Assembly (NCBI GenBank): GCA_938015595.1
Contig: CALLPI010000010.1
Span: forward strand, 300,122 to 364,121
Direction: 5' to 3'
Source of the DNA: an uncultured Saprospiraceae bacterium
GTDB taxonomy: Bacteria > Bacteroidota > Bacteroidia > Chitinophagales > Saprospiraceae
Length of the DNA stretch: 64,000 bases
The position numbers were made by a program, and so were the translations under genes. Position 1 is the stretch's first letter. Every line of letters begins with the position of its first letter. Shown piece after piece: positions 1-64,000 of this stretch. Under the pieces are notes generated by a model. That model saw only the letters and a list, made by a program, of their open reading frames with translations, searched no databases and was not told the DNA's origin.

Positions 1-1
1 T

Positions 2-652
2 TTCCTCGTAGATATCTCCGGCTCTATGGTCATGGAAAAAGTAATTTGTCTGAACCAGAGCCGCTTCAGTGTAATGAAAGAAATGGCCTTGTACCTCGTA
101 GAGCGAATACCTGCCCGCACGCGCCTTGGGCTGGCCACCATTGGCGGAGACTGCGACAAGCCCCCTCTGAAATGGATGCCTGTGGGCAGTCTGAGCCCAA
201 AACACCTCAAAGACGAAATTCACTACCTCTACCCTGATGGCACTACACCCCTGCTAACCATGCTGGTGAAGTCGCCCGAACTCTTTGCAACCCCTGACTC
301 CGTAGCCAAGTCTATTTTCCTCATTAGCGACGGAGAAAATATATGCCGCGTAGGTAATCTAGACATCTGCGCCTGGGCGGCCGGGCTGGCCGGACGAAAC
401 ATCACCATCCACGTACTTACCTTCCTGGATGCCAGCTTGCATAATACCGGCGCTTTTGCCGAATATACCTGCCTGGCCGACTATACCGGTGGCAAAGTAG
501 TATATATTGACAACTACCGCTGCAGCGTGGAGTTGTTTGACTTCAACCTCCTGGAAACCTGCCAATTGGCCATACCGCCCCTACGGCGCTCTAATTGTTA
601 CGATCCGATAGTAAAGGACATGTGGGCGATTTTCCCAAAGGAGAGGGAGTAA
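2..652 (+). CDS. VWA-domain protein, 5' end missing
   Basis: The reading frame is open at the window edge, so the start lies upstream; the ATG at 26 used by the ORF track is internal. The first visible residues, FLVDISGSM, form the metal-ion-dependent adhesion site (DxSxS) that opens a von Willebrand A domain. FLISDGE further on fits the later beta strand and loop of the same fold. The chain then ends about 60 residues after the domain in a Cys-containing tail without a membrane segment or sorting domain. Proteins of this type bind a ligand or partner through Mg2+. Neither the N-terminal part nor the partner is visible, so the exact role is unknown. The VWA call is firm. Confidence 0.8.
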   Translation, partial: FLVDISGSMVMEKVICLNQSRFSVMKEMALYLVERIPARTRLGLATIGGDCDKPPLKWMPVGSLSPKHLKDEIHYLYPDGTTPLLTMLVKSPELFATPDSVAKSIFLISDGENICRVGNLDICAWAAGLAGRNITIHVLTFLDASLHNTGAFAEYTCLADYTGGKVVYIDNYRCSVELFDFNLLETCQLAIPPLRRSNCYDPIVKDMWAIFPKERE

Positions 653-1129
653 CTGCAGAATTGATCAGAAGCACACGTCAAAAAGCACCGATAGAGACTA
701 TTGCCTGATGACATGGACGCACTCAAGATACTTCCGCAAGGTTATAAGGTTTTGTACACAACATCTGCAAATCATGCACAAAACTTGGCGTTGCTCGGTA
801 TAGAGCTTTAAGCGTCATTACCATAGGTACAAAAGCGCCAAATATACTGCCAGCTATGGCCGCAGCCTCAGCAGGCTAAACAATGCAGGCGATACCCTGC
901 TGGTAAGCTGAATGTGAAAGCGCAGCGCTGAGATGGTCCCGATCAGCGAGTCATCAGCATTCCGCAATACCGTGTGGAAGAGTCTCATACTCTGGAAGAA
1001 TAGCAACGACATTATTTACCGTAAGGCGCCCGTTTATTAATTGATCGTAAATTTTTACACACGTTTTTTGCCCACGAATTAATTCTCAATATTTTTCGAC
1101 GTTCTTTTCGCATTTAAATAATTAATCCA
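653..1129. other. Intergenic stretch with palindromic element and possible gene remnant
   Basis: No convincing intact gene lies here. The stretch holds one copy of the dispersed palindromic repeat (about 727-806). It then has a short segment whose plus-strand translation contains LSRLNNAGDTLLVS before a stop, which could be a decayed piece of a secreted-protein domain. The last 100 bases (1030-1129) are AT-rich and probably carry the promoter of the next gene, although no clear TAnnTTTG box was found. Confidence 0.5.
727..806 (-). repeat. Palindromic intergenic element, copy 1 (inverted orientation)
   Basis: The right arm TGCACAAAACTTGGCG and its flank TTGCTCGGTATAGAG match the reverse complement of the left arm of the copy at 21983. 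The left arm (GATACTTC, then AAGGTTTTGTACA) is more diverged. It lies between the VWA gene and the next plus-strand gene. Boundaries were set by eye from the similarity to the other copies. Confidence 0.6.
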
Positions 1130-1525
1130 ATGGGACTTCAGGAAAAACGCCTTGCTAAAAACATTCAGGACAATGTACTACCCGGTATCCTGGCACAAAT
1201 TAGATCTGTAGCGGGCTACGAACCCACAATCCACATTGACTGGGATACCTTCACTGCCTACGACGAGTACCCTCTGAACCGCCTGGAAAATGATATACTG
1301 CCCGATCTAGTAGAAGTGTTCAGGCGCATTGCTGTTGACGACATGGGCCGTGAAGCCCTGCAGGCTGGGCTGCGCAGCATCCGAATGGAGAATACCGACG
1401 ACCAAAGCGCCGTGGAGCTTCGCTTTGCCGACGGCGAACTCTATCACAAAATGCAATTGGCCGGCAGTATCTACAGCCGCTACTCTGCCGATCATATTGT
1501 ACCACTGCTGGAGAGGTCGCTCTGA
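1130..1525 (+). CDS. Hypothetical protein, 131 aa
   Basis: A soluble, acidic protein of 131 residues with no signal peptide, membrane segment or motif that I recognise. The sequence is well formed, with alternating charged and hydrophobic positions (for example DWDTFTAYDEYPLNRLEND), and follows an AT-rich leader, so I accept it as a real gene. The ATG at 1130 is the first in frame after that leader. Its stop lies two bases from the stop of the convergent T9SS gene on the other strand. No function is proposed. Confidence 0.7.
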   Translation: MGLQEKRLAKNIQDNVLPGILAQIRSVAGYEPTIHIDWDTFTAYDEYPLNRLENDILPDLVEVFRRIAVDDMGREALQAGLRSIRMENTDDQSAVELRFADGELYHKMQLAGSIYSRYSADHIVPLLERSL

Positions 1526-1527
1526 GG

Positions 1528-4500
1528 CTACTGCCAGCCGCCGGCAAACTTGAACGCCTCAAAATTTTGCTCGCCTACCTTCAGGCGCAGCACGTACATG
1601 GCTTTGGCCAAATGAAAGCCCAGGTTTATTTCAAGATAAGGCCCCGGTGCGTCGGCGCGGCCTCTGGCCACCAAACGACCTGCCGCATCGAGTACCTCGT
1701 ACTGCACCTCCTTTTCCACCACTTGGTTGAAAGTGACCCCCACTGAAGTACCCGACAACGAGGGGAAGATGCGGTTGACTGCCGCAGTGGGCGCGCTGCG
1801 CTGCATGACAATGACAGGCGAATAAAATGTATGGCTGTAGTTGATGGCCGGCTCTTCGTTGATGACTTTGAGGCGATAGAAGTATAAGTTGCGCTGCGCC
1901 AGCGAGGTATGCGTGTAGGTTTGCGCCTCCAGGGTACGGCCGCCGGTGGCATTCAGGGTGGCTATGCGCTCGTAGTCTCGTCCGTTTACCGAGCGCTCCA
2001 CTTCGATGCGCTGGCAGAAGTATTCAGGTTGGGTCAGCCAGTCTAGCTTGACCGACACCCCACCATTGACATAAGTACCATTGAAGCTTTGCAAGCGAGT
2101 CACGAGTTCGCCCTCGTACTTGTCAATACGGATGTCGTCAATGGCTACACCTATGTGGTTACCGATGCCGTCGGAGCGAAATACAAATCGGAAGGCTACG
2201 TCGGGATTACCAGAGAGGAAACTGACGTTGAGGCGCAGTTGCGACCATTCATTGCGGTTGCCGCTGAAATAAGAAGACCCCACAGGGAAGGCTACATCGC
2301 TGAGGTTGCTGTTGCGCTGGTTGTACCAATTGGTTTGCACGCTGTCGCCTAGCACTTGCCAGGTTTGCCCCCTGTCGGTGGAATATTCTACCCGGAAGCC
2401 ATCAAACCCAGGATGGATGCGCCACTTACCCCAGAAACTGAACTCGTAGATGCCAGGCTGCGAAAAGTCGAAGTTGGGCAAATAGAGCATAGTGTGCGTG
2501 TTGGGCTGGTAAAACGGCTCTGTGAGCCCTACCACGTAGGCGTTCTGGCCGCTGCGCGTACCGTCCTTGCCAGTGATGGTGGAGCGCCCGCGCTGCCACG
2601 ACGACCCCGATACAGTGTAGACGCCGTACTGCTCGGTGAAGCCCTCCAAATTGCCGCCCCAGTTAGGTTTGTCTTCTTTCCATGGCAGGGGCAAGTCGGG
2701 CAGTATTTTAATAGAGCGCGCTGTTTGCAGGCTGTTGTTAATGGTGAGCGATACCGGGTAAGTGCCTACATTCGCATACGCATGTTGGGGGTTTTCATCA
2801 TTAGAGGTAGCCCCATCGCCAAATTGCCAAAACCAGGATTCTGCATTGGTGGAGGGATCTCCAAAGAACTGTATGGGCACACGGGTGTAGCTGAGTTCGT
2901 CGAAACGCATACGGGCCGTTGGCGTGGCAAGCACGTCGCTGATGAACATACCCCGTCCGTGTGTAGCTGCTAGGATAACCTTGTCAGAACGGCGCAGGCG
3001 TAGCATATCCGTGCGCACAAATGGCGTACCTCGGCCAGCCGCCGGCGGATACCAGCGGGTCTGTTCGCCGTTCAGCAGGTCGGTGGTCCATACACCGGCT
3101 TCGGTGGCCAGGAAGGCCTGGCGGTTATTGTCGGGGTTAAAGATGGCAAAGTTTACGGGCATGTCAGGCAGGTCACCTTCCACATTGATCCAAGTTTGGC
3201 CGCCGTCAAAACTCTCAAAGACGCTGGGCAGTCCATAGTTGGACACCGTGACCAGCAGATGCTCGGGGTTGCCCTGCTCAATTTCAATACAAGAGATGAC
3301 GCCGGCCAATGGCGTAAGCACAATCCCATCCACTACATTACCTTCATGGGCGTTGTCCACGCGCACGATGCGGCCACCGTTGAAGTTTCCAAAATATACG
3401 CGGTTGGGTATGTTGGGATCCACAGCTACTGCTGATACATCCAGGTTCAAGTCGGCTACATCCACAGGAGTAGTTGTACCGGTAGTTACATTCCAGCGGT
3501 AGAAGTCAGCTGCACGGGTTTGGGAATACAGGATATTGGTACGGCTGTCGTAGCCGGACGCACTCAGGAAATTGCCGTTCAAACTAGCACCGCTGAAGAA
3601 GGAACGCCCACCGTTGGTGGATAGGGAGTAGTTGGCAAAGTACAGTGACACCATCTGTATATCAGGCTCGTCTTCATCAATATGGCAAAAGAATCCGTCT
3701 CCGCCCAGTACTTGCCTGCCGGGGGATATACCAGGCTCACCCAGTGCAATAGAGCCATTGTCTTGTGTACCGCCAATGTAGTAGCTACGCGCCTCCTGTG
3801 GGTGAATAGCCCCTGCATAAAACTGGCTGGTATTGTAGCTGATGTTGCGGTCATTGATTTGCAGCTGACTAGCAGGGGCGTTGCCGTTGGTAGTGCGATA
3901 CACTCCACCGTCATTGGTAAAGTAAATAATGTTGCTGTTCTTGGGATCATACACAATGCGGTGCTGGTCGGCGTGTACGTACTGAATGCCGCCACCGCCA
4001 AACCACTGGGAAATCTGCGTCCATGAAGAGCCGGAGTTGGTGGTCAGGTGCAAGTCAATACCGCCTACAATGACGCGCGCTGGATTGGTGGGGTGCACCG
4101 AGATGTCAAGATCATACCAAGCTTGACCGCGGGCAAAGTTGTCCATGCCCAGTGCCTGTGGCATAGAGGTTCTTGTCCAGAAGGCGCCGCCATTGTTGGT
4201 GCGATAGATACCCTCTACATCGCCGTCAATGTCATTTACGGCATAGATGACCTGCGGATCGCTTTCCGCTACGTCAAACTCAATGCGCTGGCTGGCTGCA
4301 GGGGGAGCACCTGGGCTATTGGTGATGTTCGTCCAGGTACCGACGTTACCCGATGGCGAGCGAAAAATAGCGTTGCGTGAAGATACAAAAATATGACCAT
4401 TGGAAGCCAGTTCAATATCATAAAAGCGATTGGCCGACACCCCCGAAGTACCATTGCCGATGATGCGCGCCCAGGTTTCGCCGTTGTCCTGACTGCGCCA

Positions 4501-5376
4501 CACTCCGGCGTCAGTAGTCACATACACATCTCCATTGACGGGATGTACCAGCATTTTGAAGCAATAAAAAAAGGCAATAGTAGTCGGCAGGTGATGCCAG
4601 GTAGTACCGCCATCGGTAGAGCGAAACACGCCAATGCCACGTATGTCAGTGTATTCTCCAGTACAGAAAAACATAAGGTTGGGGTTGATAGGCGACTGCA
4701 CGATGTCCATCACGGCCAGATTGGGCAGGTAGTCGTTCACAGAAATCCAGCGCGTGACTGTCGCGGTGATATCGTCGCAGCGCCACAGCCCGCCCGATAC
4801 GCTGCCAGCCCACACGCGTTTGCCGTCGGGGTCGTTGGCATCCACCAGCAAGCAACGGGTGCGGCCACCAACGTTGTTGGGGCCGCGTTCGCGCCAGCGA
4901 GCGTTAGTGATGCTTTGGCTTTTTTCTGGCTCCATGCGCATGGCCTCCTGTTTGCGCAGCCCTATGGCAATGGCGTCCAGTAAGCGCTCGGCGGGCGCAT
5001 AGCCCAGTGCGGGATCCATGGTGCGCAGGCGGCGGTCTTCAAAGGCCTGGTCTATGCGCTGTTGTTTAGTAGGCTTGTAAGAAGGCACAGCGCTTGGAAC
5101 AACCTGCTGCTGTACCTGCACCTGCTGTGGTGCCACCCTACGCGGATACAGCGATTTGTATTGCCTGTAGGTTTGGCTCTGCCCTGCCAATGGAGCTACT
5201 GCTGGCAGTGGTGCTTGCTCCGATGGTTGTACTTTAGCAACGTTGATTAGCGAAGATGCCTTGGGCTTAGCTGCGGAAGGCTCAGTGTGCTGCCTCATCC
5301 ACACTGCTGTCAGCGCCAGTAATGTTATTGAAACGAATAATACTTCTGTAAACCTACCCCCAAAACGGATGCTCAT
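1528..5376 (-). CDS. Large secreted beta-propeller/PKD protein with T9SS sorting domain
   Basis: The protein has 1282 residues. The N-terminus carries one hydrophobic segment (about residues 13-28) that acts as a signal or anchor. Residues about 160-830 contain repeated sortilin/BNR-like blades (FRSTDGGTTW, WRSQDNGETW, FESFDGGQTW), expected to fold as beta-propellers. A PKD domain follows (WFWQFGDGATSNDENPQHAY), then a jelly-roll region resembling MAM/carbohydrate-binding modules (AIDDIRID), and finally a type IX secretion C-terminal domain ending in VLRLKVGEQNFEAFKF. Such proteins are exported and fixed at the cell surface or released. The ligand is unknown; similar propellers occur in glycosidase-like and adhesive proteins, but no catalytic residues can be assigned. 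No TAnnTTTG box is clear upstream. Confidence 0.85.
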   Translation of the reverse strand: MSIRFGGRFTEVLFVSITLLALTAVWMRQHTEPSAAKPKASSLINVAKVQPSEQAPLPAVAPLAGQSQTYRQYKSLYPRRVAPQQVQVQQQVVPSAVPSYKPTKQQRIDQAFEDRRLRTMDPALGYAPAERLLDAIAIGLRKQEAMRMEPEKSQSITNARWRERGPNNVGGRTRCLLVDANDPDGKRVWAGSVSGGLWRCDDITATVTRWISVNDYLPNLAVMDIVQSPINPNLMFFCTGEYTDIRGIGVFRSTDGGTTWHHLPTTIAFFYCFKMLVHPVNGDVYVTTDAGVWRSQDNGETWARIIGNGTSGVSANRFYDIELASNGHIFVSSRNAIFRSPSGNVGTWTNITNSPGAPPAASQRIEFDVAESDPQVIYAVNDIDGDVEGIYRTNNGGAFWTRTSMPQALGMDNFARGQAWYDLDISVHPTNPARVIVGGIDLHLTTNSGSSWTQISQWFGGGGIQYVHADQHRIVYDPKNSNIIYFTNDGGVYRTTNGNAPASQLQINDRNISYNTSQFYAGAIHPQEARSYYIGGTQDNGSIALGEPGISPGRQVLGGDGFFCHIDEDEPDIQMVSLYFANYSLSTNGGRSFFSGASLNGNFLSASGYDSRTNILYSQTRAADFYRWNVTTGTTTPVDVADLNLDVSAVAVDPNIPNRVYFGNFNGGRIVRVDNAHEGNVVDGIVLTPLAGVISCIEIEQGNPEHLLVTVSNYGLPSVFESFDGGQTWINVEGDLPDMPVNFAIFNPDNNRQAFLATEAGVWTTDLLNGEQTRWYPPAAGRGTPFVRTDMLRLRRSDKVILAATHGRGMFISDVLATPTARMRFDELSYTRVPIQFFGDPSTNAESWFWQFGDGATSNDENPQHAYANVGTYPVSLTINNSLQTARSIKILPDLPLPWKEDKPNWGGNLEGFTEQYGVYTVSGSSWQRGRSTITGKDGTRSGQNAYVVGLTEPFYQPNTHTMLYLPNFDFSQPGIYEFSFWGKWRIHPGFDGFRVEYSTDRGQTWQVLGDSVQTNWYNQRNSNLSDVAFPVGSSYFSGNRNEWSQLRLNVSFLSGNPDVAFRFVFRSDGIGNHIGVAIDDIRIDKYEGELVTRLQSFNGTYVNGGVSVKLDWLTQPEYFCQRIEVERSVNGRDYERIATLNATGGRTLEAQTYTHTSLAQRNLYFYRLKVINEEPAINYSHTFYSPVIVMQRSAPTAAVNRIFPSLSGTSVGVTFNQVVEKEVQYEVLDAAGRLVARGRADAPGPYLEINLGFHLAKAMYVLRLKVGEQNFEAFKFAGGWQ

Positions 5377-5788
5377 ATTCTTGCATATTTGCCGAATCGC
5401 AAAGATGGTGTATTTTCGCTATTCCTGAGGGGAGATTTACAGGCGGAAACGGCAAGATGGGCGACATAGAGGCAAGAAGCAGGGAAGGGAGGGAGCTAAA
5501 CCTCACCAAAGGAGTTGCTCCTCCTCTCCCCGTTGAAGCATTCGGTCACTCATACGCGCGCAAACCAGCCTGCTCAGTGTATTGCCTTTTGCAGATGCGC
5601 ACCGTGTGGGATGACGTAGTGATTTAAACTTAGTGCCTCAATCTCTTATGATACCACTCTACTTCATGCTCATGCCTGAAACTTGACAGCGTGAAGTATG
5701 AATGCTCTAGTAACTGGACTCATGTTTGGTCAGGCTTGCTAAATTATCGCGTATGAACAGAACAATTGCGGGGGTGGTATTTTCATTT
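5377..5788. other. Intergenic stretch without a gene
   Basis: This stretch lies between the start of the large T9SS gene and the 3' end of the PLP-enzyme gene. The short ORFs here are not convincing. It holds a degenerate copy of the palindromic element near 5660-5700 and otherwise nothing I can identify. Confidence 0.5.
5660..5700 (+). repeat. Degenerate copy of the palindromic element (tentative)
   Basis: TACTTCATGCT (5660-5670) pairs with AGCGTGAAGTA (5688-5698) with one mismatch. The segment GAAACTTGACAGCGTGAAGTATGA resembles the right arm of the copy at 21983. The left half of the family consensus is missing, so this may be a decayed or half element. Confidence 0.35.
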
Positions 5789-6760
5789 TCAGACCGCCTC
5801 GGCACCTCTACCCCATCGCTGCTCAAACCCTGCAATGCCCTGCAATCCTCCCGTATGCACAGCTACTACAGTACTCCCTACCGGGAAAGCACCTTGCTGC
5901 ACAAGGTCAAAAAGTGCGTACATCAGCTTGCCTGTGTAGATGGGGTCGAGTACGATGCCGTAGCAGGCGCGGAACGAACGGATGAAATCCAGCAAGGCTG
6001 GGGTATGCCGGGCATATCCGCCGTGGTGGTATGTGGTATGTATTTCAAAGGTGCCTGCTAAGGGCGCCTGCCCTGTTTCGGTTAGTAGTCTCTGTACCTC
6101 GGCACGGTGAAAATCGCCCTTGAGCACGCTAATGCCAATAGCCCTGGCCTTGCGCCCCTGCAGGCCTGCAACCAACCCAGCCAGCGTGCCTCCTGTACCA
6201 CAGGCTACTGCTACAAAATCAGGATTGGCTTGAATAAAGATCTCCTCGGCCAATGCCATACAGCCCTGCAGCGCCAGGGCGTTACTCCCGCCTTCCGGCA
6301 AGATACAAACGCTCGATGCCGGCAACCCCAGCCGGGCGGGCCAGTCCTCCTGTGCAGCCTGGCGATACTGGGCGCGGCTGACATACACCAGTTGCATGCC
6401 CCGCGAAGTCACAAATTCTAGCGTAGGATTGAGCGGCTCAGTTGGCTCGCCCCTAACTACACCCACGGCAGCCATATTCAATACATGCGCTGCTTCAGCT
6501 ACTGCGGCCAGATGATTGGAGTATGCCCCGCCAAAGGTGAGCAAATGGGTACAGCCTTGTGCATGGGTAGCTTGTAGGTTGTACTGGAGTTTGCGCCATT
6601 TGTTGCCACACAGGGGGCTATCCTGGCGCCAAGCCAGTAAGTCGTCTCGTTTAAGGAGCAGTTGCACCCCAGCCTGCTCAAGCACTTCTGCCCGGATGGC
6701 CTGCATCGGGCTGGGCTTATGATGCAGCAACTGGCTGATGACTTCAGCAGCAGACAACAT
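5789..6760 (-). CDS. PLP-dependent ACC deaminase/D-cysteine desulfhydrase family enzyme
   Basis: The protein belongs to the tryptophan-synthase-beta-like PLP enzymes, subgroup of 1-aminocyclopropane-1-carboxylate deaminase and D-cysteine desulfhydrase. The motif PLCGNKWRKLQYNL carries the lysine that binds PLP. TFGGAYSNHLAAVA is the substrate-carboxylate loop, and VAVACGTGGTLAGL binds the PLP phosphate. The length of about 323 residues fits the family. The ORF track starts at 6799, but that would overlap the upstream cupin gene; the ATG at 6760 sits 5 bases after the cupin stop and starts MLSAAEVISQ, so I prefer it. The two genes are probably co-transcribed. The sequence alone does not decide between deaminase and desulfhydrase; the latter is more usual in Bacteroidota. 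Confidence 0.85.
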   Translation of the reverse strand: MLSAAEVISQLLHHKPSPMQAIRAEVLEQAGVQLLLKRDDLLAWRQDSPLCGNKWRKLQYNLQATHAQGCTHLLTFGGAYSNHLAAVAEAAHVLNMAAVGVVRGEPTEPLNPTLEFVTSRGMQLVYVSRAQYRQAAQEDWPARLGLPASSVCILPEGGSNALALQGCMALAEEIFIQANPDFVAVACGTGGTLAGLVAGLQGRKARAIGISVLKGDFHRAEVQRLLTETGQAPLAGTFEIHTTYHHGGYARHTPALLDFIRSFRACYGIVLDPIYTGKLMYALFDLVQQGAFPVGSTVVAVHTGGLQGIAGFEQRWGRGAEAV

Positions 6761-6764
6761 AGCC

Positions 6765-7082
6765 CTACTTGTACTCCTCCCGGACCGGGCAAAATACATC
6801 TAGTATCTTGCAGGCGCTCAGGGCGCGCCCGCTGTGTACGATATGGGGGGCAATGACGGCCACCAGTCCTGGCTCGTACACCCGAGTTTGGCCATCTATA
6901 GTCAGTTCCATACGACCTTCAAGTACGATAGAGCTTTGCTCGTGCGGATGCGAATGCTCGGGTAAGATAGCACCCTCCTCAATTTCCCAGAACGACAGAG
7001 TGGTCTTCTCAGTGTGGATGAAGCGCCCGTGAAAGCCAAGAAGCAACTGTTTACTTGGCAGGTGAGAAAGTATGTAATCCAT
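6765..7082 (-). CDS. Cupin-domain protein
   Basis: A single-domain cupin of about 105 residues. The metal-binding motif 1 is visible as PEHSHPHEQSSIVLEGRMEL, and motif 2 lies around PGLVAVIAPHIVHSG, with His and Glu ligands in the usual places. Small cupins of this kind act as isomerases, dioxygenases or sensor domains; the substrate is unknown. The ORF track begins at 7238, but the first 52 residues look like non-coding sequence. The ATG at 7082 gives MDYILSHLPSKQ, a natural start. The gene directly precedes the PLP-enzyme gene with a 4-base gap, so the two probably form an operon. Confidence 0.8.
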   Translation of the reverse strand: MDYILSHLPSKQLLLGFHGRFIHTEKTTLSFWEIEEGAILPEHSHPHEQSSIVLEGRMELTIDGQTRVYEPGLVAVIAPHIVHSGRALSACKILDVFCPVREEYK

Positions 7083-7280
7083 AGAGTCCTTTGTTTGCGG
7101 GCAAAGGTGCGCATTTTTCAGGTAAGAATCAGGCCGCACTGCACAAGGTCGATGCATGGTGAGGCTTAGTACTCCGCAAAGCGCGCGGAGAGCCGCCGAG
7201 GTACCAATACCCCCCACAACTCGTAGCTCGCAACTCACAGAATCAAGGCTGCTGCCTGGAGTTGGCCCTGCGCCCCTATC

Positions 7281-8465
7281 CTACACCCCCTCTAACGCTC
7301 GTCCTACTACCGGCAGATACAGATTCCCCTCCAGCACATTACGGGCAATTACAATGCGTTGAACTTCTGAAGTACCCTCGTAAATCTGAGTGATTTTGGC
7401 ATCGCGCATGAGGCGCTCTACGTGATATTCCTTCACAAAGCCGTAGCCGCCGTGAATCTGCACTGCCTCCACCGTATGACGCATGGCCACTTCAGAAGCA
7501 TAGAGCTTGGCCATAGCGGAAGCAGTGTTATAGTCCAGACCTTGGTCTTTGAGCCAGGCTGCGCGATACACCATGAGTTTAGCAGCTTCGATCTCAGTGG
7601 CCATGTCGGCCAGTTTGAAGGCAATGGCCTGATGCTGGCTGATGGGCTTGCCAAAAGCCTTGCGCTCCTTGGAGTAAGCAGTGGCCAATTCAAAAGCACC
7701 GCCAGCAATGCCCAAGGCCTGGGCAGCAATACCGATGCGGCCGCCAGCCAGAGTTTTCATGGCAAACTTGAAGCCGAAGCCCTCTTCGCCAATGCGATTG
7801 CTCTTGGGCACTTTTACATCATTGTACATGATGGAGTGGGTATCTGAGGAGCGTATGCCCAGCTTGTCTTCTTTGGCACCAATGACCACACCTGGCTGAT
7901 CAGTTTCTACCAATAGGGCATTAATCCCTCGATGGCCTTTTTCCGGATGGGTTTGGGCTATCACAATGTGCAACTTGGAAGTGCCGCCGTTGGTGATCCA
8001 GTTCTTGGTGCCGTTGAGGAGGTAGTAATCGCCCATGTCCACTGCAGTGGTGCGCTGACTGGTGGCGTCGCTGCCAGCCTCCGGCTCACTGAGGCAGAAA
8101 GAACCGATCCATTCGCCGGTGGCTAATTTGGGTAGGTACCTGGCTTTTTGATCTTCTGTACCAAAAGTTTCGATACCCCAGCAAACCAGGGAGTTATTGA
8201 CCGACATGATGACCGAGCAGGAGTTGTCCACTTTAGAGATTTCCTCCATAGCCAACACGTAAGATAGCGTATCCATACCACCACCGCCGTATTCGGGAGA
8301 GACCATCATACCCATGAAGCCGAGCTCGCCCATCATGCGCACTTGCTCGTAGGGGTATTCCATTTTGCTATCGCGTTCAATGACACCGGGTTTAAGTTCC
8401 TTTTGGGCAAAATCGCGCGCGGCCGATTGTACGGCCAAGTGTTCTGCAGAGAGTTCAAAAAACAT
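7281..8465 (-). CDS. Acyl-CoA dehydrogenase (short/medium-chain type)
   Basis: FAD-dependent acyl-CoA dehydrogenase of about 394 residues, catalysing the first dehydrogenation of fatty-acid or branched-chain acyl-CoA beta-oxidation. Family signatures are clear: CLSEPEAGSDATS and the C-terminal stretch QIYEGTSEVQRIVIARNVL, with the catalytic glutamate in YEGT. The start at 8465 (MFFELSAEHLAVQ) is chosen over the ORF-track start at 8591 because it matches the usual N-terminus and a TAACTTTG -7 box lies 22-29 bases upstream (8487-8494). The electron acceptor would be ETF, which is not in the window. Substrate chain length cannot be read from the sequence. Confidence 0.92.
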   Translation of the reverse strand: MFFELSAEHLAVQSAARDFAQKELKPGVIERDSKMEYPYEQVRMMGELGFMGMMVSPEYGGGGMDTLSYVLAMEEISKVDNSCSVIMSVNNSLVCWGIETFGTEDQKARYLPKLATGEWIGSFCLSEPEAGSDATSQRTTAVDMGDYYLLNGTKNWITNGGTSKLHIVIAQTHPEKGHRGINALLVETDQPGVVIGAKEDKLGIRSSDTHSIMYNDVKVPKSNRIGEEGFGFKFAMKTLAGGRIGIAAQALGIAGGAFELATAYSKERKAFGKPISQHQAIAFKLADMATEIEAAKLMVYRAAWLKDQGLDYNTASAMAKLYASEVAMRHTVEAVQIHGGYGFVKEYHVERLMRDAKITQIYEGTSEVQRIVIARNVLEGNLYLPVVGRALEGV

Positions 8466-8486
8466 GTCGGTCTTATTTTGGCAGTG

Positions 8487-8494
8487 CAAAGTTA
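8487..8494 (-). promoter_or_regulatory. Predicted -7 box (TAACTTTG) for acyl-CoA dehydrogenase
   Basis: CAAAGTTA on the plus strand reads TAACTTTG on the minus strand, matching the Bacteroidota sigma-A -7 consensus TAnnTTTG. It lies 22 bases upstream of the ATG at 8465 and supports that start. No -33 element was scored. Confidence 0.5.
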
Positions 8495-8768
8495 CAGGAA
8501 TTGGCTGTTTTTGTGCCAAACAATTGCCCGGCTTTTTAGTTGAGAAATGGCGCTCCAGCATCAAATTACTGATAGATAAAACTTCTTGCAAACGGCAAAA
8601 AACTATCTACACCTGAAAAACTATATATTATGCTACCTACAGGATACCAGTCATTGCAAATAAAATGAAGAAGATTGCTTTATAGAGATAAGATGTACTT
8701 CAACAAGGGCATCTTTTGGTAATGCAGGGGGCCAAAAGACGCTCCAAAGCATGCTTTGCTTGTTGCAC

Positions 8769-8794
8769 TTTTTCCTTTTTCATTTTTCCTTTTT
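8769..8794. repeat. Polypyrimidine mirror/direct repeat
   Basis: TTTTTCCTTTTT occurs twice (8769-8780 and 8783-8794), separated by CA. The unit is symmetric, so the pair is both a direct and a mirror repeat on a pure pyrimidine strand. It ends 15 bases before the predicted promoter of the YihY-type gene. Confidence 0.7.
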
Positions 8795-8809
8795 CCTTCA
8801 TTTTTGATA

Positions 8810-8817
8810 TAGCTTTG
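8810..8817 (+). promoter_or_regulatory. Predicted -7 box (TAGCTTTG) for yihY-type gene
   Basis: TAGCTTTG fits TAnnTTTG and lies about 80 bases before the chosen ATG at 8899. If it is the promoter, the upstream TTG start in the ORF track (8716) cannot be used, since it would precede the transcript. Confidence 0.4.
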
Positions 8818-8898
8818 GGCAGAAATTTAAAGGGCTTGAATTTATCGCGAAAGCAGAAGAGATCATGGTGGCATCCTCGTCGTTGGAGGTGGGTGCGC

Positions 8899-9825
8899 AT
8901 GCTGTTGGTACTGTCGCGGCGGCGCTCGTTGCCGGGATTCTCTAAGGTGCCGGTACACGACGTGCTGGTGTTTGTATTCAACGAGATGCGGCGTTTCGAC
9001 CTCATGATTCGCGCCAATGCCATTGCTTTCAGTTTTTTTCTGGCTTTGTTTCCGTCGCTGATTTCCATTTTTGCTACATTGCCCTACCTGCGCAAGTACC
9101 TGCTTCGATTTCTGCCGGGCGAGGGCGACAACTTCGAAGAAGTACTGCAGCATGAGATCCAGCAAATCGTTCCTGGCGATGTAGGTGCACAAATCAGTAG
9201 CTTCATTCAAGACCTAACTACCAGCCCCCGGGTGGGCATGTTATCTTTTGGCTTCATATTGGCCTTGTACTTTGCTTCCAATGGCATGTTGGCGCTCATG
9301 CAGGGGTTCGAGAAGTCATATGCCCGCACTTTCATCAAACGCAACCCGTTGCGCAAGCGCTGGATTGCCTCTTGGCTGACTGTCCTGTTGAGTTTTCTGC
9401 TGTTTTTATCTGTGGTATTCATCATTCTGGGCAACGTCATTATCCATGCTATAGCGAGCTGGACAGGCTGGGCTAAGTGGCTAGAGTGGAGTGTGTCGGC
9501 CTTGCGCTGGGTAAGTATCGTGGCTCTGTATTATGCAGGTATCGCCATCATCTACCGGTTTGGTGCGGCGGTGCGGCGCAAGTTTGTCTGGTTTTCGCCA
9601 GGCGCTACGCTGGCTACTATTTTATGCTTATTAGCTTCGCTGGTGTTTTCTTTTTACGTGGACAATTTTGGCAACTACAACAAGCTCTATGGTAGCTTTG
9701 GAACTATCATTGTAACCATGTTGTGGCTGCAACTCAATGCCTTAGGCTTGCTTATTGGCTTCGAACTGAATGCGGCTATTGCTATCAATCGAGATTTGAA
9801 CCAGGCACGCCGGGAAGAAGGGTAA
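8899..9825 (+). CDS. YihY/BrkB-family inner-membrane protein
   Basis: Integral membrane protein of the YihY/virulence-factor BrkB family, about 308 residues with roughly six hydrophobic segments. Typical landmarks are LPGF near the N-terminus, RANAIAFSFFLALFPSLISI, NGMLALMQGFEKSY in the middle, and YGSFGTIIVTMLWLQLNALGLLIGFELNAA at the end. The family is sometimes mis-called ribonuclease BN; its transport role is not settled. The ATG at 8899 follows GGAGGTG with suitable spacing and starts MLLVLSRRRSLPGF. The longer ORF (TTG at 8716) reads through a pyrimidine tract and a predicted promoter and is probably wrong. The gene ends 12 bases from the convergent terC-like gene. Confidence 0.85.
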   Translation: MLLVLSRRRSLPGFSKVPVHDVLVFVFNEMRRFDLMIRANAIAFSFFLALFPSLISIFATLPYLRKYLLRFLPGEGDNFEEVLQHEIQQIVPGDVGAQISSFIQDLTTSPRVGMLSFGFILALYFASNGMLALMQGFEKSYARTFIKRNPLRKRWIASWLTVLLSFLLFLSVVFIILGNVIIHAIASWTGWAKWLEWSVSALRWVSIVALYYAGIAIIYRFGAAVRRKFVWFSPGATLATILCLLASLVFSFYVDNFGNYNKLYGSFGTIIVTMLWLQLNALGLLIGFELNAAIAINRDLNQARREEG

Positions 9826-9837
9826 AGTACTTTTGAT

Positions 9838-10809
9838 TTACACCTGAACGGGTGGCTCGGTATTGGAGGAGGAGAGCCGCAGGGATATCACTATGCCAGT
9901 ACCAAGCGCCAACACAATAACCAATAGGGATACCACCGCAGGCAAGTGATAAAAATGACTGATCAGGATTTTGACCCCTACAAAGAAGAGAATAAACATC
10001 AGGCTGTACTTGAGGTACTTGAATTTATCTAACAATGAAGCCAGCACAAAATACAGCGAGCGCAAGCCCAGAATAGCAAAAATATTAGAGGTGAATACAA
10101 TGAAGGGGTCTTTTGTAATGGCAAAAATGGCAGGGATGCTGTCCACCGCAAATACGATGTCAGTAGTCTCTACCACTAGCAAAGCCACGAACATAGGAGT
10201 AGCTGCCAGAATGCTGCGCCCTTTTACCTGGAGGCGCACGAAAAATCGCTCGCCCCGGAAGTGCCGGAGCACGGGGTAAGCCTTCTTAAAAAGTTGTAAT
10301 ACTGGGTTACGGCTGGGGTTGACGTCTTCCTGGTCGGCACGCCACATCTTGTACACCGAGTACATGAGTAGCGCTCCAAATACATATACCATCCATTCAA
10401 AGCGTTGTATCAAGATGGCGCCCATGCCAATGATGATGCCTCTGAAGAACAAAGCACCCAATATGCCCCAAAACAACACCCTGTGCTGGTACATCCGGGG
10501 TATCATGAAATAGTTGAAAATCAAGGCAATGACAAAGATATTGTCCAGGCTGAGCGATTTTTCAATCAAAAAGCCACTGATGTACAACAGTACTGCCTCC
10601 CGACCGCTCAACTGCTCTGGATTGGCTACCCAGCCTCTGCCGTAGGCCTCGTGTACAAAAATGCTGAACAGCAAAGCCAGCGCTATCCAGAAGGCCGTCC
10701 ACAGCAGTGCGTCGCGTGTGGAGATTTCTTCATGCTTCTTGTGAAATACACCAAGGTCAAGCGCCAGAAAAACAAAAACCATTACAATGAAACCCGTCCA
10801 GATGGCCAT
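9838..10809 (-). CDS. TerC/Alx-family membrane protein
   Basis: A 323-residue polytopic membrane protein of the TerC family with about eight to nine transmembrane segments. Diagnostic stretches are FLIEKSLSLDNIFVIALIF and VETTDIVFAVDSIPAIFAIT, each with the conserved acidic residues buried in the membrane that are characteristic of TerC/Alx. Family members are linked to tellurite resistance, alkaline response and Mn2+ export or insertion into exported metalloproteins. The ATG at 10809 is a natural start before a hydrophobic segment. It is divergent from the AbgT gene. Confidence 0.9.
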   Translation of the reverse strand: MAIWTGFIVMVFVFLALDLGVFHKKHEEISTRDALLWTAFWIALALLFSIFVHEAYGRGWVANPEQLSGREAVLLYISGFLIEKSLSLDNIFVIALIFNYFMIPRMYQHRVLFWGILGALFFRGIIIGMGAILIQRFEWMVYVFGALLMYSVYKMWRADQEDVNPSRNPVLQLFKKAYPVLRHFRGERFFVRLQVKGRSILAATPMFVALLVVETTDIVFAVDSIPAIFAITKDPFIVFTSNIFAILGLRSLYFVLASLLDKFKYLKYSLMFILFFVGVKILISHFYHLPAVVSLLVIVLALGTGIVISLRLSSSNTEPPVQV

Positions 10810-10950
10810 ACTAGCCTTGCGTCGTTGATGAATTAGGACCGCTAAGGTACGAGAATTATCCTGCCCAGTAGATTTTTATCTTCGACGCAATCCTCTATCT
10901 TCGCCACCGACACCTTGTTTTCCTGACCAGTCAACTGTCAAATCAGAATT

Positions 10951-12474
10951 ATGAACAAACAAAAAAGAGGATGGGTGGAACGTTTCTTGAGCCTGGTAGA
11001 GCGCCTGGGCAATGCACTGCCGCACCCAGCTACCTTGTTTGCGGCGTTTGCCCTGTTTATTATATTGCTCAGCGGCTTACTCAGCCTGTTTGACATCCAA
11101 GTGACACACCCAGGCACAGGCAAGACCATCACTGTAGAGAACTTATTCTCTGTAAGGGGTTTGCACAAAATCTTGACCCACATGGTCACCAACTTCACGG
11201 GGTTTGCCCCGCTAGGTACAGTGTTAGTGGCTTTGTTGGGTATCGGCATCGCCGAGGGGTCGGGGCTAATAGGTACAGCACTTCGGCTCATCGTGCTCAA
11301 ATCGCCACCCCGCCTGCTTACTTACGTTATTGTATTTGCCGGCGTCATTTCCAACACCGCTAGTGAAGTAGGCTATGTGCTATTGGTTCCACTGGCTGCT
11401 GTCATTTTCTTAGCTGCTGGCAGGCATCCGCTGGCAGGCTTAGCAGCAGCGTTTGCTGGTGTGTCAGGCGGTTACAGCGCCAATTTGCTACTAGGCACGA
11501 TTGATCCTCTGCTGGCGGGTTTGTCGCAGGAAGCCGCTCGCATCATAGACCCGAAGTACGAGGTAAATCCGGCATGCAACTATTACTTCATGGCGGTATC
11601 CACCTTCCTCATCACCTTCCTAGGTGCCTGGGTTACAGAGCGCGTGGTAGAACCGCGCCTGGGCGCTTACCAGGGCGAGGAAAAAGCCGAGGAGGTCACG
11701 CCCTTGACGACAGCAGAAAAGCGAGGATTGCGTTTCACACTCATTGCCGGCATATTATTCACTGCTATCGTACTGGCCGGCCTGATACCAGCACACGGCT
11801 ACCTGCGCAATCCTGAAGACTGGAGCATATTGCGCTCCCCGTTCATGTCGGGCATAGTAGCTTTGATTTTCCTGGGTGCAGCAGTATTGGGTATTGCCTA
11901 CGGCTGGGGAGCCAGGACCATTCGCAACGACGAAGACGTGATGAAGGGCATGGCCAAAAGCATGCAAACGCTTGGGGCATATATCGTACTAGTGTTCTTT
12001 GCAGCACAGTTTGTAGCGTTTTTCAACTGGAGCAATATAGGGCTGCTGGTAGCTGTGAAAGGCGCCGAAGGGCTTCGCGCCTCCGGCCTGGGGCCTATAC
12101 CGCTCACCATAGCTTTTGTGATGGTGTCGGCGCTGATCAACCTGGCTATGGGAAGCGCTTCAGCTAAGTGGGCCATCATGGCGCCAGTGTTCATCCCTAT
12201 GTTCATGCTACTGGGATACTCGCCGGAGTTCACCCAGGCGGCTTATCGCGTAGGCGACAGCGTGACCAACATCATCTCGCCCATGATGTCATACTTTGCC
12301 TTAATTGTGGCTTTTATACAGCGCTACGACTCCAAGGCCGGTATTGGTACAGTGGTATCCACAATGCTACCTTACACAGTGACCTTCTTTATAGGCTGGA
12401 CGCTGCTGCTTATCATCTGGATTATTCTCAAACTGCCCATTGGTTTTGGTGCGGGTATGATGATAGGAAGTTGA
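10951..12474 (+). CDS. AbgT-family transporter
   Basis: A 507-residue integral membrane protein matching the AbgT family (p-aminobenzoyl-glutamate transporters; some members export sulfonamide-like antimetabolites). Visible signatures are the N-terminal [20 protein letters not shown], an early hairpin region [18 protein letters not shown], the repeat [16 protein letters not shown], and the C-terminal [17 protein letters not shown] and [17 protein letters not shown]. The length is normal. The start ATGAACAAACAAAAAAGAGG lies in an A-rich context and follows TATCTTCG boxes at about 10877 and 10895 that may be promoter elements. Direction and substrate cannot be read from the sequence. Confidence 0.92.
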
Positions 12475-12537
12475 GCCTGATGCTATGACAACGTTTTGCT
12501 GTTTCATTCTGTTATATTGCCTATATTATTCTCTGGT

Positions 12538-14649
12538 ATGGATTCTCAACTCGTAGAATGGAAGGTGGAAGGTATGGACTGCAACAATTGTGCTACGGGT
12601 ATAACCCGTTTTTTGGAGCGCAAGGGCTTGCAGGAAGTCTCCGTCAATTTTTCTACCAAAGATGTGCGTTTCAGGCTTGGGAGCCAACCCGTTTCCATAG
12701 AAGAAATAGAGCATGGCATTCAGAAATTAGGCTATGTAGTAGTAAAAAGCGAAGCTCCTAAGCCTTTCTGGACACTGGAAAAAAAACTACTGCTTGCTGC
12801 AACATTCACCATTCCGCTGCTATTGAATCACCTATTGATGATACTGGGCGTTCATTGGCATTGGATGCATCATCCCTGGGTGCAGTTTGCATTTTGTCTG
12901 CCTGTGTACGTCATCGGTACAGTGCATTTCGGCCGTAGTGCTTTGGGGGCACTGCGCAGCGGCGTGGCTAATATGGATGTATTGATCCTGCTGGGCAGCA
13001 GCGCCGCCTTTGCATACAGCTTGGTAGGCGCAGTAAAAGTTGTGCCTGACTACATCTTTTTTGAAACGGCGGCTACTATTATCACACTAGTGCTGGCTGG
13101 CAACTGGCTGGAAAAACGCGCAGTGGCACAAACTACTTCTGCTATTGGAGAACTCACTCAATTGCAAGCGCCGAAAGCCCGCAAGTTGATGCCTTCTGGA
13201 GCTATTGTGGCGGTGGACAAAGACAGCATCGCCAAAGGCGATATTCTAATAATTAATGAAGGCGACAAGATACCCGCCGACGGTAAGGTGATACAAGGCA
13301 GCGCCTGGGTGGATGAGTCCATGCTCACCGGCGAGAGCGAGCCAGTATTTAAGCAGCAAGGAGATTTTGTCGTTGGCGCATCACTGGCGCAAAGCGGGCA
13401 CCTGCGCCTAGAAGTAACCGCTGCAGGCAGAGATTCGGTTCTGGCGCAGATGATTGAACTGGTCAAATCTGCTCAACAGCGCAAACCTACCATTCAGCGC
13501 CTGGCCGACCGCATCAGCGCTGTTTTTGTACCGGCAGTGGTGGGCATTGCGTTGCTTACCTTTGTGGTGGCGCATTTTGTATTTCATCTCGATAGCGGCA
13601 AGGCCCTGATGAATGCCATTGCTGTACTGGTCATTTCTTGCCCTTGCGCCATGGGGCTGGCCACGCCCACTGCCGTGATGGTGGGCGTGGGCCGGCTAGC
13701 GCGAGCCGGTGTGCTGATCAAAGGTGGCGACACGGTGGAGGCATTTGCCCGCATTCGCCAAATGGTGTTTGACAAAACGGGAACGCTCACCACCGGCACA
13801 CTACAAGTACAGCGCATTCAATATTTTACCGCCAATAAAGACCGCGTACACGCGCTGGTTTTCCAGTTGGAACAGCACTCCTCCCATCCGGCTGCACGTG
13901 CGCTAATGGACCACATGCTCCATCGCAAGAACGGCCTTACACTAGATTTGCACACCTTCAAAGAAGAAAAAGGCATCGGTGTATCGGCCATGGATGGCGC
14001 GGGCAATGTATTCCGCCTCGGCTCCGCCCGTATCCTTATGGCGCCTCCACCTAACCTGGAGGACAGTATATTTCTCACCGAAAACGATCAACTGCTGGCC
14101 TCCTTCAAACTGGCTGACGAAACTAGGCCGGATGCCGCTTCATCTATCGCCTCACTTAAGTCTTTGGGCGTACAGCCTATCATCCTGAGCGGCGACAAAG
14201 CCGCAGTTACTGCTAAACTTGCTGCCGAACTTGGTATTGACCAATGGTACGCTGAACAACTACCCGAGGATAAACTGCGCCACATAGAGCGGCTTTCAGC
14301 AGCGATGCCCACCGCCATGATCGGCGACGGCATCAACGACGCCCCCGCACTAAGCCGTGCCACTGTAGGCATTTCGCTGAGCCAAGGCTCCTCTGCCGCT
14401 ATACATTCTGCACAAATCGTATTGCTCAACGGCCAACTTAAGCGCCTACCCGACGCCCTCTTGATAGCCCGGCATACGGTACTCACCATCCGGCAAAACT
14501 TGTTTTGGGCTTTCGCCTACAACATCGTAGCCATTCCGTTAGCGGCCCTGGGTTTTCTCAATCCCATGTGGGGGGCTTTGTTCATGGCTTTCTCAGACGT
14601 AGTGGTTATCGGCAATTCCATTCGGCTCAGATACAAAAAAATCAGGTAA
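12538..14649 (+). CDS. copA: Copper-translocating P1B-type ATPase
   Basis: A heavy-metal P-type ATPase of 703 residues. It has one N-terminal heavy-metal-associated domain with GMDCNNC (residues 12-18) and the family membrane helices. The actuator loop shows MLTGESEP. The transmembrane metal site is SCPCAMGLATP (Cys368 and Cys370), the phosphorylated aspartate is in DKTGTLT (Asp412), and the hinge is MIGDGINDAPAL. The CPC motif plus the single CxxC domain fits monovalent copper or silver export, though not all CPC ATPases are strictly copper pumps. The ORF track starts at 12496, but the ATG at 12538 (MDSQLVEWKVEGMDC) gives the usual N-terminus. No copper regulator or chaperone gene is adjacent. 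Confidence 0.93.
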   Translation: MDSQLVEWKVEGMDCNNCATGITRFLERKGLQEVSVNFSTKDVRFRLGSQPVSIEEIEHGIQKLGYVVVKSEAPKPFWTLEKKLLLAATFTIPLLLNHLLMILGVHWHWMHHPWVQFAFCLPVYVIGTVHFGRSALGALRSGVANMDVLILLGSSAAFAYSLVGAVKVVPDYIFFETAATIITLVLAGNWLEKRAVAQTTSAIGELTQLQAPKARKLMPSGAIVAVDKDSIAKGDILIINEGDKIPADGKVIQGSAWVDESMLTGESEPVFKQQGDFVVGASLAQSGHLRLEVTAAGRDSVLAQMIELVKSAQQRKPTIQRLADRISAVFVPAVVGIALLTFVVAHFVFHLDSGKALMNAIAVLVISCPCAMGLATPTAVMVGVGRLARAGVLIKGGDTVEAFARIRQMVFDKTGTLTTGTLQVQRIQYFTANKDRVHALVFQLEQHSSHPAARALMDHMLHRKNGLTLDLHTFKEEKGIGVSAMDGAGNVFRLGSARILMAPPPNLEDSIFLTENDQLLASFKLADETRPDAASSIASLKSLGVQPIILSGDKAAVTAKLAAELGIDQWYAEQLPEDKLRHIERLSAAMPTAMIGDGINDAPALSRATVGISLSQGSSAAIHSAQIVLLNGQLKRLPDALLIARHTVLTIRQNLFWAFAYNIVAIPLAALGFLNPMWGALFMAFSDVVVIGNSIRLRYKKIR

Positions 14650-14650
14650 G

Positions 14651-14727
14651 CTATACTGGGTAACGCCAAGGTTTTGTGTACAATTCACAGGCGTTGTGCA
14701 CAGAACCTTGACGAGCTGAAGTGCATA
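14651..14727 (+). repeat. Palindromic intergenic element, copy 2
   Basis: CTATACTGGGTAACGCCAAGG begins the left arm and TGCACAGAACCTTGACGAG lies in the right arm; the cores pair with about three mismatches over 17 positions. It shares outer flanks (TATACTG and GAGCTGAAGTGCATA) with the copy at 21983. It starts immediately after the copA stop codon and could form a hairpin in the 3' untranslated region. Confidence 0.65.
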
Positions 14728-14773
14728 TATAATTAACTCAATAAGATACTTAGCACGCATATTCAAAAATATT

Positions 14774-14781
14774 TATCTTTG
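14774..14781 (+). promoter_or_regulatory. Predicted -7 box (TATCTTTG) for response regulator
   Basis: TATCTTTG is a full match to TAnnTTTG in an AT-rich stretch. The leader to the ATG at 14861 would be about 70 bases. No -33 element was scored. Confidence 0.5.
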
Positions 14782-14860
14782 TAGCAGATACTTGTTGGCT
14801 TCTACCTTTCATAAATTGGCTATCATCACTGCAACTATTGTATCATAAATTGTAAAAATA

Positions 14861-15370
14861 ATGGCACATCGTATTATTCTGGTAGAAGACAATCCTGCCG
14901 ATGTAGAACTTACACGTGTAGCCTTGAACTCGCTCGAAGAAGAGATAGAACTAATTCATTTTTCGGATGGGGAAGTTTTTATCAAACAACTTCCTGGGCT
15001 AGTGCTGGAAGACTTGCACAGCCTCATCCTCGACATCAACATGCCCAAATTGGATGGCTTGCGCTTGCTCAAGGATTTGCGCCGCCTCCGGCAGTTCAAT
15101 CACTTGCCCATTGTCGTATTCTCTTCGTCCGGCTTACAGGAGGATAAACGCACAGCAAAGATGGCCGGCGCTACTATATATGTGGAAAAACCTCATGACT
15201 TCGATACCTTTTTCGATATGGTGTGCCGGATTTTTTACAGTTTCCTAAAGCCGAAAAAGAACTACGCTCTGACTGACAGATCAGCCGACCCTCTGTGCCT
15301 GCATTACAAAGAGGATATTTCGCTTCAACCCGCGGTATCCGGTCCGCTTCACGGCCGAGCGCCGGAATAG
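14861..15370 (+). CDS. CheY-like single-domain response regulator
   Basis: A receiver domain covers about residues 1-130. The acidic pocket is in ILVEDNPADVELT, the phospho-acceptor aspartate is in ILDINMPKLDGL, the conserved Ser is in VVFSSSG, and the conserved Lys is in YVEKP. There is no output domain. The wording resembles the Rcp1-type regulators that work with hybrid or bacteriophytochrome-like kinases, but no kinase gene is near. The last 40 or so residues after the fold look unstructured and are encoded antisense to the conserved end of queG (90-base overlap). The tail may therefore be a read-through consequence of the convergent arrangement. Confidence 0.88.
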   Translation: MAHRIILVEDNPADVELTRVALNSLEEEIELIHFSDGEVFIKQLPGLVLEDLHSLILDINMPKLDGLRLLKDLRRLRQFNHLPIVVFSSSGLQEDKRTAKMAGATIYVEKPHDFDTFFDMVCRIFYSFLKPKKNYALTDRSADPLCLHYKEDISLQPAVSGPLHGRAPE

Positions 15371-16222
15371 TTGTTGAAAAACTTCCTCACTCAAATCTAT
15401 CCATTCCTGGCGCTTCATGTCCAGCAAGTGATCCGGCGGCAAAAAGGCTGGCTCTTCGTGCGGGCGCGCAAAGCGATTCCAGGGGCAAACCTCCTGGCAA
15501 ATGTCGCAGCCAAACATCCAATTGGCCATTTGCCCGCGAAATGCCTCGGGTATGGCTTGCCGCAGCTCAATAGTGAGGTAAGAGATGCACTTGCTGCCGT
15601 CCATCCAATAGCCGCCAGGAGCAATGGCCTGGGTGGGGCAAGCGTCAATACAGCGCGTGCAAGTGCCGCAGTAGTCTCTTAGGGGCTGGTCGTAGATCAG
15701 TTCGAGGTCAAGAATTAACTCAGCCAAAAAGAAGTACGAACCTGCTTTGGGGTGTATGAGCAAGGTATTTTTGCCTATCCAGCCCGTGCCTGCTCGCTTG
15801 GCCCAGTCGCGCTCTAACACTGGAGCAGAATCCACAAAGCAGCGGCCATTCACTTCGCCAATGTGTTCGCGTATGAATTGCAGCAGTGACTTTAGTTTGC
15901 GCTTGATAACATAGTGATAATCCTCACCATAGGCATACTTCGAAAGTTGCGGCGCATCAGGGTCGCTTTGTTTTTGAGGATTATAATAGTTGTAAGCAAG
16001 ACTGATGACCGAGCGGGCACCCTCCACCAGGCGGCGGGGATCCACGCGCTGCTCAAAGTAGTTTTCCATATACGCCATCTGGCCGTGATACCCCCCGTGG
16101 AGCCAAGCCTCCAACCTTCGGGCTTCTTCGTCCAGTCGTTCTGCCCTTGCGATGCCCGTCAGAAAGAATCCCAGCCTTTGGGCTTCAGACTTGATGAGGC
16201 GGGTGTGCAGGCTTGCACTCAT
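15281..16222 (-). CDS. queG: Epoxyqueuosine reductase QueG
   Basis: Cobalamin-dependent iron-sulfur enzyme that reduces epoxyqueuosine to queuosine in tRNA anticodons, the last step of queuosine synthesis. The protein has 313 residues. The two 4Fe-4S motifs are CGTCTRCIDACPTQAI and CDICQEVCPWN, and the conserved C-terminal tail RRSAVKRTGYRGLKRN is present. The length is typical for forms without a HEAT-repeat extension. The ATG at 16222 lies 3 bases after the stop of the upstream universal stress gene, so the two are probably co-transcribed. Its 3' end overlaps the response-regulator gene on the other strand. Confidence 0.95.
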   Translation of the reverse strand: MSASLHTRLIKSEAQRLGFFLTGIARAERLDEEARRLEAWLHGGYHGQMAYMENYFEQRVDPRRLVEGARSVISLAYNYYNPQKQSDPDAPQLSKYAYGEDYHYVIKRKLKSLLQFIREHIGEVNGRCFVDSAPVLERDWAKRAGTGWIGKNTLLIHPKAGSYFFLAELILDLELIYDQPLRDYCGTCTRCIDACPTQAIAPGGYWMDGSKCISYLTIELRQAIPEAFRGQMANWMFGCDICQEVCPWNRFARPHEEPAFLPPDHLLDMKRQEWIDLSEEVFQQLFRRSAVKRTGYRGLKRNILFVMQAQRVG

Positions 16223-16225
16223 GGA

Positions 16226-17038
16226 TTAGTCACCGTCGTCTTGTAGGATGAGAAGCGGCATTTGAATCTGGTAAACCTCCCGCTTGGTGGCGCTTTGGTG
16301 AAAGATGCGCTCCAGGAAACTGCGCTTGCGCCGAATCATGCATAGCAGGTTGGCTTGATACTCTTTAGTAAATTCCGCCAAACTGTCATGTATGCCATCA
16401 ACCCCTAGCTCATAGTGGAAGGAGTGCTCTACGCTTTCCAGAAACATATCAATGGTTGGATCAATGCCTTTATCATCTTCGCCGACGTCTTTGTGATACA
16501 CGCGCACTTTGGCGTTGTATGCCTTGCTCAATGCAAGTAGGGCTTTCATAGATGCAGGCGACGAAACGCTGCCTTCATCCACAGCAAACACGATAATGCT
16601 GAAAGGTTGAAAAGTGTAGCTTGCAGGGATGGCCAGTACGGGGATATTGACGTTTCGGATCACACCATTGGCCGTACTGCCAGAGAAAATTTCCTTCAAG
16701 CCAGTAGCGCCCTGCGACCCCATGATGATCAAGTCATAGCCTCCTGATTCAGCCAAGCGGGAAATACTCCCTACTGCATCACCGCGCACTACCTTACCTT
16801 CTACACTGGCGCCGTGCTGAAGCCGCGGGCGTAGCTGCGCCAGCACGGCGTTCATTTCCGCCCCGGCATCTTCTTTAATCATATCTTCTACTGATACCAT
16901 TACTGTGGCGGTAGAAGCCAAATGATAAGCGTGCACGAGCGTGATGTGGCTTCCGAAGCGACTAGCTATATCAACAGCATAGTCGTAGGCGGTGGCCGCA
17001 TTTTCTGAAAAATCAGTGGGGACGAGCAGGTTTTTCAT
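16226..17038 (-). CDS. Universal stress protein, tandem UspA domains
   Basis: About 270 residues forming two UspA-like alpha/beta domains. The first starts MKNLLVPTDFSENA and has the nucleotide-binding signature IIMGSQGATGLKEIFSGSTA (G-2x-G-9x-G-S/T). The second is diverged and lacks a clear glycine motif. The cytoplasmic ATP-binding first domain suggests a stress or starvation role. The start at 17038 is preferred over 17047 because homologues begin MKxILVPTDFS. A 9-bp inverted repeat (17051-17092) lies directly upstream. The downstream neighbour queG follows within 3 bases. A second protein of this type is encoded at 58181. Confidence 0.88.
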   Translation of the reverse strand: MKNLLVPTDFSENAATAYDYAVDIASRFGSHITLVHAYHLASTATVMVSVEDMIKEDAGAEMNAVLAQLRPRLQHGASVEGKVVRGDAVGSISRLAESGGYDLIIMGSQGATGLKEIFSGSTANGVIRNVNIPVLAIPASYTFQPFSIIVFAVDEGSVSSPASMKALLALSKAYNAKVRVYHKDVGEDDKGIDPTIDMFLESVEHSFHYELGVDGIHDSLAEFTKEYQANLLCMIRRKRSFLERIFHQSATKREVYQIQMPLLILQDDGD

Positions 17039-17050
17039 GTTGCGCATTTA

Positions 17051-17092
17051 TGTCGTTGATTTCGTATGTAAAAGTAAGTCTTTTCAACGACA
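17051..17092. promoter_or_regulatory. Inverted repeat upstream of universal stress gene
   Basis: TGTCGTTGA (17051-17059) and TCAACGACA (17084-17092) are perfect inverted copies separated by 24 bases. They sit 13-54 bases before the ATG at 17038. This could be an operator or a leader hairpin; no T-run follows on either strand. Confidence 0.4.
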
Positions 17093-17154
17093 CAAGCAAA
17101 TCAAGTTTTTGTAACCTACACCTCGCAGCCAGTTGGCCATTGACTCCGCCCTGG

Positions 17155-20100
17155 CTACGAGCGTACTACGCGATGAATCAGTACATGGGTACCCATTTGA
17201 AGCCGCAGCAAATAAAACCCTGGCGGATAATCTCCTATGTGTATGACCTGACGAGTGGCCCCTGGTTCAAATACTTGTTTTTGAAGCGCTTGCCCGTTGA
17301 TATGGTATATACTGATTATGCCGCCCGCCGGCGCTGGTTCTGACCATTGCACAAACACCTGCCCTGGCGAGGGGTTGGGCATGATGCGTATGCGCATGTT
17401 CCCCAATTCATAAACGCTGTTTGGCTCCAGGCGAAAGCGGTTGTGCGCTGCGGTGGCATTGCCGCATTCATTTCGAGCCGTTACCCGCCAGTAATAGTGA
17501 CCGGCGGCCAGCGCTTGCCCCGGCATAAAGCCTGGGGTGGTGCGTATTTCGGAAACCACCAGGTCGGTAAAAAACTCATCGCGCGCTATCTCCACCAAGT
17601 AGCTCGTAGCACCATCGGCAGCATTCCAGGTCAGCGTTGGCGTCAAGGTGTAGAGCGTAGCATTGTTGGCCGGTTCGATCAACACAGGAAAATCCGGAGC
17701 GGTTTTCACTGTAAGGCTCAACCCGATTGTCCTGACAGCGCCGTCTGCACTCAAGACCTGGAGGCTTATCTGGTAAACACCCCGCGCCAGGCTTGGCAAG
17801 TTGGTCACCCTAGCTACGCGTTGATTATCAAGGGTATCAAATACCAAAAGAGGGCGCTCAGTACCTGGCCCTGTGCTGGCGTATGTAAAGGTCACAGGTG
17901 CAATAAAGCCGCTGCCCAGGTTGAGGGTATAAACTGCCACCCCCGATTGGCAGGCGGTGATGGATGTAGGCATGGCGCTCAAGCTCAAGTCACCAGCAGT
18001 AGTGAACCGTGCTGGTACTGTCGTAGCGCTCCATCCGCATTCATTTTGCACTTCTACTACCCAGTAGTAAGTGGTCAGTAAGCTAAGGTTCTGGAGGTTG
18101 TATGAGTTAGCAGGAAGCGTGACCTCTGCTACCAGTTGGGTAAAAAGAGAATCCCTGGCTACGCGCAGCCGGTAGCCGGTAGCGCCAGTTACCACACCCC
18201 ACACCAAGGTTATATCCTGAGGCTGAGCGGTAGCACCCGAAACCGGGCTGAGGAGAAGAGCAGCTGGCAATGTGCCACGCAAAGCAGCACTGATGGCAAT
18301 GGAGGCGGTTTGTCCTGAAGCTGTCTGGGCTGCTATAGTCATATCCAGGTTGCCAACTTGTGGAAAGCCCCAGACGCGCACCGTCACAACTTGCCCTGGT
18401 GCTACGGGCAAAGGTGACGAGAAAGCATACTGCACCCCACTGGGCAGTCCTTCTATGGTAAGTTCAACTCCTGTAGAATCAAAAGCCGTACCGACGCCCA
18501 TCTCAAAGGTAAGCGTATCGGAGATGCAAAGGTCAAATTGCGTCTGAGCGGGAAACAGGCGCGCTTCATGCGGTAAGGACGTGCAGATTTCCAGGTGCCA
18601 AGCCTGCAGGGAACCGCCGTCAAAGTTCGCCAGGTCATTGATGTGCAGCGTCCAATCGCCGGTAGCAGGTTGCCCAATGAAAACGGTAAAAGCATCCACC
18701 GGCTGGAAGTTGCCGCTGGCCGCTGGCAGAGTGGGATTGCACATATTTTCCAGTTGTTGAGCCGTATTGGGGGCGGCGTCTTCAAAAGAAAGTAAGAGAT
18801 CGTCACTGCTGCATCCGCTGAAGGTGGCTGGCACACCAATGCGGTCGAATAACACTGCCGCCGTACCCGAAGGCGAAATTAAGGTGGCGCGCAGGTCGCC
18901 CACCCAGGTGTGCCGTATATCCAGGCCGATGATCTTCACCCCGGCAACTACGCCTGGCGCTACATAATTGATGACGGAACTAATGGTAGGCGTGCCTTGT
19001 GAAGGAATAACAATGGGCAAATCTGTGGCTTGCTTTGAAGCACATATCGACACCGCGGTAGAAAACGAATGCACTTCCGACCACGGCCCTTGCCCGCAGA
19101 GGTTGCTGCCGCGCACGCGCCAGTAGTAGGTGGTGCCTGGCGCCAATACTTGATTGCTCAGCCCGTTGCTATCTAGGTCATTTACATTGCCCACAATTTG
19201 AGTAAAGGCTGCATCCTGTGCAAGTTGAAATTGGTACCGCGTACCTGGTTGCTGAGCCACCCAGGTGAAGGCCGGCACCAGACTCACGCCCTGTGCCTGG
19301 TGTTCAGGTGTTTGTAGCACCGGCGCCGTGGGAATGCCTGCATTGACCAACAAATAGAGAAACGTATTGCTTTGATGAATACCATCGCTGGCACCCAGGG
19401 TCATAGTATAGTTTCCAGGACTTATGGCGGCAGTGTTGCTGATCTCGAGGTGCACAGTATCACCAGGCATAGCTGGGTTGGCCGACCAGGAAACTGTAGC
19501 ACCTGTAGGCGCGTTGTTCAGCGCGAGGTCAACCGGCTGCTCAAAGTTGGGGCTTACTGCAAGGGTATATCTAGCCGTATCAGGGGCGCACACGCCCAGC
19601 GAAGCGATGACCGGACTAACGGAAAAATTGCATTGCCTGGCCCAACGGCCTTGCCATGCTACTACGCCAGTACTGTCGGGATCGAGCCAGGTGCGCAAAG
19701 CCGATGCCGGCGTGCCACCGCCATTCCAGGAAAAGGCCAGCCAGCCATAAGAATCGTAGAGATCGTTGCCACAAGCAGCAGAACCACCGTGTAGCTGGCC
19801 TACTACTTGTTTACTGCGGTTAAACAAAGGCGACCCGGAAGACCCCCCCTCCGTGGTGCCGATGTCCCAATCAGGCACGATAATGTGATTGCCTGTGGGA
19901 ATGTCTTGGCTGCCGCTGCCCCAGTTGCCAGGATAGGTAGCATGAAATTCAAAACTAATGCGCTTCTCCTCCAGGCCCGGGTGATGTATACCAATGACGG
20001 TATCCTGCGGGGGGTGGTTGCTGCGATTCCATCCAGCAAAGTAGGCGTTGGCAGTTTCGGGTATCTGGCCAGTAAGTTCCACTAAGGCAAAATCAGTGGC

Positions 20101-20988
20101 TTGAAACCTGGCGCGCAGTACAGCACCAGTAGTGAAAGTGTTGAGGTTGCCGGTGCCCGGCGCTCCACTGGCTGGGCTGCCTGGCTGGCGGCAGGTGCTG
20201 TTTTGGTAGTTCCAATACACTACCATGGAAGGAGCATTGGCTGCACTCACCCCACAGTGAAAAGCCGTCATGAAGTAGGGTGTGCAGTCGTTGCGGGTGT
20301 TGTTAATCAAAAAGCCCGTACAGGTAGTGTTGCCGTTGAGTGCATACAACCCCACCGACTGTATGATATCGCGGAAGTGATCCACGATAGCCCAACCGTC
20401 GGCCCCACCGCAAATGACATCCAGGTTGCAGGAGCCGGAGAGCATCTGTGCGAATCCCATAAAATCATGGTTAATGCTGGACAGATGCAGTCGCAACTCT
20501 GGAACTTTACTCGCCGGCAGTTGCACTTCAATAACTAGCTCGTCGCCTTCTACAATGGGCGTCCACAGTTGGGCATGTTCCTGGTTGTCGGCGGGCGTAA
20601 ACGGGCCTTGTACCGAGTGTCGGTCGGGTGTGTAAAGTAGGAGCACGCCGCCATTGGGCATGCGGTACTGGTCAAAGCCAAGATTGAGTGAATGCGCGCC
20701 AGCAGAGTGCACGCGCAGGCGCCACACGGCCAGGCCAGCGCTGGTCGTATCCCACTGGCCATGAGTTTTTGGCGAAACATCCACATGAAAGGTTTCAGCA
20801 AAGCGAGACGGACGCCCAGGTATTCGCTGAGCCAGCTCAGCCCGGCGCAGTACCTCATTGTCTAGGGGAGGCATAGTCAGGAGCGGAACGGACTCCAACG
20901 AAGATTTCAAATCGGCGGGTTGCTGCGCATAGGACTGAGCCCATAGCAAGCAGGCAACCAGCGGCAGTACTAAGCGAAATATAGGCAT
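17155..20988 (-). CDS. Secreted trypsin-like serine protease with P-domain, Fn3-like modules and T9SS domain
   Basis: A 1277-residue protein with a signal peptide (MPIFRLVLPLVACLLWAQSYAQ). Residues about 185-450 form a chymotrypsin-fold protease resembling lysyl endopeptidases: FMTAFHCG carries the catalytic His (His244), and TEGGSSGSPLF carries the catalytic Ser (Ser384). A proprotein-convertase P-domain follows (IRHTWVGDLRATLISPSG, about residues 670-790). It is followed by Ig/Fn3-like modules (repeated TTYYWVVEVQNECG/HYYWRVTARNECG wording) and a C-terminal type IX sorting domain (MPNPSPGQVFVQWSEP to IHRVVRS). It is most likely a surface or released endopeptidase that cleaves after lysine or arginine, but specificity is inferred from family resemblance only. 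A TATCTTTG box lies 32 bases upstream. Confidence 0.88.
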   Translation of the reverse strand: MPIFRLVLPLVACLLWAQSYAQQPADLKSSLESVPLLTMPPLDNEVLRRAELAQRIPGRPSRFAETFHVDVSPKTHGQWDTTSAGLAVWRLRVHSAGAHSLNLGFDQYRMPNGGVLLLYTPDRHSVQGPFTPADNQEHAQLWTPIVEGDELVIEVQLPASKVPELRLHLSSINHDFMGFAQMLSGSCNLDVICGGADGWAIVDHFRDIIQSVGLYALNGNTTCTGFLINNTRNDCTPYFMTAFHCGVSAANAPSMVVYWNYQNSTCRQPGSPASGAPGTGNLNTFTTGAVLRARFQATDFALVELTGQIPETANAYFAGWNRSNHPPQDTVIGIHHPGLEEKRISFEFHATYPGNWGSGSQDIPTGNHIIVPDWDIGTTEGGSSGSPLFNRSKQVVGQLHGGSAACGNDLYDSYGWLAFSWNGGGTPASALRTWLDPDSTGVVAWQGRWARQCNFSVSPVIASLGVCAPDTARYTLAVSPNFEQPVDLALNNAPTGATVSWSANPAMPGDTVHLEISNTAAISPGNYTMTLGASDGIHQSNTFLYLLVNAGIPTAPVLQTPEHQAQGVSLVPAFTWVAQQPGTRYQFQLAQDAAFTQIVGNVNDLDSNGLSNQVLAPGTTYYWRVRGSNLCGQGPWSEVHSFSTAVSICASKQATDLPIVIPSQGTPTISSVINYVAPGVVAGVKIIGLDIRHTWVGDLRATLISPSGTAAVLFDRIGVPATFSGCSSDDLLLSFEDAAPNTAQQLENMCNPTLPAASGNFQPVDAFTVFIGQPATGDWTLHINDLANFDGGSLQAWHLEICTSLPHEARLFPAQTQFDLCISDTLTFEMGVGTAFDSTGVELTIEGLPSGVQYAFSSPLPVAPGQVVTVRVWGFPQVGNLDMTIAAQTASGQTASIAISAALRGTLPAALLLSPVSGATAQPQDITLVWGVVTGATGYRLRVARDSLFTQLVAEVTLPANSYNLQNLSLLTTYYWVVEVQNECGWSATTVPARFTTAGDLSLSAMPTSITACQSGVAVYTLNLGSGFIAPVTFTYASTGPGTERPLLVFDTLDNQRVARVTNLPSLARGVYQISLQVLSADGAVRTIGLSLTVKTAPDFPVLIEPANNATLYTLTPTLTWNAADGATSYLVEIARDEFFTDLVVSEIRTTPGFMPGQALAAGHYYWRVTARNECGNATAAHNRFRLEPNSVYELGNMRIRIMPNPSPGQVFVQWSEPAPAGGIISIYHINGQALQKQVFEPGATRQVIHIGDYPPGFYLLRLQMGTHVLIHRVVRS

Positions 20989-21019
20989 TACCGAAAGGAT
21001 TGTGTTACAGACTGAACGT

Positions 21020-21027
21020 CAAAGATA
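21020..21027 (-). promoter_or_regulatory. Predicted -7 box (TATCTTTG) for secreted protease
   Basis: CAAAGATA on the plus strand reads TATCTTTG on the minus strand, 32 bases upstream of the ATG at 20988. It is a full match to TAnnTTTG. Confidence 0.5.
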
Positions 21028-21090
21028 TGACTCGAGATTACTCGCGCACAAGGCAAAAGCTAGTAGTGTCGGCTGCAAGCGAAAATAGGC

Positions 21091-21954
21091 TTATTCCGTT
21101 GGGCCGGTATCCTTTCTGGCTTCCAGCACATTTTGTATAGCCGGCGGAATATTGCTGAAAATATCGTATCCGGTAGCAGTTTCAATTTGGTTGACTGTCA
21201 CGCGGTATTCGCCCCAGTTCTGAGCAGCTGCCACATTCTGGTTAGGCATACTTACAGCAATGACGCGAGTACTTTCATTGATGCGACTGAGGTCATTTTC
21301 GCCTTTGGGCAACACGAGAATGACTTTCCAGGTGATAGCGGGCACAGCCACCTTACCTCCGGAAAGCGTATTGGCTGCGCCGTTATTGCCAGTGCCGCCT
21401 AAGCCGTAGTTACCCATCACAATGTACAACTCATTGCCCTGGCGCGCCAATTTGCGACAGTACGATTCCAGCTTTTCCCAGGGGCCTTGGTTCACTGCCG
21501 GCGACTGCGGGATGATATTGATCATATAAAAAGTGCTGCTATTGTCGGTCATATTCAAAGAGCGATCGGCAGAGGGGCAGTTGTGTCCTCGGTCAAATCC
21601 GCTACCTACATAATCAGCACTTGACACCTGATACCACCCAGCGGGCAGGTCGGGATAAGGCCGGAAATCATCCTGGCGGTCCACTGTGCCCAGCCATTCG
21701 GCGCTCAGGTACCAACTCACCCAGTTAGGAATACCCCGGGTGCGGTTGTAAGATACCGCGTACTGCGGCAAGGTAATGAGGTAGTTTTCGGCATTGCTAG
21801 GTTGCGTGGTGGCATTGCTGGGGTTGCCTAGCAACATGTTGAACTCCTCCAGATCAGATGTTTGTGGCTCTTCCGGCATATCTTTCTCACAAGACCATGC
21901 TCCTGCCAGTACAAACCCGACCAGTAAAAAAGCCGGCCAACGCTTATTTTGCAT
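21091..21954 (-). CDS. Secreted DNA/RNA non-specific endonuclease lipoprotein
   Basis: A 287-residue nuclease of the NucA/EndoG beta-beta-alpha-metal family. The active site motif is visible as DRGHNCPSADR (His is the general base), followed by FYMINIIPQSPAVNQGPWEKLE, which carries the metal-binding Asn. The N-terminus MQNKRWPAFLLVGFVLAGAWSC looks like a lipoprotein signal with a cysteine at residue 22, although the lipobox (AWSC) is imperfect. The product probably degrades extracellular DNA and RNA for nutrients. A palindromic intergenic element lies between it and nadC upstream. Confidence 0.9.
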   Translation of the reverse strand: MQNKRWPAFLLVGFVLAGAWSCEKDMPEEPQTSDLEEFNMLLGNPSNATTQPSNAENYLITLPQYAVSYNRTRGIPNWVSWYLSAEWLGTVDRQDDFRPYPDLPAGWYQVSSADYVGSGFDRGHNCPSADRSLNMTDNSSTFYMINIIPQSPAVNQGPWEKLESYCRKLARQGNELYIVMGNYGLGGTGNNGAANTLSGGKVAVPAITWKVILVLPKGENDLSRINESTRVIAVSMPNQNVAAAQNWGEYRVTVNQIETATGYDIFSNIPPAIQNVLEARKDTGPTE

Positions 21955-21982
21955 ATATTCTTGATTTTCAGATACTGTCTCA

Positions 21983-22057
21983 CTTTATACTGTGCAACGC
22001 CAAGTTTTGTGCATGGTTTGCGGATGTTGCACACAAAACTTGGCGAGTCGAAGTATA
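21983..22057 (+). repeat. Palindromic intergenic element, copy 3 (best conserved)
   Basis: The inner arms CGCCAAGTTTTGTG (21998-22011) and CACAAAACTTGGCG (22032-22045) are perfect 14-bp inverted copies. The outer flanks (CTTTATACTG and GAAGTATAA) also pair partially, giving an imperfect palindrome of about 75 bp. It lies between the nadC stop and the nuclease start, both on the minus strand, so it would be transcribed as a hairpin if the genes are co-transcribed. Confidence 0.8.
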
Positions 22058-22077
22058 ACATAAAAAGCCCCTACACC

Positions 22078-22959
22078 TCACAGTCTCACGGTCTCAAAAA
22101 TCTTCAGACTCAAATCCAAACTCACCGCTGAATGCGTCAATGCCCCTACAGAGATGAAGTTGACCCCAGTCTGAGCTATTTTGCGCACGTTGTGAATGTT
22201 GACCCCACCGGAGGCCTCAGTTTCGTAGCGCCCATCTACGATAGCTATGGCTTCGTGGAGCAGAGGCAACTCGAAATTGTCGAACATGATGCGATCTATT
22301 TGGCCAACTTCCAGCACTTCGTAAAGCTCTACCAGATTGCGCACCTCTACAGTGATATCGAGGTCTTCCAGTTGGTGAGTTTTACGATATTCCAACACGC
22401 GCTCAATAGCTGCCCTCATGCTGCCGCAGGCTTCTACGTGGTTATCTTTGATGAGAAAGCGGTCATACAGTCCGTTGCGATAGTTGGTGCAGCCGCCCAG
22501 CCGTACGGCCCACTTTTCCAGAAAACGAATCAGCGGGGTGGTTTTGCGGGTATCCAGGATGGTCACAGGCAGATCTTCCACTTCAAAATGGAAGCGATTG
22601 CTCAGGGTAGCAATGCCGCTCATTCGTTGCATGGTGTTGAGTATGAGGCGCTCTGCGCTGAGCAGTGCACGGGTGTTGCACTCGGTTTCAAAGGCTTGCT
22701 CACCAGCGCTGACGTCTGCGCCGTCTTCCAGATACAATTGGAAATGCGACTGTGGATCTACCTTGTGCAAGATACGACGAGCTACTTCTACGCCAGCCAG
22801 CACACCAGGTTCTTTAATGAGCAGGTGTGCTTTGCTGCGGCTATTGGCAGGTATGCAGGCCAGCGAGGTGTGGTCGGCGGGGCCAATATCCTCGTTCAGT
22901 GCCTGGTCAATGAAGTTGTCCAGCAAGGTATTGGCTTCGGTATCAGATGATATGGTCAT
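22078..22959 (-). CDS. nadC: Nicotinate-nucleotide pyrophosphorylase (carboxylating)
   Basis: Quinolinate phosphoribosyltransferase of NAD synthesis: quinolinate and PRPP give nicotinate mononucleotide, CO2 and diphosphate. The protein has 293 residues, as usual. Signatures are NEDIGPADHTSLACIP at the N-terminus, AERLILNTMQRMSGIAT, TILDTRKTTPLIRFLEKWAV, GGCTNYRNGLYDRFLIKDNH and the C-terminal GVNFISVGALTHSAVSLDLSLKI. It is a soluble cytoplasmic enzyme. nadA and nadB are not in the window. The ATG at 22959 is a plausible start. Little else regulates it visibly. Confidence 0.96.
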   Translation of the reverse strand: MTISSDTEANTLLDNFIDQALNEDIGPADHTSLACIPANSRSKAHLLIKEPGVLAGVEVARRILHKVDPQSHFQLYLEDGADVSAGEQAFETECNTRALLSAERLILNTMQRMSGIATLSNRFHFEVEDLPVTILDTRKTTPLIRFLEKWAVRLGGCTNYRNGLYDRFLIKDNHVEACGSMRAAIERVLEYRKTHQLEDLDITVEVRNLVELYEVLEVGQIDRIMFDNFELPLLHEAIAIVDGRYETEASGGVNIHNVRKIAQTGVNFISVGALTHSAVSLDLSLKIFETVRL

Positions 22960-23016
22960 TTGGTATGGTTTCTGAAAACGGACAAAATAGCACGGCGCAA
23001 GCTGGCGCCAGAATGA

Positions 23017-23745
23017 TTAAAACAGAACCCCCAGGCGGAGTATCAACCCATTGGCTTTGCCTTTGGAATTTTCGCGTACGGGTTCAGGACGGTTGGGTAC
23101 AAAAGTTTGCCCTCGGTTGCGCGTCAGGTCAGCGAAGCCCACCTGGAAGGCTAAACCCAATACCAGTGACGTGCTCTGCGAAATGCTGCGCTCCAGACCA
23201 GCACCAATACCCCAAGAGAGGTTGAAGGGGTTCACTTCTTTGCGTATGTTGAGCTTTTCTACTTCTTCGCCCAATCCCTGGCCTATGGCAGTGCCCCTGG
23301 CTTGGGTTTTGAAGCCAAGTGCCAGAGCCGGCTCTACGTAGAAGCGATTGTAGCCAAACTCCTTGGTGCGCATCTTCAAGCCAATGGGGATTTCCACAAA
23401 CTGAATGCCGTACTTGAGTTTGACCATATCAGGCATTGTATCCACGCCTGGAGGGAGTATAGCAGGATCCCAGTAAATACCGGAATACTCATGGAGCAGC
23501 GTGCCCCCGGCGTTGAACCAAAACCCAATACCGCTGGACACCGCATAGTTTTCCCTGAAGTAAAACTCGCCCAGCATGCCCAGTTTCAGCCCCAGATTCT
23601 GGCCGCTACTGTTGATGCGGTTGTTGTCGGTGTTCATCCAACTCAATACAGGACTGGCCTGAAAGCCGAAGCGGACGTCCTGTTGGCTCCAGGCCGCACT
23701 CGACATGCCAGTCATAAAGCAAATAGCGATTGCAATTTTTCTCAT
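23017..23745 (-). CDS. Outer-membrane beta-barrel protein (PorT-like family)
   Basis: A 242-residue protein with a signal peptide (MRKIAIAICFMTGMSSAAWSQ). It is followed by alternating hydrophobic strands (FGFQASPVLSWMN, LGLKLGMLGEFYF, YAVSSGIGFWFNAGG, FVEIPIGLKMRT, FYVEPALALGFK) and ends in a C-terminal aromatic residue (LRLGVLF), as expected of an outer-membrane barrel. It fits the outer-membrane beta-barrel family that includes PorT-like proteins; whether it takes part in T9SS is not shown. It lies upstream of nadC on the same strand with a 57-base gap and has a TAACTTTG box upstream. Confidence 0.82.
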   Translation of the reverse strand: MRKIAIAICFMTGMSSAAWSQQDVRFGFQASPVLSWMNTDNNRINSSGQNLGLKLGMLGEFYFRENYAVSSGIGFWFNAGGTLLHEYSGIYWDPAILPPGVDTMPDMVKLKYGIQFVEIPIGLKMRTKEFGYNRFYVEPALALGFKTQARGTAIGQGLGEEVEKLNIRKEVNPFNLSWGIGAGLERSISQSTSLVLGLAFQVGFADLTRNRGQTFVPNRPEPVRENSKGKANGLILRLGVLF

Positions 23746-23807
23746 AAAAGCATTGTTTTAATGCAGAAACGTTGCGCATTTGTAATTTCGCGCCCCAAAA
23801 ACGCCGA

Positions 23808-23815
23808 CAAAGTTA
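23808..23815 (-). promoter_or_regulatory. Predicted -7 box (TAACTTTG) for beta-barrel gene
   Basis: CAAAGTTA on the plus strand, TAACTTTG on the minus strand, 63 bases upstream of the ATG at 23745. It lies between the divergent barrel and gldB genes. Confidence 0.45.
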
Positions 23816-23854
23816 AAAGTTGTTGGAGCAAAGTATAAACATCCTGTGAAAGAA

Positions 23855-24904
23855 ATGACAAACACACAGTGGCGGGTCTGGTGGATTCCTATGGTTTTTC
23901 TGGCTTGGACCTGCGCCCGAACAGACGAAAAAGCACCCGATGTATCGGATATCAACGTGGAAGTAAACATCCACCGATTTGAAAAAGACCTCTTCGCCAT
24001 TGATACACTTGAGGTAGCCAAAGGGCTAGAAGAGCTCGAAAAGGCTTACCCTGAGTTCAGCGAGATATTCTTCAACGAAATTCTCGGCTCCAAAAACCCG
24101 CAGATCGCTCCCGAAGGCCACGTGGCCTATGTGAAAGGCTTTCTGCAACACCCTGCCGTGCGCGCGCTCTACGATTCCTGCATGCTCAGGTACAATACCA
24201 TGCCCGACATTGAACGCGACTTCCGACAGGCCTTCCAGTATTTCAAGTACTACTTTCCAGATAGAGAAGCACCTGACATCACCACCTTCATCAGCGAGTA
24301 CAGCATCGGCAATTTTATATACGGCGACAACTCCCTGGCCGTAGGTCTCGACTTCTTCCTGGGAGCCCAGCATCCTTATGCCGCCATGAACCCCGGCAAC
24401 TCCAACTTCTCCGCCTATCTGACCCGCACCTTCACCCGCGAGCACCTGGTGAGCAAAACGCTCCAGCCCCTCATTGAGGATATTCTCGGCCCACCCTACG
24501 GCAACCGAATGCTGGATGTCATGGTCTACAACGGCAAGAAACTCTACCTACTGGACTTACTGCTGCCTTACACCCCCGACAGTATCAAATGGGAAGTGAC
24601 CGGTGCCCAAGCCCAATGGCTTCAGAAAAACCAGATGGAAATGTGGGCTTTCTTCCTGAGCGAAAACCTGCTGTATTCCTCCAATTGGAGCCAAATCCGC
24701 AAGTACGTCGAGTACTCACCCAGCTCGCCTGGTATGCCACCAGAAGCTCCGGGGCGCACCGCCAATTTCATGGGGCTACAAATTGTCAAGGCTTACATGA
24801 AGCTCCACCCTGAAACCAACATAGAGCAACTCATAGCCATGCGCGATGCCCAGGAATTGCTCACCAAAAGCCGATTCAAACCTGAGCGTAGAAGCCGGCT
24901 TTAG
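23855..24904 (+). CDS. gldB: Gliding-motility lipoprotein GldB
   Basis: A protein of about 349 residues matching the GldB family required for gliding motility and linked to T9SS function in Bacteroidota. The N-terminal hydrophobic stretch ends in FLAWTC, a weak lipobox with Cys at about residue 20. Family wording includes VNIHRFEKDLFAID, AYPEFSEIFFNEILG, FKYYFPDREAPDITTFISEY, LAVGLDFFLGAQHPYA and YVEYSPSSPGMPPEAPGRTANFMGLQIVKAYM. The track start at 23846 is a GTG; I prefer the ATG at 23855 (MTNTQWRVWW). Divergent from the barrel gene. The usual neighbour gldC is not seen. Confidence 0.88.
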   Translation: MTNTQWRVWWIPMVFLAWTCARTDEKAPDVSDINVEVNIHRFEKDLFAIDTLEVAKGLEELEKAYPEFSEIFFNEILGSKNPQIAPEGHVAYVKGFLQHPAVRALYDSCMLRYNTMPDIERDFRQAFQYFKYYFPDREAPDITTFISEYSIGNFIYGDNSLAVGLDFFLGAQHPYAAMNPGNSNFSAYLTRTFTREHLVSKTLQPLIEDILGPPYGNRMLDVMVYNGKKLYLLDLLLPYTPDSIKWEVTGAQAQWLQKNQMEMWAFFLSENLLYSSNWSQIRKYVEYSPSSPGMPPEAPGRTANFMGLQIVKAYMKLHPETNIEQLIAMRDAQELLTKSRFKPERRSRL

Positions 24905-25033
24905 CCCAATGCCCGATTTGTCTTCACCTGAATACTATAGCAGCCTTTCATATCACTACTGTACTCAACTTTAATGACCTTTCGATTGTAATTATAGAGG
25001 CTTATCTAGAACTTTGAAATTGCATATCAACAC

Positions 25034-25996
25034 ATGAGCACCATCGCAACGCGCTCCATTCCTTTGGTCAGCCTCGACGCCTTCGTGCATGGAACCGAAA
25101 ATGACCGTCGCGCTTTTGTCAAAGACCTGGGCGACGCCTTTCATCACATCGGCTTCGTGGGCGTCGTCAATCACGGCGTCGCCAAAGAACTCATCGAAGA
25201 CTTTTACAAGGAGGCCAAGCGCTTTTTTAGCCTCCCCGAAGAAGTCAAAAAAAAGTACGAAATTCCTGGCTTGGCTGGCCAGCGCGGCTATACTTCTTTT
25301 GGCAAAGAGCACGCCAAGCAATCCAAAGTGGCTGACCTCAAGGAGTTTTTCCAAATCGGGCAGGAGGTGATAGATGATGACCCAGTGCCATACGAGTACC
25401 CGAAGAATGTGCACGTCGCCGAAGTACCCAACTTCACCATGTCGGGTCTGAAGTTGTATCGCGCCTTCGAGAAAGCCGGCGCCCATCTACTGCGCGCCAT
25501 CGCCCTGCACCTGGGCCTGCCAGAGCAATACTTCGACGAGCATATACTCAACGGCAACAGCATCTTACGGGCCATCCACTATCCGCCCATCACACAAGAG
25601 CCTGCATCGGCCATACGCGCCGAGCAGCACGAAGACATCAACCTCATCACCCTGCTGGTAGGCGCCTCCGCAGGTGGCCTGGAACTGCTGGATGCACACA
25701 ATGAGTGGGTACCCATCCTGCCCGAAGACGACGAAATCGTCATCAACGTGGGCGATATGCTGCAGCGCCTGACCAACAACTACCTCAAGTCCACCACGCA
25801 CCGGGTGGTCAATCCGCCGCGCGAACTCTGGCATCTGCCCAGGCTTTCTATCCCTTTCTTCCTGCATCCCAAAAGCAGTATGGATCTGAGTTGCCTGCCC
25901 TCTTGCGTTACGGAACAACGCCCGTTGGCCTACTCGCCCATCACCGCGGGGGAGTACCTGAACGAGCGCCTGCGGGAGATAGGTCTAAAAAAGTAG
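25034..25996 (+). CDS. Isopenicillin-N-synthase-like Fe(II)/2-oxoglutarate oxygenase
   Basis: A 320-residue non-haem iron dioxygenase. The N-terminal DIOX_N region is VSLDAFVHGTENDRRAFVKD. The iron-binding His and Asp are in EQHEDINLITLL, and the second His is in TTHRVVNPP. RLSIPFFLHP carries the Arg that binds 2-oxoglutarate and the Ser of the RxS motif. The length is usual. The family includes hydroxylases, desaturases and ring-forming enzymes, so the substrate is unknown; there is no obvious biosynthetic cluster around it. The ATG at 25034 is followed by IPLVSLD, the normal family N-terminus. Confidence 0.9.
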   Translation: MSTIATRSIPLVSLDAFVHGTENDRRAFVKDLGDAFHHIGFVGVVNHGVAKELIEDFYKEAKRFFSLPEEVKKKYEIPGLAGQRGYTSFGKEHAKQSKVADLKEFFQIGQEVIDDDPVPYEYPKNVHVAEVPNFTMSGLKLYRAFEKAGAHLLRAIALHLGLPEQYFDEHILNGNSILRAIHYPPITQEPASAIRAEQHEDINLITLLVGASAGGLELLDAHNEWVPILPEDDEIVINVGDMLQRLTNNYLKSTTHRVVNPPRELWHLPRLSIPFFLHPKSSMDLSCLPSCVTEQRPLAYSPITAGEYLNERLREIGLKK

Positions 25997-26019
25997 CGCA
26001 CCTTGTCGGCGCGAATGTC

Positions 26020-26027
26020 TAACTTTG
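26020..26027 (+). promoter_or_regulatory. Predicted -7 box (TAACTTTG) for tatA
   Basis: TAACTTTG lies 19 bases upstream of the ATG at 26047, giving a very short leader as often seen in Bacteroidota. Confidence 0.45.
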
Positions 26028-26046
26028 TATTCTAAATACTTTCAGA

Positions 26047-26295
26047 ATGAATATCTTGTTGTTTTTCAGCATGGGTGGGTCCGAAATCCTCGTGATTTTC
26101 GGTGTAGTACTCTTGCTTTTTGGCGGAAAAAAAATTCCCGAACTGATGCGCGGCATTGGCAAAGGTATCCGCGAGTTCAACGCTGCCCGATCCAACATTG
26201 AATCCGAGCTACGAGAAGGCATGCGCGAAGCCGAGCGCAAAGAACTGGAAGAGCGCGCCAAAAAGCAGCAGGGAGACCCGATCGAGCGCTATTGA
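26047..26295 (+). CDS. tatA: Twin-arginine translocase subunit TatA/E
   Basis: An 82-residue protein with one N-terminal membrane helix ([20 protein letters not shown]) and an amphipathic helix carrying the [20 protein letters not shown] hallmark, then a charged C-terminal tail. TatA forms the pore-side assembly of the twin-arginine pathway that exports folded proteins. The length is typical. It precedes bshC by 38 bases; no tatC is visible in the window. Confidence 0.93.
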
Positions 26296-26333
26296 ACTGA
26301 ATGTAAGCGACTTCGCATCGGCTACACACACTT

Positions 26334-27917
26334 ATGAATATCTCCCGAATCCCGTTTGACCGGATACCGCAACTTTCCCGGATTGATGTGGCGTATGCCA
26401 CCGGAAATGAAGCGCTCCGCCCTTTTTACGAGTATCAACCTGATTTGAAGCAGTTTGCACGGGTCATAGCGCGCCGTCGGCAGTTTCCCTTTTACAGGAG
26501 CGAGTTAGTTGAAGCGCTACGCACCCAGTACAGCAACTTGCCACCCATACCGGAAGTGCAGCGCCAGGTAGAGCTACTTAGCCTGCCCGATACCTTCACC
26601 ATTGCTACTGCTCACCAGCCCTGTTTGCTCACAGGGCCTCTATATGTGGTGTACAAGATTGTAAACGTGATACGCCTGGCTGCACAATTGGCCCAGGCGT
26701 ATCCTCATTGTCATTTTGTGCCCATATTTGTGAGCGGTTCAGAAGACCACGACTTCGAAGAAATCAATAAAGTACGCCTGTTTGGCAAAACGCTGGAGTG
26801 GCACAGCGGTTGGCGCGGCGCAGTAGGAGCTATGCCGGCTTACACCCTCCAACCCTTGCTGGAAGAACTACGACTGGTGCTAGGGGAAGCAGGTGACAAT
26901 GCGTTCGAGCAGATTCGATTGGCGTATAGTGCACATGATACCTATGGCAAAGCCGCCCTTGACCTGCTGCATCGCTTTTTTGGCGCTTACGGCCTGGTGG
27001 TGCTGGATGCCAGCGTACCAGCACTCAAACGTCTGTTTGTGCCTGCCATAGAGCGTGAACTGCTTCAGCGCCCTTCACAAAAACTAGTGAGTCAAGCCCA
27101 GCAAAGCCTACAAGCCATAGGGTTTAGCCCCCAGGCGCATGCCCGCGACATCAACCTTTTTTACCTGCAGGAAGGGCTGCGCGAGCGCATCGTCAGAGAA
27201 GGCAACCAGTTCAAGGTGCTGAACACAGACTTATGCTTTAACGAGGCACAAATCCTGGCAGAACTACACGCCCATCCTGAACGGTTTAGCCCCAATGTAG
27301 TAATGCGCCCGCTCTATCAGGAAACCATTTTACCTAACCTGGCCTATACCGGTGGCGGAGGCGAGATTGCCTACTGGTTGGAGCGCAAGAGCCAGTTTGC
27401 CTATTTTGGGGTGCACTATCCCATGCTGGTGCGCCGCAGCTCGGCGTGGTGGCTAGACGAAGGCGGCCGCAAACGCATGGCCAAACTCGGTATTCGACCG
27501 GAACAATTGTTTGAAGACGTAGAAACCTTAGTTAAGCAGTATGTAGCTGCCAACACCACCTACGAAATTGACCTGGCAGCAGAGCGGGCGCAGATTATAT
27601 CGGTTTTCGAGCAGGTATTGAGCAAGGCCGCCGCCGTTGATCCTACCCTGGAAAAAGCCGTGCTGGCCGAGCAAACCCGGCAATTGAACGCACTGGAAGC
27701 ACTGGAAGCCAAAATTTTGCGCGCTGAAAAACAAAAACAGGATACTGCACTCCAGCAATTGCGCAACCTCAAGGAAAAATACTTTCCTGGCAATGGCCTC
27801 CAGGAAAGACACGATAACTTCTTACCGCTCTATCTCCGGCATGGGCATACCTTTTTCGACACCTTGCTGGAATACCTTGACCCACTGACACCCAGCTTTG
27901 TTGTCATAGAGGAATAG
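26334..27917 (+). CDS. bshC: Bacillithiol biosynthesis cysteine-adding enzyme BshC
   Basis: A 527-residue protein of the BshC family, the enzyme proposed to add cysteine to glucosaminyl-malate in the last step of bacillithiol synthesis. Family wording is clear: TIATAHQPCLLTGPLYVVYKI, PIFVSGSEDHDFEEINKV, TGGGGEIAYWLERKSQF and the C-terminal coiled coil (about residues 420-490) followed by LQERHDNFLPLYLRHG. The length matches the family. It implies that this organism uses bacillithiol as its low-molecular-weight thiol. bshA and bshB are not in the window. It ends 4 bases from a small convergent gene. Confidence 0.94.
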   Translation: MNISRIPFDRIPQLSRIDVAYATGNEALRPFYEYQPDLKQFARVIARRRQFPFYRSELVEALRTQYSNLPPIPEVQRQVELLSLPDTFTIATAHQPCLLTGPLYVVYKIVNVIRLAAQLAQAYPHCHFVPIFVSGSEDHDFEEINKVRLFGKTLEWHSGWRGAVGAMPAYTLQPLLEELRLVLGEAGDNAFEQIRLAYSAHDTYGKAALDLLHRFFGAYGLVVLDASVPALKRLFVPAIERELLQRPSQKLVSQAQQSLQAIGFSPQAHARDINLFYLQEGLRERIVREGNQFKVLNTDLCFNEAQILAELHAHPERFSPNVVMRPLYQETILPNLAYTGGGGEIAYWLERKSQFAYFGVHYPMLVRRSSAWWLDEGGRKRMAKLGIRPEQLFEDVETLVKQYVAANTTYEIDLAAERAQIISVFEQVLSKAAAVDPTLEKAVLAEQTRQLNALEALEAKILRAEKQKQDTALQQLRNLKEKYFPGNGLQERHDNFLPLYLRHGHTFFDTLLEYLDPLTPSFVVIEE

Positions 27918-27921
27918 CCCT

Positions 27922-28077
27922 CTATTGATGCGGCTTGTGTATGATATAGGTGTCATCCTTGCGATAAAACACCTTGACTCCGCATTGCTGCAGGCCAACG
28001 GAAACTAGGATAAATATGGCTATGGCCAGCAGGAGCAACTCCAGCGGGGTAATGGCCCGTTTCTTTTCTTCGCTCAT
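27922..28077 (-). CDS. Small single-pass membrane protein, 51 aa
   Basis: The ORF track starts at 28176, but a TATCTTTG box at 28103-28110 lies inside that reading. The ATG at 28077 gives MSEEKKRAITPLELLLLAIA, a short charged head, one hydrophobic helix (LELLLLAIAIFILVSVGL), then QQCGVKVFYRKDDTYIIHKP. It is an acceptable small membrane protein with one Cys just outside the helix. I know of no function. It is divergent from the small lipoprotein gene. Confidence 0.6.
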   Translation of the reverse strand: MSEEKKRAITPLELLLLAIAIFILVSVGLQQCGVKVFYRKDDTYIIHKPHQ

Positions 28078-28102
28078 AAAACCGTCTTTGCGTTCAAGCA
28101 AG

Positions 28103-28110
28103 CAAAGATA
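28103..28110 (-). promoter_or_regulatory. Predicted -7 box (TATCTTTG) for small membrane protein
   Basis: CAAAGATA on the plus strand reads TATCTTTG on the minus strand, 26 bases upstream of the ATG at 28077. It supports the short form of the gene. Confidence 0.5.
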
Positions 28111-28151
28111 GCAAGCCTTTGGGCAGTATGGTGTTTTCCAGAAAAACAAGT

Positions 28152-28159
28152 TACCTTTG
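28152..28159 (+). promoter_or_regulatory. Predicted -7 box (TACCTTTG) for small lipoprotein
   Basis: TACCTTTG lies 22 bases upstream of the ATG at 28182 and forms a divergent promoter pair with the box at 28103. Confidence 0.45.
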
Positions 28160-28181
28160 CAACTAAAAAAGCTCAAGCCTT

Positions 28182-28571
28182 ATGGCTATGAAGAAAACAC
28201 TGGTTCTTTGGGGTGCTGCATTGGTCGCCCAACTTTTTTCGTGCGGTTGGGGCAAGCCTGACCCTGCAGAAATATTGCCAGGCGGGCGCTGGCTAGCTGC
28301 TGAGGCCACTCGCGACGGCAAGCCTACTGGCACACTAACTGACTTGTTCTACGAATTTCTACCTAACGACAGTCTCTACACCAACATAGCTGGCTCGCCG
28401 CAGGGGATGAGATACTATATCGTGGACAACGTGATACAGCAGCGTAAGGGGCCTTTCGACGCTGACCTAGTTATTGAATCCATCACCCCTGCCGAAATGG
28501 TGGTTCATACCATACTCAACGAGTCGGAATTCAGGGTGCGCTTCGTTAAGCAAGCTCAGCAGCCCCAATAG
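28182..28571 (+). CDS. Small predicted lipoprotein, lipocalin-like
   Basis: A 129-residue protein with a signal peptide whose hydrophobic stretch ends in QLFSCGWGK, a plausible lipidation Cys at residue 21. The mature part reads as strands (WLAAEATRDG, DLFYEFLPNDSLYTN, MRYYIVDNVIQQRKG, LVIESITPAEMVVHT, FRVRFVKQ), resembling the small lipocalin-like lipoproteins common in Bacteroidota. That fold is inferred from the strand pattern only. Its last 26 bases overlap the 3' end of aroA on the opposite strand. Confidence 0.7.
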   Translation: MAMKKTLVLWGAALVAQLFSCGWGKPDPAEILPGGRWLAAEATRDGKPTGTLTDLFYEFLPNDSLYTNIAGSPQGMRYYIVDNVIQQRKGPFDADLVIESITPAEMVVHTILNESEFRVRFVKQAQQPQ

Positions 28572-29820
28572 TTATGGCAAATCCCACCTTTTCCAGGTCT
28601 TTCCAGAAATCGGGGTAAGACTTTTCTACGACCTGGGGATCTCGTATGGCAATGGGGAAGCACATGGCCAGCGGAGCCATAGCCATGGCCATGCGATGGT
28701 CTTCGTAGGTATCAAATACGGGCAGCGAGGCAGCATGGGCTTTTCCCCGCAAGGCAAAATAAGGTTTGTCGTGGCATGGCGCTAAATGAGGAGGTACTTC
28801 TTCAAAAGCTACTCCTACTTTGGATAGTTCTTTTTGGAGCGCAGCAATCCGGTCGGTTTCTTTGATGCGCAGGGTTTCCAGGCCAGTAAGCAGGCCTTTT
28901 ACACCAAGACCAGCGCAGGTAGCCGCCAGGGTTTGAGCCAAGTCGGGGCAGGTAATAAAATCCCATTCAAAATTACTTGCCGGCATTACGTCTTTTGCCT
29001 TGCGCAGGTGTGCTGCTCCTGCAGTAAAAGTAGTCTCTATCCCAAATTGTTGCATCATCAGGCTCAGTACAGCGTCGCCTTGCAAACTGTGAGCAAATAA
29101 ACCGCCCAGGGTAAACTCAGCCTCGGAGGCCATAGCGGCCATAGCATAGTAGTAAGATGCAGCCGACCAGTCAGCTTCCACCTCGAAGGGTCTGGGGGTA
29201 TATACCTGATTTTCAATGTGAATGGCATTGCCCTCCCATACATGCTCAACGCCGAAGTATTCCATAAGCCGGAGCGTCATCTCAATATAGGGCCTGGACA
29301 CGATGTGCCCTTCCAGCCTCAGGGCAAGGCCATGCGGCAGCACCGGTGCAATGAGTAGTAAGGCGCTAATATACTGACTACTAGTATCGGCAGGAATGCT
29401 GATTTCGCAGGTGTGCACGCCCATCTGCCTGGGCGGGCCAATACGCAGCGGCGGGTATCCTTCTTTTTCCAAATATTGAATGTCGGCACCCAGGGTGCGC
29501 AGTGCTTCCACGAGGGCGCCAATAGGTCGTTGCTTCATGCGGGCACTGCCGGTAAGCACTTGGGTGCCCTCTCGCAGCGAAAGCAGCGCAGTGAGGAAGC
29601 GAAAAGTGGTACCTGCTGCGCCGGCGTCCAGTACTTCTTCATTAGATTGTAAGAGCGCCTGCATGAGTTGGGTGTCTTTGGCAGAGGCCAACCCTAATAT
29701 GGGAAAAGCTTCTGTGCAGAGCGCCTGAATGATGAGCACCCGGTTGCTGATGCTTTTGGAGCCAGCCAGTACTACGTTGCCTCGGAGTGGGCCAGGGGAG
29801 CGATGTAGATGAATGAGCAT
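28546..29820 (-). CDS. aroA: 3-phosphoshikimate 1-carboxyvinyltransferase (EPSP synthase)
   Basis: Shikimate-pathway enzyme making EPSP from shikimate-3-phosphate and phosphoenolpyruvate. The protein has 424 residues. Visible signatures are VLAGSKSISNRVLIIQALC near the N-terminus, LDAGAAGTTFRFLTALLS (PEP-binding region), DTSSQYISALLL, and the C-terminal RIKETDRIAALQKELSK and DTYEDHRMAMAMAPLAM. Phosphoshikimate- and PEP-binding residues are conserved. The normally invariant LPGSKS reads LAGSKS, and NAGTAxR reads DAGAAGTTFR. These point to a class that differs from the E. coli form. It is a cytoplasmic enzyme. Its 3' end overlaps the convergent lipoprotein gene by 26 bases. Confidence 0.94.
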   Translation of the reverse strand: MLIHLHRSPGPLRGNVVLAGSKSISNRVLIIQALCTEAFPILGLASAKDTQLMQALLQSNEEVLDAGAAGTTFRFLTALLSLREGTQVLTGSARMKQRPIGALVEALRTLGADIQYLEKEGYPPLRIGPPRQMGVHTCEISIPADTSSQYISALLLIAPVLPHGLALRLEGHIVSRPYIEMTLRLMEYFGVEHVWEGNAIHIENQVYTPRPFEVEADWSAASYYYAMAAMASEAEFTLGGLFAHSLQGDAVLSLMMQQFGIETTFTAGAAHLRKAKDVMPASNFEWDFITCPDLAQTLAATCAGLGVKGLLTGLETLRIKETDRIAALQKELSKVGVAFEEVPPHLAPCHDKPYFALRGKAHAASLPVFDTYEDHRMAMAMAPLAMCFPIAIRDPQVVEKSYPDFWKDLEKVGFAITIGAAELA

Positions 29821-29833
29821 GAAGAAAGCGATG

Positions 29834-30052
29834 TCAGTCGAGCAGGTCTTTGTACGGCTCTGCTATTTCCCAAGCGGCATCAGTTGCGCGCTTGCGCCGG
29901 CGTGCGGCATCAGCATTTGCCATAGCGTCGGCGTCGGCGTTGGCTGGGTCTATGAATTCATAGCCAAGCACCACGCCAAGGCTTTCCCAGGCTTTGAGTA
30001 ATTGGAGGAATTCGCGCTCTTTGGCCGGGTGAATTTTTACTCGATATTCCAT
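29834..30052 (-). CDS. Small hypothetical protein, 72 aa
   Basis: A 72-residue soluble protein (MEYRVKIHPAKEREFLQLLK at the start), with an alpha-beta beginning and an Ala/Asp-rich middle (DPANADADAMANADAARRRK). It lies between phoH and aroA on the same strand with gaps of 33 and 13 bases, so it probably belongs to the same transcript. The shape resembles small antitoxin-like or DNA-associated proteins, but no toxin gene is adjacent, so I do not call it one. Confidence 0.6.
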   Translation of the reverse strand: MEYRVKIHPAKEREFLQLLKAWESLGVVLGYEFIDPANADADAMANADAARRRKRATDAAWEIAEPYKDLLD

Positions 30053-30085
30053 GTCGTGTAGTTTGTAAAAGGCAAGGAAGGGTGG

Positions 30086-31153
30086 TTAATTATCAGGCGG
30101 TATTTCAGTATCTGGTTTCACATCTATAGTAGTTTGGCGATGAACAGCATGCTCGGCCTCGTCTGTATGAGCTGCATCGCGTTCGGCTTGCTTGCGGCGG
30201 GCTTCTTCGTCCGATTTTTCATAGGCCTTGATGATCTCCTTGACCAGCCGGTGGCGCACCACGTCGTCGGCGTCCAGATATACAGTAGCGATGCCGTCGA
30301 GCCGCCCCAGTAAATCAATAGCGCGCTTTAAGCCTGATTTTTGATGGAAGGGCAAGTCAATCTGGGACAAATCGCCAGTGACGATACACTTGGCCGTAGG
30401 ACCGAGACGGGTTAGGAACATTTTAAGTTGTAGCGTAGAGCAGTTCTGGGCTTCATCCAGGATGATAAAGGCATTGTCGAGCGTGCGACCGCGCATAAAG
30501 GCCAGGGGAGCAATCTCGATGATGCGATTGAGCATAAATTGCTGCAACTTCTCGGCGGGTATCATGTCGTCGAGGGCATCGTAGAGGGGGCGCAGGTAGG
30601 GGTCAATTTTTTCTTTGAGGTCGCCGGGCAGAAACCCCAGGCTTTCGCCGGCTTCTACAGCAGGGCGAGTGAGGATGATTTTCTTGACCAGGCGATTTTT
30701 GAGGGCGCGTACAGCCAGTGCCACGGCGGTGTAGGTTTTGCCGGTGCCTGCTGGGCCTACGGCAAATACGATGTCGTTGTGCTCGGCGGCTTCAATGAGT
30801 TTTTTCTGGTTGCGAGTTTTAGCTTTGATCTGCCGGCCTTGTGTACCGTGCAAAATGGTCTGGTTGTCATGTACATTGCTAAGGCGCGTCTCAAACGGGT
30901 TATCGCCATTGAGCAAATCTTCCACGATTTGCACTGGCAATTCTTTGTGTTCTTTGAGCATGCGCACCATCATCTCAAATTTAGACTTGGCCTTTTGGGC
31001 GTATTTTTTTTCGCCGGCCATCTTCAGGCTGTTACCGCGCGAGGTTATGGTCACTTCAGGAAATGCTTTGCGAAGCAGATTGAGCTTTACGTTGTTTTCT
31101 CCATACAATTCTACGGGGTCTACGCCCTCTACCGTAAGTATGATCTCGCTCAA
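30086..31153 (-). CDS. phoH: PhoH-family P-loop ATPase
   Basis: A 355-residue protein with an N-terminal KH-like/PhoH region and a C-terminal P-loop ATPase. The Walker A is [19 protein letters not shown], the Walker B is [10 protein letters not shown], and [20 protein letters not shown] is the PhoH hallmark. PhoH proteins are proposed RNA-linked helicase/ATPases, in some bacteria phosphate-starvation induced. The C-terminal tail is charged and low in complexity. A TATCTTTG box lies 82 bases upstream. ybeY is not next to it. Confidence 0.92.
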
Positions 31154-31234
31154 AAGTGAAATGTTTTAGTTAAAACTACATAAAAAATCATCGGTGCAAA
31201 AAGTTCAAACTTGCGCACCACTTTGTAAGTTGCC

Positions 31235-31242
31235 CAAAGATA
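31235..31242 (-). promoter_or_regulatory. Predicted -7 box (TATCTTTG) for phoH
   Basis: CAAAGATA on the plus strand, TATCTTTG on the minus strand, 82 bases upstream of the phoH ATG at 31153. Confidence 0.45.
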
Positions 31243-31816
31243 CAGGGAATCTTGTTAGCTACCCCACGATTGGGGCAACAATATTTTGCGTGTCTGCTAC
31301 CGTACATGGGCAAAAGCCATGAGGCTGCTTTCGTACTCCTTATTACTTTTTGAGCTTGAAATTGTGTGTGCATCATTGATGCCCGGAGTATGCCAGCTCG
31401 GTTCAATGTATCAAAAGCCATCTCGGTTTACGCCCTGGCAATGCGTTTGGGCATACACTACTGCGCCGGCCCGAAAAAATACGATACGACTAATGAGGCA
31501 GCATATTGGGGCGGTATAGTGTTGTGGAAATATAGGGCAGTATGGAAATGAAACGAGATTCGGTACTTTTTCAGTTGAAGTCTAAAACAGGCTGCGGGTT
31601 TAACGGGCTCCTGGTCTGATATTTTTCTATCAATTTCAAAATTATTTTCGATTTTAGAAAAAAATAAGCCTGGCAAGCGCTACAACTTAAGGAGTATGCG
31701 CAGCTTCGCTTTCATGCCCGCTACATTGCCTGCTTCGTTGAGGATATTCTCATGCTTGAAAGCCGCTTCGCCGCGCTGCCCGGCCAATATGTCCAGGCGG
31801 CCACTGCGTAAGCATC
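31243..31816. other. Intergenic stretch with possible gene remnants
   Basis: About 570 bases without a gene I can support. Several ORFs of 60-77 codons overlap each other in both strands and none has a recognisable motif. At the right end (about 31685-31813) both strands carry protein-like stop-to-stop stretches, for example FHARYIACFVEDILMLESRF on plus and AAFKHENILNEAGNVAGMK on minus. Only one of these can be genuine; it would be the decayed end of a lost gene next to the orphan LytTR gene. Confidence 0.4.
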
Positions 31817-32164
31817 ATGCCCAATGACTTGCAACTGGGGGTAGCGGTGTTCATTTCACTTGAAGAAGTGACGCGCATGGAGAGTTGCGGCAACTACGCC
31901 TTCGTGTTCACAGCGGCTGGCAAGCGTCTCCTGGCCTCTCGCAATCTCAAAGAATTTGAGAAGATACTGCCCTGCCCACTGTTTTTTCGCACCCACCAGT
32001 CGCACATCATCAACCTGGCATATGTAGAGCGCTACGTTAAGAAGGACAAAATTGCTGTGGTGCTGCGCAACGGCATGAGCGTGCCAGTGGCGCGGCGCAA
32101 GAAGAATGATGCCTTAGAGGCGGTATTGCTGAATGTAAAAGGGCGCAAGGCTGGCGCAAGCTAA
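31817..32164 (+). CDS. Stand-alone LytTR DNA-binding domain protein
   Basis: A 115-residue protein consisting almost only of a LytTR DNA-binding domain: FISLEEVTRMESCGNYAFVF, ASRNLKEFEKILP, FFRTHQSHIINLAYVERYVK and MSVPVARRKKNDALEAVL match the domain in order. Usually this domain follows a CheY-like receiver with a short linker. Here an in-frame TGA at 31757 cuts off any upstream receiver, and no receiver wording is seen. It could be an intact small regulator or the 3' remnant of a response regulator. No histidine kinase gene is nearby. Confidence 0.75.
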   Translation: MPNDLQLGVAVFISLEEVTRMESCGNYAFVFTAAGKRLLASRNLKEFEKILPCPLFFRTHQSHIINLAYVERYVKKDKIAVVLRNGMSVPVARRKKNDALEAVLLNVKGRKAGAS

Positions 32165-32192
32165 TATTGACCTCAGGTACTGCTTTTTTCGC

Positions 32193-32759
32193 TCACCCTC
32201 GCATAACTGGCTTAATTTTGTAGTCGGCACTGACCTTACCCTGGCGTATGGCTTCGAGTTTGCGCTGTAGTAGACGCTTTTTGAGGGGTTTGAGCCTGTC
32301 GGTAAACAGAATGCCGTCAATGTGGTCGTACTCGTGCTGAATGACGCGCGCATTGATTCCGTCAAACACATCCTCATGCCATTGAAACTGCTCGTCTTGG
32401 TAGCGTACGCGGATGCGTGGCGGGCGTTCCACATCGCCGCGTATATCAGGTATGCTCAAACAGCCTTCTTCGTAGAGCCAGCCCTCGCCGGTTTCCTCCA
32501 GCATCTCTGCATTGAGGAACACTCTTTTGATGCCTGGAGCATTCTCTTCTTTGCCATTTTTCTCCATCTGTACCGTATCTACCACAAATAAGCGTATGGA
32601 TAGCCCCACTTGGGGTGCTGCCAAGCCTACACCATGTGCGTTGTACATGGTTTCCCACATGTTTTCGATGAGCGCTGGCAAGTTTGGGTAATCATGCGCA
32701 ATAACCGCCGCTTTTTTCTTGAGCACTGGCTGGCCGTAGGTATAAATCGGTAAAATCAT
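32193..32759 (-). CDS. def: Peptide deformylase
   Basis: Removes the formyl group from the N-terminal Met of new proteins. The protein has 188 residues. All three metal/active-site motifs are intact: GVGLAAPQVG, EEGCLSIP (Cys metal ligand) and QHEYDHIDG (the two His ligands and catalytic Glu). The length and order are typical of bacterial type I deformylases. Downstream of it lies the convergent orphan LytTR gene with a 28-base gap. Confidence 0.97.
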   Translation of the reverse strand: MILPIYTYGQPVLKKKAAVIAHDYPNLPALIENMWETMYNAHGVGLAAPQVGLSIRLFVVDTVQMEKNGKEENAPGIKRVFLNAEMLEETGEGWLYEEGCLSIPDIRGDVERPPRIRVRYQDEQFQWHEDVFDGINARVIQHEYDHIDGILFTDRLKPLKKRLLQRKLEAIRQGKVSADYKIKPVMRG

Positions 32760-32969
32760 TCGTTGGACACTGTTTTTGAGTCGCTTGGATTATCGAGAAT
32801 CATAACAACGCTGCAAAAGGCAAAGTGGTTTTTCTATTTTCAGATGTGAGGCATAGAGCCAGCGGCAAACAGCAGCCTTTGCGCCTTTTGCCTCCTCTAT
32901 TGTGTGAACTAGCGTGAAAACTGCTTTGTGCAAAGTGGCAAAACGCTGCTGTACGTGCTCCCTGGCATT

Positions 32970-33965
32970 TCAACCAGCGAGGTTGGCCACTTGCCGGAGG
33001 TCAATATCAATCATACACTTAAAGTGCCCGCGCGGGCAGACCTCATACCCGATTTTGGAGCACGGTCGGCATGGTAGGTTTTGCACCTCAATAGTGGTAT
33101 TTTGCTGGATGCCTTCCGGGTAGAAAGGTGTCATGCCAAAGGCTGGTACGGTACTGCCCCAAATGGAGAGGATGTCCTTGCGGAAAGCTGCAGCAATGTG
33201 CATCAGCCCGGTATCGTGCGTGATGACTTTAGCCGCATGCTTGACTACTGCCGCTGATTGATGTAGGCTGAGTTGGCCACAAGCATTGACTACGTGCAAG
33301 CCGGCCTGTGCTGCTACGCGCTCGCCTTGGGTTTGTTCGTCTGCTCCCCCCAACAACACAATGGATGATTTCTCCATCATGCGGCACAACTCCACAATAC
33401 GCGCTTCAGGTAGGCGCTTAGTGTTATGCGCAGCACCGATCACAAAAGCAATATAGGGCACGGGGGTGGCACCCAAGCGTTGACTGAGCCATTGAAGCGC
33501 CACCTGCTCATCGCTTTCCGGTAGGAAGTAGTCCAACCCCTGGCCATCGTACTGGATACCCAAGGGAGTAGCGGCGGCCATGTAGCGATCTACGATGTGC
33601 AATCTGGGCAGGCAGTTAATGCGCAGATTGACCAGTAGCCACTTCTCCAGGTTGAGTTTGTTGAAACTCCGGACTGGCGCGCCCAGGGCCAGCTTCACCT
33701 GGAGGCTGCGTAGATTGTGATGCAAGTCCACGATGAAGTTGAAGCGCTCGGCCCGCAACGCCGGCAGTACTTCGCGCACGTGGTGCCTAATGGTATGCAC
33801 GCGGGCAATGTGGGGGTTGTGCTCCACTACGGCCTTAAACGATTGTTTGACCAGGAAATGCACCTCAGCGCCGAGTTGTTGGCGGAGGCAGCGCACCACA
33901 GGCGAGGTGAGTACAATATCGCCGATGGAGGAAAAGCGAATGACCAGTATCTTAGGGGCGCTCAT
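32970..33965 (-). CDS. Glycosyltransferase family 9 (heptosyltransferase-like)
   Basis: A 331-residue protein of glycosyltransferase family 9, the ADP-heptose:LPS heptosyltransferases. The N-terminus ILVIRFSSIGDIVLTSPVVR is the usual GT9 start (Arg and GD motif), and ITHDTGLMHIAAAF is the conserved C-terminal nucleotide-sugar-binding signature. It likely adds a sugar to LPS core or another surface glycan; donor and acceptor are not known. The ATG overlaps the carB stop (ATGA), so it is co-transcribed with carB. Confidence 0.88.
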   Translation of the reverse strand: MSAPKILVIRFSSIGDIVLTSPVVRCLRQQLGAEVHFLVKQSFKAVVEHNPHIARVHTIRHHVREVLPALRAERFNFIVDLHHNLRSLQVKLALGAPVRSFNKLNLEKWLLVNLRINCLPRLHIVDRYMAAATPLGIQYDGQGLDYFLPESDEQVALQWLSQRLGATPVPYIAFVIGAAHNTKRLPEARIVELCRMMEKSSIVLLGGADEQTQGERVAAQAGLHVVNACGQLSLHQSAAVVKHAAKVITHDTGLMHIAAAFRKDILSIWGSTVPAFGMTPFYPEGIQQNTTIEVQNLPCRPCSKIGYEVCPRGHFKCMIDIDLRQVANLAG

Positions 33966-36799
33966 CGGGTCAGGTACATGCTCCGCTTGCTGTCTAGCTC
34001 GCGGAAGAAGGGGTCAGACAGGTCGCGGATGAAGCGGATGGCTTCGCCAGTGGACTTCATCTCCGGGCCAAGGCTGATATCTACATTGGGAAATTTCTCG
34101 AAAGAAAAGACCGGCACTTTGATAGCAAACCCGCTGGGTTGCGGCTGTATGTTGAAATCGCGTAGCTTTTTGGCGCCCAGCATCACCTGGGTGGCAATTT
34201 GCAGGTAGGGCACTTTGTAGGCTTTGGCAATGAAAGGCGTGGTACGCGAGGCGCGCGGATTGGCCTCTATGACATATACCTTGTCGGGTTCACCAGGGGT
34301 TTTGGAGGGTTTTATGGCAAATTGCACATTTAGCAATCCTTTGATTTTCAGCGATTTGGCCAGTTTCTCAGTATATTCTACCATGGTGGCTATGGCCTGC
34401 ACGGAGAGGCTGTAGGTAGGCAACACTGCCGAGCTGTCGCCAGAGTGTATGCCAGCGGGCTCAATGTGCTCCATGATGCCCATGACGTGTACTTCATCGC
34501 CGTCGCAGATGCAGTCAATTTCAGCCTCCTTGGCACGGTCCAGGAACTGGTCAATGAGCACGCGGTTGTCAGGTAGGTGTTTGAAGATATTGAGCACGTG
34601 GCGCTCTAGTTCGTTGTCATTGATGACAATGCGCATATTTTGGCCGCCCAGCACGTAGGAGGGGCGTACCAGTACAGGGTAGCCTACTTGGTTGGCAATG
34701 CGGATGGCTTCGTCGGCGTCGGTGGCTACGCCGTAGCGGGGGTAGGGGATGTCAAGTTCGCGCAGTAGGTCGGAGAAGGCACCTCGGTCTTCGGCCAGGT
34801 CCATACTTTCGAAAGAGGTACCAATGATAGGAATGCCCTTTTTATGGAAGGTTTCGGCCAGTTTAAGAGCGGTTTGCCCGCCGAGCTGCACGATGACACC
34901 TTCGGGTTTTTCCAACTCCAGTATTTCTTCGATGTGCTCCCAGTACACTGGCTCGAAGTAGAGTTTGTCGGCAACGTTGAAGTCAGTAGAGACGGTTTCT
35001 GGGTTGCAATTGATCATGATGGCCTCGTAGCCCAGTTCTTTGATGGCCAGCAAGCCATGCACGCAGCAATAGTCAAACTCAATGCCCTGGCCAATGCGAT
35101 TGGGGCCTGAGCCAAGCACTACAATTTTCTTGCGCTGGGAAGGCATGCTTTCGTTTTCTTGGTCAAAGGTGGAGTAGAAGTAGGGGGTTTGGGCTTCAAA
35201 TTCAGCGGCACAGGTATCTACCATCTTGAATGTGCGGCGGATGCCCAACTCTTTGCGACGACGGGCGACGTCCTCCTCGCGGATGCGCAGCAGCCAGGCG
35301 ATCTGGGCGTCGGAGTAGCCAACTTTCTTGAGTTCGCGGAAGAAAGATTCTGGAATGTCTTCGGCTACGTTGTAACGAATAAGTTGCTCCTCCATTTTCA
35401 CCAGGCGCTTGATCTGGCGGATAAACCAGGGGTCAATTTTGGTGAGTTTGTAGATGGTTTTTTCCGGCACACCCAGTCGCAGGGCATCCTTGAGGCGGAA
35501 GATGCGGTCTTCGCTGACGTTTTCCAGGCGCTCCAGCACATCGGAGGTGCGAATCCACTCCTTCATGTCGGCGCCAAGGCCGGTGCGGTTGTTTTCGAGG
35601 CTCTGACAGGCTTTTTGAAGAGCTTCGAGGAAATTTCGGCCAATGGCCATGACCTCACCTACAGACTTCATCTGCAGGCCGAGGCGATGTTCGGCGCCAG
35701 GAAACTTCTCGAAATTCCAGCGGGGCATTTTCACGATGACGTAGTCGAGCGTAGGCTCAAAGTAAGCTGAGGTATTGCCGGTGATCTGGTTGGGCAGTTC
35801 GTCGAGGCGATACCCAATGGCCAATTTAGCGGCGATTTTGGCAATAGGATAGCCGGTAGCCTTGCTGGCCAAAGCCGAAGAACGCGACACGCGAGGGTTG
35901 ATTTCTACCACAATCATCTCTTCGGTTTCGGGTTCTACGGCAAACTGGATGTTGCAGCCGCCGGAGAAGTTGCCCAGGGAGCGCATGGCCTTGATGGCTT
36001 GGTTGCGCATGGTTTGATAAGCGGTATCGGACAGGGTCATGGCTGGCGCCACGGTGATGCTGTCGCCGGTATGGATACCCATGGGGTCGAGGTTCTCCAC
36101 TACGCAGATGATGACTACGTTGTCGGCAGAGTCACGTAGAAGTTCCAACTCAAATTCTTTCCATCCCAGCAGAGCTTTGTCTACCAGTACTTCATGGGTA
36201 GGCGACATGGCCAAGCCCCGGCGTAGGGCTGCATCAAACTCGCTTTCCTCGTGCACAAAAGCCGCACCGGTACCACCCAGGGTGTAAGACGGCCGAATGA
36301 CCAGTGGGAAGCCAATTTTCTGGGCGGCCTCCTTGCCTTCGAGGAAGGAGTTGGCAATATACGAGGGCGATACCTTAAGCCCGATGTCGAGGATGTGACG
36401 ACGAAAGAGTTCTCGGTTTTCTGTTAGGTCAATGGCGCGTACATCTACGCCAATCATGCGCACCCCGTACTTTTGCCAGATGCCCAGTTGGTCGGCTTCA
36501 ATAGCCAGGTTGAGCGCGGTTTGCCCCCCCATGGTAGGCAGTACGGCGTCAATGCGGCGCTCCTCCAGGATTTGCACTAGGCTATCCACGGTGAGTGGGA
36601 GCAGGTAGATGTGATCGGCCGTGACGGGGTCGGTCATGATAGTAGCCGGGTTGGAGTTGATGAGGGTCACCTCGATGCCTTCTTGGCGCAGGGATCGGGC
36701 GGCCTGGGAGCCGGAGTAGTCAAACTCACAGGCTTGGCCAATGATGATGGGGCCACTGCCAATGATGAGTACGGACTGAATGGAAGTATCTCTGGGCAT
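33962..36799 (-). CDS. carB: Carbamoyl-phosphate synthase large subunit, lacking the allosteric domain
   Basis: Makes carbamoyl phosphate for arginine and pyrimidine synthesis from bicarbonate, ATP and ammonia delivered by CarA. The protein has 945 residues. Two ATP-grasp halves are visible: LIIGSGPIIIGQACEFDYSG with LPTMGGQTALNLA in the first, and VVLGSGPNRIGQGIEFDYCC with VQLGGQTALKLAE in the second. Each carries NPRVSRSSALASKATGYPIA or NPRASRTTPFIAKA. The chain stops soon after KSTGEAIRFIRDLSDPFFR, so the roughly 130-residue MGS-like regulatory domain of the E. coli enzyme (1073 residues) is absent. carA is not seen. The gene overlaps the glycosyltransferase gene by four bases. Confidence 0.95.
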   Translation of the reverse strand: MPRDTSIQSVLIIGSGPIIIGQACEFDYSGSQAARSLRQEGIEVTLINSNPATIMTDPVTADHIYLLPLTVDSLVQILEERRIDAVLPTMGGQTALNLAIEADQLGIWQKYGVRMIGVDVRAIDLTENRELFRRHILDIGLKVSPSYIANSFLEGKEAAQKIGFPLVIRPSYTLGGTGAAFVHEESEFDAALRRGLAMSPTHEVLVDKALLGWKEFELELLRDSADNVVIICVVENLDPMGIHTGDSITVAPAMTLSDTAYQTMRNQAIKAMRSLGNFSGGCNIQFAVEPETEEMIVVEINPRVSRSSALASKATGYPIAKIAAKLAIGYRLDELPNQITGNTSAYFEPTLDYVIVKMPRWNFEKFPGAEHRLGLQMKSVGEVMAIGRNFLEALQKACQSLENNRTGLGADMKEWIRTSDVLERLENVSEDRIFRLKDALRLGVPEKTIYKLTKIDPWFIRQIKRLVKMEEQLIRYNVAEDIPESFFRELKKVGYSDAQIAWLLRIREEDVARRRKELGIRRTFKMVDTCAAEFEAQTPYFYSTFDQENESMPSQRKKIVVLGSGPNRIGQGIEFDYCCVHGLLAIKELGYEAIMINCNPETVSTDFNVADKLYFEPVYWEHIEEILELEKPEGVIVQLGGQTALKLAETFHKKGIPIIGTSFESMDLAEDRGAFSDLLRELDIPYPRYGVATDADEAIRIANQVGYPVLVRPSYVLGGQNMRIVINDNELERHVLNIFKHLPDNRVLIDQFLDRAKEAEIDCICDGDEVHVMGIMEHIEPAGIHSGDSSAVLPTYSLSVQAIATMVEYTEKLAKSLKIKGLLNVQFAIKPSKTPGEPDKVYVIEANPRASRTTPFIAKAYKVPYLQIATQVMLGAKKLRDFNIQPQPSGFAIKVPVFSFEKFPNVDISLGPEMKSTGEAIRFIRDLSDPFFRELDSKRSMYLTR

Positions 36800-36896
36800 G
36801 TTTGCTTATTGGTTACAGTTTGTGGTTTGGGCCAGCGCCCGCAGGCGGAGCGTACTTCGTCTGTGCTACTAGCTCAATCATGATGTCCGGTATTTG

Positions 36897-36904
36897 TATC
36901 TTTG
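36897..36904 (+). promoter_or_regulatory. Predicted -7 box (TATCTTTG), plus strand
   Basis: TATCTTTG faces right toward the membrane-protein gene at 37055, with a leader of about 150 bases. It faces the minus-strand box at 36951, so the two transcripts would overlap at their 5' ends. Confidence 0.4.
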
Positions 36905-36950
36905 TGTTTTGAGCACTGGTTGTACATAGAGGGTGTGCACAAATTGGGCG

Positions 36951-36958
36951 CAAAGATA
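36951..36958 (-). promoter_or_regulatory. Predicted -7 box (TATCTTTG) for carB
   Basis: CAAAGATA on the plus strand, TATCTTTG on the minus strand, about 150 bases upstream of the carB ATG at 36799. It is the only clear box upstream of carB. Confidence 0.4.
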
Positions 36959-37032
36959 GCAGCGACAATCGGTATGGCCAAAGAGAAACTGCGATGTTTG
37001 CCAAAAGCAAACATTCGGTTGAGGGCGGCGTT

Positions 37033-37045
37033 AAAAAAAAAAAAA
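37033..37045. repeat. Run of 13 adenines
   Basis: A homopolymer of 13 A lies 10 bases before the ATG at 37055. It would be a replication-slippage site. If the track's longer ORF (ATG at 36902) were real, the run would sit inside the coding region. Confidence 0.8.
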
Positions 37046-37054
37046 CAAGCAGCC

Positions 37055-37522
37055 ATGAAGATGTTTTTCTTGCAGTTGCGCGTGCTATATCTGGCGCTGC
37101 TGGCAGTACAGTTGTTTTTCTTAGGCATTACTTTGTACCTGAAAGGCCTGCCCAAGGGGCTAGGCAGCCTTTCTGCCAATGATCCACTATTGCTTGCAGG
37201 GATAGCCATTACCTTTATGGCTATATTCACAGCGCTTGGCATGGATGAGTATCGCAAAAAACAAGGGGCGCAGCTAAGCGATATGGAGGAAAAATCCGCT
37301 CATTACCGCATCTCGTTGATCATACGCAGCGCTTTGACCGAGGGTGCAGGGCTATTCGCACTGGCTATGGCTTTTGCTACCCCAAAGAGTTTTTTTTATG
37401 CTTTATTCATCGCAACTTTTGCCGCTTTTCTGTATTTTCGGCCATCCGTAGAGGAGTTTGTGCGGCACTACGCCTTGCGGCCAGAGGAGGAGGCTCAGCT
37501 GCAGCGAGAAATACAGGAGTAG
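37055..37522 (+). CDS. Membrane protein of unknown function, 155 aa
   Basis: About 155 residues with four hydrophobic segments (LYLALLAVQLFFLGITLYL, LLLAGIAITFMAIFTALGM, AGLFALAMAFATP, FFYALFIATFAAFLYF) and a charged C-terminus. The loop YRISLIIRSALTEGAGL is the most distinctive part. I know it only as a small Bacteroidota-type integral membrane protein. The ATG at 37055 (MKMFFLQLRV) is preferred to the track's 36902, which would read through the A-run and lacks a good N-terminus. Confidence 0.72.
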   Translation: MKMFFLQLRVLYLALLAVQLFFLGITLYLKGLPKGLGSLSANDPLLLAGIAITFMAIFTALGMDEYRKKQGAQLSDMEEKSAHYRISLIIRSALTEGAGLFALAMAFATPKSFFYALFIATFAAFLYFRPSVEEFVRHYALRPEEEAQLQREIQE

Positions 37523-37564
37523 CGCTATTTGGAAAAATGATGCTCAATAACTTCGAGCTGCGGG

Positions 37565-37678
37565 TTTTGAGCTGTGCGCTCCAGTGCTGTAAATTGAAGC
37601 CGCCCACTATGTAGCAAATTTCAGAATTTTCTCCATGAATGAGGCATGCCCTCTCTGCCCGAAGTTTACAGCTCAAAG
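37565..37678. repeat. Inverted repeats in short intergenic stretch
   Basis: TTTGAGCTGT (37566-37575) and ACAGCTCAAA (37668-37677) are perfect 10-bp inverted copies. GCTGTAAA (37586-37593) and TTTACAGC (37665-37672) form a second, overlapping pair. They lie between the membrane-protein gene and trhO, which converge, and may form a hairpin at the 3' ends of both transcripts. Confidence 0.4.
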
Positions 37679-37732
37679 CTCGTGGCTTCTGAGCACAATT
37701 AACAATTAAACATCATCATCAGAACAGCTGAA

Positions 37733-38782
37733 TCAGCCAGCTATATCGCATACCTCACCCTTGCGATAGGCTTTGTACCGGCCTTTGGCAAAGCGGCTGC
37801 CGTTGAACTGTACCTGGGGCTTGAGGGCTTCCCGTTCTTCTAATGGAAGTTGTATGAAATCAGCGCAAGTAGTCGAACAACAACCTGCGTACTTCTCGGC
37901 GCAAACCGGGCATTGTATAAAGAGCAAGTGGCAGGCATCATTGGCGCAGTTGACGTGGGTATCGCAGGGCGCCCCGCACTGGTGGCAGCGCGCAATGACA
38001 TGCGGAGAAATGCGCTCGCCCAAGCGCTCATCAAACACAAAGTTCTTGCCGATAAACTTATTAGGTAGCCCTTGCTGCTGGCATTGGCGGGTGTATTCAA
38101 TGATGCCGCCTTCTACCATGTAAACCTGCTGAAAGCCTCGGTGCAGGAAGTAGGCGCTGGCTTTTTCGCAGCGTATGCCACCAGTACAATACATGACCAC
38201 CGGCCGATCTTTTTTGTCGGCCAGCATTTGCTCTACCACTGGCAGCGCCTCGCGGAAGGTGCTCACCTCTGGGCAGATGGCATTTTCAAAGTGGCCTACT
38301 TCACTTTCGTAGTGGTTGCGCATATCTACCACTATAGTATCGGGGCTGTCGGTGAGTTCGTTAAACTCTCGGGCGCTCAACGCGCGCCCCCGCTTGGTAA
38401 CGTCAAAACTCTGGTCGTCTAAGCCATCGGCCACAATCTTGGTGCGCACCTTGATTTTGAGCTTGTAAAAGGACTTACCGTTATCGTCAATGGCTATATT
38501 GAGCCTAATGCCATTCAATGCCGGAATGCGATAGAGCGCCTGGCGCAGGTCTTCGAGCCGAGCCTGTGGCACGGAAACCTGGGCATTGATGCCTTCGTGC
38601 GCTACATAAACGCGCCCCCACACGCCTAAGGCCGACCACTCCTGGTAAATTTGATCGCGGAAAGTGGCAGGGTCGTCAATTTTCCAGTATTGGTAAAAAG
38701 ACAGGGTGACGCGTGGCTCGGCCAAGGTGAACATGCGGTTCTTCAACTCCTTGTTGTTGATCAGGTTGTACAGCCTAGGCAT
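37733..38782 (-). CDS. trhO: tRNA uridine-34 hydroxylase TrhO (rhodanese family)
   Basis: A 349-residue protein matching the YceA/TrhO family, which hydroxylates uridine-34 of tRNA using oxygen on the way to 5-oxyacetyl-uridine. The N-terminal domain has [10 protein letters not shown] and [15 protein letters not shown]. The rhodanese domain has its catalytic Cys in [17 protein letters not shown] (about residue 199). The C-terminal extension is Cys-rich ([32 protein letters not shown]), as in many Bacteroidota members, and probably binds a metal. The start [10 protein letters not shown] matches the usual N-terminus. Confidence 0.92.
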
Positions 38783-38794
38783 AGCAAAACAAAT

Positions 38795-39334
38795 TTAAGC
38801 ATTTAGCAAAATAGCCGCCTCGCGCTTGATAGCGCTGAGCGCCTTATCCAGCGCAGCCACAGTATTTTCGGGTGGAAGCCCCAGCGCTACTTGGGCCAGT
38901 TCGCGGGCATCAGCCTTGCCATCCAGTTTTTCGGCGCTCAGGTTGATGACTTTCACTGTGTGATCGCGGGCGGCTTTGAGAATTTCCCAGAGTTGTTCAG
39001 AAATATACACTTGCTGGGTGATGTTGTGCTCAAACTCCTGCTGAATGGCCAACATCAGTGCCAGGCGGTATTCGGCCACGGTGAGGCCGTCGGGGCGAAG
39101 GCGCATGATGAGGCTGGGTAAGGCAATGCGCTCGCACAACATACTGAGGCGCTCGTAAGCCTGGAAACGCAACGGCATAGTGGTGCTCTGCCGGCTCTGT
39201 TGCAACTCCAGGGCTTTGAGGCGCTGTTGCCCTTCGAGGTATTGCTTGAGCAGAGTGTAAACCGTAAGGAACACAATGAGCGCCGGAACGGTGATTTTTA
39301 CAATTTCCAACAGCACGGACAGCCAAACAGGCAT
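38795..39334 (-). CDS. Membrane-anchored hypothetical protein, 179 aa
   Basis: The ORF track starts at 39382; the ATG at 39334 gives MPVWLSVLLEIVKITVPALI, one N-terminal membrane helix, followed by a soluble helical domain. Notable wording is QSTTMPLRFQAYERLSMLCERI and EFEHNITQQVYISEQLWEILKAARD. I take it to be a conserved Bacteroidota protein of unknown function. A TAACTTTG box lies 21 bases upstream and supports the shorter start. It is divergent from the DUF2279 gene and 12 bases from trhO on the same strand. Confidence 0.72.
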   Translation of the reverse strand: MPVWLSVLLEIVKITVPALIVFLTVYTLLKQYLEGQQRLKALELQQSRQSTTMPLRFQAYERLSMLCERIALPSLIMRLRPDGLTVAEYRLALMLAIQQEFEHNITQQVYISEQLWEILKAARDHTVKVINLSAEKLDGKADARELAQVALGLPPENTVAALDKALSAIKREAAILLNA

Positions 39335-39354
39335 ATTTCTTGTTTTTAGGGCTG

Positions 39355-39362
39355 CAAAGTTA
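39355..39362 (-). promoter_or_regulatory. Predicted -7 box (TAACTTTG) for membrane-anchored protein
   Basis: CAAAGTTA on the plus strand, TAACTTTG on the minus strand, 21 bases upstream of the ATG at 39334. Confidence 0.45.
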
Positions 39363-39396
39363 AGGTTTATCCGCATATCCATCTAACAAACTGTTT

Positions 39397-40398
39397 ATGA
39401 AACGTCTGTTATTCATTGTGCTATTTTCTCTTTTGGCCTGTGCTGGAGCGCCAACCCAAGCTCAAGATGCCCCCCACCTAAGTTTCTGGCAGCCCGCCGA
39501 CACCCTGCACAAAACCCGCTTCTGGCTGTGTGCTGGCGGCGGCAGTGCCTTGTACGGAGCAGTCTCCATAGGGCTGTACAACGCCTGGTACAAAGGCTAT
39601 GAACTCACCGCCTTTCACCTGTTTGACGACTGGGGCGAGTGGCGCCACATGGACAAAGCAGGGCATTTGTTCACTGCGCACATGGAGAGCACACTGGCGT
39701 TTAAAGGCGCACTATGGACGGGCATAAACCGCCGCACCGCTATGTGGACAGGCTTCGGCGTAGGTATGTTGCTGCAATCTACCGTAGAGGTCATGGATGG
39801 CTTCTCAGCCAAGTGGGGTTTTTCGCTGTCTGATATGGGCTTCAACCTGCTGGGCAGCAGCTTGTTTCTGGCCCAGGAGGCGGCCTGGCACGAGCAGCGC
39901 ATCCTCATGAAAACCTCATACACTGAGCCTCGCCACGCCTCAGAACCCATATATTCTACTGACGGACAATTAGTTACAACCCTTTACGCACGTGCCCGAG
40001 AACTCTATGGCATATCTTACCCAGAGCGCTTCCTCAAAGGATATAATGGCCTCACGGTGTGGGCGTCTGTCAACCCGACCTCTTTTTGGCCTAAGCCCAA
40101 TCGTCCTGTATTTTTGCCGCAATGGCTCAACATAGCAGTGGGCTATGGCGCCGAAAACCTCTACGGAGGCTTCGATAACCAGTGGCAAAGCAACGGAGCA
40201 ACCTTCCGAGCCGACCCCCTGCGCTACCCCCGCTACAGCCAATTTTACCTCTCCCTGGACGTGGACTTCACCCGCATTCCTACCCGCAGCTACTTCCTCA
40301 AAACCGTGTTTAATGTCATCAATTGGATAAAAGTACCAGCCCCAACTATTGAATACAATACGATAGGGAATTTTCGCGTACATCCAGTGATGTGGTAG
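39397..40398 (+). CDS. DUF2279-family exported protein
   Basis: A 333-residue protein with a signal peptide (MKRLLFIVLFSLLACAGAPTQAQ). Family wording of DUF2279 is clear: WRHMDKAGHLFTAHMES, TGFGVGMLLQSTVEVMDGFSAKWGFSLSDMGFN and LLGSSLFLAQEAAWHEQRI. Several hydrophobic stretches suggest association with a membrane, perhaps the outer one. The C-terminal part reads as barrel-like strands (YPRYSQFYLSLDVDFTRIP). Function is unknown. It precedes the C25 protease gene by about 118 bases on the same strand and may be co-transcribed. Confidence 0.85.
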   Translation: MKRLLFIVLFSLLACAGAPTQAQDAPHLSFWQPADTLHKTRFWLCAGGGSALYGAVSIGLYNAWYKGYELTAFHLFDDWGEWRHMDKAGHLFTAHMESTLAFKGALWTGINRRTAMWTGFGVGMLLQSTVEVMDGFSAKWGFSLSDMGFNLLGSSLFLAQEAAWHEQRILMKTSYTEPRHASEPIYSTDGQLVTTLYARARELYGISYPERFLKGYNGLTVWASVNPTSFWPKPNRPVFLPQWLNIAVGYGAENLYGGFDNQWQSNGATFRADPLRYPRYSQFYLSLDVDFTRIPTRSYFLKTVFNVINWIKVPAPTIEYNTIGNFRVHPVMW

Positions 40399-40516
40399 AA
40401 GACCCAACGGTGCACCATGCGCCTGTTGAGCCTCTCGCTACCTTTTGTGTGAAGCACGTCACAACGCTTTGCCAACAAATGCGTTTTTTCATGGTAATGA
40501 AATACCCATCCAGCGC

Positions 40517-43500
40517 ATGAAGTGGACAATTACTAACTTCGTCTTCGCTTTTTGCATGGCCTGCACAGGGCTTTTAGCCCAGATGTGGAACGGCACGGAC
40601 ACCCTGTACGGCAACGAATGGATACGCTACGGGCAGCCTTATTTCAAAATACTGATCAGCAACGACGGCATTTACCGCATTCCCCACAGTACGCTCATTG
40701 CGCAGGGCATTCCACTCAATGAAGTGAGTGGCGCGCAGTTTCAGTTGTTTTGGATGGGCAGGGAAGTTCCCTTGTTTGTCAGCACGGACAGTCTTTTCGG
40801 CACTCAAGACTACATCGAATTTTACGGCGTGCACAACCGGGGCGAACTGGACCGCTTTCTGTATCGCAACCCCGAAGCCGAGATGCTCAACCCGCTGTAC
40901 AGTATCGTCACCGATACCAGCGCATACTTCCTGACCTGGACGACAGCGGGCACGCCCGCTTTGCGCTACCAAACCGTTGCCAACGACTTGAGCACTCTGC
41001 CACCCAAAGAAGAGTGGTTCTGGATGGAAGAAATGCAGGTTTTTTCCAGCACCGCAGTACAGAAAACCGATAATCAAAACGTTGCAGAGTCTGTTTTCGA
41101 TGAAGGCGAGGGGTTTTCATCTGGTTTTCTCAATACAGCTACCCTCAACTTTGCACCTCGATTTGTACAAAACACAGCCGAAAATAGCCGCTTCAGGCTC
41201 CGGCTCTTCGCCAACAACCGACCGCACGAACTCCGCATAACCATCAACGGCGCCGCCGCCTTTTCGCAGGATTTTTCAGGATACCGCCTGCAGGAAATTT
41301 CGATTGACAAACCCACCTCTGCCCTGACCAACACAGAAAGCCTGGTACTGACTGGCGCTAACACCTCCAACGACCGCTATGCCATAGCTTGGGCCAGCCT
41401 AACTTATCCGCGTCAGTTTAACTTTGGTGGCCAGAGTAGTTTTAGTTTTCGCATAGTGGCCTCTTCTACTCTAAAGTATCTGGAAATCAGTAACTTCAAC
41501 TCAGGTAATACCTTGCCAGTACTCTACGATCCGGCCAGTCGCATCCGAATAGTGGCTCAGGTTAGTAACGGATTTGTACGGATCGCGCTGCCACCAGCGC
41601 CTCAAGAGCGCCATTTGATACTGGTAAACCCCAGTGCTGGCGTGCGCATCGTAACAACTATGCAGCCTGTGACCTTTCAGGATTATCGCCAGGCTGATGC
41701 CACCTACCTCATCATTTCTCACCCCCGATTATTTCAAGACGGCAACCCCGTGCAGGAATATGCCACATATAGAGCCTCTGAGGCCGGAGGTAGCCACCGC
41801 TCGCTTGTGCTAAACGTGGAAGAGCTCTACAACCAGTTTGCCTACGGCGTGCAGCGCCACCCACTGGCCATTCGCAATGCAATACATCATTTTACTCGGC
41901 ACTGGGCAAGCCCCCCCTCGTACGCGTTGCTCATCGGCAGGGCGCTGCAATACAACGTCGGGCGCTCGGCAGCGGCAGTAGCTGGCAACTTCCTCGTGCC
42001 TACTTTTGGCATGCCTGGATCTGACAATCTACTGGCGGCATCCAACCGCTCCAATGTACCAGTACTACCCATCGGTCGCATCTCTGCAGTAAACACCACT
42101 GAAGTGCGGCAGTATCTGGACAAGGTCATTGCGCACGAACAAGGCGCCCGCTCTGCCGACGAACAGGAGCGCGCCTGGAAAAAGGAAGTCATTCACCTCG
42201 GAGGTGGCAACGACGCCGGCGAGCAGCAATTCATCAAAAACGCATTGGCTCAAGTAGAGAACACACTCTACAACAGCCAAATGGGAGCCAATGTACTCTC
42301 TTTGTTCAAAACCAATAACGACCCCATACAGCAGGTCAGATCAGATGCGCTACTGAACCGCATCAACAACGGCGCCGCCATCGTAACCATATACGGCCAT
42401 GCCAGCCCCAACTCCTTCGATGTGGCCGTGGACGAACCCGAGAGCTATCGAAACGAAGGGCGCTATCCGGCGCTGTACTCCTTCGGATGCTATACCGGCC
42501 AGGTGCACGAGGCAGGACGCAGTATTGGCGAACGCTTCGTTTTTCAGGATCGAAAAGGTATGATCGCCTTCTTTGCCACTACCGGCCTGGGGGGGCTTTC
42601 GGCACTCAATACCCTGGGGCAAACCTACTTCAACTATTTGAGCAATAGCATGTACGGCCGCGGCGTAGGCGATGTACTCCAACGTGTGATCGAACAGTAC
42701 GACCAGACCGGATTTTTTCATCTGCGCGTGCTCTTGCAGCAGTTTACCCTCCTGGGCGACCCTGCCTTGGTCATTACGCCCTATGATGCACCCGACCTGC
42801 TGATGCGCACTGCAGAGGCTGCTGTAACCCCACGCAGCATCAACGCTCAAGCCGACAGTGTAGAACTCCGCTTTGTGGCACGCAATATCGGTAAAGCCGT
42901 GCAAGATAGCTGCTACTTTGAAATCATGCGCCAACTGCCGGATGGCTCCCAACTGACGGCACTGCGCTTTCGGGTACCCGCTCCGCGCTACGCCGACGAA
43001 TATCGCTTTCAACTACCAGTTTTCGGTCAGCGCGCAGTGGGGGCTAATCGCTTTTACATCAAAGCCGATACAGACGATGAAATCCTCGAAGCACCTTTGC
43101 CCTTGGCCGAACGAAACAATACCCTGGCCGACGCACAAGGCAGAGAAGGCATAGACTTCTTTGTATTTGCCAATGGTGCAGCGCCGCTTTACCCGCACGA
43201 CAAAGGCATTGTGGGCGCAGCGCCCGTCACGCTCAAAGCCTCTACCTTAGAAATACTTGCGCCAACGCAGCGATACATATTCGAGTTGGACACCACACTG
43301 CGATTTGATAGCCCGATGCGTATTCGCCACACTGTGGAGCAAAAAGGCGGCCTCTTGACATGGACGCCGTCCCTGACCTGGCGCGACAGCACTGTGTACT
43401 ACTGGCGCATCAGCCCCGACAGCTTGCCAGAGTCTGGCTTTAACTGGCGCAGCAGCTCATTCCTGTACCTCAACGGTAGCCCATCAGGCTGGAACCAGTC

Positions 43501-45511
43501 GCACTTTGAGCAATGGGACGACAATCGCTTTATTAGCATGGAAATGTCAGAGAGCCAACGACGCCTCAAGTTTTTAGACGATGCCAAATTTGTACGCGTC
43601 AATAATGGTGTGATGCCGCCTGCGCTGCCGTCGGTCAACATCAATAACGACACTCATCCCTTCATTGTGTGGGATGGCCCGGTTACTCGCGGTTTGTACA
43701 TCTTCAGCCTAGATGCAGACACCGGTATTCCCTGGCTAAATCCGCGCCCCGGGTTGTACGGCAGCCGTCAAAATACCGGATGGGCGCGTCCTGGGCATTT
43801 TCCCTACTGGACTACTGACCAAGAGTGGCGCCAGCGCGCCATCAACTTCTTGCGCGATACCATTCCGTCGGGCAACTACGTCGTCATCTACACCGTACAA
43901 CCTGCTGGCGATACTGTGGGCTACGCTCCCAGAGCCTGGGCCATGGACTCCGTAGCGCTCGGTGTCAACTTGTTTCAGGTACTGGAGGCCCAAGGTGCTC
44001 AACGCATACGCAGCACAGCCGAAATCGGCCCACGCCCGTACATTCTTATCTATCGCAAAGATGACCCCACTTGGCCAGTGATCGAGACCTTGGGCAACCT
44101 CAACGAACCCGTTTTCGCCACCGCCTACATCAATGGCCGCTGGGATCGCGGCGAGGTGTTCTCCCCGCGCATTGGGCCAGCTCGGCGCTGGTCGAGCTTG
44201 CACTGGAAGGTCAGCGACGCCCAGCCTCATGATGAATGGAGTATTGACCTGTACGGCATTCGACCTGATTCAGTAGAGGTGCCACTACTCACTGGCATCA
44301 CCTTGCCTGATACTGACCTGAGCCAGTTCAGTGCAACTGAATACCCCTGGCTACGCCTTCGATTCAGTGCGGTGGACACCCTACAGCGCACCTCGCCGCA
44401 CCTGCCGTACTGGCGCGTGCTGTACGATGGGCTGCCCGATGCGGTACTCAATCCGGCGGCAGTTTTTCAGTTTCAACGGGATACCCTTCAACAAGGCGAG
44501 CCACTGCAGCTGCGGGTAGCCGTTAGCAATGCCATGCCCTACACCATGGATAGCCTACTGATGCGCTATGCTATTGTGAATGCAGGCGGGGCGCAGCAAG
44601 TCATCCAACACCGTATGGCGCCCCTGCAGGCCAACGACACCCTTATTGCCTCTCTGCAGGCCGACACCCGCCAGTTGCAGGGCTTGCAGCAACTCCGTAT
44701 AGAAGTGAACCCCGACAAAGATCAGCCTGAGCTACATGCTTTCAACAACTTTGGCCTGTTTGAATTTTATGTGCAACGCGACCAGCGCAACCCTCTGCTG
44801 GAAGTGACCTTTGACGGTATTCGCATAGCTGACGGTGATTTGGTATCTGCCAAGCCCCTGATTTCCATAGCCCTGCGCGATGAGAATCCCTGGATGCGCC
44901 TGCAGGATACCTCCCTGTTCAAAATTCTGCTCCAATATCCCAATACTACCAATCTTGTACCTGTACCACTAGATGCACCCTTTGTACGTTTTATACCCGC
45001 CTCTGCCGCACCCAATACGGCCAACCGCGCTATCATTGAAATGACCCCCCACTTCAATCAGAGTGGTCGTTATGCCCTGGTAGTGCAAGCCCGTGACGCA
45101 AGCGGCAATGCCTCCGGCGAACTAGACTATCGCATTCATTTTGAAGTAATTAACGAGGCGCGTATCTCCAATGTACTCAATTATCCTAATCCTTTTACCA
45201 CCTCTACCCGCTTTGTTTACACACTGACGGGCGAGGAGCCTCCGGCACAGTTTGCCATACGCATCATGACGGTGTCGGGGCGCATAGTGCGCGAGCTTAC
45301 TCAGGCCGACCTCGGCCCCCTGCGCATAGGTACGCACCTGACCGACTATGCCTGGGATGGCACCGACGCGTATGGCGACAGACTGGCCAACGGCGTGTAT
45401 CTATACCAGGTTGTTGCCAAAGACCGAGAAGGCAAAGACCTAGTGCCACACAGCAACCAAGCAGACGGATTCTTCCGCAATGGCATTGGTAAGCTGGTCA
45501 TTTTGCGATAA
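40517..45511 (+). CDS. Large C25 (gingipain/PorU-like) cysteine protease with T9SS sorting domain
   Basis: About 1664 residues from the ATG at 40517 (MKWTITNFVFAFCMACTGLLAQ, a signal peptide); the track start at 40445 adds 24 unlikely residues. The caspase-like C25 domain spans about residues 400-780: VTIYGHASPNSFDV holds the catalytic His (628) and LYSFGCYTGQVHEAG the catalytic Cys (658). After it come CARDB-like and other Ig-type modules (repeated ELRFVARNIGKAVQDS, LRVAVSNAMPYTMDS). It ends in a FlgD-like segment and a type A sorting domain (NYPNPFTTSTRF to KLVILR). PorU is the T9SS sortase and belongs to the same family, but it normally has no such C-terminal domain chain, so cargo peptidase is an equal possibility. 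Confidence 0.88.
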   Translation: MKWTITNFVFAFCMACTGLLAQMWNGTDTLYGNEWIRYGQPYFKILISNDGIYRIPHSTLIAQGIPLNEVSGAQFQLFWMGREVPLFVSTDSLFGTQDYIEFYGVHNRGELDRFLYRNPEAEMLNPLYSIVTDTSAYFLTWTTAGTPALRYQTVANDLSTLPPKEEWFWMEEMQVFSSTAVQKTDNQNVAESVFDEGEGFSSGFLNTATLNFAPRFVQNTAENSRFRLRLFANNRPHELRITINGAAAFSQDFSGYRLQEISIDKPTSALTNTESLVLTGANTSNDRYAIAWASLTYPRQFNFGGQSSFSFRIVASSTLKYLEISNFNSGNTLPVLYDPASRIRIVAQVSNGFVRIALPPAPQERHLILVNPSAGVRIVTTMQPVTFQDYRQADATYLIISHPRLFQDGNPVQEYATYRASEAGGSHRSLVLNVEELYNQFAYGVQRHPLAIRNAIHHFTRHWASPPSYALLIGRALQYNVGRSAAAVAGNFLVPTFGMPGSDNLLAASNRSNVPVLPIGRISAVNTTEVRQYLDKVIAHEQGARSADEQERAWKKEVIHLGGGNDAGEQQFIKNALAQVENTLYNSQMGANVLSLFKTNNDPIQQVRSDALLNRINNGAAIVTIYGHASPNSFDVAVDEPESYRNEGRYPALYSFGCYTGQVHEAGRSIGERFVFQDRKGMIAFFATTGLGGLSALNTLGQTYFNYLSNSMYGRGVGDVLQRVIEQYDQTGFFHLRVLLQQFTLLGDPALVITPYDAPDLLMRTAEAAVTPRSINAQADSVELRFVARNIGKAVQDSCYFEIMRQLPDGSQLTALRFRVPAPRYADEYRFQLPVFGQRAVGANRFYIKADTDDEILEAPLPLAERNNTLADAQGREGIDFFVFANGAAPLYPHDKGIVGAAPVTLKASTLEILAPTQRYIFELDTTLRFDSPMRIRHTVEQKGGLLTWTPSLTWRDSTVYYWRISPDSLPESGFNWRSSSFLYLNGSPSGWNQSHFEQWDDNRFISMEMSESQRRLKFLDDAKFVRVNNGVMPPALPSVNINNDTHPFIVWDGPVTRGLYIFSLDADTGIPWLNPRPGLYGSRQNTGWARPGHFPYWTTDQEWRQRAINFLRDTIPSGNYVVIYTVQPAGDTVGYAPRAWAMDSVALGVNLFQVLEAQGAQRIRSTAEIGPRPYILIYRKDDPTWPVIETLGNLNEPVFATAYINGRWDRGEVFSPRIGPARRWSSLHWKVSDAQPHDEWSIDLYGIRPDSVEVPLLTGITLPDTDLSQFSATEYPWLRLRFSAVDTLQRTSPHLPYWRVLYDGLPDAVLNPAAVFQFQRDTLQQGEPLQLRVAVSNAMPYTMDSLLMRYAIVNAGGAQQVIQHRMAPLQANDTLIASLQADTRQLQGLQQLRIEVNPDKDQPELHAFNNFGLFEFYVQRDQRNPLLEVTFDGIRIADGDLVSAKPLISIALRDENPWMRLQDTSLFKILLQYPNTTNLVPVPLDAPFVRFIPASAAPNTANRAIIEMTPHFNQSGRYALVVQARDASGNASGELDYRIHFEVINEARISNVLNYPNPFTTSTRFVYTLTGEEPPAQFAIRIMTVSGRIVRELTQADLGPLRIGTHLTDYAWDGTDAYGDRLANGVYLYQVVAKDREGKDLVPHSNQADGFFRNGIGKLVILR

Positions 45512-45534
45512 AGTTTAAAACATACAAATACAAA

Positions 45535-45993
45535 ATGCTAGACAAAGAAGATACGCCTTTTATGATTCTCATTGCACTGGAAGGCATGCAGTTTCGCGCA
45601 CGTCATGGCTACTATGAAGAAGAATACCAACTGGGCAATGACTACATAATAGATGTATGGCTAGAAGCGCTGCTCTATGAAGAAAACAATGACGACATAC
45701 AACACACCGTAAACTACGAAACTGTGTACTTGCTATGCCGCGAGGAAATGCTCAAGCCTTCCAAGCTCATTGAAACCGTAGCGCGGCGCATACTCAAACG
45801 CCTTACAGAATACTTCAAGGAATATCAGGAAGAACACAACGAAATGGAGGACATCCTGGGCATCAAGGTGCGCCTACGCAAAATGCACCCCCCTTTAGAC
45901 GGGTATGTGCATTCGGCATGGGTGGAGGTGGCCAATGGTAGTTTCATAGACCCCAGCCTGCGCAAGCCCAAAAAGAAGAAGAAGGAGAAGTAG
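45535..45993 (+). CDS. folB: Dihydroneopterin aldolase FolB
   Basis: Folate-pathway enzyme converting 7,8-dihydroneopterin to 6-hydroxymethyl-dihydropterin and glycolaldehyde. The protein has 152 residues from the ATG at 45535, or 143 from the ATG at 45562. Signatures are LIALEGMQFRARHGYYEEE, HTVNYETVYLLCREEM, KLIETVARRILKRL and the C-terminal VRLRKMHPPLDGYVHSAWVEV. It has a lysine-rich tail (RKPKKKKKEK) beyond the fold. The track start has an A-rich leader and is kept, but the shorter start is the usual family N-terminus. It lies 24 bases after the protease gene. Confidence 0.9.
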   Translation: MLDKEDTPFMILIALEGMQFRARHGYYEEEYQLGNDYIIDVWLEALLYEENNDDIQHTVNYETVYLLCREEMLKPSKLIETVARRILKRLTEYFKEYQEEHNEMEDILGIKVRLRKMHPPLDGYVHSAWVEVANGSFIDPSLRKPKKKKKEK

Positions 45994-46006
45994 CTCCTTC
46001 CGAACA

Positions 46007-47098
46007 CTAATATCCCGATACGCTCATTGGCCTGACTTCACCCGAGGTCGCGTAGCGCCAGGGGGGCAGGCGCCGGCTACCTTCAGGCAGGGTTTCTATC
46101 GTTTTGTAAAAGGAATCCAGGTATGCTTTCATATCCTGGCGATGCTCCACGGGCAGCAGTTTGAAGTCGTTGATGATTTTGTACAGCGCCGACTTCTTCT
46201 CTACGTAGCGCGCCAGTATCAGCCCGAGCACCGCAGGGTCAGCTTCCGGCCCCAGATAGTCGCGGTCTTTAATGTGGCGCTGGTCAAGCTCGACGCTGGG
46301 CACAGCGTAAGAGGCATTCACTAGACCGGAAAAATCAAAGTCATAAGGTACAGGGGTGAGTTTGGCAATATTGGCTGATTCTACCATCTTGAGGTTGCGC
46401 ACCATGGACAGGCTCCAGTCTTCATTGCCAATCATGTAGTTGAATACAGAGGCCATCACTTCAGCCTCGCTATCCATCCGGTCAGTATCTACGTTGAGAC
46501 AGTCGCAGAGTTTGCCGCCCAGGCGTTCGGCCAATTCTTCATCGTCTTCGATGATAAAGCCGTAGCGCTTCATTTTTTTGACTACGCCTTTGGTATCCAC
46601 GTAAGTGACGCGCACCAATTGTACGCGAAAGCTGGCTGGGCTGAGTTCGTTGTACAGCTTATAGGCCAAATACTCTCGGAATACATTGAAGTGGCCGGCA
46701 TCACGGTCTTCTAGGCAGTGCGTGGTCAAGTCCAGGTTGTTGTGTTTTTTGAGACCAGCAGCAGCGAGCGCTTTTTTAGAGAATTTTATTTTGACCGGCG
46801 GAAAGTCACAAATGCGACGGCGGAACTTGCCGCGCGGGCCCACCTCAATCTGGTGGTACACCGGCACATTTTTTTGGTCGGTGTAGCTCAACGTAGCGGG
46901 TTGATAGTCGTCGCGGCGGCGATTGTAGATCAATTCGCTCAGGTCAGTTTCGATGGTAATATCCAGTACGCCGTCTTTCATCAGCGTTTCAAAAATAGTG
47001 GTGGGCGAACCACCGTGGTAAGCATTCAGGCTTAGCGGTATGCTCAGCAGAAGCATACACCAAAGGGCGAAGTTGGTTTTAAGGGTGTTCGTATTCAT
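46007..47098 (-). CDS. Exported hypothetical protein, 363 aa, CotH-kinase-like
   Basis: The ATG at 47098 gives MNTNTLKTNFALWCMLLLSIP, a signal peptide, and lies 18 bases after a TAACTTTG box; the track start at 47146 is too early. The mature part has an N-terminal beta region (RGKFRRRICDFPPVKIKF) and a kinase-like layout: LVRVTYVDTKGVVKKMKRYGFIIEDDEELAERL, then VFNYMIGNEDWSLSMVRNLKMV and LTPVPYDFDFSGLVNASYA. This order resembles CotH-type atypical kinases (spore-coat kinase family), especially the NEDWS and PYDFDFSG stretches. I see no glycine-rich loop to prove it, so the activity is inference. Confidence 0.65.
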   Translation of the reverse strand: MNTNTLKTNFALWCMLLLSIPLSLNAYHGGSPTTIFETLMKDGVLDITIETDLSELIYNRRRDDYQPATLSYTDQKNVPVYHQIEVGPRGKFRRRICDFPPVKIKFSKKALAAAGLKKHNNLDLTTHCLEDRDAGHFNVFREYLAYKLYNELSPASFRVQLVRVTYVDTKGVVKKMKRYGFIIEDDEELAERLGGKLCDCLNVDTDRMDSEAEVMASVFNYMIGNEDWSLSMVRNLKMVESANIAKLTPVPYDFDFSGLVNASYAVPSVELDQRHIKDRDYLGPEADPAVLGLILARYVEKKSALYKIINDFKLLPVEHRQDMKAYLDSFYKTIETLPEGSRRLPPWRYATSGEVRPMSVSGY

Positions 47099-47115
47099 AG
47101 TCGTTATCATTTTTG

Positions 47116-47123
47116 CAAAGTTA
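47116..47123 (-). promoter_or_regulatory. Predicted -7 box (TAACTTTG) for CotH-like gene
   Basis: CAAAGTTA on the plus strand, TAACTTTG on the minus strand, 18 bases upstream of the ATG at 47098. It supports that start. Confidence 0.5.
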
Positions 47124-47342
47124 CTCATCAACAGGGGCAATGCCACTTGAATACTCGACGAAGCCCAGCCGTTTGGCAGACAACTTCGGGTAAAGATTGG
47201 GTTTACAACTCAAAATTGCACCGCTATTATAACGCAAGCCCAGCCACTTAGGTTACATAAATTGAAACATTATTGTAAAACCAGCACCGTGATGTCATTT
47301 TTTTAAAATATAATTTTAATCGCACTCTATCTCGAAAATTTA

Positions 47343-47350
47343 TACCTTTG
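47343..47350 (+). promoter_or_regulatory. Predicted -7 box (TACCTTTG) for alkaline phosphatase
   Basis: TACCTTTG in an AT-rich stretch 34 bases upstream of the ATG at 47384. No PHO-type operator was recognised. Confidence 0.45.
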
Positions 47351-47383
47351 CCGACCCAATGCTTAGCATAGACAGCAAGGAAA

Positions 47384-48550
47384 ATGCCCTGCTCCAGCCA
47401 AACAAAATACGCCACTCTGAACATCCTGCTTGCCTTCATCGGCCTGCTGATGGTTTCTAACGCTTGTAAAACCTCTGCGCCCGTACCCGCAGGGCTGCAG
47501 CTCTTTGAGCCTGGTCGGCAAGCCAAAAACATCATTCTGCTCATAGGTGATGGTATGGGGCTGACCCAAATATCGGCAGCGCTGTACTCCAACAACAACC
47601 AACTGGCTATGCTGGAAATGCCGGTGGTAGGCTTTCACAAGTCCCATTCTGCCGACAACCTCATTACTGACTCGGCGGCCGGCGCCACTGCATTTGCCTG
47701 TGGCGTAAAAACCTACAATGGCGCTATTGGCTTAAATGCGGATACAGTGGCTTGCTACAGCATTCTGGCTGAAGCCAAAAGCAAAGGCATGGCCACTGGC
47801 CTGATTGCCACTTCTACTATTATACATGCTACACCAGCGGCGTTCTATGCCCACCAGGATAGCCGCATTGCCTATGAAGACATTGCCAGTGACCTGGTAG
47901 CTGCCGATGTGGACTTGTTCATTGGTGGCGGTAGCCAGTACTTCATCCACCGGGTATCGGACAAGCGCGACCTCTATGAAGAACTGCGCCTCAAGGGCTA
48001 CTACGTATCCGACCATAGCGCCGAGGATGTGCTGCGCGCGCCGTTCAACCCTCAAAGGGGCTTTGCCTTCCTCACTGCAGAATCGCAGCCAGGGGCTTTT
48101 ACCCAGGGGCGCACCTACTTACCGCTGTCCACCCGCTATGCGCTGCAATACTTGGCCAGGCGCAATAGCAAGGGCTTTTTCATCATGATTGAAGGCTCAC
48201 AAATAGACTGGAAATGCCACCAGAACGACGCTCGCGAAGCCATACGCGAAATTCTCGACTTTGACGCCGCCGTACGCGAAGCACTGGAGTTTGCCAAAGG
48301 CCGCGACGATACCCTCGTCATCGTTACTGCCGACCACGAAACCGGCGGCATGGCCATCCAGCCCGGCTCTCGCTTTGGCCGGCTCAAAATAGCTTTTACC
48401 ACCAACAGCCACACCGCCGCCCTTGTACCTGTATTGGCCTACGGCCCCTCTGCCGAATTGTTCAGCGGCATCTACGAAAACACTGGCATTCACACCCGCA
48501 TGCGACAGGCACTGGGGTTTCAGGCGCTGTCTTCGGCAAAAGAACGCTGA
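47384..48550 (+). CDS. Alkaline phosphatase lipoprotein
   Basis: A 388-residue alkaline phosphatase of the PhoA superfamily. The N-terminus has a lipoprotein signal ending VSNACKTSAP. Metal- and substrate-binding stretches are NIILLIGDGMGLTQIS (metal Asp), LITDSAAGATAFACGVKT (the phosphorylated Ser), GGGSQYFI, ALEFAKGRDDTLVIVTADHETGGM (metal ligands) and FTTNSHTAALVPVLAYGPSA (His ligand). It acts outside the cell to release phosphate from organic esters. It stands alone, with 531 bases of non-coding sequence downstream. Confidence 0.94.
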   Translation: MPCSSQTKYATLNILLAFIGLLMVSNACKTSAPVPAGLQLFEPGRQAKNIILLIGDGMGLTQISAALYSNNNQLAMLEMPVVGFHKSHSADNLITDSAAGATAFACGVKTYNGAIGLNADTVACYSILAEAKSKGMATGLIATSTIIHATPAAFYAHQDSRIAYEDIASDLVAADVDLFIGGGSQYFIHRVSDKRDLYEELRLKGYYVSDHSAEDVLRAPFNPQRGFAFLTAESQPGAFTQGRTYLPLSTRYALQYLARRNSKGFFIMIEGSQIDWKCHQNDAREAIREILDFDAAVREALEFAKGRDDTLVIVTADHETGGMAIQPGSRFGRLKIAFTTNSHTAALVPVLAYGPSAELFSGIYENTGIHTRMRQALGFQALSSAKER

Positions 48551-49081
48551 GAAAAAACTGCGATGCTAAAAAGTAGTGAGGAACTCGCCTTGTGCCAGTA
48601 GCACAACGCATGACGGCACAATAGACCACAAAGCCCAGACCTCCAAACAACTCCACCACAGCAGTGTACCCAACTGCCCGAACAAAGCCACACATCTCAA
48701 TCCTGAACTCTGGGATGGCTTGCAAACTACTAGCCAATACCGACGAAAGGCAGAGCCGCACGCAACATACACTGCAGGTCTGTACAGCTACACAAAAGGC
48801 GCATGGTACTTCACAATATGCCATAGCTGCAGGCACACTAAAGCCAGCTCTTTGTTTTTGGAATAAATGTCAATCAGCCTACACGGCCCAGTTCATATTA
48901 TTTTTCTGTTAATTACTTCAGACATCACAAAAAGCTCCACCGACCAAAATTTATCTTTGCGTTCGAAATTGTTACTTCAAAAATTCGTACGCAAGGCAGA
49001 CGCTGCACATTCAGGCCTGGCCTTACTCCGCTCAGCAACCCTGGATTGCCCGCAGTTTTGCCTCGCAAAAAACACAGTACT
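48551..49081. other. Intergenic stretch without a convincing gene
   Basis: No ORF here reads like a protein; the longest minus-strand ORF (48462-48836) is Cys-rich and overlaps the alkaline phosphatase gene, so I treat it as a shadow. The only feature is a TATCTTTG box at 48952-48959 ahead of the T9SS gene and a weak inverted pair TTGTGCC/GGCACAA (48590-48596 and 48615-48621) without a T-run. Confidence 0.55.
48952..48959 (+). promoter_or_regulatory. Predicted -7 box (TATCTTTG) for mosaic T9SS gene
   Basis: TATCTTTG lies about 122 bases before the ATG at 49082, a full match to TAnnTTTG, in an AT-rich stretch. Confidence 0.45.
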
Positions 49082-50209
49082 ATGAAAAAATTTTTCACGC
49101 TTGTCGTCTGCCTCGTTGTTTCCGTGGGGGTAAGTTGGGGGCAGACGCAATTGTACATTCAAAATTTTGGAATAGTTGACGATGCGCCTTTGCCCTCAGA
49201 TTGGAACGCAAATGTTAGCAGTCCAATCCTGCAGATTTTAACCTCTACCGCTCCGCCTGGCGGCGGCGCTAATCTATCGGTGAAAAATTGTACTCCCGCT
49301 GGAGATTACAGAGAATTTGGCGTAACAGGTATTTCTTCCTCAGGTTATACAGGAATATCGGTGCGATTTCAGCATCGCAAAACCAGTTGCTTTACACCCT
49401 CAGTGACTTTAGAATGGAGCAGCGACGGAGTCAATTGGAATACTGTTTCAGCATACAACAGCGGTACTGCGACTACTACATGGGCTTATGTCGGGTGGTT
49501 CTCTTTGGGCTCAGGCGCGGATAATCAGCCGAATCTAAGATTTAGGTTTTCGTTCACAACTGTAAACCCCGGCGGAGGTTGTTCTGGGGGTTTCTCAAGT
49601 TGTGCCACTACAGCCCCAGGCAACTTCCGTATAGACGATTTCGAGGTGCAGGCAGATTTTGTGCTCCCCGTCGAGCTCCTCTCTTTCAATGCCGAAAAGC
49701 GCGGCCGGACCGCCAGGCTCGAATGGCGCACCGCCACGGAGAAGGACAACGACTATTTTGAGATTGAGCGCAGCGCCGACGGGACCGCGTTTGCTTCCGT
49801 CGGACGGGTAAAGGGCGCAGGCACGACACAGATCCCGCAAGCCTACGCATTCGACGACCTCGATCCGCGGCCCGGTGTCAACTACTACCGCCTGCGTCAG
49901 ACAGACTACGACGGCGCGTCGGAGTACAGCCCGGTGGTCAGCCTGCGCATGGACGGCCCCGAATATGTCATCTCGCCCATGCCTGTGAGCGGCACAGCCC
50001 GCGTAGCGTTCGACAAACCGACGGAGTCGGACACCTATTGGCAGGTGTTTGCAAGCGACGGGGCGCTGCTGCGCGCCGGTCAGGTTGGGGTGGGAGAGCA
50101 GGGCTTCGAGTTCGACCTGAACGCCCTGCCTGCGGGCGTGTATATCCTCCGGATGGAGCAGGCCAATTGGGCTAAGAGCGAGCGCATATTCAAGACGACG
50201 CTCCGCTAA
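49082..50209 (+). CDS. T9SS-sorted protein with base-composition break
   Basis: About 375 residues. The signal peptide MKKFFTLVVCLVVSVGVSWG starts at 49082; the track start adds 12 residues. Residues about 20-190 form a beta-rich module (ISVRFQHRKTSCFTPSVTLEWSSDGVNWNTV, NFRIDDFEVQ). The rest is the common T9SS-associated segment LPVELLSFNAEKRGRTARLE, the Fn3-like YYRLRQTDYDGASEYSPVVSLRM, and a sorting domain ending RIFKTTLR. From about 49660 the DNA becomes clearly richer in G and C, with codons such as GTC and CTC replacing the AT-rich use before it, suggesting recombination or recent acquisition of the 3' part. A strong terminator follows. Confidence 0.85.
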   Translation: MKKFFTLVVCLVVSVGVSWGQTQLYIQNFGIVDDAPLPSDWNANVSSPILQILTSTAPPGGGANLSVKNCTPAGDYREFGVTGISSSGYTGISVRFQHRKTSCFTPSVTLEWSSDGVNWNTVSAYNSGTATTTWAYVGWFSLGSGADNQPNLRFRFSFTTVNPGGGCSGGFSSCATTAPGNFRIDDFEVQADFVLPVELLSFNAEKRGRTARLEWRTATEKDNDYFEIERSADGTAFASVGRVKGAGTTQIPQAYAFDDLDPRPGVNYYRLRQTDYDGASEYSPVVSLRMDGPEYVISPMPVSGTARVAFDKPTESDTYWQVFASDGALLRAGQVGVGEQGFEFDLNALPAGVYILRMEQANWAKSERIFKTTLR

Positions 50210-50252
50210 ACTTCGTGTACAAGCGTTCAGGCAGCGCTACCTTGCCAGACCG

Positions 50253-50293
50253 CAGATGCCGTATCTTCAAGAGGGGATACGGCATCTGTTTTT
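50253..50293 (+). terminator. Rho-independent terminator after mosaic T9SS gene
   Basis: AGATGCCGTATC (50254-50265) pairs perfectly with GATACGGCATCT (50276-50287), extended by C50253-G50288. The loop is 10 bases and the 3' arm is followed by G and six T. It starts 44 bases after the stop codon at 50209. Confidence 0.9.
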
Positions 50294-50824
50294 TGGGGAG
50301 GATAAATCCTGCGCGCGCAGCGCTTTCAGATCAACCGAAGCCCTGTCGGCCGCTGAAGAGGCGGGCCGCTGAAATACATGCAGCGAGAAGAACTTTTTGT
50401 CAGTACATTTGCAGTCGAATGGTAGTCTTCTTCAACTTGGCGCCCAAGTCTTACTCGAAAAATGCTGTCCTGCAAGAGGAGTACAGGCGCGCGTCTGATA
50501 AGGGCTACATGCTAATGCAAGTGCAGTGAAACAGATGTGGGGAGGTTTTTATGGATGCTGTAAAACCCAATTTTATGAAGAGCGCGCACCTTTCTGCTTC
50601 TCATATGCATAGCCTGTGCGTCACTTTTGTCAAAGTGACAAAGTTGCTATGGCAAGCACTGAACCACCTCCTCAAAAACCTGCGCCTCATTGGCAGGAGC
50701 TATAGCTCCGGCGTCATAAGAACAGAGCCCTGGAGCTCAGATAGCCTTTCTATTATTGCTGAGCTATTCAGCCAGAGCAAGTCATGTAAGGCGGCTCGGC
50801 AAATAATTTGAATTGTTCTAGCAC
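50294..50824. other. Intergenic stretch with two small inverted repeats
   Basis: No gene is supported. GTCACTTT (50620-50627) and AAAGTGAC (50632-50639) form a perfect 8-bp stem with a TGTC loop. GGAGCTATAGCTCC (50696-50709) is a perfect 14-bp palindrome. Neither has a T-run, so they are not terminators. The last 50 bases before the DUF4403 gene are AT-rich. Confidence 0.5.
50620..50639. repeat. 8-bp perfect stem-loop
   Basis: GTCACTTT-TGTC-AAAGTGAC, a perfect stem with a four-base loop in the gap between the T9SS gene terminator and the DUF4403 gene. Confidence 0.6.
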
Positions 50825-52246
50825 ATGAGATCACCACGACAACGCCATGCAACGAAGTATTCCGGCAGCCCCACCGCAGCCATGCAAAGCCATTTTTGGG
50901 CTGCTATGGCGCTGTGCTTGTCTCTGGCGGCCTGCAAATCTGCCCCCAAACCTACCCGGCCTATGGAACAATACGATACCCTACCCAGTATGGAGCAGGT
51001 TTCCACTATTCGCATTCCGGTACGCATCAACATACGAGATGTGGAGCGCTCCATCAATGAGCAGTTAGAAGGCATCATCTTTGAAGACAAAGACCCCGAT
51101 GATGGTGATAATCTAGCCTTGCGGGTGGAGAAGAAGGATTACATCTCGCTGGCCGTATCTGGGCGCGACCTCCAGTATCACGTACCAGTGAGCCTTTGGT
51201 TCAGATACAAGGCAGGTTTTACCTACCTTACCGGTACAGCTGAGATAGCCATCCAGTTTCGCACCGTATTTGACATTGGTACCGACTGGCAGTTGCAGAC
51301 CCAAACCGCAATCGAAAGCTACGAATGGCTGCGCAAGCCACGCCTGCAAGTGGGCGCCATCCAGATTCCCATCGGGTTTATTGGCGACATGGTAGTCAAC
51401 AACAGCCGAAATACCATCACGGCGGCTATTGACCGGCTGGCTAAAGAACAACTCAACCTTCGCACCCAGGTAGAAGAAGCCTGGAAGCGCATGTTTGAGC
51501 CCGAACTCCTCTCACCTGAGTACCGCGCCTGGCTGCTCATTAACCCCGAAACCATTGCCATCACGCCGCTAGAATATACGCCTCAATCCATTGCAGCCAC
51601 TATACTGATTTCATCCAGGCCGCGCCTGCACATAGGCCGCGCGCCACAAGCGCTCTCTGCCCTACCCTTGCCACCCCGACAGTTTTCTGACTCGCCGCTC
51701 AAAGACTTCGCCATTTACCTCCATGCTGAAGTACCCTACCAGGAAGCCGAGCGCATTGCCCGCGAACAACTCAATGGCGAAACCTTTTCGTCTGGCAGTC
51801 GAAGCGTAACAGTACAAGACGTAGAGCTCTATGGCAAGGGCAACGTCCTTATTGTGCACACCCGCCTAAGCGGAAGCTTCAATGGCAGCGTTTATCTGGA
51901 GGGGCGGCCTTATTATAACCCCTTGCGCAACTCCATTGATATCAAAGACTTGAGCTTTACAGTGGACACCCAGAACTTCCTGCACAAAACTGCCGCCTGG
52001 CTTCTTAAAAGCAACCTCAAGCGCGCCCTGCAAGACAATATGGATTTTCTGCTGGACTACAATCTCAAGGAACTGGAAACAGAACTACAAAAGCAACTCA
52101 GGCACTACCCCGTAGCTCCAGGCATTCACCTGGAGGGGCAGCTCAGCCAACTGCAAATTCAGAATGCCTACATAACGCCAGAGGGCATCAGGGTGCAGGT
52201 AGGGCTACGCGGCCAAGTGGAGGTATTTGTAAGCGGGCTGAATTGA
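50825..52246 (+). CDS. DUF4403-family lipoprotein
   Basis: A 473-residue lipoprotein; the signal ends LCLSLAACKSAPKP with the lipidation Cys at residue 38 from the track ATG. A basic n-region (MRSPRQRHATK) makes the ATG at 50825 acceptable, but 50882 is an alternative. The mature protein fits DUF4403: IRIPVRINIRDVERSINEQL, MFEPELLSPEYRAWLLINPETIAITPL, SVTVQDVELYGKGNVLIVHTRLSGSFNGSVYLEGRPYYN, LKRALQDNMDFLLDYNLKEL and a C-terminal IRVQVGLRGQVEVFVSGLN. The domain pattern resembles lipid-binding tubular folds. Function is unknown. Confidence 0.85.
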   Translation: MRSPRQRHATKYSGSPTAAMQSHFWAAMALCLSLAACKSAPKPTRPMEQYDTLPSMEQVSTIRIPVRINIRDVERSINEQLEGIIFEDKDPDDGDNLALRVEKKDYISLAVSGRDLQYHVPVSLWFRYKAGFTYLTGTAEIAIQFRTVFDIGTDWQLQTQTAIESYEWLRKPRLQVGAIQIPIGFIGDMVVNNSRNTITAAIDRLAKEQLNLRTQVEEAWKRMFEPELLSPEYRAWLLINPETIAITPLEYTPQSIAATILISSRPRLHIGRAPQALSALPLPPRQFSDSPLKDFAIYLHAEVPYQEAERIAREQLNGETFSSGSRSVTVQDVELYGKGNVLIVHTRLSGSFNGSVYLEGRPYYNPLRNSIDIKDLSFTVDTQNFLHKTAAWLLKSNLKRALQDNMDFLLDYNLKELETELQKQLRHYPVAPGIHLEGQLSQLQIQNAYITPEGIRVQVGLRGQVEVFVSGLN

Positions 52247-52374
52247 TGCACCTGAGTGCCCCTACAAGCTCATCTCGACAATATACTGCGCTCATTCACC
52301 TGCAAAACTTTGCTTCAATTAGCCAATATTGATGCTATTTTAACCTAGACAGCCAATTATGGCTTTTTTCTCGT

Positions 52375-52382
52375 TAATTTTG
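52375..52382 (+). promoter_or_regulatory. Predicted -7 box (TAATTTTG) for AraC regulator
   Basis: TAATTTTG fits TAnnTTTG and lies 63 bases upstream of the ATG at 52445. Confidence 0.4.
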
Positions 52383-52444
52383 CGTTGAACACGTGAAGCA
52401 CGTGCCTTTTACCCGGTGTATGAATCCTTCGAAAATCTGAAGTT

Positions 52445-53311
52445 ATGAAAGCTACCTTGGAGAAAATAGAGCCGGTATTTGGCAATTCCTTTACTATACG
52501 CAAGTTTACGGATATCAACTACCTGAGCAAACCGTATTGGCACTTCCACCCAGAGTACGAAATCGTTTACATATCCAACGGGAGGGGCAAGCGCCACATC
52601 GGCGAGCACGTATCCTTTTACGAACAGGGTGATCTCATCTTTCTTGGCCCCAACATGCCGCATTTTGGCTTTTCGGAAGAACTCTACGACGAGCATGTAG
52701 AAATTGTAGTACAAATGCGGGAAGACTTCCTGGGCGCTGACTTCTTGCACCGCCCAGAGTTGAGTGCTATTCGCCAGCTGTTTGAACGGGCGCACCTGGG
52801 CATTACCTTCCATGGTGAAACCAAACATCGCATCGGCGAGCGCCTCGTCAGGCTGGTAGAGCACAACGGCTTTGACCGCATGATGCAGTTGCTTTATATT
52901 TTGCAAGATTTGGCACACTCACAAGAATATACCTTGCTCAATGCCGGAGGGTTTGCGCTGGAGGTCAATGCTCAAGACCATGAACGCATGCGTAGCATCT
53001 ATGAGTTTGTGGACGACAACTTCCACCGGCACATTGCCCTGGAGGAAGTAGCCCAGCTCATAAGCATGACCGTACCGGCGTTTTGCCGGTACTTCAAACG
53101 ACTGACCAACAAAACCTTTACCCAGTTTGTGAACGAATACCGCATCGCACACGCCTGCCGAATGCTAGCTGATGAACATCTCAGCATCTCCGCAGTGAGC
53201 TACGAGAGCGGCTTCAACAACCTATCACACTTCAACAAGTTGTTCCGGCATATCACTGGCCTCAGCCCACGCGACTACCGACGCTCCTTGCGCAAGGTGG
53301 TCAGCGCCTGA
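52445..53311 (+). CDS. AraC-family transcriptional regulator
   Basis: A 288-residue regulator with an N-terminal cupin-like sensing domain (YWHFHPEYEIVYISNGRGKRHIGEHV, GDLIFLGPNMPHFGF). The C-terminus is a two-helix-turn-helix AraC domain (HIALEEVAQLISMTVPAFCRYFKRLTNKTF and RIAHACRMLADEHLSISAVSYESGFNNLSHFNKLFRHITGLSPRDYRRSL). The cupin suggests binding of a small molecule, perhaps a sugar, but the ligand is unknown. The nearest possible target is the convergent OmpA gene, which does not share its promoter. Confidence 0.92.
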   Translation: MKATLEKIEPVFGNSFTIRKFTDINYLSKPYWHFHPEYEIVYISNGRGKRHIGEHVSFYEQGDLIFLGPNMPHFGFSEELYDEHVEIVVQMREDFLGADFLHRPELSAIRQLFERAHLGITFHGETKHRIGERLVRLVEHNGFDRMMQLLYILQDLAHSQEYTLLNAGGFALEVNAQDHERMRSIYEFVDDNFHRHIALEEVAQLISMTVPAFCRYFKRLTNKTFTQFVNEYRIAHACRMLADEHLSISAVSYESGFNNLSHFNKLFRHITGLSPRDYRRSLRKVVSA

Positions 53312-53319
53312 GTTACAGG

Positions 53320-54522
53320 CTATTTCAATTTGAGGATCTTGATCTCCACGCGTTGGTTTTTGCGGCGGCCTTCCACTGTGGCATTAGTATCAATGGGCAT
53401 GCGCTTGCCGTAGCCCTTGTATTGCAAGCGAGAAGCTGATATACCCTTGGCAATAAGGTAGTCATACACTGCTTTGGCGCGGGCAGTGGAGAGGTCATCA
53501 CAGTACTTGTCGGGCGGCAGACTATTGGTATGGCCGCCAATCTCGACTGCCACATCTGGGTTTTTCGTCATGAAGGTGTAGAGTTCATGCAGTACAGGCA
53601 ATGAGCTTTCCAATATTACGGCACTATCGGCTTTGAAATATAGGCGATCAATGCGGATGGTTTGGCCTTCTTTGAGGTCGGCACTGCGCAAGTTTGCAAT
53701 AGAACCTTCGCCCACAGCAGGTTTCGCCGGCGCATCATTGACAGGAGGCGCCGGAGGCAGGGTGGGTTTGGGCGAAGTAGTATCGCCAGTGCGCGGGGTA
53801 GTGGGTATATTAGGCTTGGTAGCAGGAGGAGTGGTAGTTGTATTGGGCTTGGCAGGCGGCGCCTCTGCTACGGGCATTTCCTCTACGGGTTTATCACAGG
53901 GTATGGGTTTGATTTCAGATAGGTTGTCCACCAGTACATTGCCGTTGTAGGGGAAAAGCACCGGCGTGTTGTAAAATGCCTCGAGCGTAATGTGGGTGTA
54001 GTTGGCAATTGGCTCCAGTTTGAAGGTGTATTCGAGCCAGCGGTGACTAATGATGGGTTTGGTCTCGGCCAGTAGGTACTGCTTATCGCAGGCGCTGAAG
54101 CCGCCCCAGATGCGAAGTTTGGCAGGTGTGACAAAATTAGCTGAGTCCCTGGATTCTATGGAAACTGGGCTGAGATAAAACTCTGCACGACACAAGTACA
54201 TGCTGAACTCGTAGCACTTGTCCTTTTCCAGTGGCCGGCTCAGGCGCTGAGACACTGATTCCCAGGTTTCCTTTTTGCGTACCACCATGCCCAGGTAAGT
54301 ATTACCGTGCTGAGCGGGCTTGGTAACGCCCCAAAAACCGGGCTGTACATCAGGGGCAGACTCAGTGATCGGGCCACAATCCGTCCAGCCGATGGGCGTT
54401 CGGCTATGCTGTGGCATATCTTCGAAGGATGGATTAGTCAGATAAATAGATCCAGATTGTGCCATCAAGCCGTATGCTGCCCACCAGCAGCCAAGCAGAG
54501 CCCAAAAGGAACGAGTAGTCAT
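53320..54522 (-). CDS. OmpA-family surface protein with proline-rich linker
   Basis: A 400-residue protein with a signal peptide (MTTRSFWALLGCWWAAYGLMA). The N-terminal half is a beta-rich carbohydrate-binding-like module (SIYLTNPSFEDMPQH, KCYEFSMYLCRAEF, WLEYTFKLEPIANYTHITLEAF). Residues about 215-275 form a Pro/Thr/Lys-rich linker (KPNTTTTPPATKPNIPTTPR). The C-terminal OmpA domain has EIGGHTNSLPPDKYCDDLSTARAKAVYDYL and GYGKRMPIDTNATVEGRRKNQRVEIKI, the peptidoglycan-binding signature. It probably tethers a binding module to the cell wall. Confidence 0.9.
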   Translation of the reverse strand: MTTRSFWALLGCWWAAYGLMAQSGSIYLTNPSFEDMPQHSRTPIGWTDCGPITESAPDVQPGFWGVTKPAQHGNTYLGMVVRKKETWESVSQRLSRPLEKDKCYEFSMYLCRAEFYLSPVSIESRDSANFVTPAKLRIWGGFSACDKQYLLAETKPIISHRWLEYTFKLEPIANYTHITLEAFYNTPVLFPYNGNVLVDNLSEIKPIPCDKPVEEMPVAEAPPAKPNTTTTPPATKPNIPTTPRTGDTTSPKPTLPPAPPVNDAPAKPAVGEGSIANLRSADLKEGQTIRIDRLYFKADSAVILESSLPVLHELYTFMTKNPDVAVEIGGHTNSLPPDKYCDDLSTARAKAVYDYLIAKGISASRLQYKGYGKRMPIDTNATVEGRRKNQRVEIKILKLK

Positions 54523-54645
54523 TCTGAGATAGTATATTTACTGAAATTCAAGGCATACAACGAATAAACACCCTGTGTTGGTTTACCAAAGGCGTTTTTT
54601 GCGTGTGAAAAAACAATAAGAAACATGCCAGGGTTGCGCTTCAAC

Positions 54646-55872
54646 TCACACAAAAGCATTGAGCCCTGTGACATCCATACCGGTGATGAGCAAGTGAATG
54701 TCGTGTGTACCCTCGTATGTGAGCACGGTCTCTAAGTTCATCATGTGCCGCATGACGGGATACTCGTTGGTAATGCCCATGCCGCCATGAATTTGTCGGG
54801 CCTCACGCGCCACCTCGAGTGCCATCATCACATTGTTGCGCTTGGCCATAGAGATTTGGGCTGGAGTAGCCCTGCCTTCATTGGCCAACACGCCCAGGCG
54901 CCAGACAAGCAGTTGTGCTTTGGTGATTTCGGTAATCATTTCGGCCAGTTTCTTTTGGATAAGCTGGAACTGCCCGATGGGTTTGCCAAACTGTATGCGC
55001 TCCTGGGAGTAGCGCAACGCTGAATCGTAGCAGTCCAGCGCTGCCCCGATAGCCCCCCAGGCTATACCATAACGCGCTTTAGAAAGGCAAGAAAGCGGTC
55101 CTTTCAACCCCTGGATATTGGGTAATACGTGGCTCTTGGGCACGCGCACATCTTCGAATACCAGCTCGCCGGTGATGGAAGCGCGCAACGACCACTTACC
55201 CTTAATTTCGGGCGCAGAAAAGCCTTTCATGTCCTTTTCTACGATGAGGCCACGTACAATGCCTTGCTCATCTTTGGCCCACACTATGGCAATGTCGGCT
55301 ACAGGAGAGTTCGTGATCCACATTTTGGCACCGTTGAGGATATAGGCGTCGCCGTCATCTTTGATATGGGTGACCATACCGCCAGGATTAGAGCCATGGT
55401 CAGGCTCAGTCAAGCCAAAGCAGCCGATAAATTCGCCGCTACCCAACTTGGGCAGATACTTGCGGCGCTGCTCTTCAGAGCCATATTTGTAGATAGGATA
55501 CATGACTAAAGACCCCTGCACTGAGGCCATAGAGCGCACGCCGGAGTCGCCCCTTTCCAGTTCTTGCATGATCACGCCGTAGGCAATTTCATCCATGCCG
55601 CCGCCGCCATACTCCACGGGCAGGCTGGGTCCAAACGCCCCAATCTCTGCTAAGCCCTTGAACAAGTGCGTAGGGCACTGGGCTTTATCGGCGTATGCTT
55701 CAATGATGGGCGTCACTTCTTGCTTGACCCAGGCGCGCACAGCTTCACGAGCTAGCAGGTGATCCTGGCTTAGCAGTTCGTCCACGAGGTAATAATCATG
55801 CCCCTGATAGCGGTCTTCTTTGGCTCGCTTGGCAATGGCCAGGCCGTTGCTGTTATCTTGCATGTCGCGCAT
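54646..55872 (-). CDS. Glutaryl-CoA dehydrogenase-like acyl-CoA dehydrogenase
   Basis: A 408-residue FAD acyl-CoA dehydrogenase. The wording points to the glutaryl-CoA dehydrogenase branch (lysine/tryptophan degradation): SVQGSLVMYPIYKYGSEEQ, CFGLTEPDHGSNPGGM, MWITNSPVADIAIVWAK and the C-terminal LETVLTYEGTHDIHLLITGMDVTGLNAF with the catalytic Glu in YEGT. The usual DxGSDPGS motif differs by one residue (DHGSNPG). The ATG at 55872 is followed by an ATG at 55863, either usable. A TAACTTTG box is 25 bases upstream. No lysine-degradation genes flank it, so the substrate is inferred. Confidence 0.85.
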   Translation of the reverse strand: MRDMQDNSNGLAIAKRAKEDRYQGHDYYLVDELLSQDHLLAREAVRAWVKQEVTPIIEAYADKAQCPTHLFKGLAEIGAFGPSLPVEYGGGGMDEIAYGVIMQELERGDSGVRSMASVQGSLVMYPIYKYGSEEQRRKYLPKLGSGEFIGCFGLTEPDHGSNPGGMVTHIKDDGDAYILNGAKMWITNSPVADIAIVWAKDEQGIVRGLIVEKDMKGFSAPEIKGKWSLRASITGELVFEDVRVPKSHVLPNIQGLKGPLSCLSKARYGIAWGAIGAALDCYDSALRYSQERIQFGKPIGQFQLIQKKLAEMITEITKAQLLVWRLGVLANEGRATPAQISMAKRNNVMMALEVAREARQIHGGMGITNEYPVMRHMMNLETVLTYEGTHDIHLLITGMDVTGLNAFV

Positions 55873-55896
55873 TCATTTAATGAGAAAAACAGACTG

Positions 55897-55904
55897 CAAA
55901 GTTA
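55897..55904 (-). promoter_or_regulatory. Predicted -7 box (TAACTTTG) for glutaryl-CoA dehydrogenase-like gene
   Basis: CAAAGTTA on the plus strand, TAACTTTG on the minus strand, 25 bases upstream of the ATG at 55872. Confidence 0.5.
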
Positions 55905-55962
55905 GTGCTTTTGACAATGCTCACACAAAAAACATTTGGCGTTCGTAGTTGTTGCCATAAAT

Positions 55963-56358
55963 ATGGAATACATTGTTCTGTACGACGGCGTCTGCAACCT
56001 GTGCAACCGCTTGGTCCAATTCATCCTGCTACACGACTCACGAGGCCGCTTTCGCTTTGCCGCACAACAGTCAGCGCTAGGGCAGGTACTATTGCGGCAG
56101 CATGGGCTTTCTACTAACCAGATGCGCACAGTAGTGCTCTTAGAAGGCACTCGTGCCTACACCCACAGCGACGCAGCCCTACGCATAGCCCGACACCTGA
56201 GCGGCTGGTGGCCGCTGTGCTATTGGATAGGTGGGCTCGTGCCAAAATTTTTCAGAGATGCCGTGTACGAATTTATTGCCGCGCATCGCTATCGCTGGTT
56301 TGGTCGTTCCGAAACCTGCCTGCTACCCCGGCCAGAGTGGCGCACTCGGTTTTTGTAG
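55963..56358 (+). CDS. DCC-family thiol-disulfide oxidoreductase
   Basis: About 131 residues starting MEYIVLYDGVCNLCNRLVQF, the DCC signature DGVCNLC with its CxxC redox pair. Other conserved stretches are RFRFAAQQSALGQ and YTHSDAALRIARHLSGWWPLCYWIGGLVPKFFRDAVYEFIAAHRYRWFG. The track start at 55936 adds nine residues without support. It is a thioredoxin-like fold with an unknown partner. Confidence 0.88.
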   Translation: MEYIVLYDGVCNLCNRLVQFILLHDSRGRFRFAAQQSALGQVLLRQHGLSTNQMRTVVLLEGTRAYTHSDAALRIARHLSGWWPLCYWIGGLVPKFFRDAVYEFIAAHRYRWFGRSETCLLPRPEWRTRFL

Positions 56359-56705
56359 GGCTATGTCCGCGCTGGTACCTACAGAGCGGTCTGCATCAAT
56401 GAGCAAGCCCCGGCCCTGAAATCGTAGTTACAAATACTGATATCCATAAGTTCCTCTGGTTCTTACCCTGCACGGTCGTAGCGCGTGCTCAGCATGGACG
56501 CCAGCAAACTCCTGCCAAAGCGCCATGGTTGTATCAAGAACAAACGCGGCAGTTGCTGCTCAACGATATGAGTAATGAAGCATATTTTTTTATGTGTAGT
56601 AATCCCCTTGCTGTCACAAGTATTGGCAATCGCTGAGGGCATAAGGTGGTGTAGTGGCTTTTCAGATAGTTTGCATATGTCGAAAAAAAGCCATCTTTGT
56701 ACGCT
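56359..56705. other. Intergenic stretch without a supported gene
   Basis: About 350 bases between the DCC gene and the FAD oxidoreductase. A minus-strand ORF (56463-56711) ends QPWRFGRSLLASMLSTRYDRAG, but it has no motif and an unlikely N-terminus. The last bases have CATCTTTG (56693-56700), one base off the TAnnTTTG box, before the ATG at 56706. Confidence 0.45.
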
Positions 56706-57854
56706 ATGCACTACGAGCTGAGTTTTTGGGAATACGATACTTTTTTAAAGCGCCTGGATGTGGTGGTGCTGGGCAGCGGCATTGTAGGGCTTAGCGCTGC
56801 TGTACGTCTCAAGGAACTTGCGCCATCGCTCCATGTAGCCATATGGGAACGCGGCCCCCTACCCATAGGCGCCAGCACGCGCAATGCCGGTTTTGCTTGC
56901 TTTGGCAGTATGTCCGAACTACTAGACGACCTGCAGCACCAACCGGAAGATGCCGTGTGGCACCTAGTAGAAAAGCGATGGCATGGGCTGCAACGCCTAC
57001 GTAGCCGACTGGGCGACGCCGCTTTGGGTTATGAAGGGCTGGGCGGATACGAGATATTTACCCAAGCAAATGAGCACTCATACGAATACTGTCTGGAGCA
57101 CTTATCTACCTTCAATCAGATCGCTTCTGCCATCACAGGACACCCACAAACCTGGCAAATTGCAGATACCAATGCGTCCTACCTGAAACTCGGCAAAGTG
57201 CGCCACATTATTGCCAATACCTTGGAAGGGCAACTTCACACTGGCCGCATGATGCAGGCCTGGATGCGGTTAGCTCAAGAAAAAGGAGTAGTGCTGATGA
57301 ATGGCATAGACGTAACGCACATACTGCCGGATACTGATGGCGTAGTCTTGCAGGCTGCTGCCGGGTGGAGCATCAAAGTACCCCTCGTACTGGTGTGCGT
57401 CAATGGCTTTGCCCGTGCACTTCTGCCGGAACTGGCTGTTTTTCCGGCTCGCAACCAGGTGCTCATCACGCAGCCCGTTTCCAATTTGTGTCTTCGAGGA
57501 GCTTTCCACTATGACCGAGGATATTTTTACTTCCGCAATGTGGGGCCGGATCGCATATTGCTGGGTGGAGGCCGAAACCTGGCGCCGGAAGAAGAAGCTA
57601 CGGCAGAGTTTGGGACTACACCTTTGATACAGGAGGCCTTGCTGGATTTGCTGCGCAATGTCATTCTGCCCGGCCACAAGGTGGAGATAGCACAATGTTG
57701 GAGCGGCATTCTAGGAGTCGGCACAGAGAAAAAACCCATAGTGCAGCGCCTACACGAACGCTTGGCTGTAGCCGTGCGAATGGGTGGTATGGGAGTGGCC
57801 ATCGGTACGCTGGTGGGGGAAGAGGGGGCATGCTTGTTGCTAGATTCAGCGTAG
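56706..57854 (+). CDS. FAD-dependent oxidoreductase (DAO family)
   Basis: About 382 residues of the glycine-oxidase/D-amino-acid oxidase (DAO) family. The Rossmann FAD motif is VVVLGSGIVGLSAAVRLKEL near residue 20, and IGASTRNAGFACFGSM is the second FAD-contact stretch. The C-terminal FAD-binding part is GGMGVAIGTLVGEEGA. The track starts with a TTG codon at 56697; the ATG at 56706 (MHYELSFWEYDTFL) is better. The substrate is an amine or amino acid by family, but it cannot be told further. There are no obvious co-transcribed genes. Confidence 0.85.
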   Translation: MHYELSFWEYDTFLKRLDVVVLGSGIVGLSAAVRLKELAPSLHVAIWERGPLPIGASTRNAGFACFGSMSELLDDLQHQPEDAVWHLVEKRWHGLQRLRSRLGDAALGYEGLGGYEIFTQANEHSYEYCLEHLSTFNQIASAITGHPQTWQIADTNASYLKLGKVRHIIANTLEGQLHTGRMMQAWMRLAQEKGVVLMNGIDVTHILPDTDGVVLQAAAGWSIKVPLVLVCVNGFARALLPELAVFPARNQVLITQPVSNLCLRGAFHYDRGYFYFRNVGPDRILLGGGRNLAPEEEATAEFGTTPLIQEALLDLLRNVILPGHKVEIAQCWSGILGVGTEKKPIVQRLHERLAVAVRMGGMGVAIGTLVGEEGACLLLDSA

Positions 57855-58180
57855 AATTATCAAATTACTTTAAAGACAACCAACTTGACCTATGCGATTA
57901 ACCTTGTTTGCCTCCCCGCGCCTACTAAGGCAGCCTCTTCTTTGATGCCCCCGCATCAGTAAGGCCGATAACGCCGCCACTTGCTAGGGCATCTGCTACG
58001 ACGCACATCATCAGATGCGCCCACTCCTGTTGACTCTATAGATGATATTGCAGTAAGATTGGAGATCATTTGAATATTAGCGGAAGCGCTGTTAGCTTTG
58101 CGCAAGTGAATACATCCTGAATGCCAGGAGTGGCCGGTGAGTCGGCCGATCCTGGTCTTTACTCTATACAAAACCATCGT
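57855..58180. other. Intergenic stretch, no gene
   Basis: About 325 bases between the FAD oxidoreductase and the universal stress gene. The minus-strand ORF that overlaps it lacks a motif and is treated as a shadow. It contains one predicted -7 box (58093-58100) and otherwise nothing I recognise. Confidence 0.5.
58093..58100 (+). promoter_or_regulatory. Predicted -7 box (TAGCTTTG) for universal stress gene
   Basis: TAGCTTTG fits TAnnTTTG, about 80 bases upstream of the ATG at 58181. Confidence 0.4.
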
Positions 58181-58993
58181 ATGAAAAAGATTCTTTTTCC
58201 CACCGACTGCTCTGCCGGCGCCAGACAGGGATTTACCTACGCCTGTGAGTTTGCCCGGCAAACCGGAGCTAAAATTGAAGTCATGAGCGTGTATCACTTG
58301 CCTGCTGCTGATGCCAGCAGCGTGCCGCCTGCCTATATTGAAACCATGATAGAAGAACGGCGCAAACAAGTAGAACGAAACCTGGCAGCCTTTGTAGCGG
58401 AACTCCCCGATGCTCCCATCTTGGGTATGCACGCCGACTACGGCATCTTCACCCATCAGGAAATCGTGGATGTAGCGGCAAAAGGTGAGCACGACCTCAT
58501 CATCATGGGTACGCGCGGTGCTACCAATCCAATGGATAAACTCCTTGGTAGTGTCACCACCCATACTATGATGCAAGCACCTTGCCCGGTGCTGGCTATT
58601 CCGGCACAAGCTCAATGGAAAGGCATCCGCCACATTGCCTACGCTACCGATTTTCAGCCTTCTGACGTACATGCCGTAGCACAACTGGCGGAGTTAGCCC
58701 AAACGCTGGATGCCCAGCTACACTTTGTGCATATTCACACCGCCGCACACGACGATATATCAATACAGACTATGACTTCGCTGGAGCACTACCCCACGGC
58801 ATTTACTGACTTTACCATCGTACGTCATGCCTCCGTTATGGAAGGACTAGAGAGCTACCTTCAGGAATACAGCATTGACCTGCTGGCGCTGTTCATTCCG
58901 CGCCGGCGCATCTGGGAGCGCCTGTTTCACAGCAGTTTCAGTCGCCAGATGGCCTTTCATACTCAGTTGCCTTTACTCACTTTCAGAGCCTAA
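58181..58993 (+). CDS. Universal stress protein, tandem UspA domains (second copy)
   Basis: About 270 residues, two UspA-like domains. The first begins MKKILFPTDCSAGARQGF and has IIMGTRGATNPMDKLLGSVT, the ATP-binding signature. The second begins IRHIAYATDFQPSDVHAVAQ and ends LLALFIPRRRIWERLFHSSFSRQMAF. The domain order and length match the gene at 16226, but the sequences differ considerably. The track start at 58121 adds 20 residues that do not look coding. The stop codon touches the A-run of the minus-strand terminator. Confidence 0.88.
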   Translation: MKKILFPTDCSAGARQGFTYACEFARQTGAKIEVMSVYHLPAADASSVPPAYIETMIEERRKQVERNLAAFVAELPDAPILGMHADYGIFTHQEIVDVAAKGEHDLIIMGTRGATNPMDKLLGSVTTHTMMQAPCPVLAIPAQAQWKGIRHIAYATDFQPSDVHAVAQLAELAQTLDAQLHFVHIHTAAHDDISIQTMTSLEHYPTAFTDFTIVRHASVMEGLESYLQEYSIDLLALFIPRRRIWERLFHSSFSRQMAFHTQLPLLTFRA

Positions 58994-59028
58994 AAAAAAA
59001 CGAGGCGCCGCATTTGCACAGCGCCTCG
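58992..59028 (-). terminator. Rho-independent terminator of SprB-repeat gene
   Basis: On the minus strand CGAGGCGC pairs perfectly with GCGCCTCG (59021-59028 and 59001-59008) across a 12-base loop, followed by nine T. It lies about 40 bases beyond the stop of the giant gene at 59067. The stem may also slow plus-strand transcripts of the universal stress gene, but there is no T-run in that direction. Confidence 0.88.
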
Positions 59029-59066
59029 TCAGCAGGAATCTCCCTAGCGTAGCTTGGCTTACTTGG

Positions 59067-62000
59067 CTACTTCACCACTGTCATGGTGCGAGTAGCAGTA
59101 TAACCTGCTGTTTTGAGTGTGTATCGGTATGCACCTGGCGCAAGGCTGCCGGCTTCAAACCATACGGTACTGCGGCCTGCCGGATAGTTACCTCGTGCAA
59201 GATGGACTACCCTACCCAACTGGTCAGTGACGACCAAGTCAGCATCCATGGCTTCTGGCAAGTCAAAACTGATGGCCGTTTGGCCGAAGAACGGGTTGGG
59301 CGCATTCTGATGCAGGAAGTATCCGTCAGTTTCTATCACGCTTACATCAGTAATACCTTGCGGCTCAAAGCGCAAGATGATGCCCATGCGCTCTTCGGCG
59401 CTGTTGTAGGCTTCCGACTGAATCCACTGCGAGCGCACCTCCATTAAACCTTCCAAGCCAGATACTGGTTGCAAGGCTCTCAAGCGTATGGTAAAGAGCA
59501 CCTCGTCAGGCGAGGCACTAGCGCCTGTGCCGGCCATGTTGAACCAACTGATGCTGATGCGCCCTTGCGATGCCTGAGCAGTACCCGCTGCCACCGTAGC
59601 AAAAGGCAAAGCAGCTGCTGGGTCAAAGCCGTCAAAGGCAAAGTATTGCGGATCAAACCACAGCCCCAACTGATAGTTGGTGATGTCGTGAAAGTTGCTG
59701 CTACGCACCGGAATACTGATGATCTGACCCTGGCTTGCTGATTTGTCAGCAGCTACCAGTTCTAGCTCAGGCGCAGTACGCGGCTCCAAGCTGCCATCCT
59801 GTAAGTTGTTGGGGTTGGCATGGCCAAGAATGTCGCCTACTTTCACGCCGGTGAAGTTAGCCAGTGTATCGCCCATGACCACCATACTGTCGCAGTTGGG
59901 ATACGGGAACACATTGTAGGCATCGAAAACATCCGGCATGTCGTAGCTATTCGACACAAACACCCACGACGGGCAATGCTCAAAGCTATCGCGCACGCCA
60001 ATAATGAGTTGCTGAATGAGGAATAGGTCCAACGTAGTGAACGCGCCATTGCAATTGGCATCACCAGCAATGATCTGATACGGCGATTCGATCTGCGGTG
60101 GGTTCATACCCAGGATGAAGCGCTGACCGATGAATAGGGCATAAGTAGAGAGCCCATTGGTCGGGTTGCCATACTTGGAGGGGCGTATGGTCATCATTTC
60201 GCCCGCTGGCACATCAGGTGCTTCATAGTAGCCATTTTCGTCGGTCATCTCCATCATGTCCATGTGGTCATTGCCGATGTGCACCTCCGCCTCGGCTACC
60301 GGAGCACCCCAGTAGGTGAGAATTTCGCCCGATACCTGGGCTGGCGAAATAATGGCAGCACTACCTGGGAACGTCACGTAGGGCCTTTCTACGGCTTGGC
60401 CGTTTACTATACAAGTTACTTCCACGGGCAGCGGCGATTCCACAATGCGAATCGGCGTGGACTGCCCCGGCGATCCTGTTAGTTGTACCACCAGGTAGAA
60501 CAGTATCTGGTTTTGCTGTAAGGGTACGCCCTGGCCAGTGTTGGAGAAAAAGTTGAATGTCTTGTTCGCCGAATTGAACTGCGGCGCAATGGCTGCTGGC
60601 AAGATCGAGACGATGTTAGCCACCGACGGGTTTTGCACCAGCAGTGAGCCAGCCAGCGAAGCCAGATTGCTGCAGTTGCGTATGCGCACTGGCACCAGGA
60701 TGTTTTGTCCAGCCAGGCCGCTAGCCTCGCCTACATCCAAAATCGCGTAGTTAGAGGGCACCTGGATGTTGATCTTGAAGCAATATGTAGTAGTACCGCA
60801 AGGATTGCTCACAATCAGGCACACATTGTACACGCCATCCTGCGCATAGGTATGTATAGGGTTCACCGCCGTGGAGGTGGCGCCATCGCCAAATTGCCAT
60901 AAGTAGCTACCAGGCGACGAATGGTTGGTGAAACTGACTGTAAGCACATTGACGCTGAAAGTGAACGACGATATCGGCGCCGAATAGCCGGCATTAAAGC
61001 TGACCAACTGATAGCGCGTACAGCCCGTGGCATCCGTCACGTGGATATTATACGCTCCGGGAGGCAACCCAAAAATGTTGTACGACGACGTGTTGAACGT
61101 AGCCGAACCACTCATTGGCCCTGCCCAAGTGATGTTGAACGGCCCTGTACCGCCTGATATATTGATCTGCAAAGAGCCCTGGAAACCACAGCCGCCCACA
61201 TTGGGCACGATGCTCATCGTGAAGCCAGTTTCGTTATATACCTGGCGCGTATTGATCTCATGACAACCGGCAGCATCATCTACCCGCACCGTATAGTTAC
61301 CGGTTTGCAGGTTCGGGATGGTGAAGGTATTGCCTGTGATGGTCTGGTTGCCGCTGCCATAGATGCTCGTCCAGGTGATGACATATGGCGGCGCATTGCC
61401 GGCTATCTGTACGGTGATAGAGCCTGGGTTGCCACAGGTATTATTGTTAGCCGTGAGTGTTACATTCAGGTTGTCGGGCGCATTAATCAGTGTGACGGTG
61501 TAAGTCGCTTCGCAGAGGTCAAAATCCCGAATCGTCACCGTATAGGTACCTTGCGGCAGATTAGGAATATCGAAGTCGGTAGAAGAAGTTGTAATACTAC
61601 CCGACTGCGGCCCCGTCCAGGTGATGACAAACGGCCCCTGGCCTTGTAGAATAGTAATCCAGATAGACCCCGGCACTCCGCATACACCATTGATAGCTGA
61701 AACATCAGCCACCACTCCGCCCGCATCAGAGTTGTTGATCATCTCCACGTCCATGGCGGTGCAGCCCTGCGAATTAACCACCTGAATCATATAGATACCG
61801 CTGGGCAGGTTGGTAATGTCGTAGGTAGAAGCCGATGTGGTAGCCGAACCGCTGGCCGGTCCTGTCCAGGTAATCATAAATGGCCCGCCGCCACCAAACA
61901 TACGCACTTGTAAATAGCCCTGCGCCCCGCAGAAGCCATGGAATGGGAAGGCGTTGATGGTGAATACTGTACCTGTATTGTTCAGCGTAGCTGTAGTTGT

Positions 62001-64000
62001 AGCGGTGCAGCCGTTGGCACTCGTTACGCTGATATTGTATGTACCACTGGCCAGGTTATTGAGGGTATGCGTAGTACCTGTGATAGATATACTGCCACTG
62101 GCCGGCCCCGACCACGTGATGGCATAAGGACTGGTGCCACCTATCAGGTTAACCGTAATAGAGCCGGGCATGCCACAAATGCCGTTATTGGGTACAGCTG
62201 TAATACTTACGCTGCCCGTTGTCGTTACTACTATCGTATCGGTATCTATACATCCTCTTGAATCTGTACCCGTCACAAAGTATGTACCCGCCGGAGCATT
62301 AGCAATGGTGAAACTGCTGGCAGAAGTAGTGGTGGAACCATTTACCGGCCCAATCCAGTTCAGCGTGTAAGGTGCATTGCCTGATACGATGTTCACTGTG
62401 ATGAAGCCAGGCTGTGCACACACGCCATTAACTCTGGTCAAGGTGATTTCCATATCTGCCTCTGGAGAGCTGAGCGTAGAAGTTTGCGTTTCTACACAAC
62501 CTGTGGCATCCGTTACTGAAATCTGGTATGTGCCTGGCGTGAGGCTATTGATGGTAAAGCTATTATTAGAGGTGGTGGCGCTACCCGACTCCGGACCACT
62601 CCAATTAATGGTATAGCCAGCATTGCCCCCGCTGATGATCACCTGTACCGATCCTTCCTGGCCGCAACTGCCTGTGCTGGCAGTGGTGGTAATCTCCAGA
62701 TCAGTTTCCGCCACGTTCACCGTAGCTGAGGTAGAGTTAGCACAGTTGCTAGCATCCGTTACAGTAAAGGTGTAAGTGCCTTGTCCCAGGTTGGGTACAG
62801 TGAAACTCGTACTGGAGGTGTTCGCACTACCCGAAGCCGCGCCCGTCCAGGTTATGGCGTAGGGGGCTGTGCCGCCACTGATGGTCAGTTGAACCTGGCC
62901 GGGGTTACCACACAAGCCGTTCACTGGCGTAGCAATCACAGCCAGTGTATTGGCCGAGTTGGTCAGCGTCACTGTTTGGGTACTAACGCAACCTTGCGAT
63001 GTAGTAGCAGTGATAGTGTAAGTACCACTGGGCAGGTTGGAAATGATATAACTGCTGGCACTGGTATTGGCCGAGCCATTGACCGCCCCTGTCCAGTTGA
63101 TAGCAATAGGCGGCACGCCCCCATTAAAGGTCAGTGTAATGGAGCCATTTTGACCGCACACGCCTGGAGTAGCCACGGCCGTCATATTGAATGCCTGTCC
63201 GTTGTTGAGCGTTGCATTCTGCGTAGCCGTGCAGTTCTGGCCGCTGCTGACTGTCACGGTATAAGTGCCAGAAGGCAGGTTGGGAATGGTAAAACTACCA
63301 CTTGCCGCCGTAGCGTTGCCGGAAACCGGACCAGACCAACTCACCGAATACGGCGCGGCAGCACCGCTGATAGTGAGTTGGATAGAACCGTTCTGACCAC
63401 ATACGCCGCTCACTCCTGTAGCCGTAAAGGTAATCCCTGCACCGTTGGTCAGCGTCACAGTCTGCGTGCGCGTGCAGCCCTGTGCATCTGTCACTGTGAT
63501 GGTGTAGGTGCCGCTCGGCAGATCAGTGATGTTGTAGAAGGCGTTGCTCGTCGTAGCACTGCCGCTCACCGCCGGCCCAGTCCACTGTATCTGGTACGGC
63601 GCTGTACCGCCCGTGAAGCCAAGATGTATCTGGCCGTTCTGGCCGCAGGTGCCCGGCACCGGCACAGCAGTCACTTGCAGGTTGTTGGCACCGTTGGTCA
63701 GCGTCACAGTCTGCGTGCGCGTGCAGCCCTGTGCATCTGTCACCGTGATGGTGTAGGTGCCGCTCGGCAGATCGGTGATGTTGTAGAAGGCGTTGCTCGT
63801 CGTAGCGCTGCCGCTCACCGCCGGACCAGTCCACTGTATCTGGTACGGCGCTGTACCGCCCGTGAAGCCGAGATGTATCTGGCCGTTCTGGCCGCAGGTG
63901 CCCGGCACCGGCACAGCAGTCACTTGCAGGTTGTTGGCACCGTTGGTCAGCGTTACGGTGCGGCTGAAGGTGCAACCTTGCGAGGTCACCGTCACTGTGT
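59067..64000 (-). CDS. Giant SprB-repeat adhesin with PKD, cohesin and dockerin-like domains and T9SS sorting domain, 5' end missing
   Basis: At least 1640 residues; the frame is open at the window edge. Twelve full repeats of 75-90 residues, plus part of one, have the SprB-like pattern ending LPSGTYTITVTDAQGC. Next come a PKD domain (YLWQFGDGATSTAVNPIHTY), a cohesin-like module (AILDVGEASGLAGQNILVPV), a Cna-B-like module (DENGYYEAPDVPAGEM), a dockerin-like stretch (GDANCNGAFTTLDLFLIQQL), a second cohesin-like module (ISIPVRSSNFHDITNYQLGL), and a type A sorting domain (LHQNAPNPFFGQTAISF to RTMTVVK). It is a surface-displayed or released adhesin. SprB repeats are known from gliding adhesins. 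The terminator at 58992 follows. Confidence 0.9.
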   Translation of the reverse strand, partial: TVTVTSQGCTFSRTVTLTNGANNLQVTAVPVPGTCGQNGQIHLGFTGGTAPYQIQWTGPAVSGSATTSNAFYNITDLPSGTYTITVTDAQGCTRTQTVTLTNGANNLQVTAVPVPGTCGQNGQIHLGFTGGTAPYQIQWTGPAVSGSATTSNAFYNITDLPSGTYTITVTDAQGCTRTQTVTLTNGAGITFTATGVSGVCGQNGSIQLTISGAAAPYSVSWSGPVSGNATAASGSFTIPNLPSGTYTVTVSSGQNCTATQNATLNNGQAFNMTAVATPGVCGQNGSITLTFNGGVPPIAINWTGAVNGSANTSASSYIISNLPSGTYTITATTSQGCVSTQTVTLTNSANTLAVIATPVNGLCGNPGQVQLTISGGTAPYAITWTGAASGSANTSSTSFTVPNLGQGTYTFTVTDASNCANSTSATVNVAETDLEITTTASTGSCGQEGSVQVIISGGNAGYTINWSGPESGSATTSNNSFTINSLTPGTYQISVTDATGCVETQTSTLSSPEADMEITLTRVNGVCAQPGFITVNIVSGNAPYTLNWIGPVNGSTTTSASSFTIANAPAGTYFVTGTDSRGCIDTDTIVVTTTGSVSITAVPNNGICGMPGSITVNLIGGTSPYAITWSGPASGSISITGTTHTLNNLASGTYNISVTSANGCTATTTATLNNTGTVFTINAFPFHGFCGAQGYLQVRMFGGGGPFMITWTGPASGSATTSASTYDITNLPSGIYMIQVVNSQGCTAMDVEMINNSDAGGVVADVSAINGVCGVPGSIWITILQGQGPFVITWTGPQSGSITTSSTDFDIPNLPQGTYTVTIRDFDLCEATYTVTLINAPDNLNVTLTANNNTCGNPGSITVQIAGNAPPYVITWTSIYGSGNQTITGNTFTIPNLQTGNYTVRVDDAAGCHEINTRQVYNETGFTMSIVPNVGGCGFQGSLQINISGGTGPFNITWAGPMSGSATFNTSSYNIFGLPPGAYNIHVTDATGCTRYQLVSFNAGYSAPISSFTFSVNVLTVSFTNHSSPGSYLWQFGDGATSTAVNPIHTYAQDGVYNVCLIVSNPCGTTTYCFKINIQVPSNYAILDVGEASGLAGQNILVPVRIRNCSNLASLAGSLLVQNPSVANIVSILPAAIAPQFNSANKTFNFFSNTGQGVPLQQNQILFYLVVQLTGSPGQSTPIRIVESPLPVEVTCIVNGQAVERPYVTFPGSAAIISPAQVSGEILTYWGAPVAEAEVHIGNDHMDMMEMTDENGYYEAPDVPAGEMMTIRPSKYGNPTNGLSTYALFIGQRFILGMNPPQIESPYQIIAGDANCNGAFTTLDLFLIQQLIIGVRDSFEHCPSWVFVSNSYDMPDVFDAYNVFPYPNCDSMVVMGDTLANFTGVKVGDILGHANPNNLQDGSLEPRTAPELELVAADKSASQGQIISIPVRSSNFHDITNYQLGLWFDPQYFAFDGFDPAAALPFATVAAGTAQASQGRISISWFNMAGTGASASPDEVLFTIRLRALQPVSGLEGLMEVRSQWIQSEAYNSAEERMGIILRFEPQGITDVSVIETDGYFLHQNAPNPFFGQTAISFDLPEAMDADLVVTDQLGRVVHLARGNYPAGRSTVWFEAGSLAPGAYRYTLKTAGYTATRTMTVVK
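63441..63938 (-). repeat. Two near-identical 249-bp tandem repeats in SprB-type gene
   Basis: The segment ACCGTTGGTC recurs at 63441, 63690 and 63939, a period of 249 bases or 83 residues. The two full units encode the same 83 residues (NNLQVTAVPVPGTCGQNGQ as first part) and differ by only a few silent bases, such as ACTGTG against ACCGTG. Other repeats in the gene are far more diverged. Confidence 0.92.

What the first reader, a model, noticed from the sequence alone, without database searches (positions are those of the whole stretch)
21983..22057. Dispersed family of about 75-80 bp palindromic intergenic elements
Three clear copies occur in the window (727-806, 14651-14727, 21983-22057), all between genes and all with the core CGCCAAGTTTTGTG paired with CACAAAACTTGGCG plus partially paired outer flanks (TATACTG and GAAGTATA). 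Copy 1 is in inverted orientation. The pattern resembles REP/MITE-like families, but I do not recognise this one. Three copies in 64 kb suggest many in the genome.
Basis: seen in the sequence. Interest (0 to 1): 0.62.

Follow-up and report, generated by a model that had tools for sequence, protein, structure and literature searches.

The report
Orphaned 72-bp IS630-type mini-transposon family
The palindromic repeats are about 125 copies of a 72-base "mini-transposon" whose ends match those of IS630 transposons found in related bacteria, so they are ordinary genomic hitchhikers whose driving enzyme is no longer found in this genome.

Summary
All three window copies are real, and the genome holds about 125 copies of one 72-bp unit, TATACTGAGCAACGCCAAGTTTTGTGCATGATTTGCGGATGTTGTGCACAAAACTTGGCGAGTCGAAGTATA. 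Nearly all are full length, lie between genes, and have sharp TATA...TATA edges. The unit was not found in two congeneric species, other relatives, plasmids or phages; exact core patterns gave no hit in 84,980 species or viral contigs.

Each end is a 28-bp inverted repeat, TATAC(T/C)-N12-GTTTTGTGCA. In other genomes of the same taxonomic family this end class bounds complete 1.14-1.15-kb insertion sequences encoding an IS630 transposase, including intact copies in a congener. One relative carries both an intact IS630 and 16 near-identical 106-bp mini-elements whose end matches it in 27 of 28 bases. The window's own genome has no IS630 transposase, so its family is an orphan. Copies average 87% identity to consensus, and the stem shows no excess of compensatory changes, so there is no sign of a conserved RNA. 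The closest known case is the pneumococcal RUP element. New member of a known kind.

The parts
21986..22057 (+). 72-bp element, near consensus; 28-bp ends TATACTGTGCAACGCCAAGTTTTGTGCA and TATACTTCGACTCGCCAAGTTTTGTGTG (reverse complement of the right end); 16-nt loop TGGTTTGCGGATGTTG
   Evidence: Read directly; model R1 102.3 bits, E 5.7e-25
14652..14727 (+). Diverged copy, starting 2 bp after the stop codon of a P-type ATPase gene; both arms carry an extra matching base (AAGG/CCTT)
   Evidence: Read directly; R1 61.4 bits, E 5.4e-14; flanking gene by Pfam
727..802 (-). Damaged copy: left end and loop intact, right arm disrupted by a short insertion or duplication
   Evidence: Read directly; R1 66.1 bits, E 2.9e-15
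21986..21987 (.). Left TA, the presumed target-site dinucleotide (the other is 22056-22057)
   Evidence: Sharp consensus boundary at TATA...TATA over 126 copies; same TA...TA flanks on four complete IS630 copies; duplication itself not shown by an empty site

Best explanation
[quoted passage not shown] Each is little more than two 28-bp terminal inverted repeats around a 16-bp centre, which is why it looks like one long hairpin. An IS630-family transposase recognised the outer TATAC(T/C) and the inner GTTTTGTGCA blocks and moved the element by cut-and-paste into TA sites, tolerated mainly between genes. The transposase source is no longer found in this genome, so the copies are now immobile and decaying. 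Shown here: copy number, fixed length, sharp TA-bounded ends, end-class match to complete IS630 elements in the same genus and family, absence of a detectable IS630 transposase at home. Inferred: that this transposase clade did the moving, TA duplication, and that transposition has stopped.
For: About 125 full-length copies. The end pattern TATACTN{8,24}GTTTTGTGCA occurs 50, 30, 32 and 21 times in G000, G020, G022 and G025 against control counts of 0; in nearly all of these matches the spacing is N12, giving a 28-bp end. Complete element in G022: 1141 bp, both ends of this class, 347-aa transposase (NF033545 IS630 E 9e-57; PF13358 E 4e-24). Five intact transposase copies in congener G002; four have both ends fetched (TATACCTCAAGCCGCTAGGTTTTGTGCA and TATACCTCGCGCCGGGAGGTTTTGTGCA), all flanked by TA. 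G022 has 16 near-identical 106-bp MITEs with an end 27/28 identical to its intact IS630. More distant IS630s in the same taxonomic family have other inner ends, and the GTTTTGTGCA class forms one side of the transposase tree, support 100/100. No IS630 transposase in the window's genome. Not detected in two congeners.
Against: No transposase-bearing copy with the exact own-genome ends was found; the 12-nt middle of each end differs from every IS630 seen. No empty site was found, so TA duplication is consistent but unproven. The assembly is in 27 contigs, so a parent element could be hidden in a gap.
Confidence: 0.9

Rival explanations
1. REP/BIME-type repeats spread by a REP-associated tyrosine (Y1) transposase.
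For: Small, palindromic, intergenic and numerous.
Against: No PF01797 protein in the genome, while the same search finds it in control genomes. The ends are TA-bounded inverted repeats with IS630 signatures.
Confidence: 0.03
2. A conserved functional hairpin (RNA regulator, bidirectional terminator or protein-binding site) kept by selection at many genes.
For: Very stable fold (z -7.8 as RNA); 31 of 121 copies with both neighbours called lie between convergent genes.
Against: No excess of compensatory changes: 17 against 14.0 +/- 3.3 expected in the inner stem, and none in the 35 best copies. No sense/antisense bias (33 to 35). Not detected in congeners. No Rfam match. No T-run terminator found at the copy tested. 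Individual copies could still have been co-opted.
Confidence: 0.05
3. Ends belong to an IS66-type element, because one half copy (G000:C3:12951) sits beside an IS66 transposase remnant.
For: Adjacency in one locus.
Against: The other IS66 remnants lack these ends. A similar stretch without the end occurs at C20:251-332, so the half copy is best read as one interrupted by other DNA.
Confidence: 0.01

Closest known systems
RUP (Repeat Unit of Pneumococcus), a MITE linked to IS630-Spn1
   Same: About 107-110 copies per genome, intergenic, short, TA at the termini, inverted-repeat ends resembling a resident IS630; described in PMC2229807 and PMC3049150
   Different: Unrelated sequence and host; RUP is 107 bp and its IS630 is still present, whereas here the unit is 72 bp, almost wholly inverted repeat, and no IS630 transposase is found in the genome
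Correia/NEMIS elements of Neisseria
   Same: Short TA-ended inverted-repeat elements of about 24-bp ends in many copies (PMC2229807)
   Different: Different sequence, lengths (about 107 and 155 bp) and host; no sequence relation tested or claimed
IS630 insertion sequences of the same taxonomic family (G022, G002, G185, G153, G210)
   Same: Same 28-bp end class TATAC(T/C)-N12-G(T/A)TTTGTGCA and TA flanks
   Different: They are about 1.14-1.15 kb where complete and encode a 340-360-aa transposase; the 12-nt middle of the ends is different

Membership tests
IS630-type MITE | Short non-coding element with terminal inverted repeats | tested here: met
   72 bp, two 28-bp imperfect inverted repeats, no room for a gene
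IS630-type MITE | Ends match those of an IS630-family element | tested here: met
   Same outer TATAC(T/C) and inner GTTTTGTGCA at the same spacing as complete IS630s; the 12-nt middle differs for the own-genome family
IS630-type MITE | TA target-site duplication | tested here: inconclusive
   All consensus ends are TA...TA, with no longer duplication in the flanks; no empty site found
IS630-type MITE | Dispersed multicopy and lineage-specific, implying past mobility | tested here: met
   126 places in the own genome, none detected in two congeners
IS630-type MITE | Mobilised in trans by an IS630 transposase | not testable with these tools
   Needs a transposition assay; no IS630 transposase found in the genome now
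REP/BIME with RAYT | Cognate Y1 (RAYT) transposase in the genome | tested here: not met
   No PF01797 match at E <= 0.001
Structured RNA family in Rfam | Match above a gathering score | tested here: not met
   No match in the window
Structured RNA kept by selection | Excess of compensatory changes in the stem | tested here: not met
   Observed counts do not exceed shuffles

The most novel reading that the evidence does not exclude
Several copies have both outer arms of one kind (left-left or right-right), and a few carry matching extra bases in both arms. This may show that hairpin-templated repair during replication rewrites one arm from the other, making a large dispersed repeat family a natural record of template-switch events in a bacterium.
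Probability: 0.35. Interest if true: 0.4.

Novelty: new member of a known kind. Interest (0 to 1): 0.3.

Why it matters
It gives a Bacteroidota example, with several sister families, of the IS630-to-MITE relation best known from the pneumococcal RUP. The end rule TATAC(T/C)-N12-GTTTTGTGCA allows these elements to be annotated, and it separates genomes where MITE and transposase coexist (G022) from those where the MITE is stranded (the window's genome). Annotators should not read these hairpins as terminators or regulatory RNAs without further evidence.

Tried and rejected
IS66 as parent: suggested by one half copy beside an IS66 remnant, rejected because the other IS66 remnants lack the ends and a similar non-IS66 stretch occurs without the end at C20:251-332. 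RAYT: no Y1 protein. Conserved RNA: no covariation excess. Wider hosts: two exact patterns in 84,980 species' contigs and one in viral contigs gave no match, and BLAST of plasmids and phages gave none. Empty sites: flank searches within fetched DNA and joined-flank reading frames in sister copies gave no usable empty site. Papers: no hit for IS630 MITEs in Bacteroidetes in the open library.

Full report
Observation. The three window copies exist at 727-802 (minus), 14652-14727 (plus) and 21986-22057 (plus). Copy 1 has a disrupted right arm and copy 2 is diverged; copy 3 is close to consensus. A core pattern has 103 hits in the 3.77-Mb genome against 16 for the backward control. BLAST with copy 3 scored 40 of 117 candidate places as copies. 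A covariance model built on 35 copies gives 149 matches, which reduce to 126 distinct places once the two strands of the same palindrome are merged; almost all cover the whole model.

Anatomy. The consensus is 72 bp: TATACTGAGCAACGCCAAGTTTTGTGCA (28-bp left end), a 16-bp centre TGATTTGCGGATGTTG, and the 28-bp right end TGCACAAAACTTGGCGAGTCGAAGTATA. Conservation stops sharply at TATA on both sides, with only a weak T/A preference outside. Folded alone it is a long hairpin (RNA -35.7 kcal/mol, z -7.8). Copies average 87% identity to consensus (range 67-99%), with 76% transitions; part of this comes from two loop variants, GCGG and ACAG. Inner-stem double changes that keep pairing number 17 against 14.0 +/- 3.3 in shuffles, and the 35 best copies show none above chance. 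The hairpin therefore looks like a by-product of adjacent inverted ends, not a conserved RNA.

Setting. By a simple ORF-based gene call, 122 of 126 copies are intergenic and the other four overlap the edge of an ORF, although about 88% of the window is coding. There are 68 copies between tandem genes, 31 between convergent and 22 between divergent genes, with no sense bias among tandem pairs (33 to 35). In the window, copy 3 lies between a non-specific endonuclease gene and a quinolinate phosphoribosyltransferase gene, and copy 2 begins 2 bp after the stop of a P-type ATPase gene.

Where else. BLAST of 149 genomes (the window's own and its relatives) found the unit at home and one 79% match in G020. 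With the covariance model, the two congeners G001 and G002 had none, while G020, G022 and G003 gave weak matches. Those weak matches were the key: they are other palindromic elements with the same ends, for example a 106-bp element in G022 starting TATACTCAACGGCAATAGGTTTTGTGCA. The pattern TATACTN{8,24}GTTTTGTGCA occurs 30, 32, 21, 7 and 5 times in G020, G022, G025, G003 and G167, and 50 times at home, with control counts of 0 in those genomes; in nearly all of these matches the gap is 12, giving a 28-bp end.

The parent. In G022 two such ends face each other 1141 bp apart. Between them is one 347-aa gene that matches the IS630 transposase model NF033545 (E 9e-57) and the DDE_3 domain PF13358 (E 4e-24). 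Searching 180 genomes with this protein gave five intact 45%-identical copies in the congener G002, and relatives in G185 (58%), G210 (67%, cut off by its contig end) and G153 (46%). In four of the five G002 copies both ends were fetched; all are of the same class, TATACCTCAAGCCGCTAGGTTTTGTGCA and TATACCTCGCGCCGGGAGGTTTTGTGCA, each flanked by TA. More distant IS630s (28-37% identity) in the same taxonomic family have TATAC or TATA outermost where ends were found, but other inner sequences. A tree of seven transposases puts the GTTTTGTGCA class on one side of a fully supported branch. In G022 the 106-bp mini-element's end matches the intact IS630's end in 27 of 28 bases, and its copies are nearly identical, so that pair looks recently active.

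At home. The window's genome has no IS630 transposase by profile or by translated search with this protein, and no Y1 transposase. The family is therefore an orphan, consistent with its decayed copies. The assembly has 27 contigs, so a hidden parent is possible but would have to sit entirely in a gap.

What is not shown. No empty site was found, so TA duplication rests on the TA...TA boundaries and on established knowledge of IS630. One sister copy in G022 (L222) lies inside a gene that, from memory, resembles a toxin-antitoxin-type nuclease; a length-only scan of reading frames covered it together with all other sister copies before this was acted on, but its joined flanks were not printed and are not used as evidence. 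No IS630 with the exact own-genome ends was found, so the specific parent is unknown.

Side observation. About 8 of 126 copies carry the same outer arm on both sides (left-left, for example C2:102917 and C5:167557; right-right, for example C8:165418 and C5:122039), and a few have matching extra bases in both arms (C5:122039; window copy 2). Homogenisation of inverted-repeat arms by template switching is a described process (PMC8604942). This is suggestive only, because single-base compensatory changes are not in excess.

Place among known things. The closest case is the pneumococcal RUP: 107 bp, about 108 copies, TA-ended, with ends like IS630-Spn1 (PMC2229807, PMC3049150). This family works the same way by inference, and it is a new, sequence-unrelated member of the IS630-MITE kind.

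Noticed in passing
G000 copies at C2:102917, C5:167557, C4:393562 (left-left) and C8:165418, C5:122039, C4:41490, C11:60170, C8:281472 (right-right): Copies whose two outer arms are of the same kind, and copies with matching extra bases in both arms (C5:122039, window 14652-14727), suggesting arm-to-arm template switching.
   Followed up: partly
L016 (G000:C3:12951) and L082 (G000:C20:251-332): Half of one element borders an unidentified stretch of about 100 bp fused to an IS66 transposase remnant; 82 bp of that stretch recurs at 84% near the end of contig C20 without the element's end, with TTGCTCAGTATA (the element's left-end 12-mer) nearby.
   Followed up: partly
G020, e.g. L258 1009-1269, L259 1006-1568, L260 1151-1523: A relative with many IS630-type ends enclosing elements of about 126 to 563 bp with no clear transposase; it looks like a diverse non-autonomous population.
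   Followed up: no
L275 (G001:C68) 439-521: A single palindromic element of about 83 bp with the same end class in a congener that lacks the 72-bp family.
   Followed up: no
L257 (G022:C557): The intact IS630 sits at a junction: a transposase-like gene (recognised from memory) on one side and what looks like a Tn3-type transposase start on the other, so its flanks may record a rearrangement.
   Followed up: no
window 61117-63980: A large repetitive gene region with 243-249-bp repeats, including two adjacent 249-bp copies at 98% identity (63439-63687 and 63688-63936).
   Followed up: no
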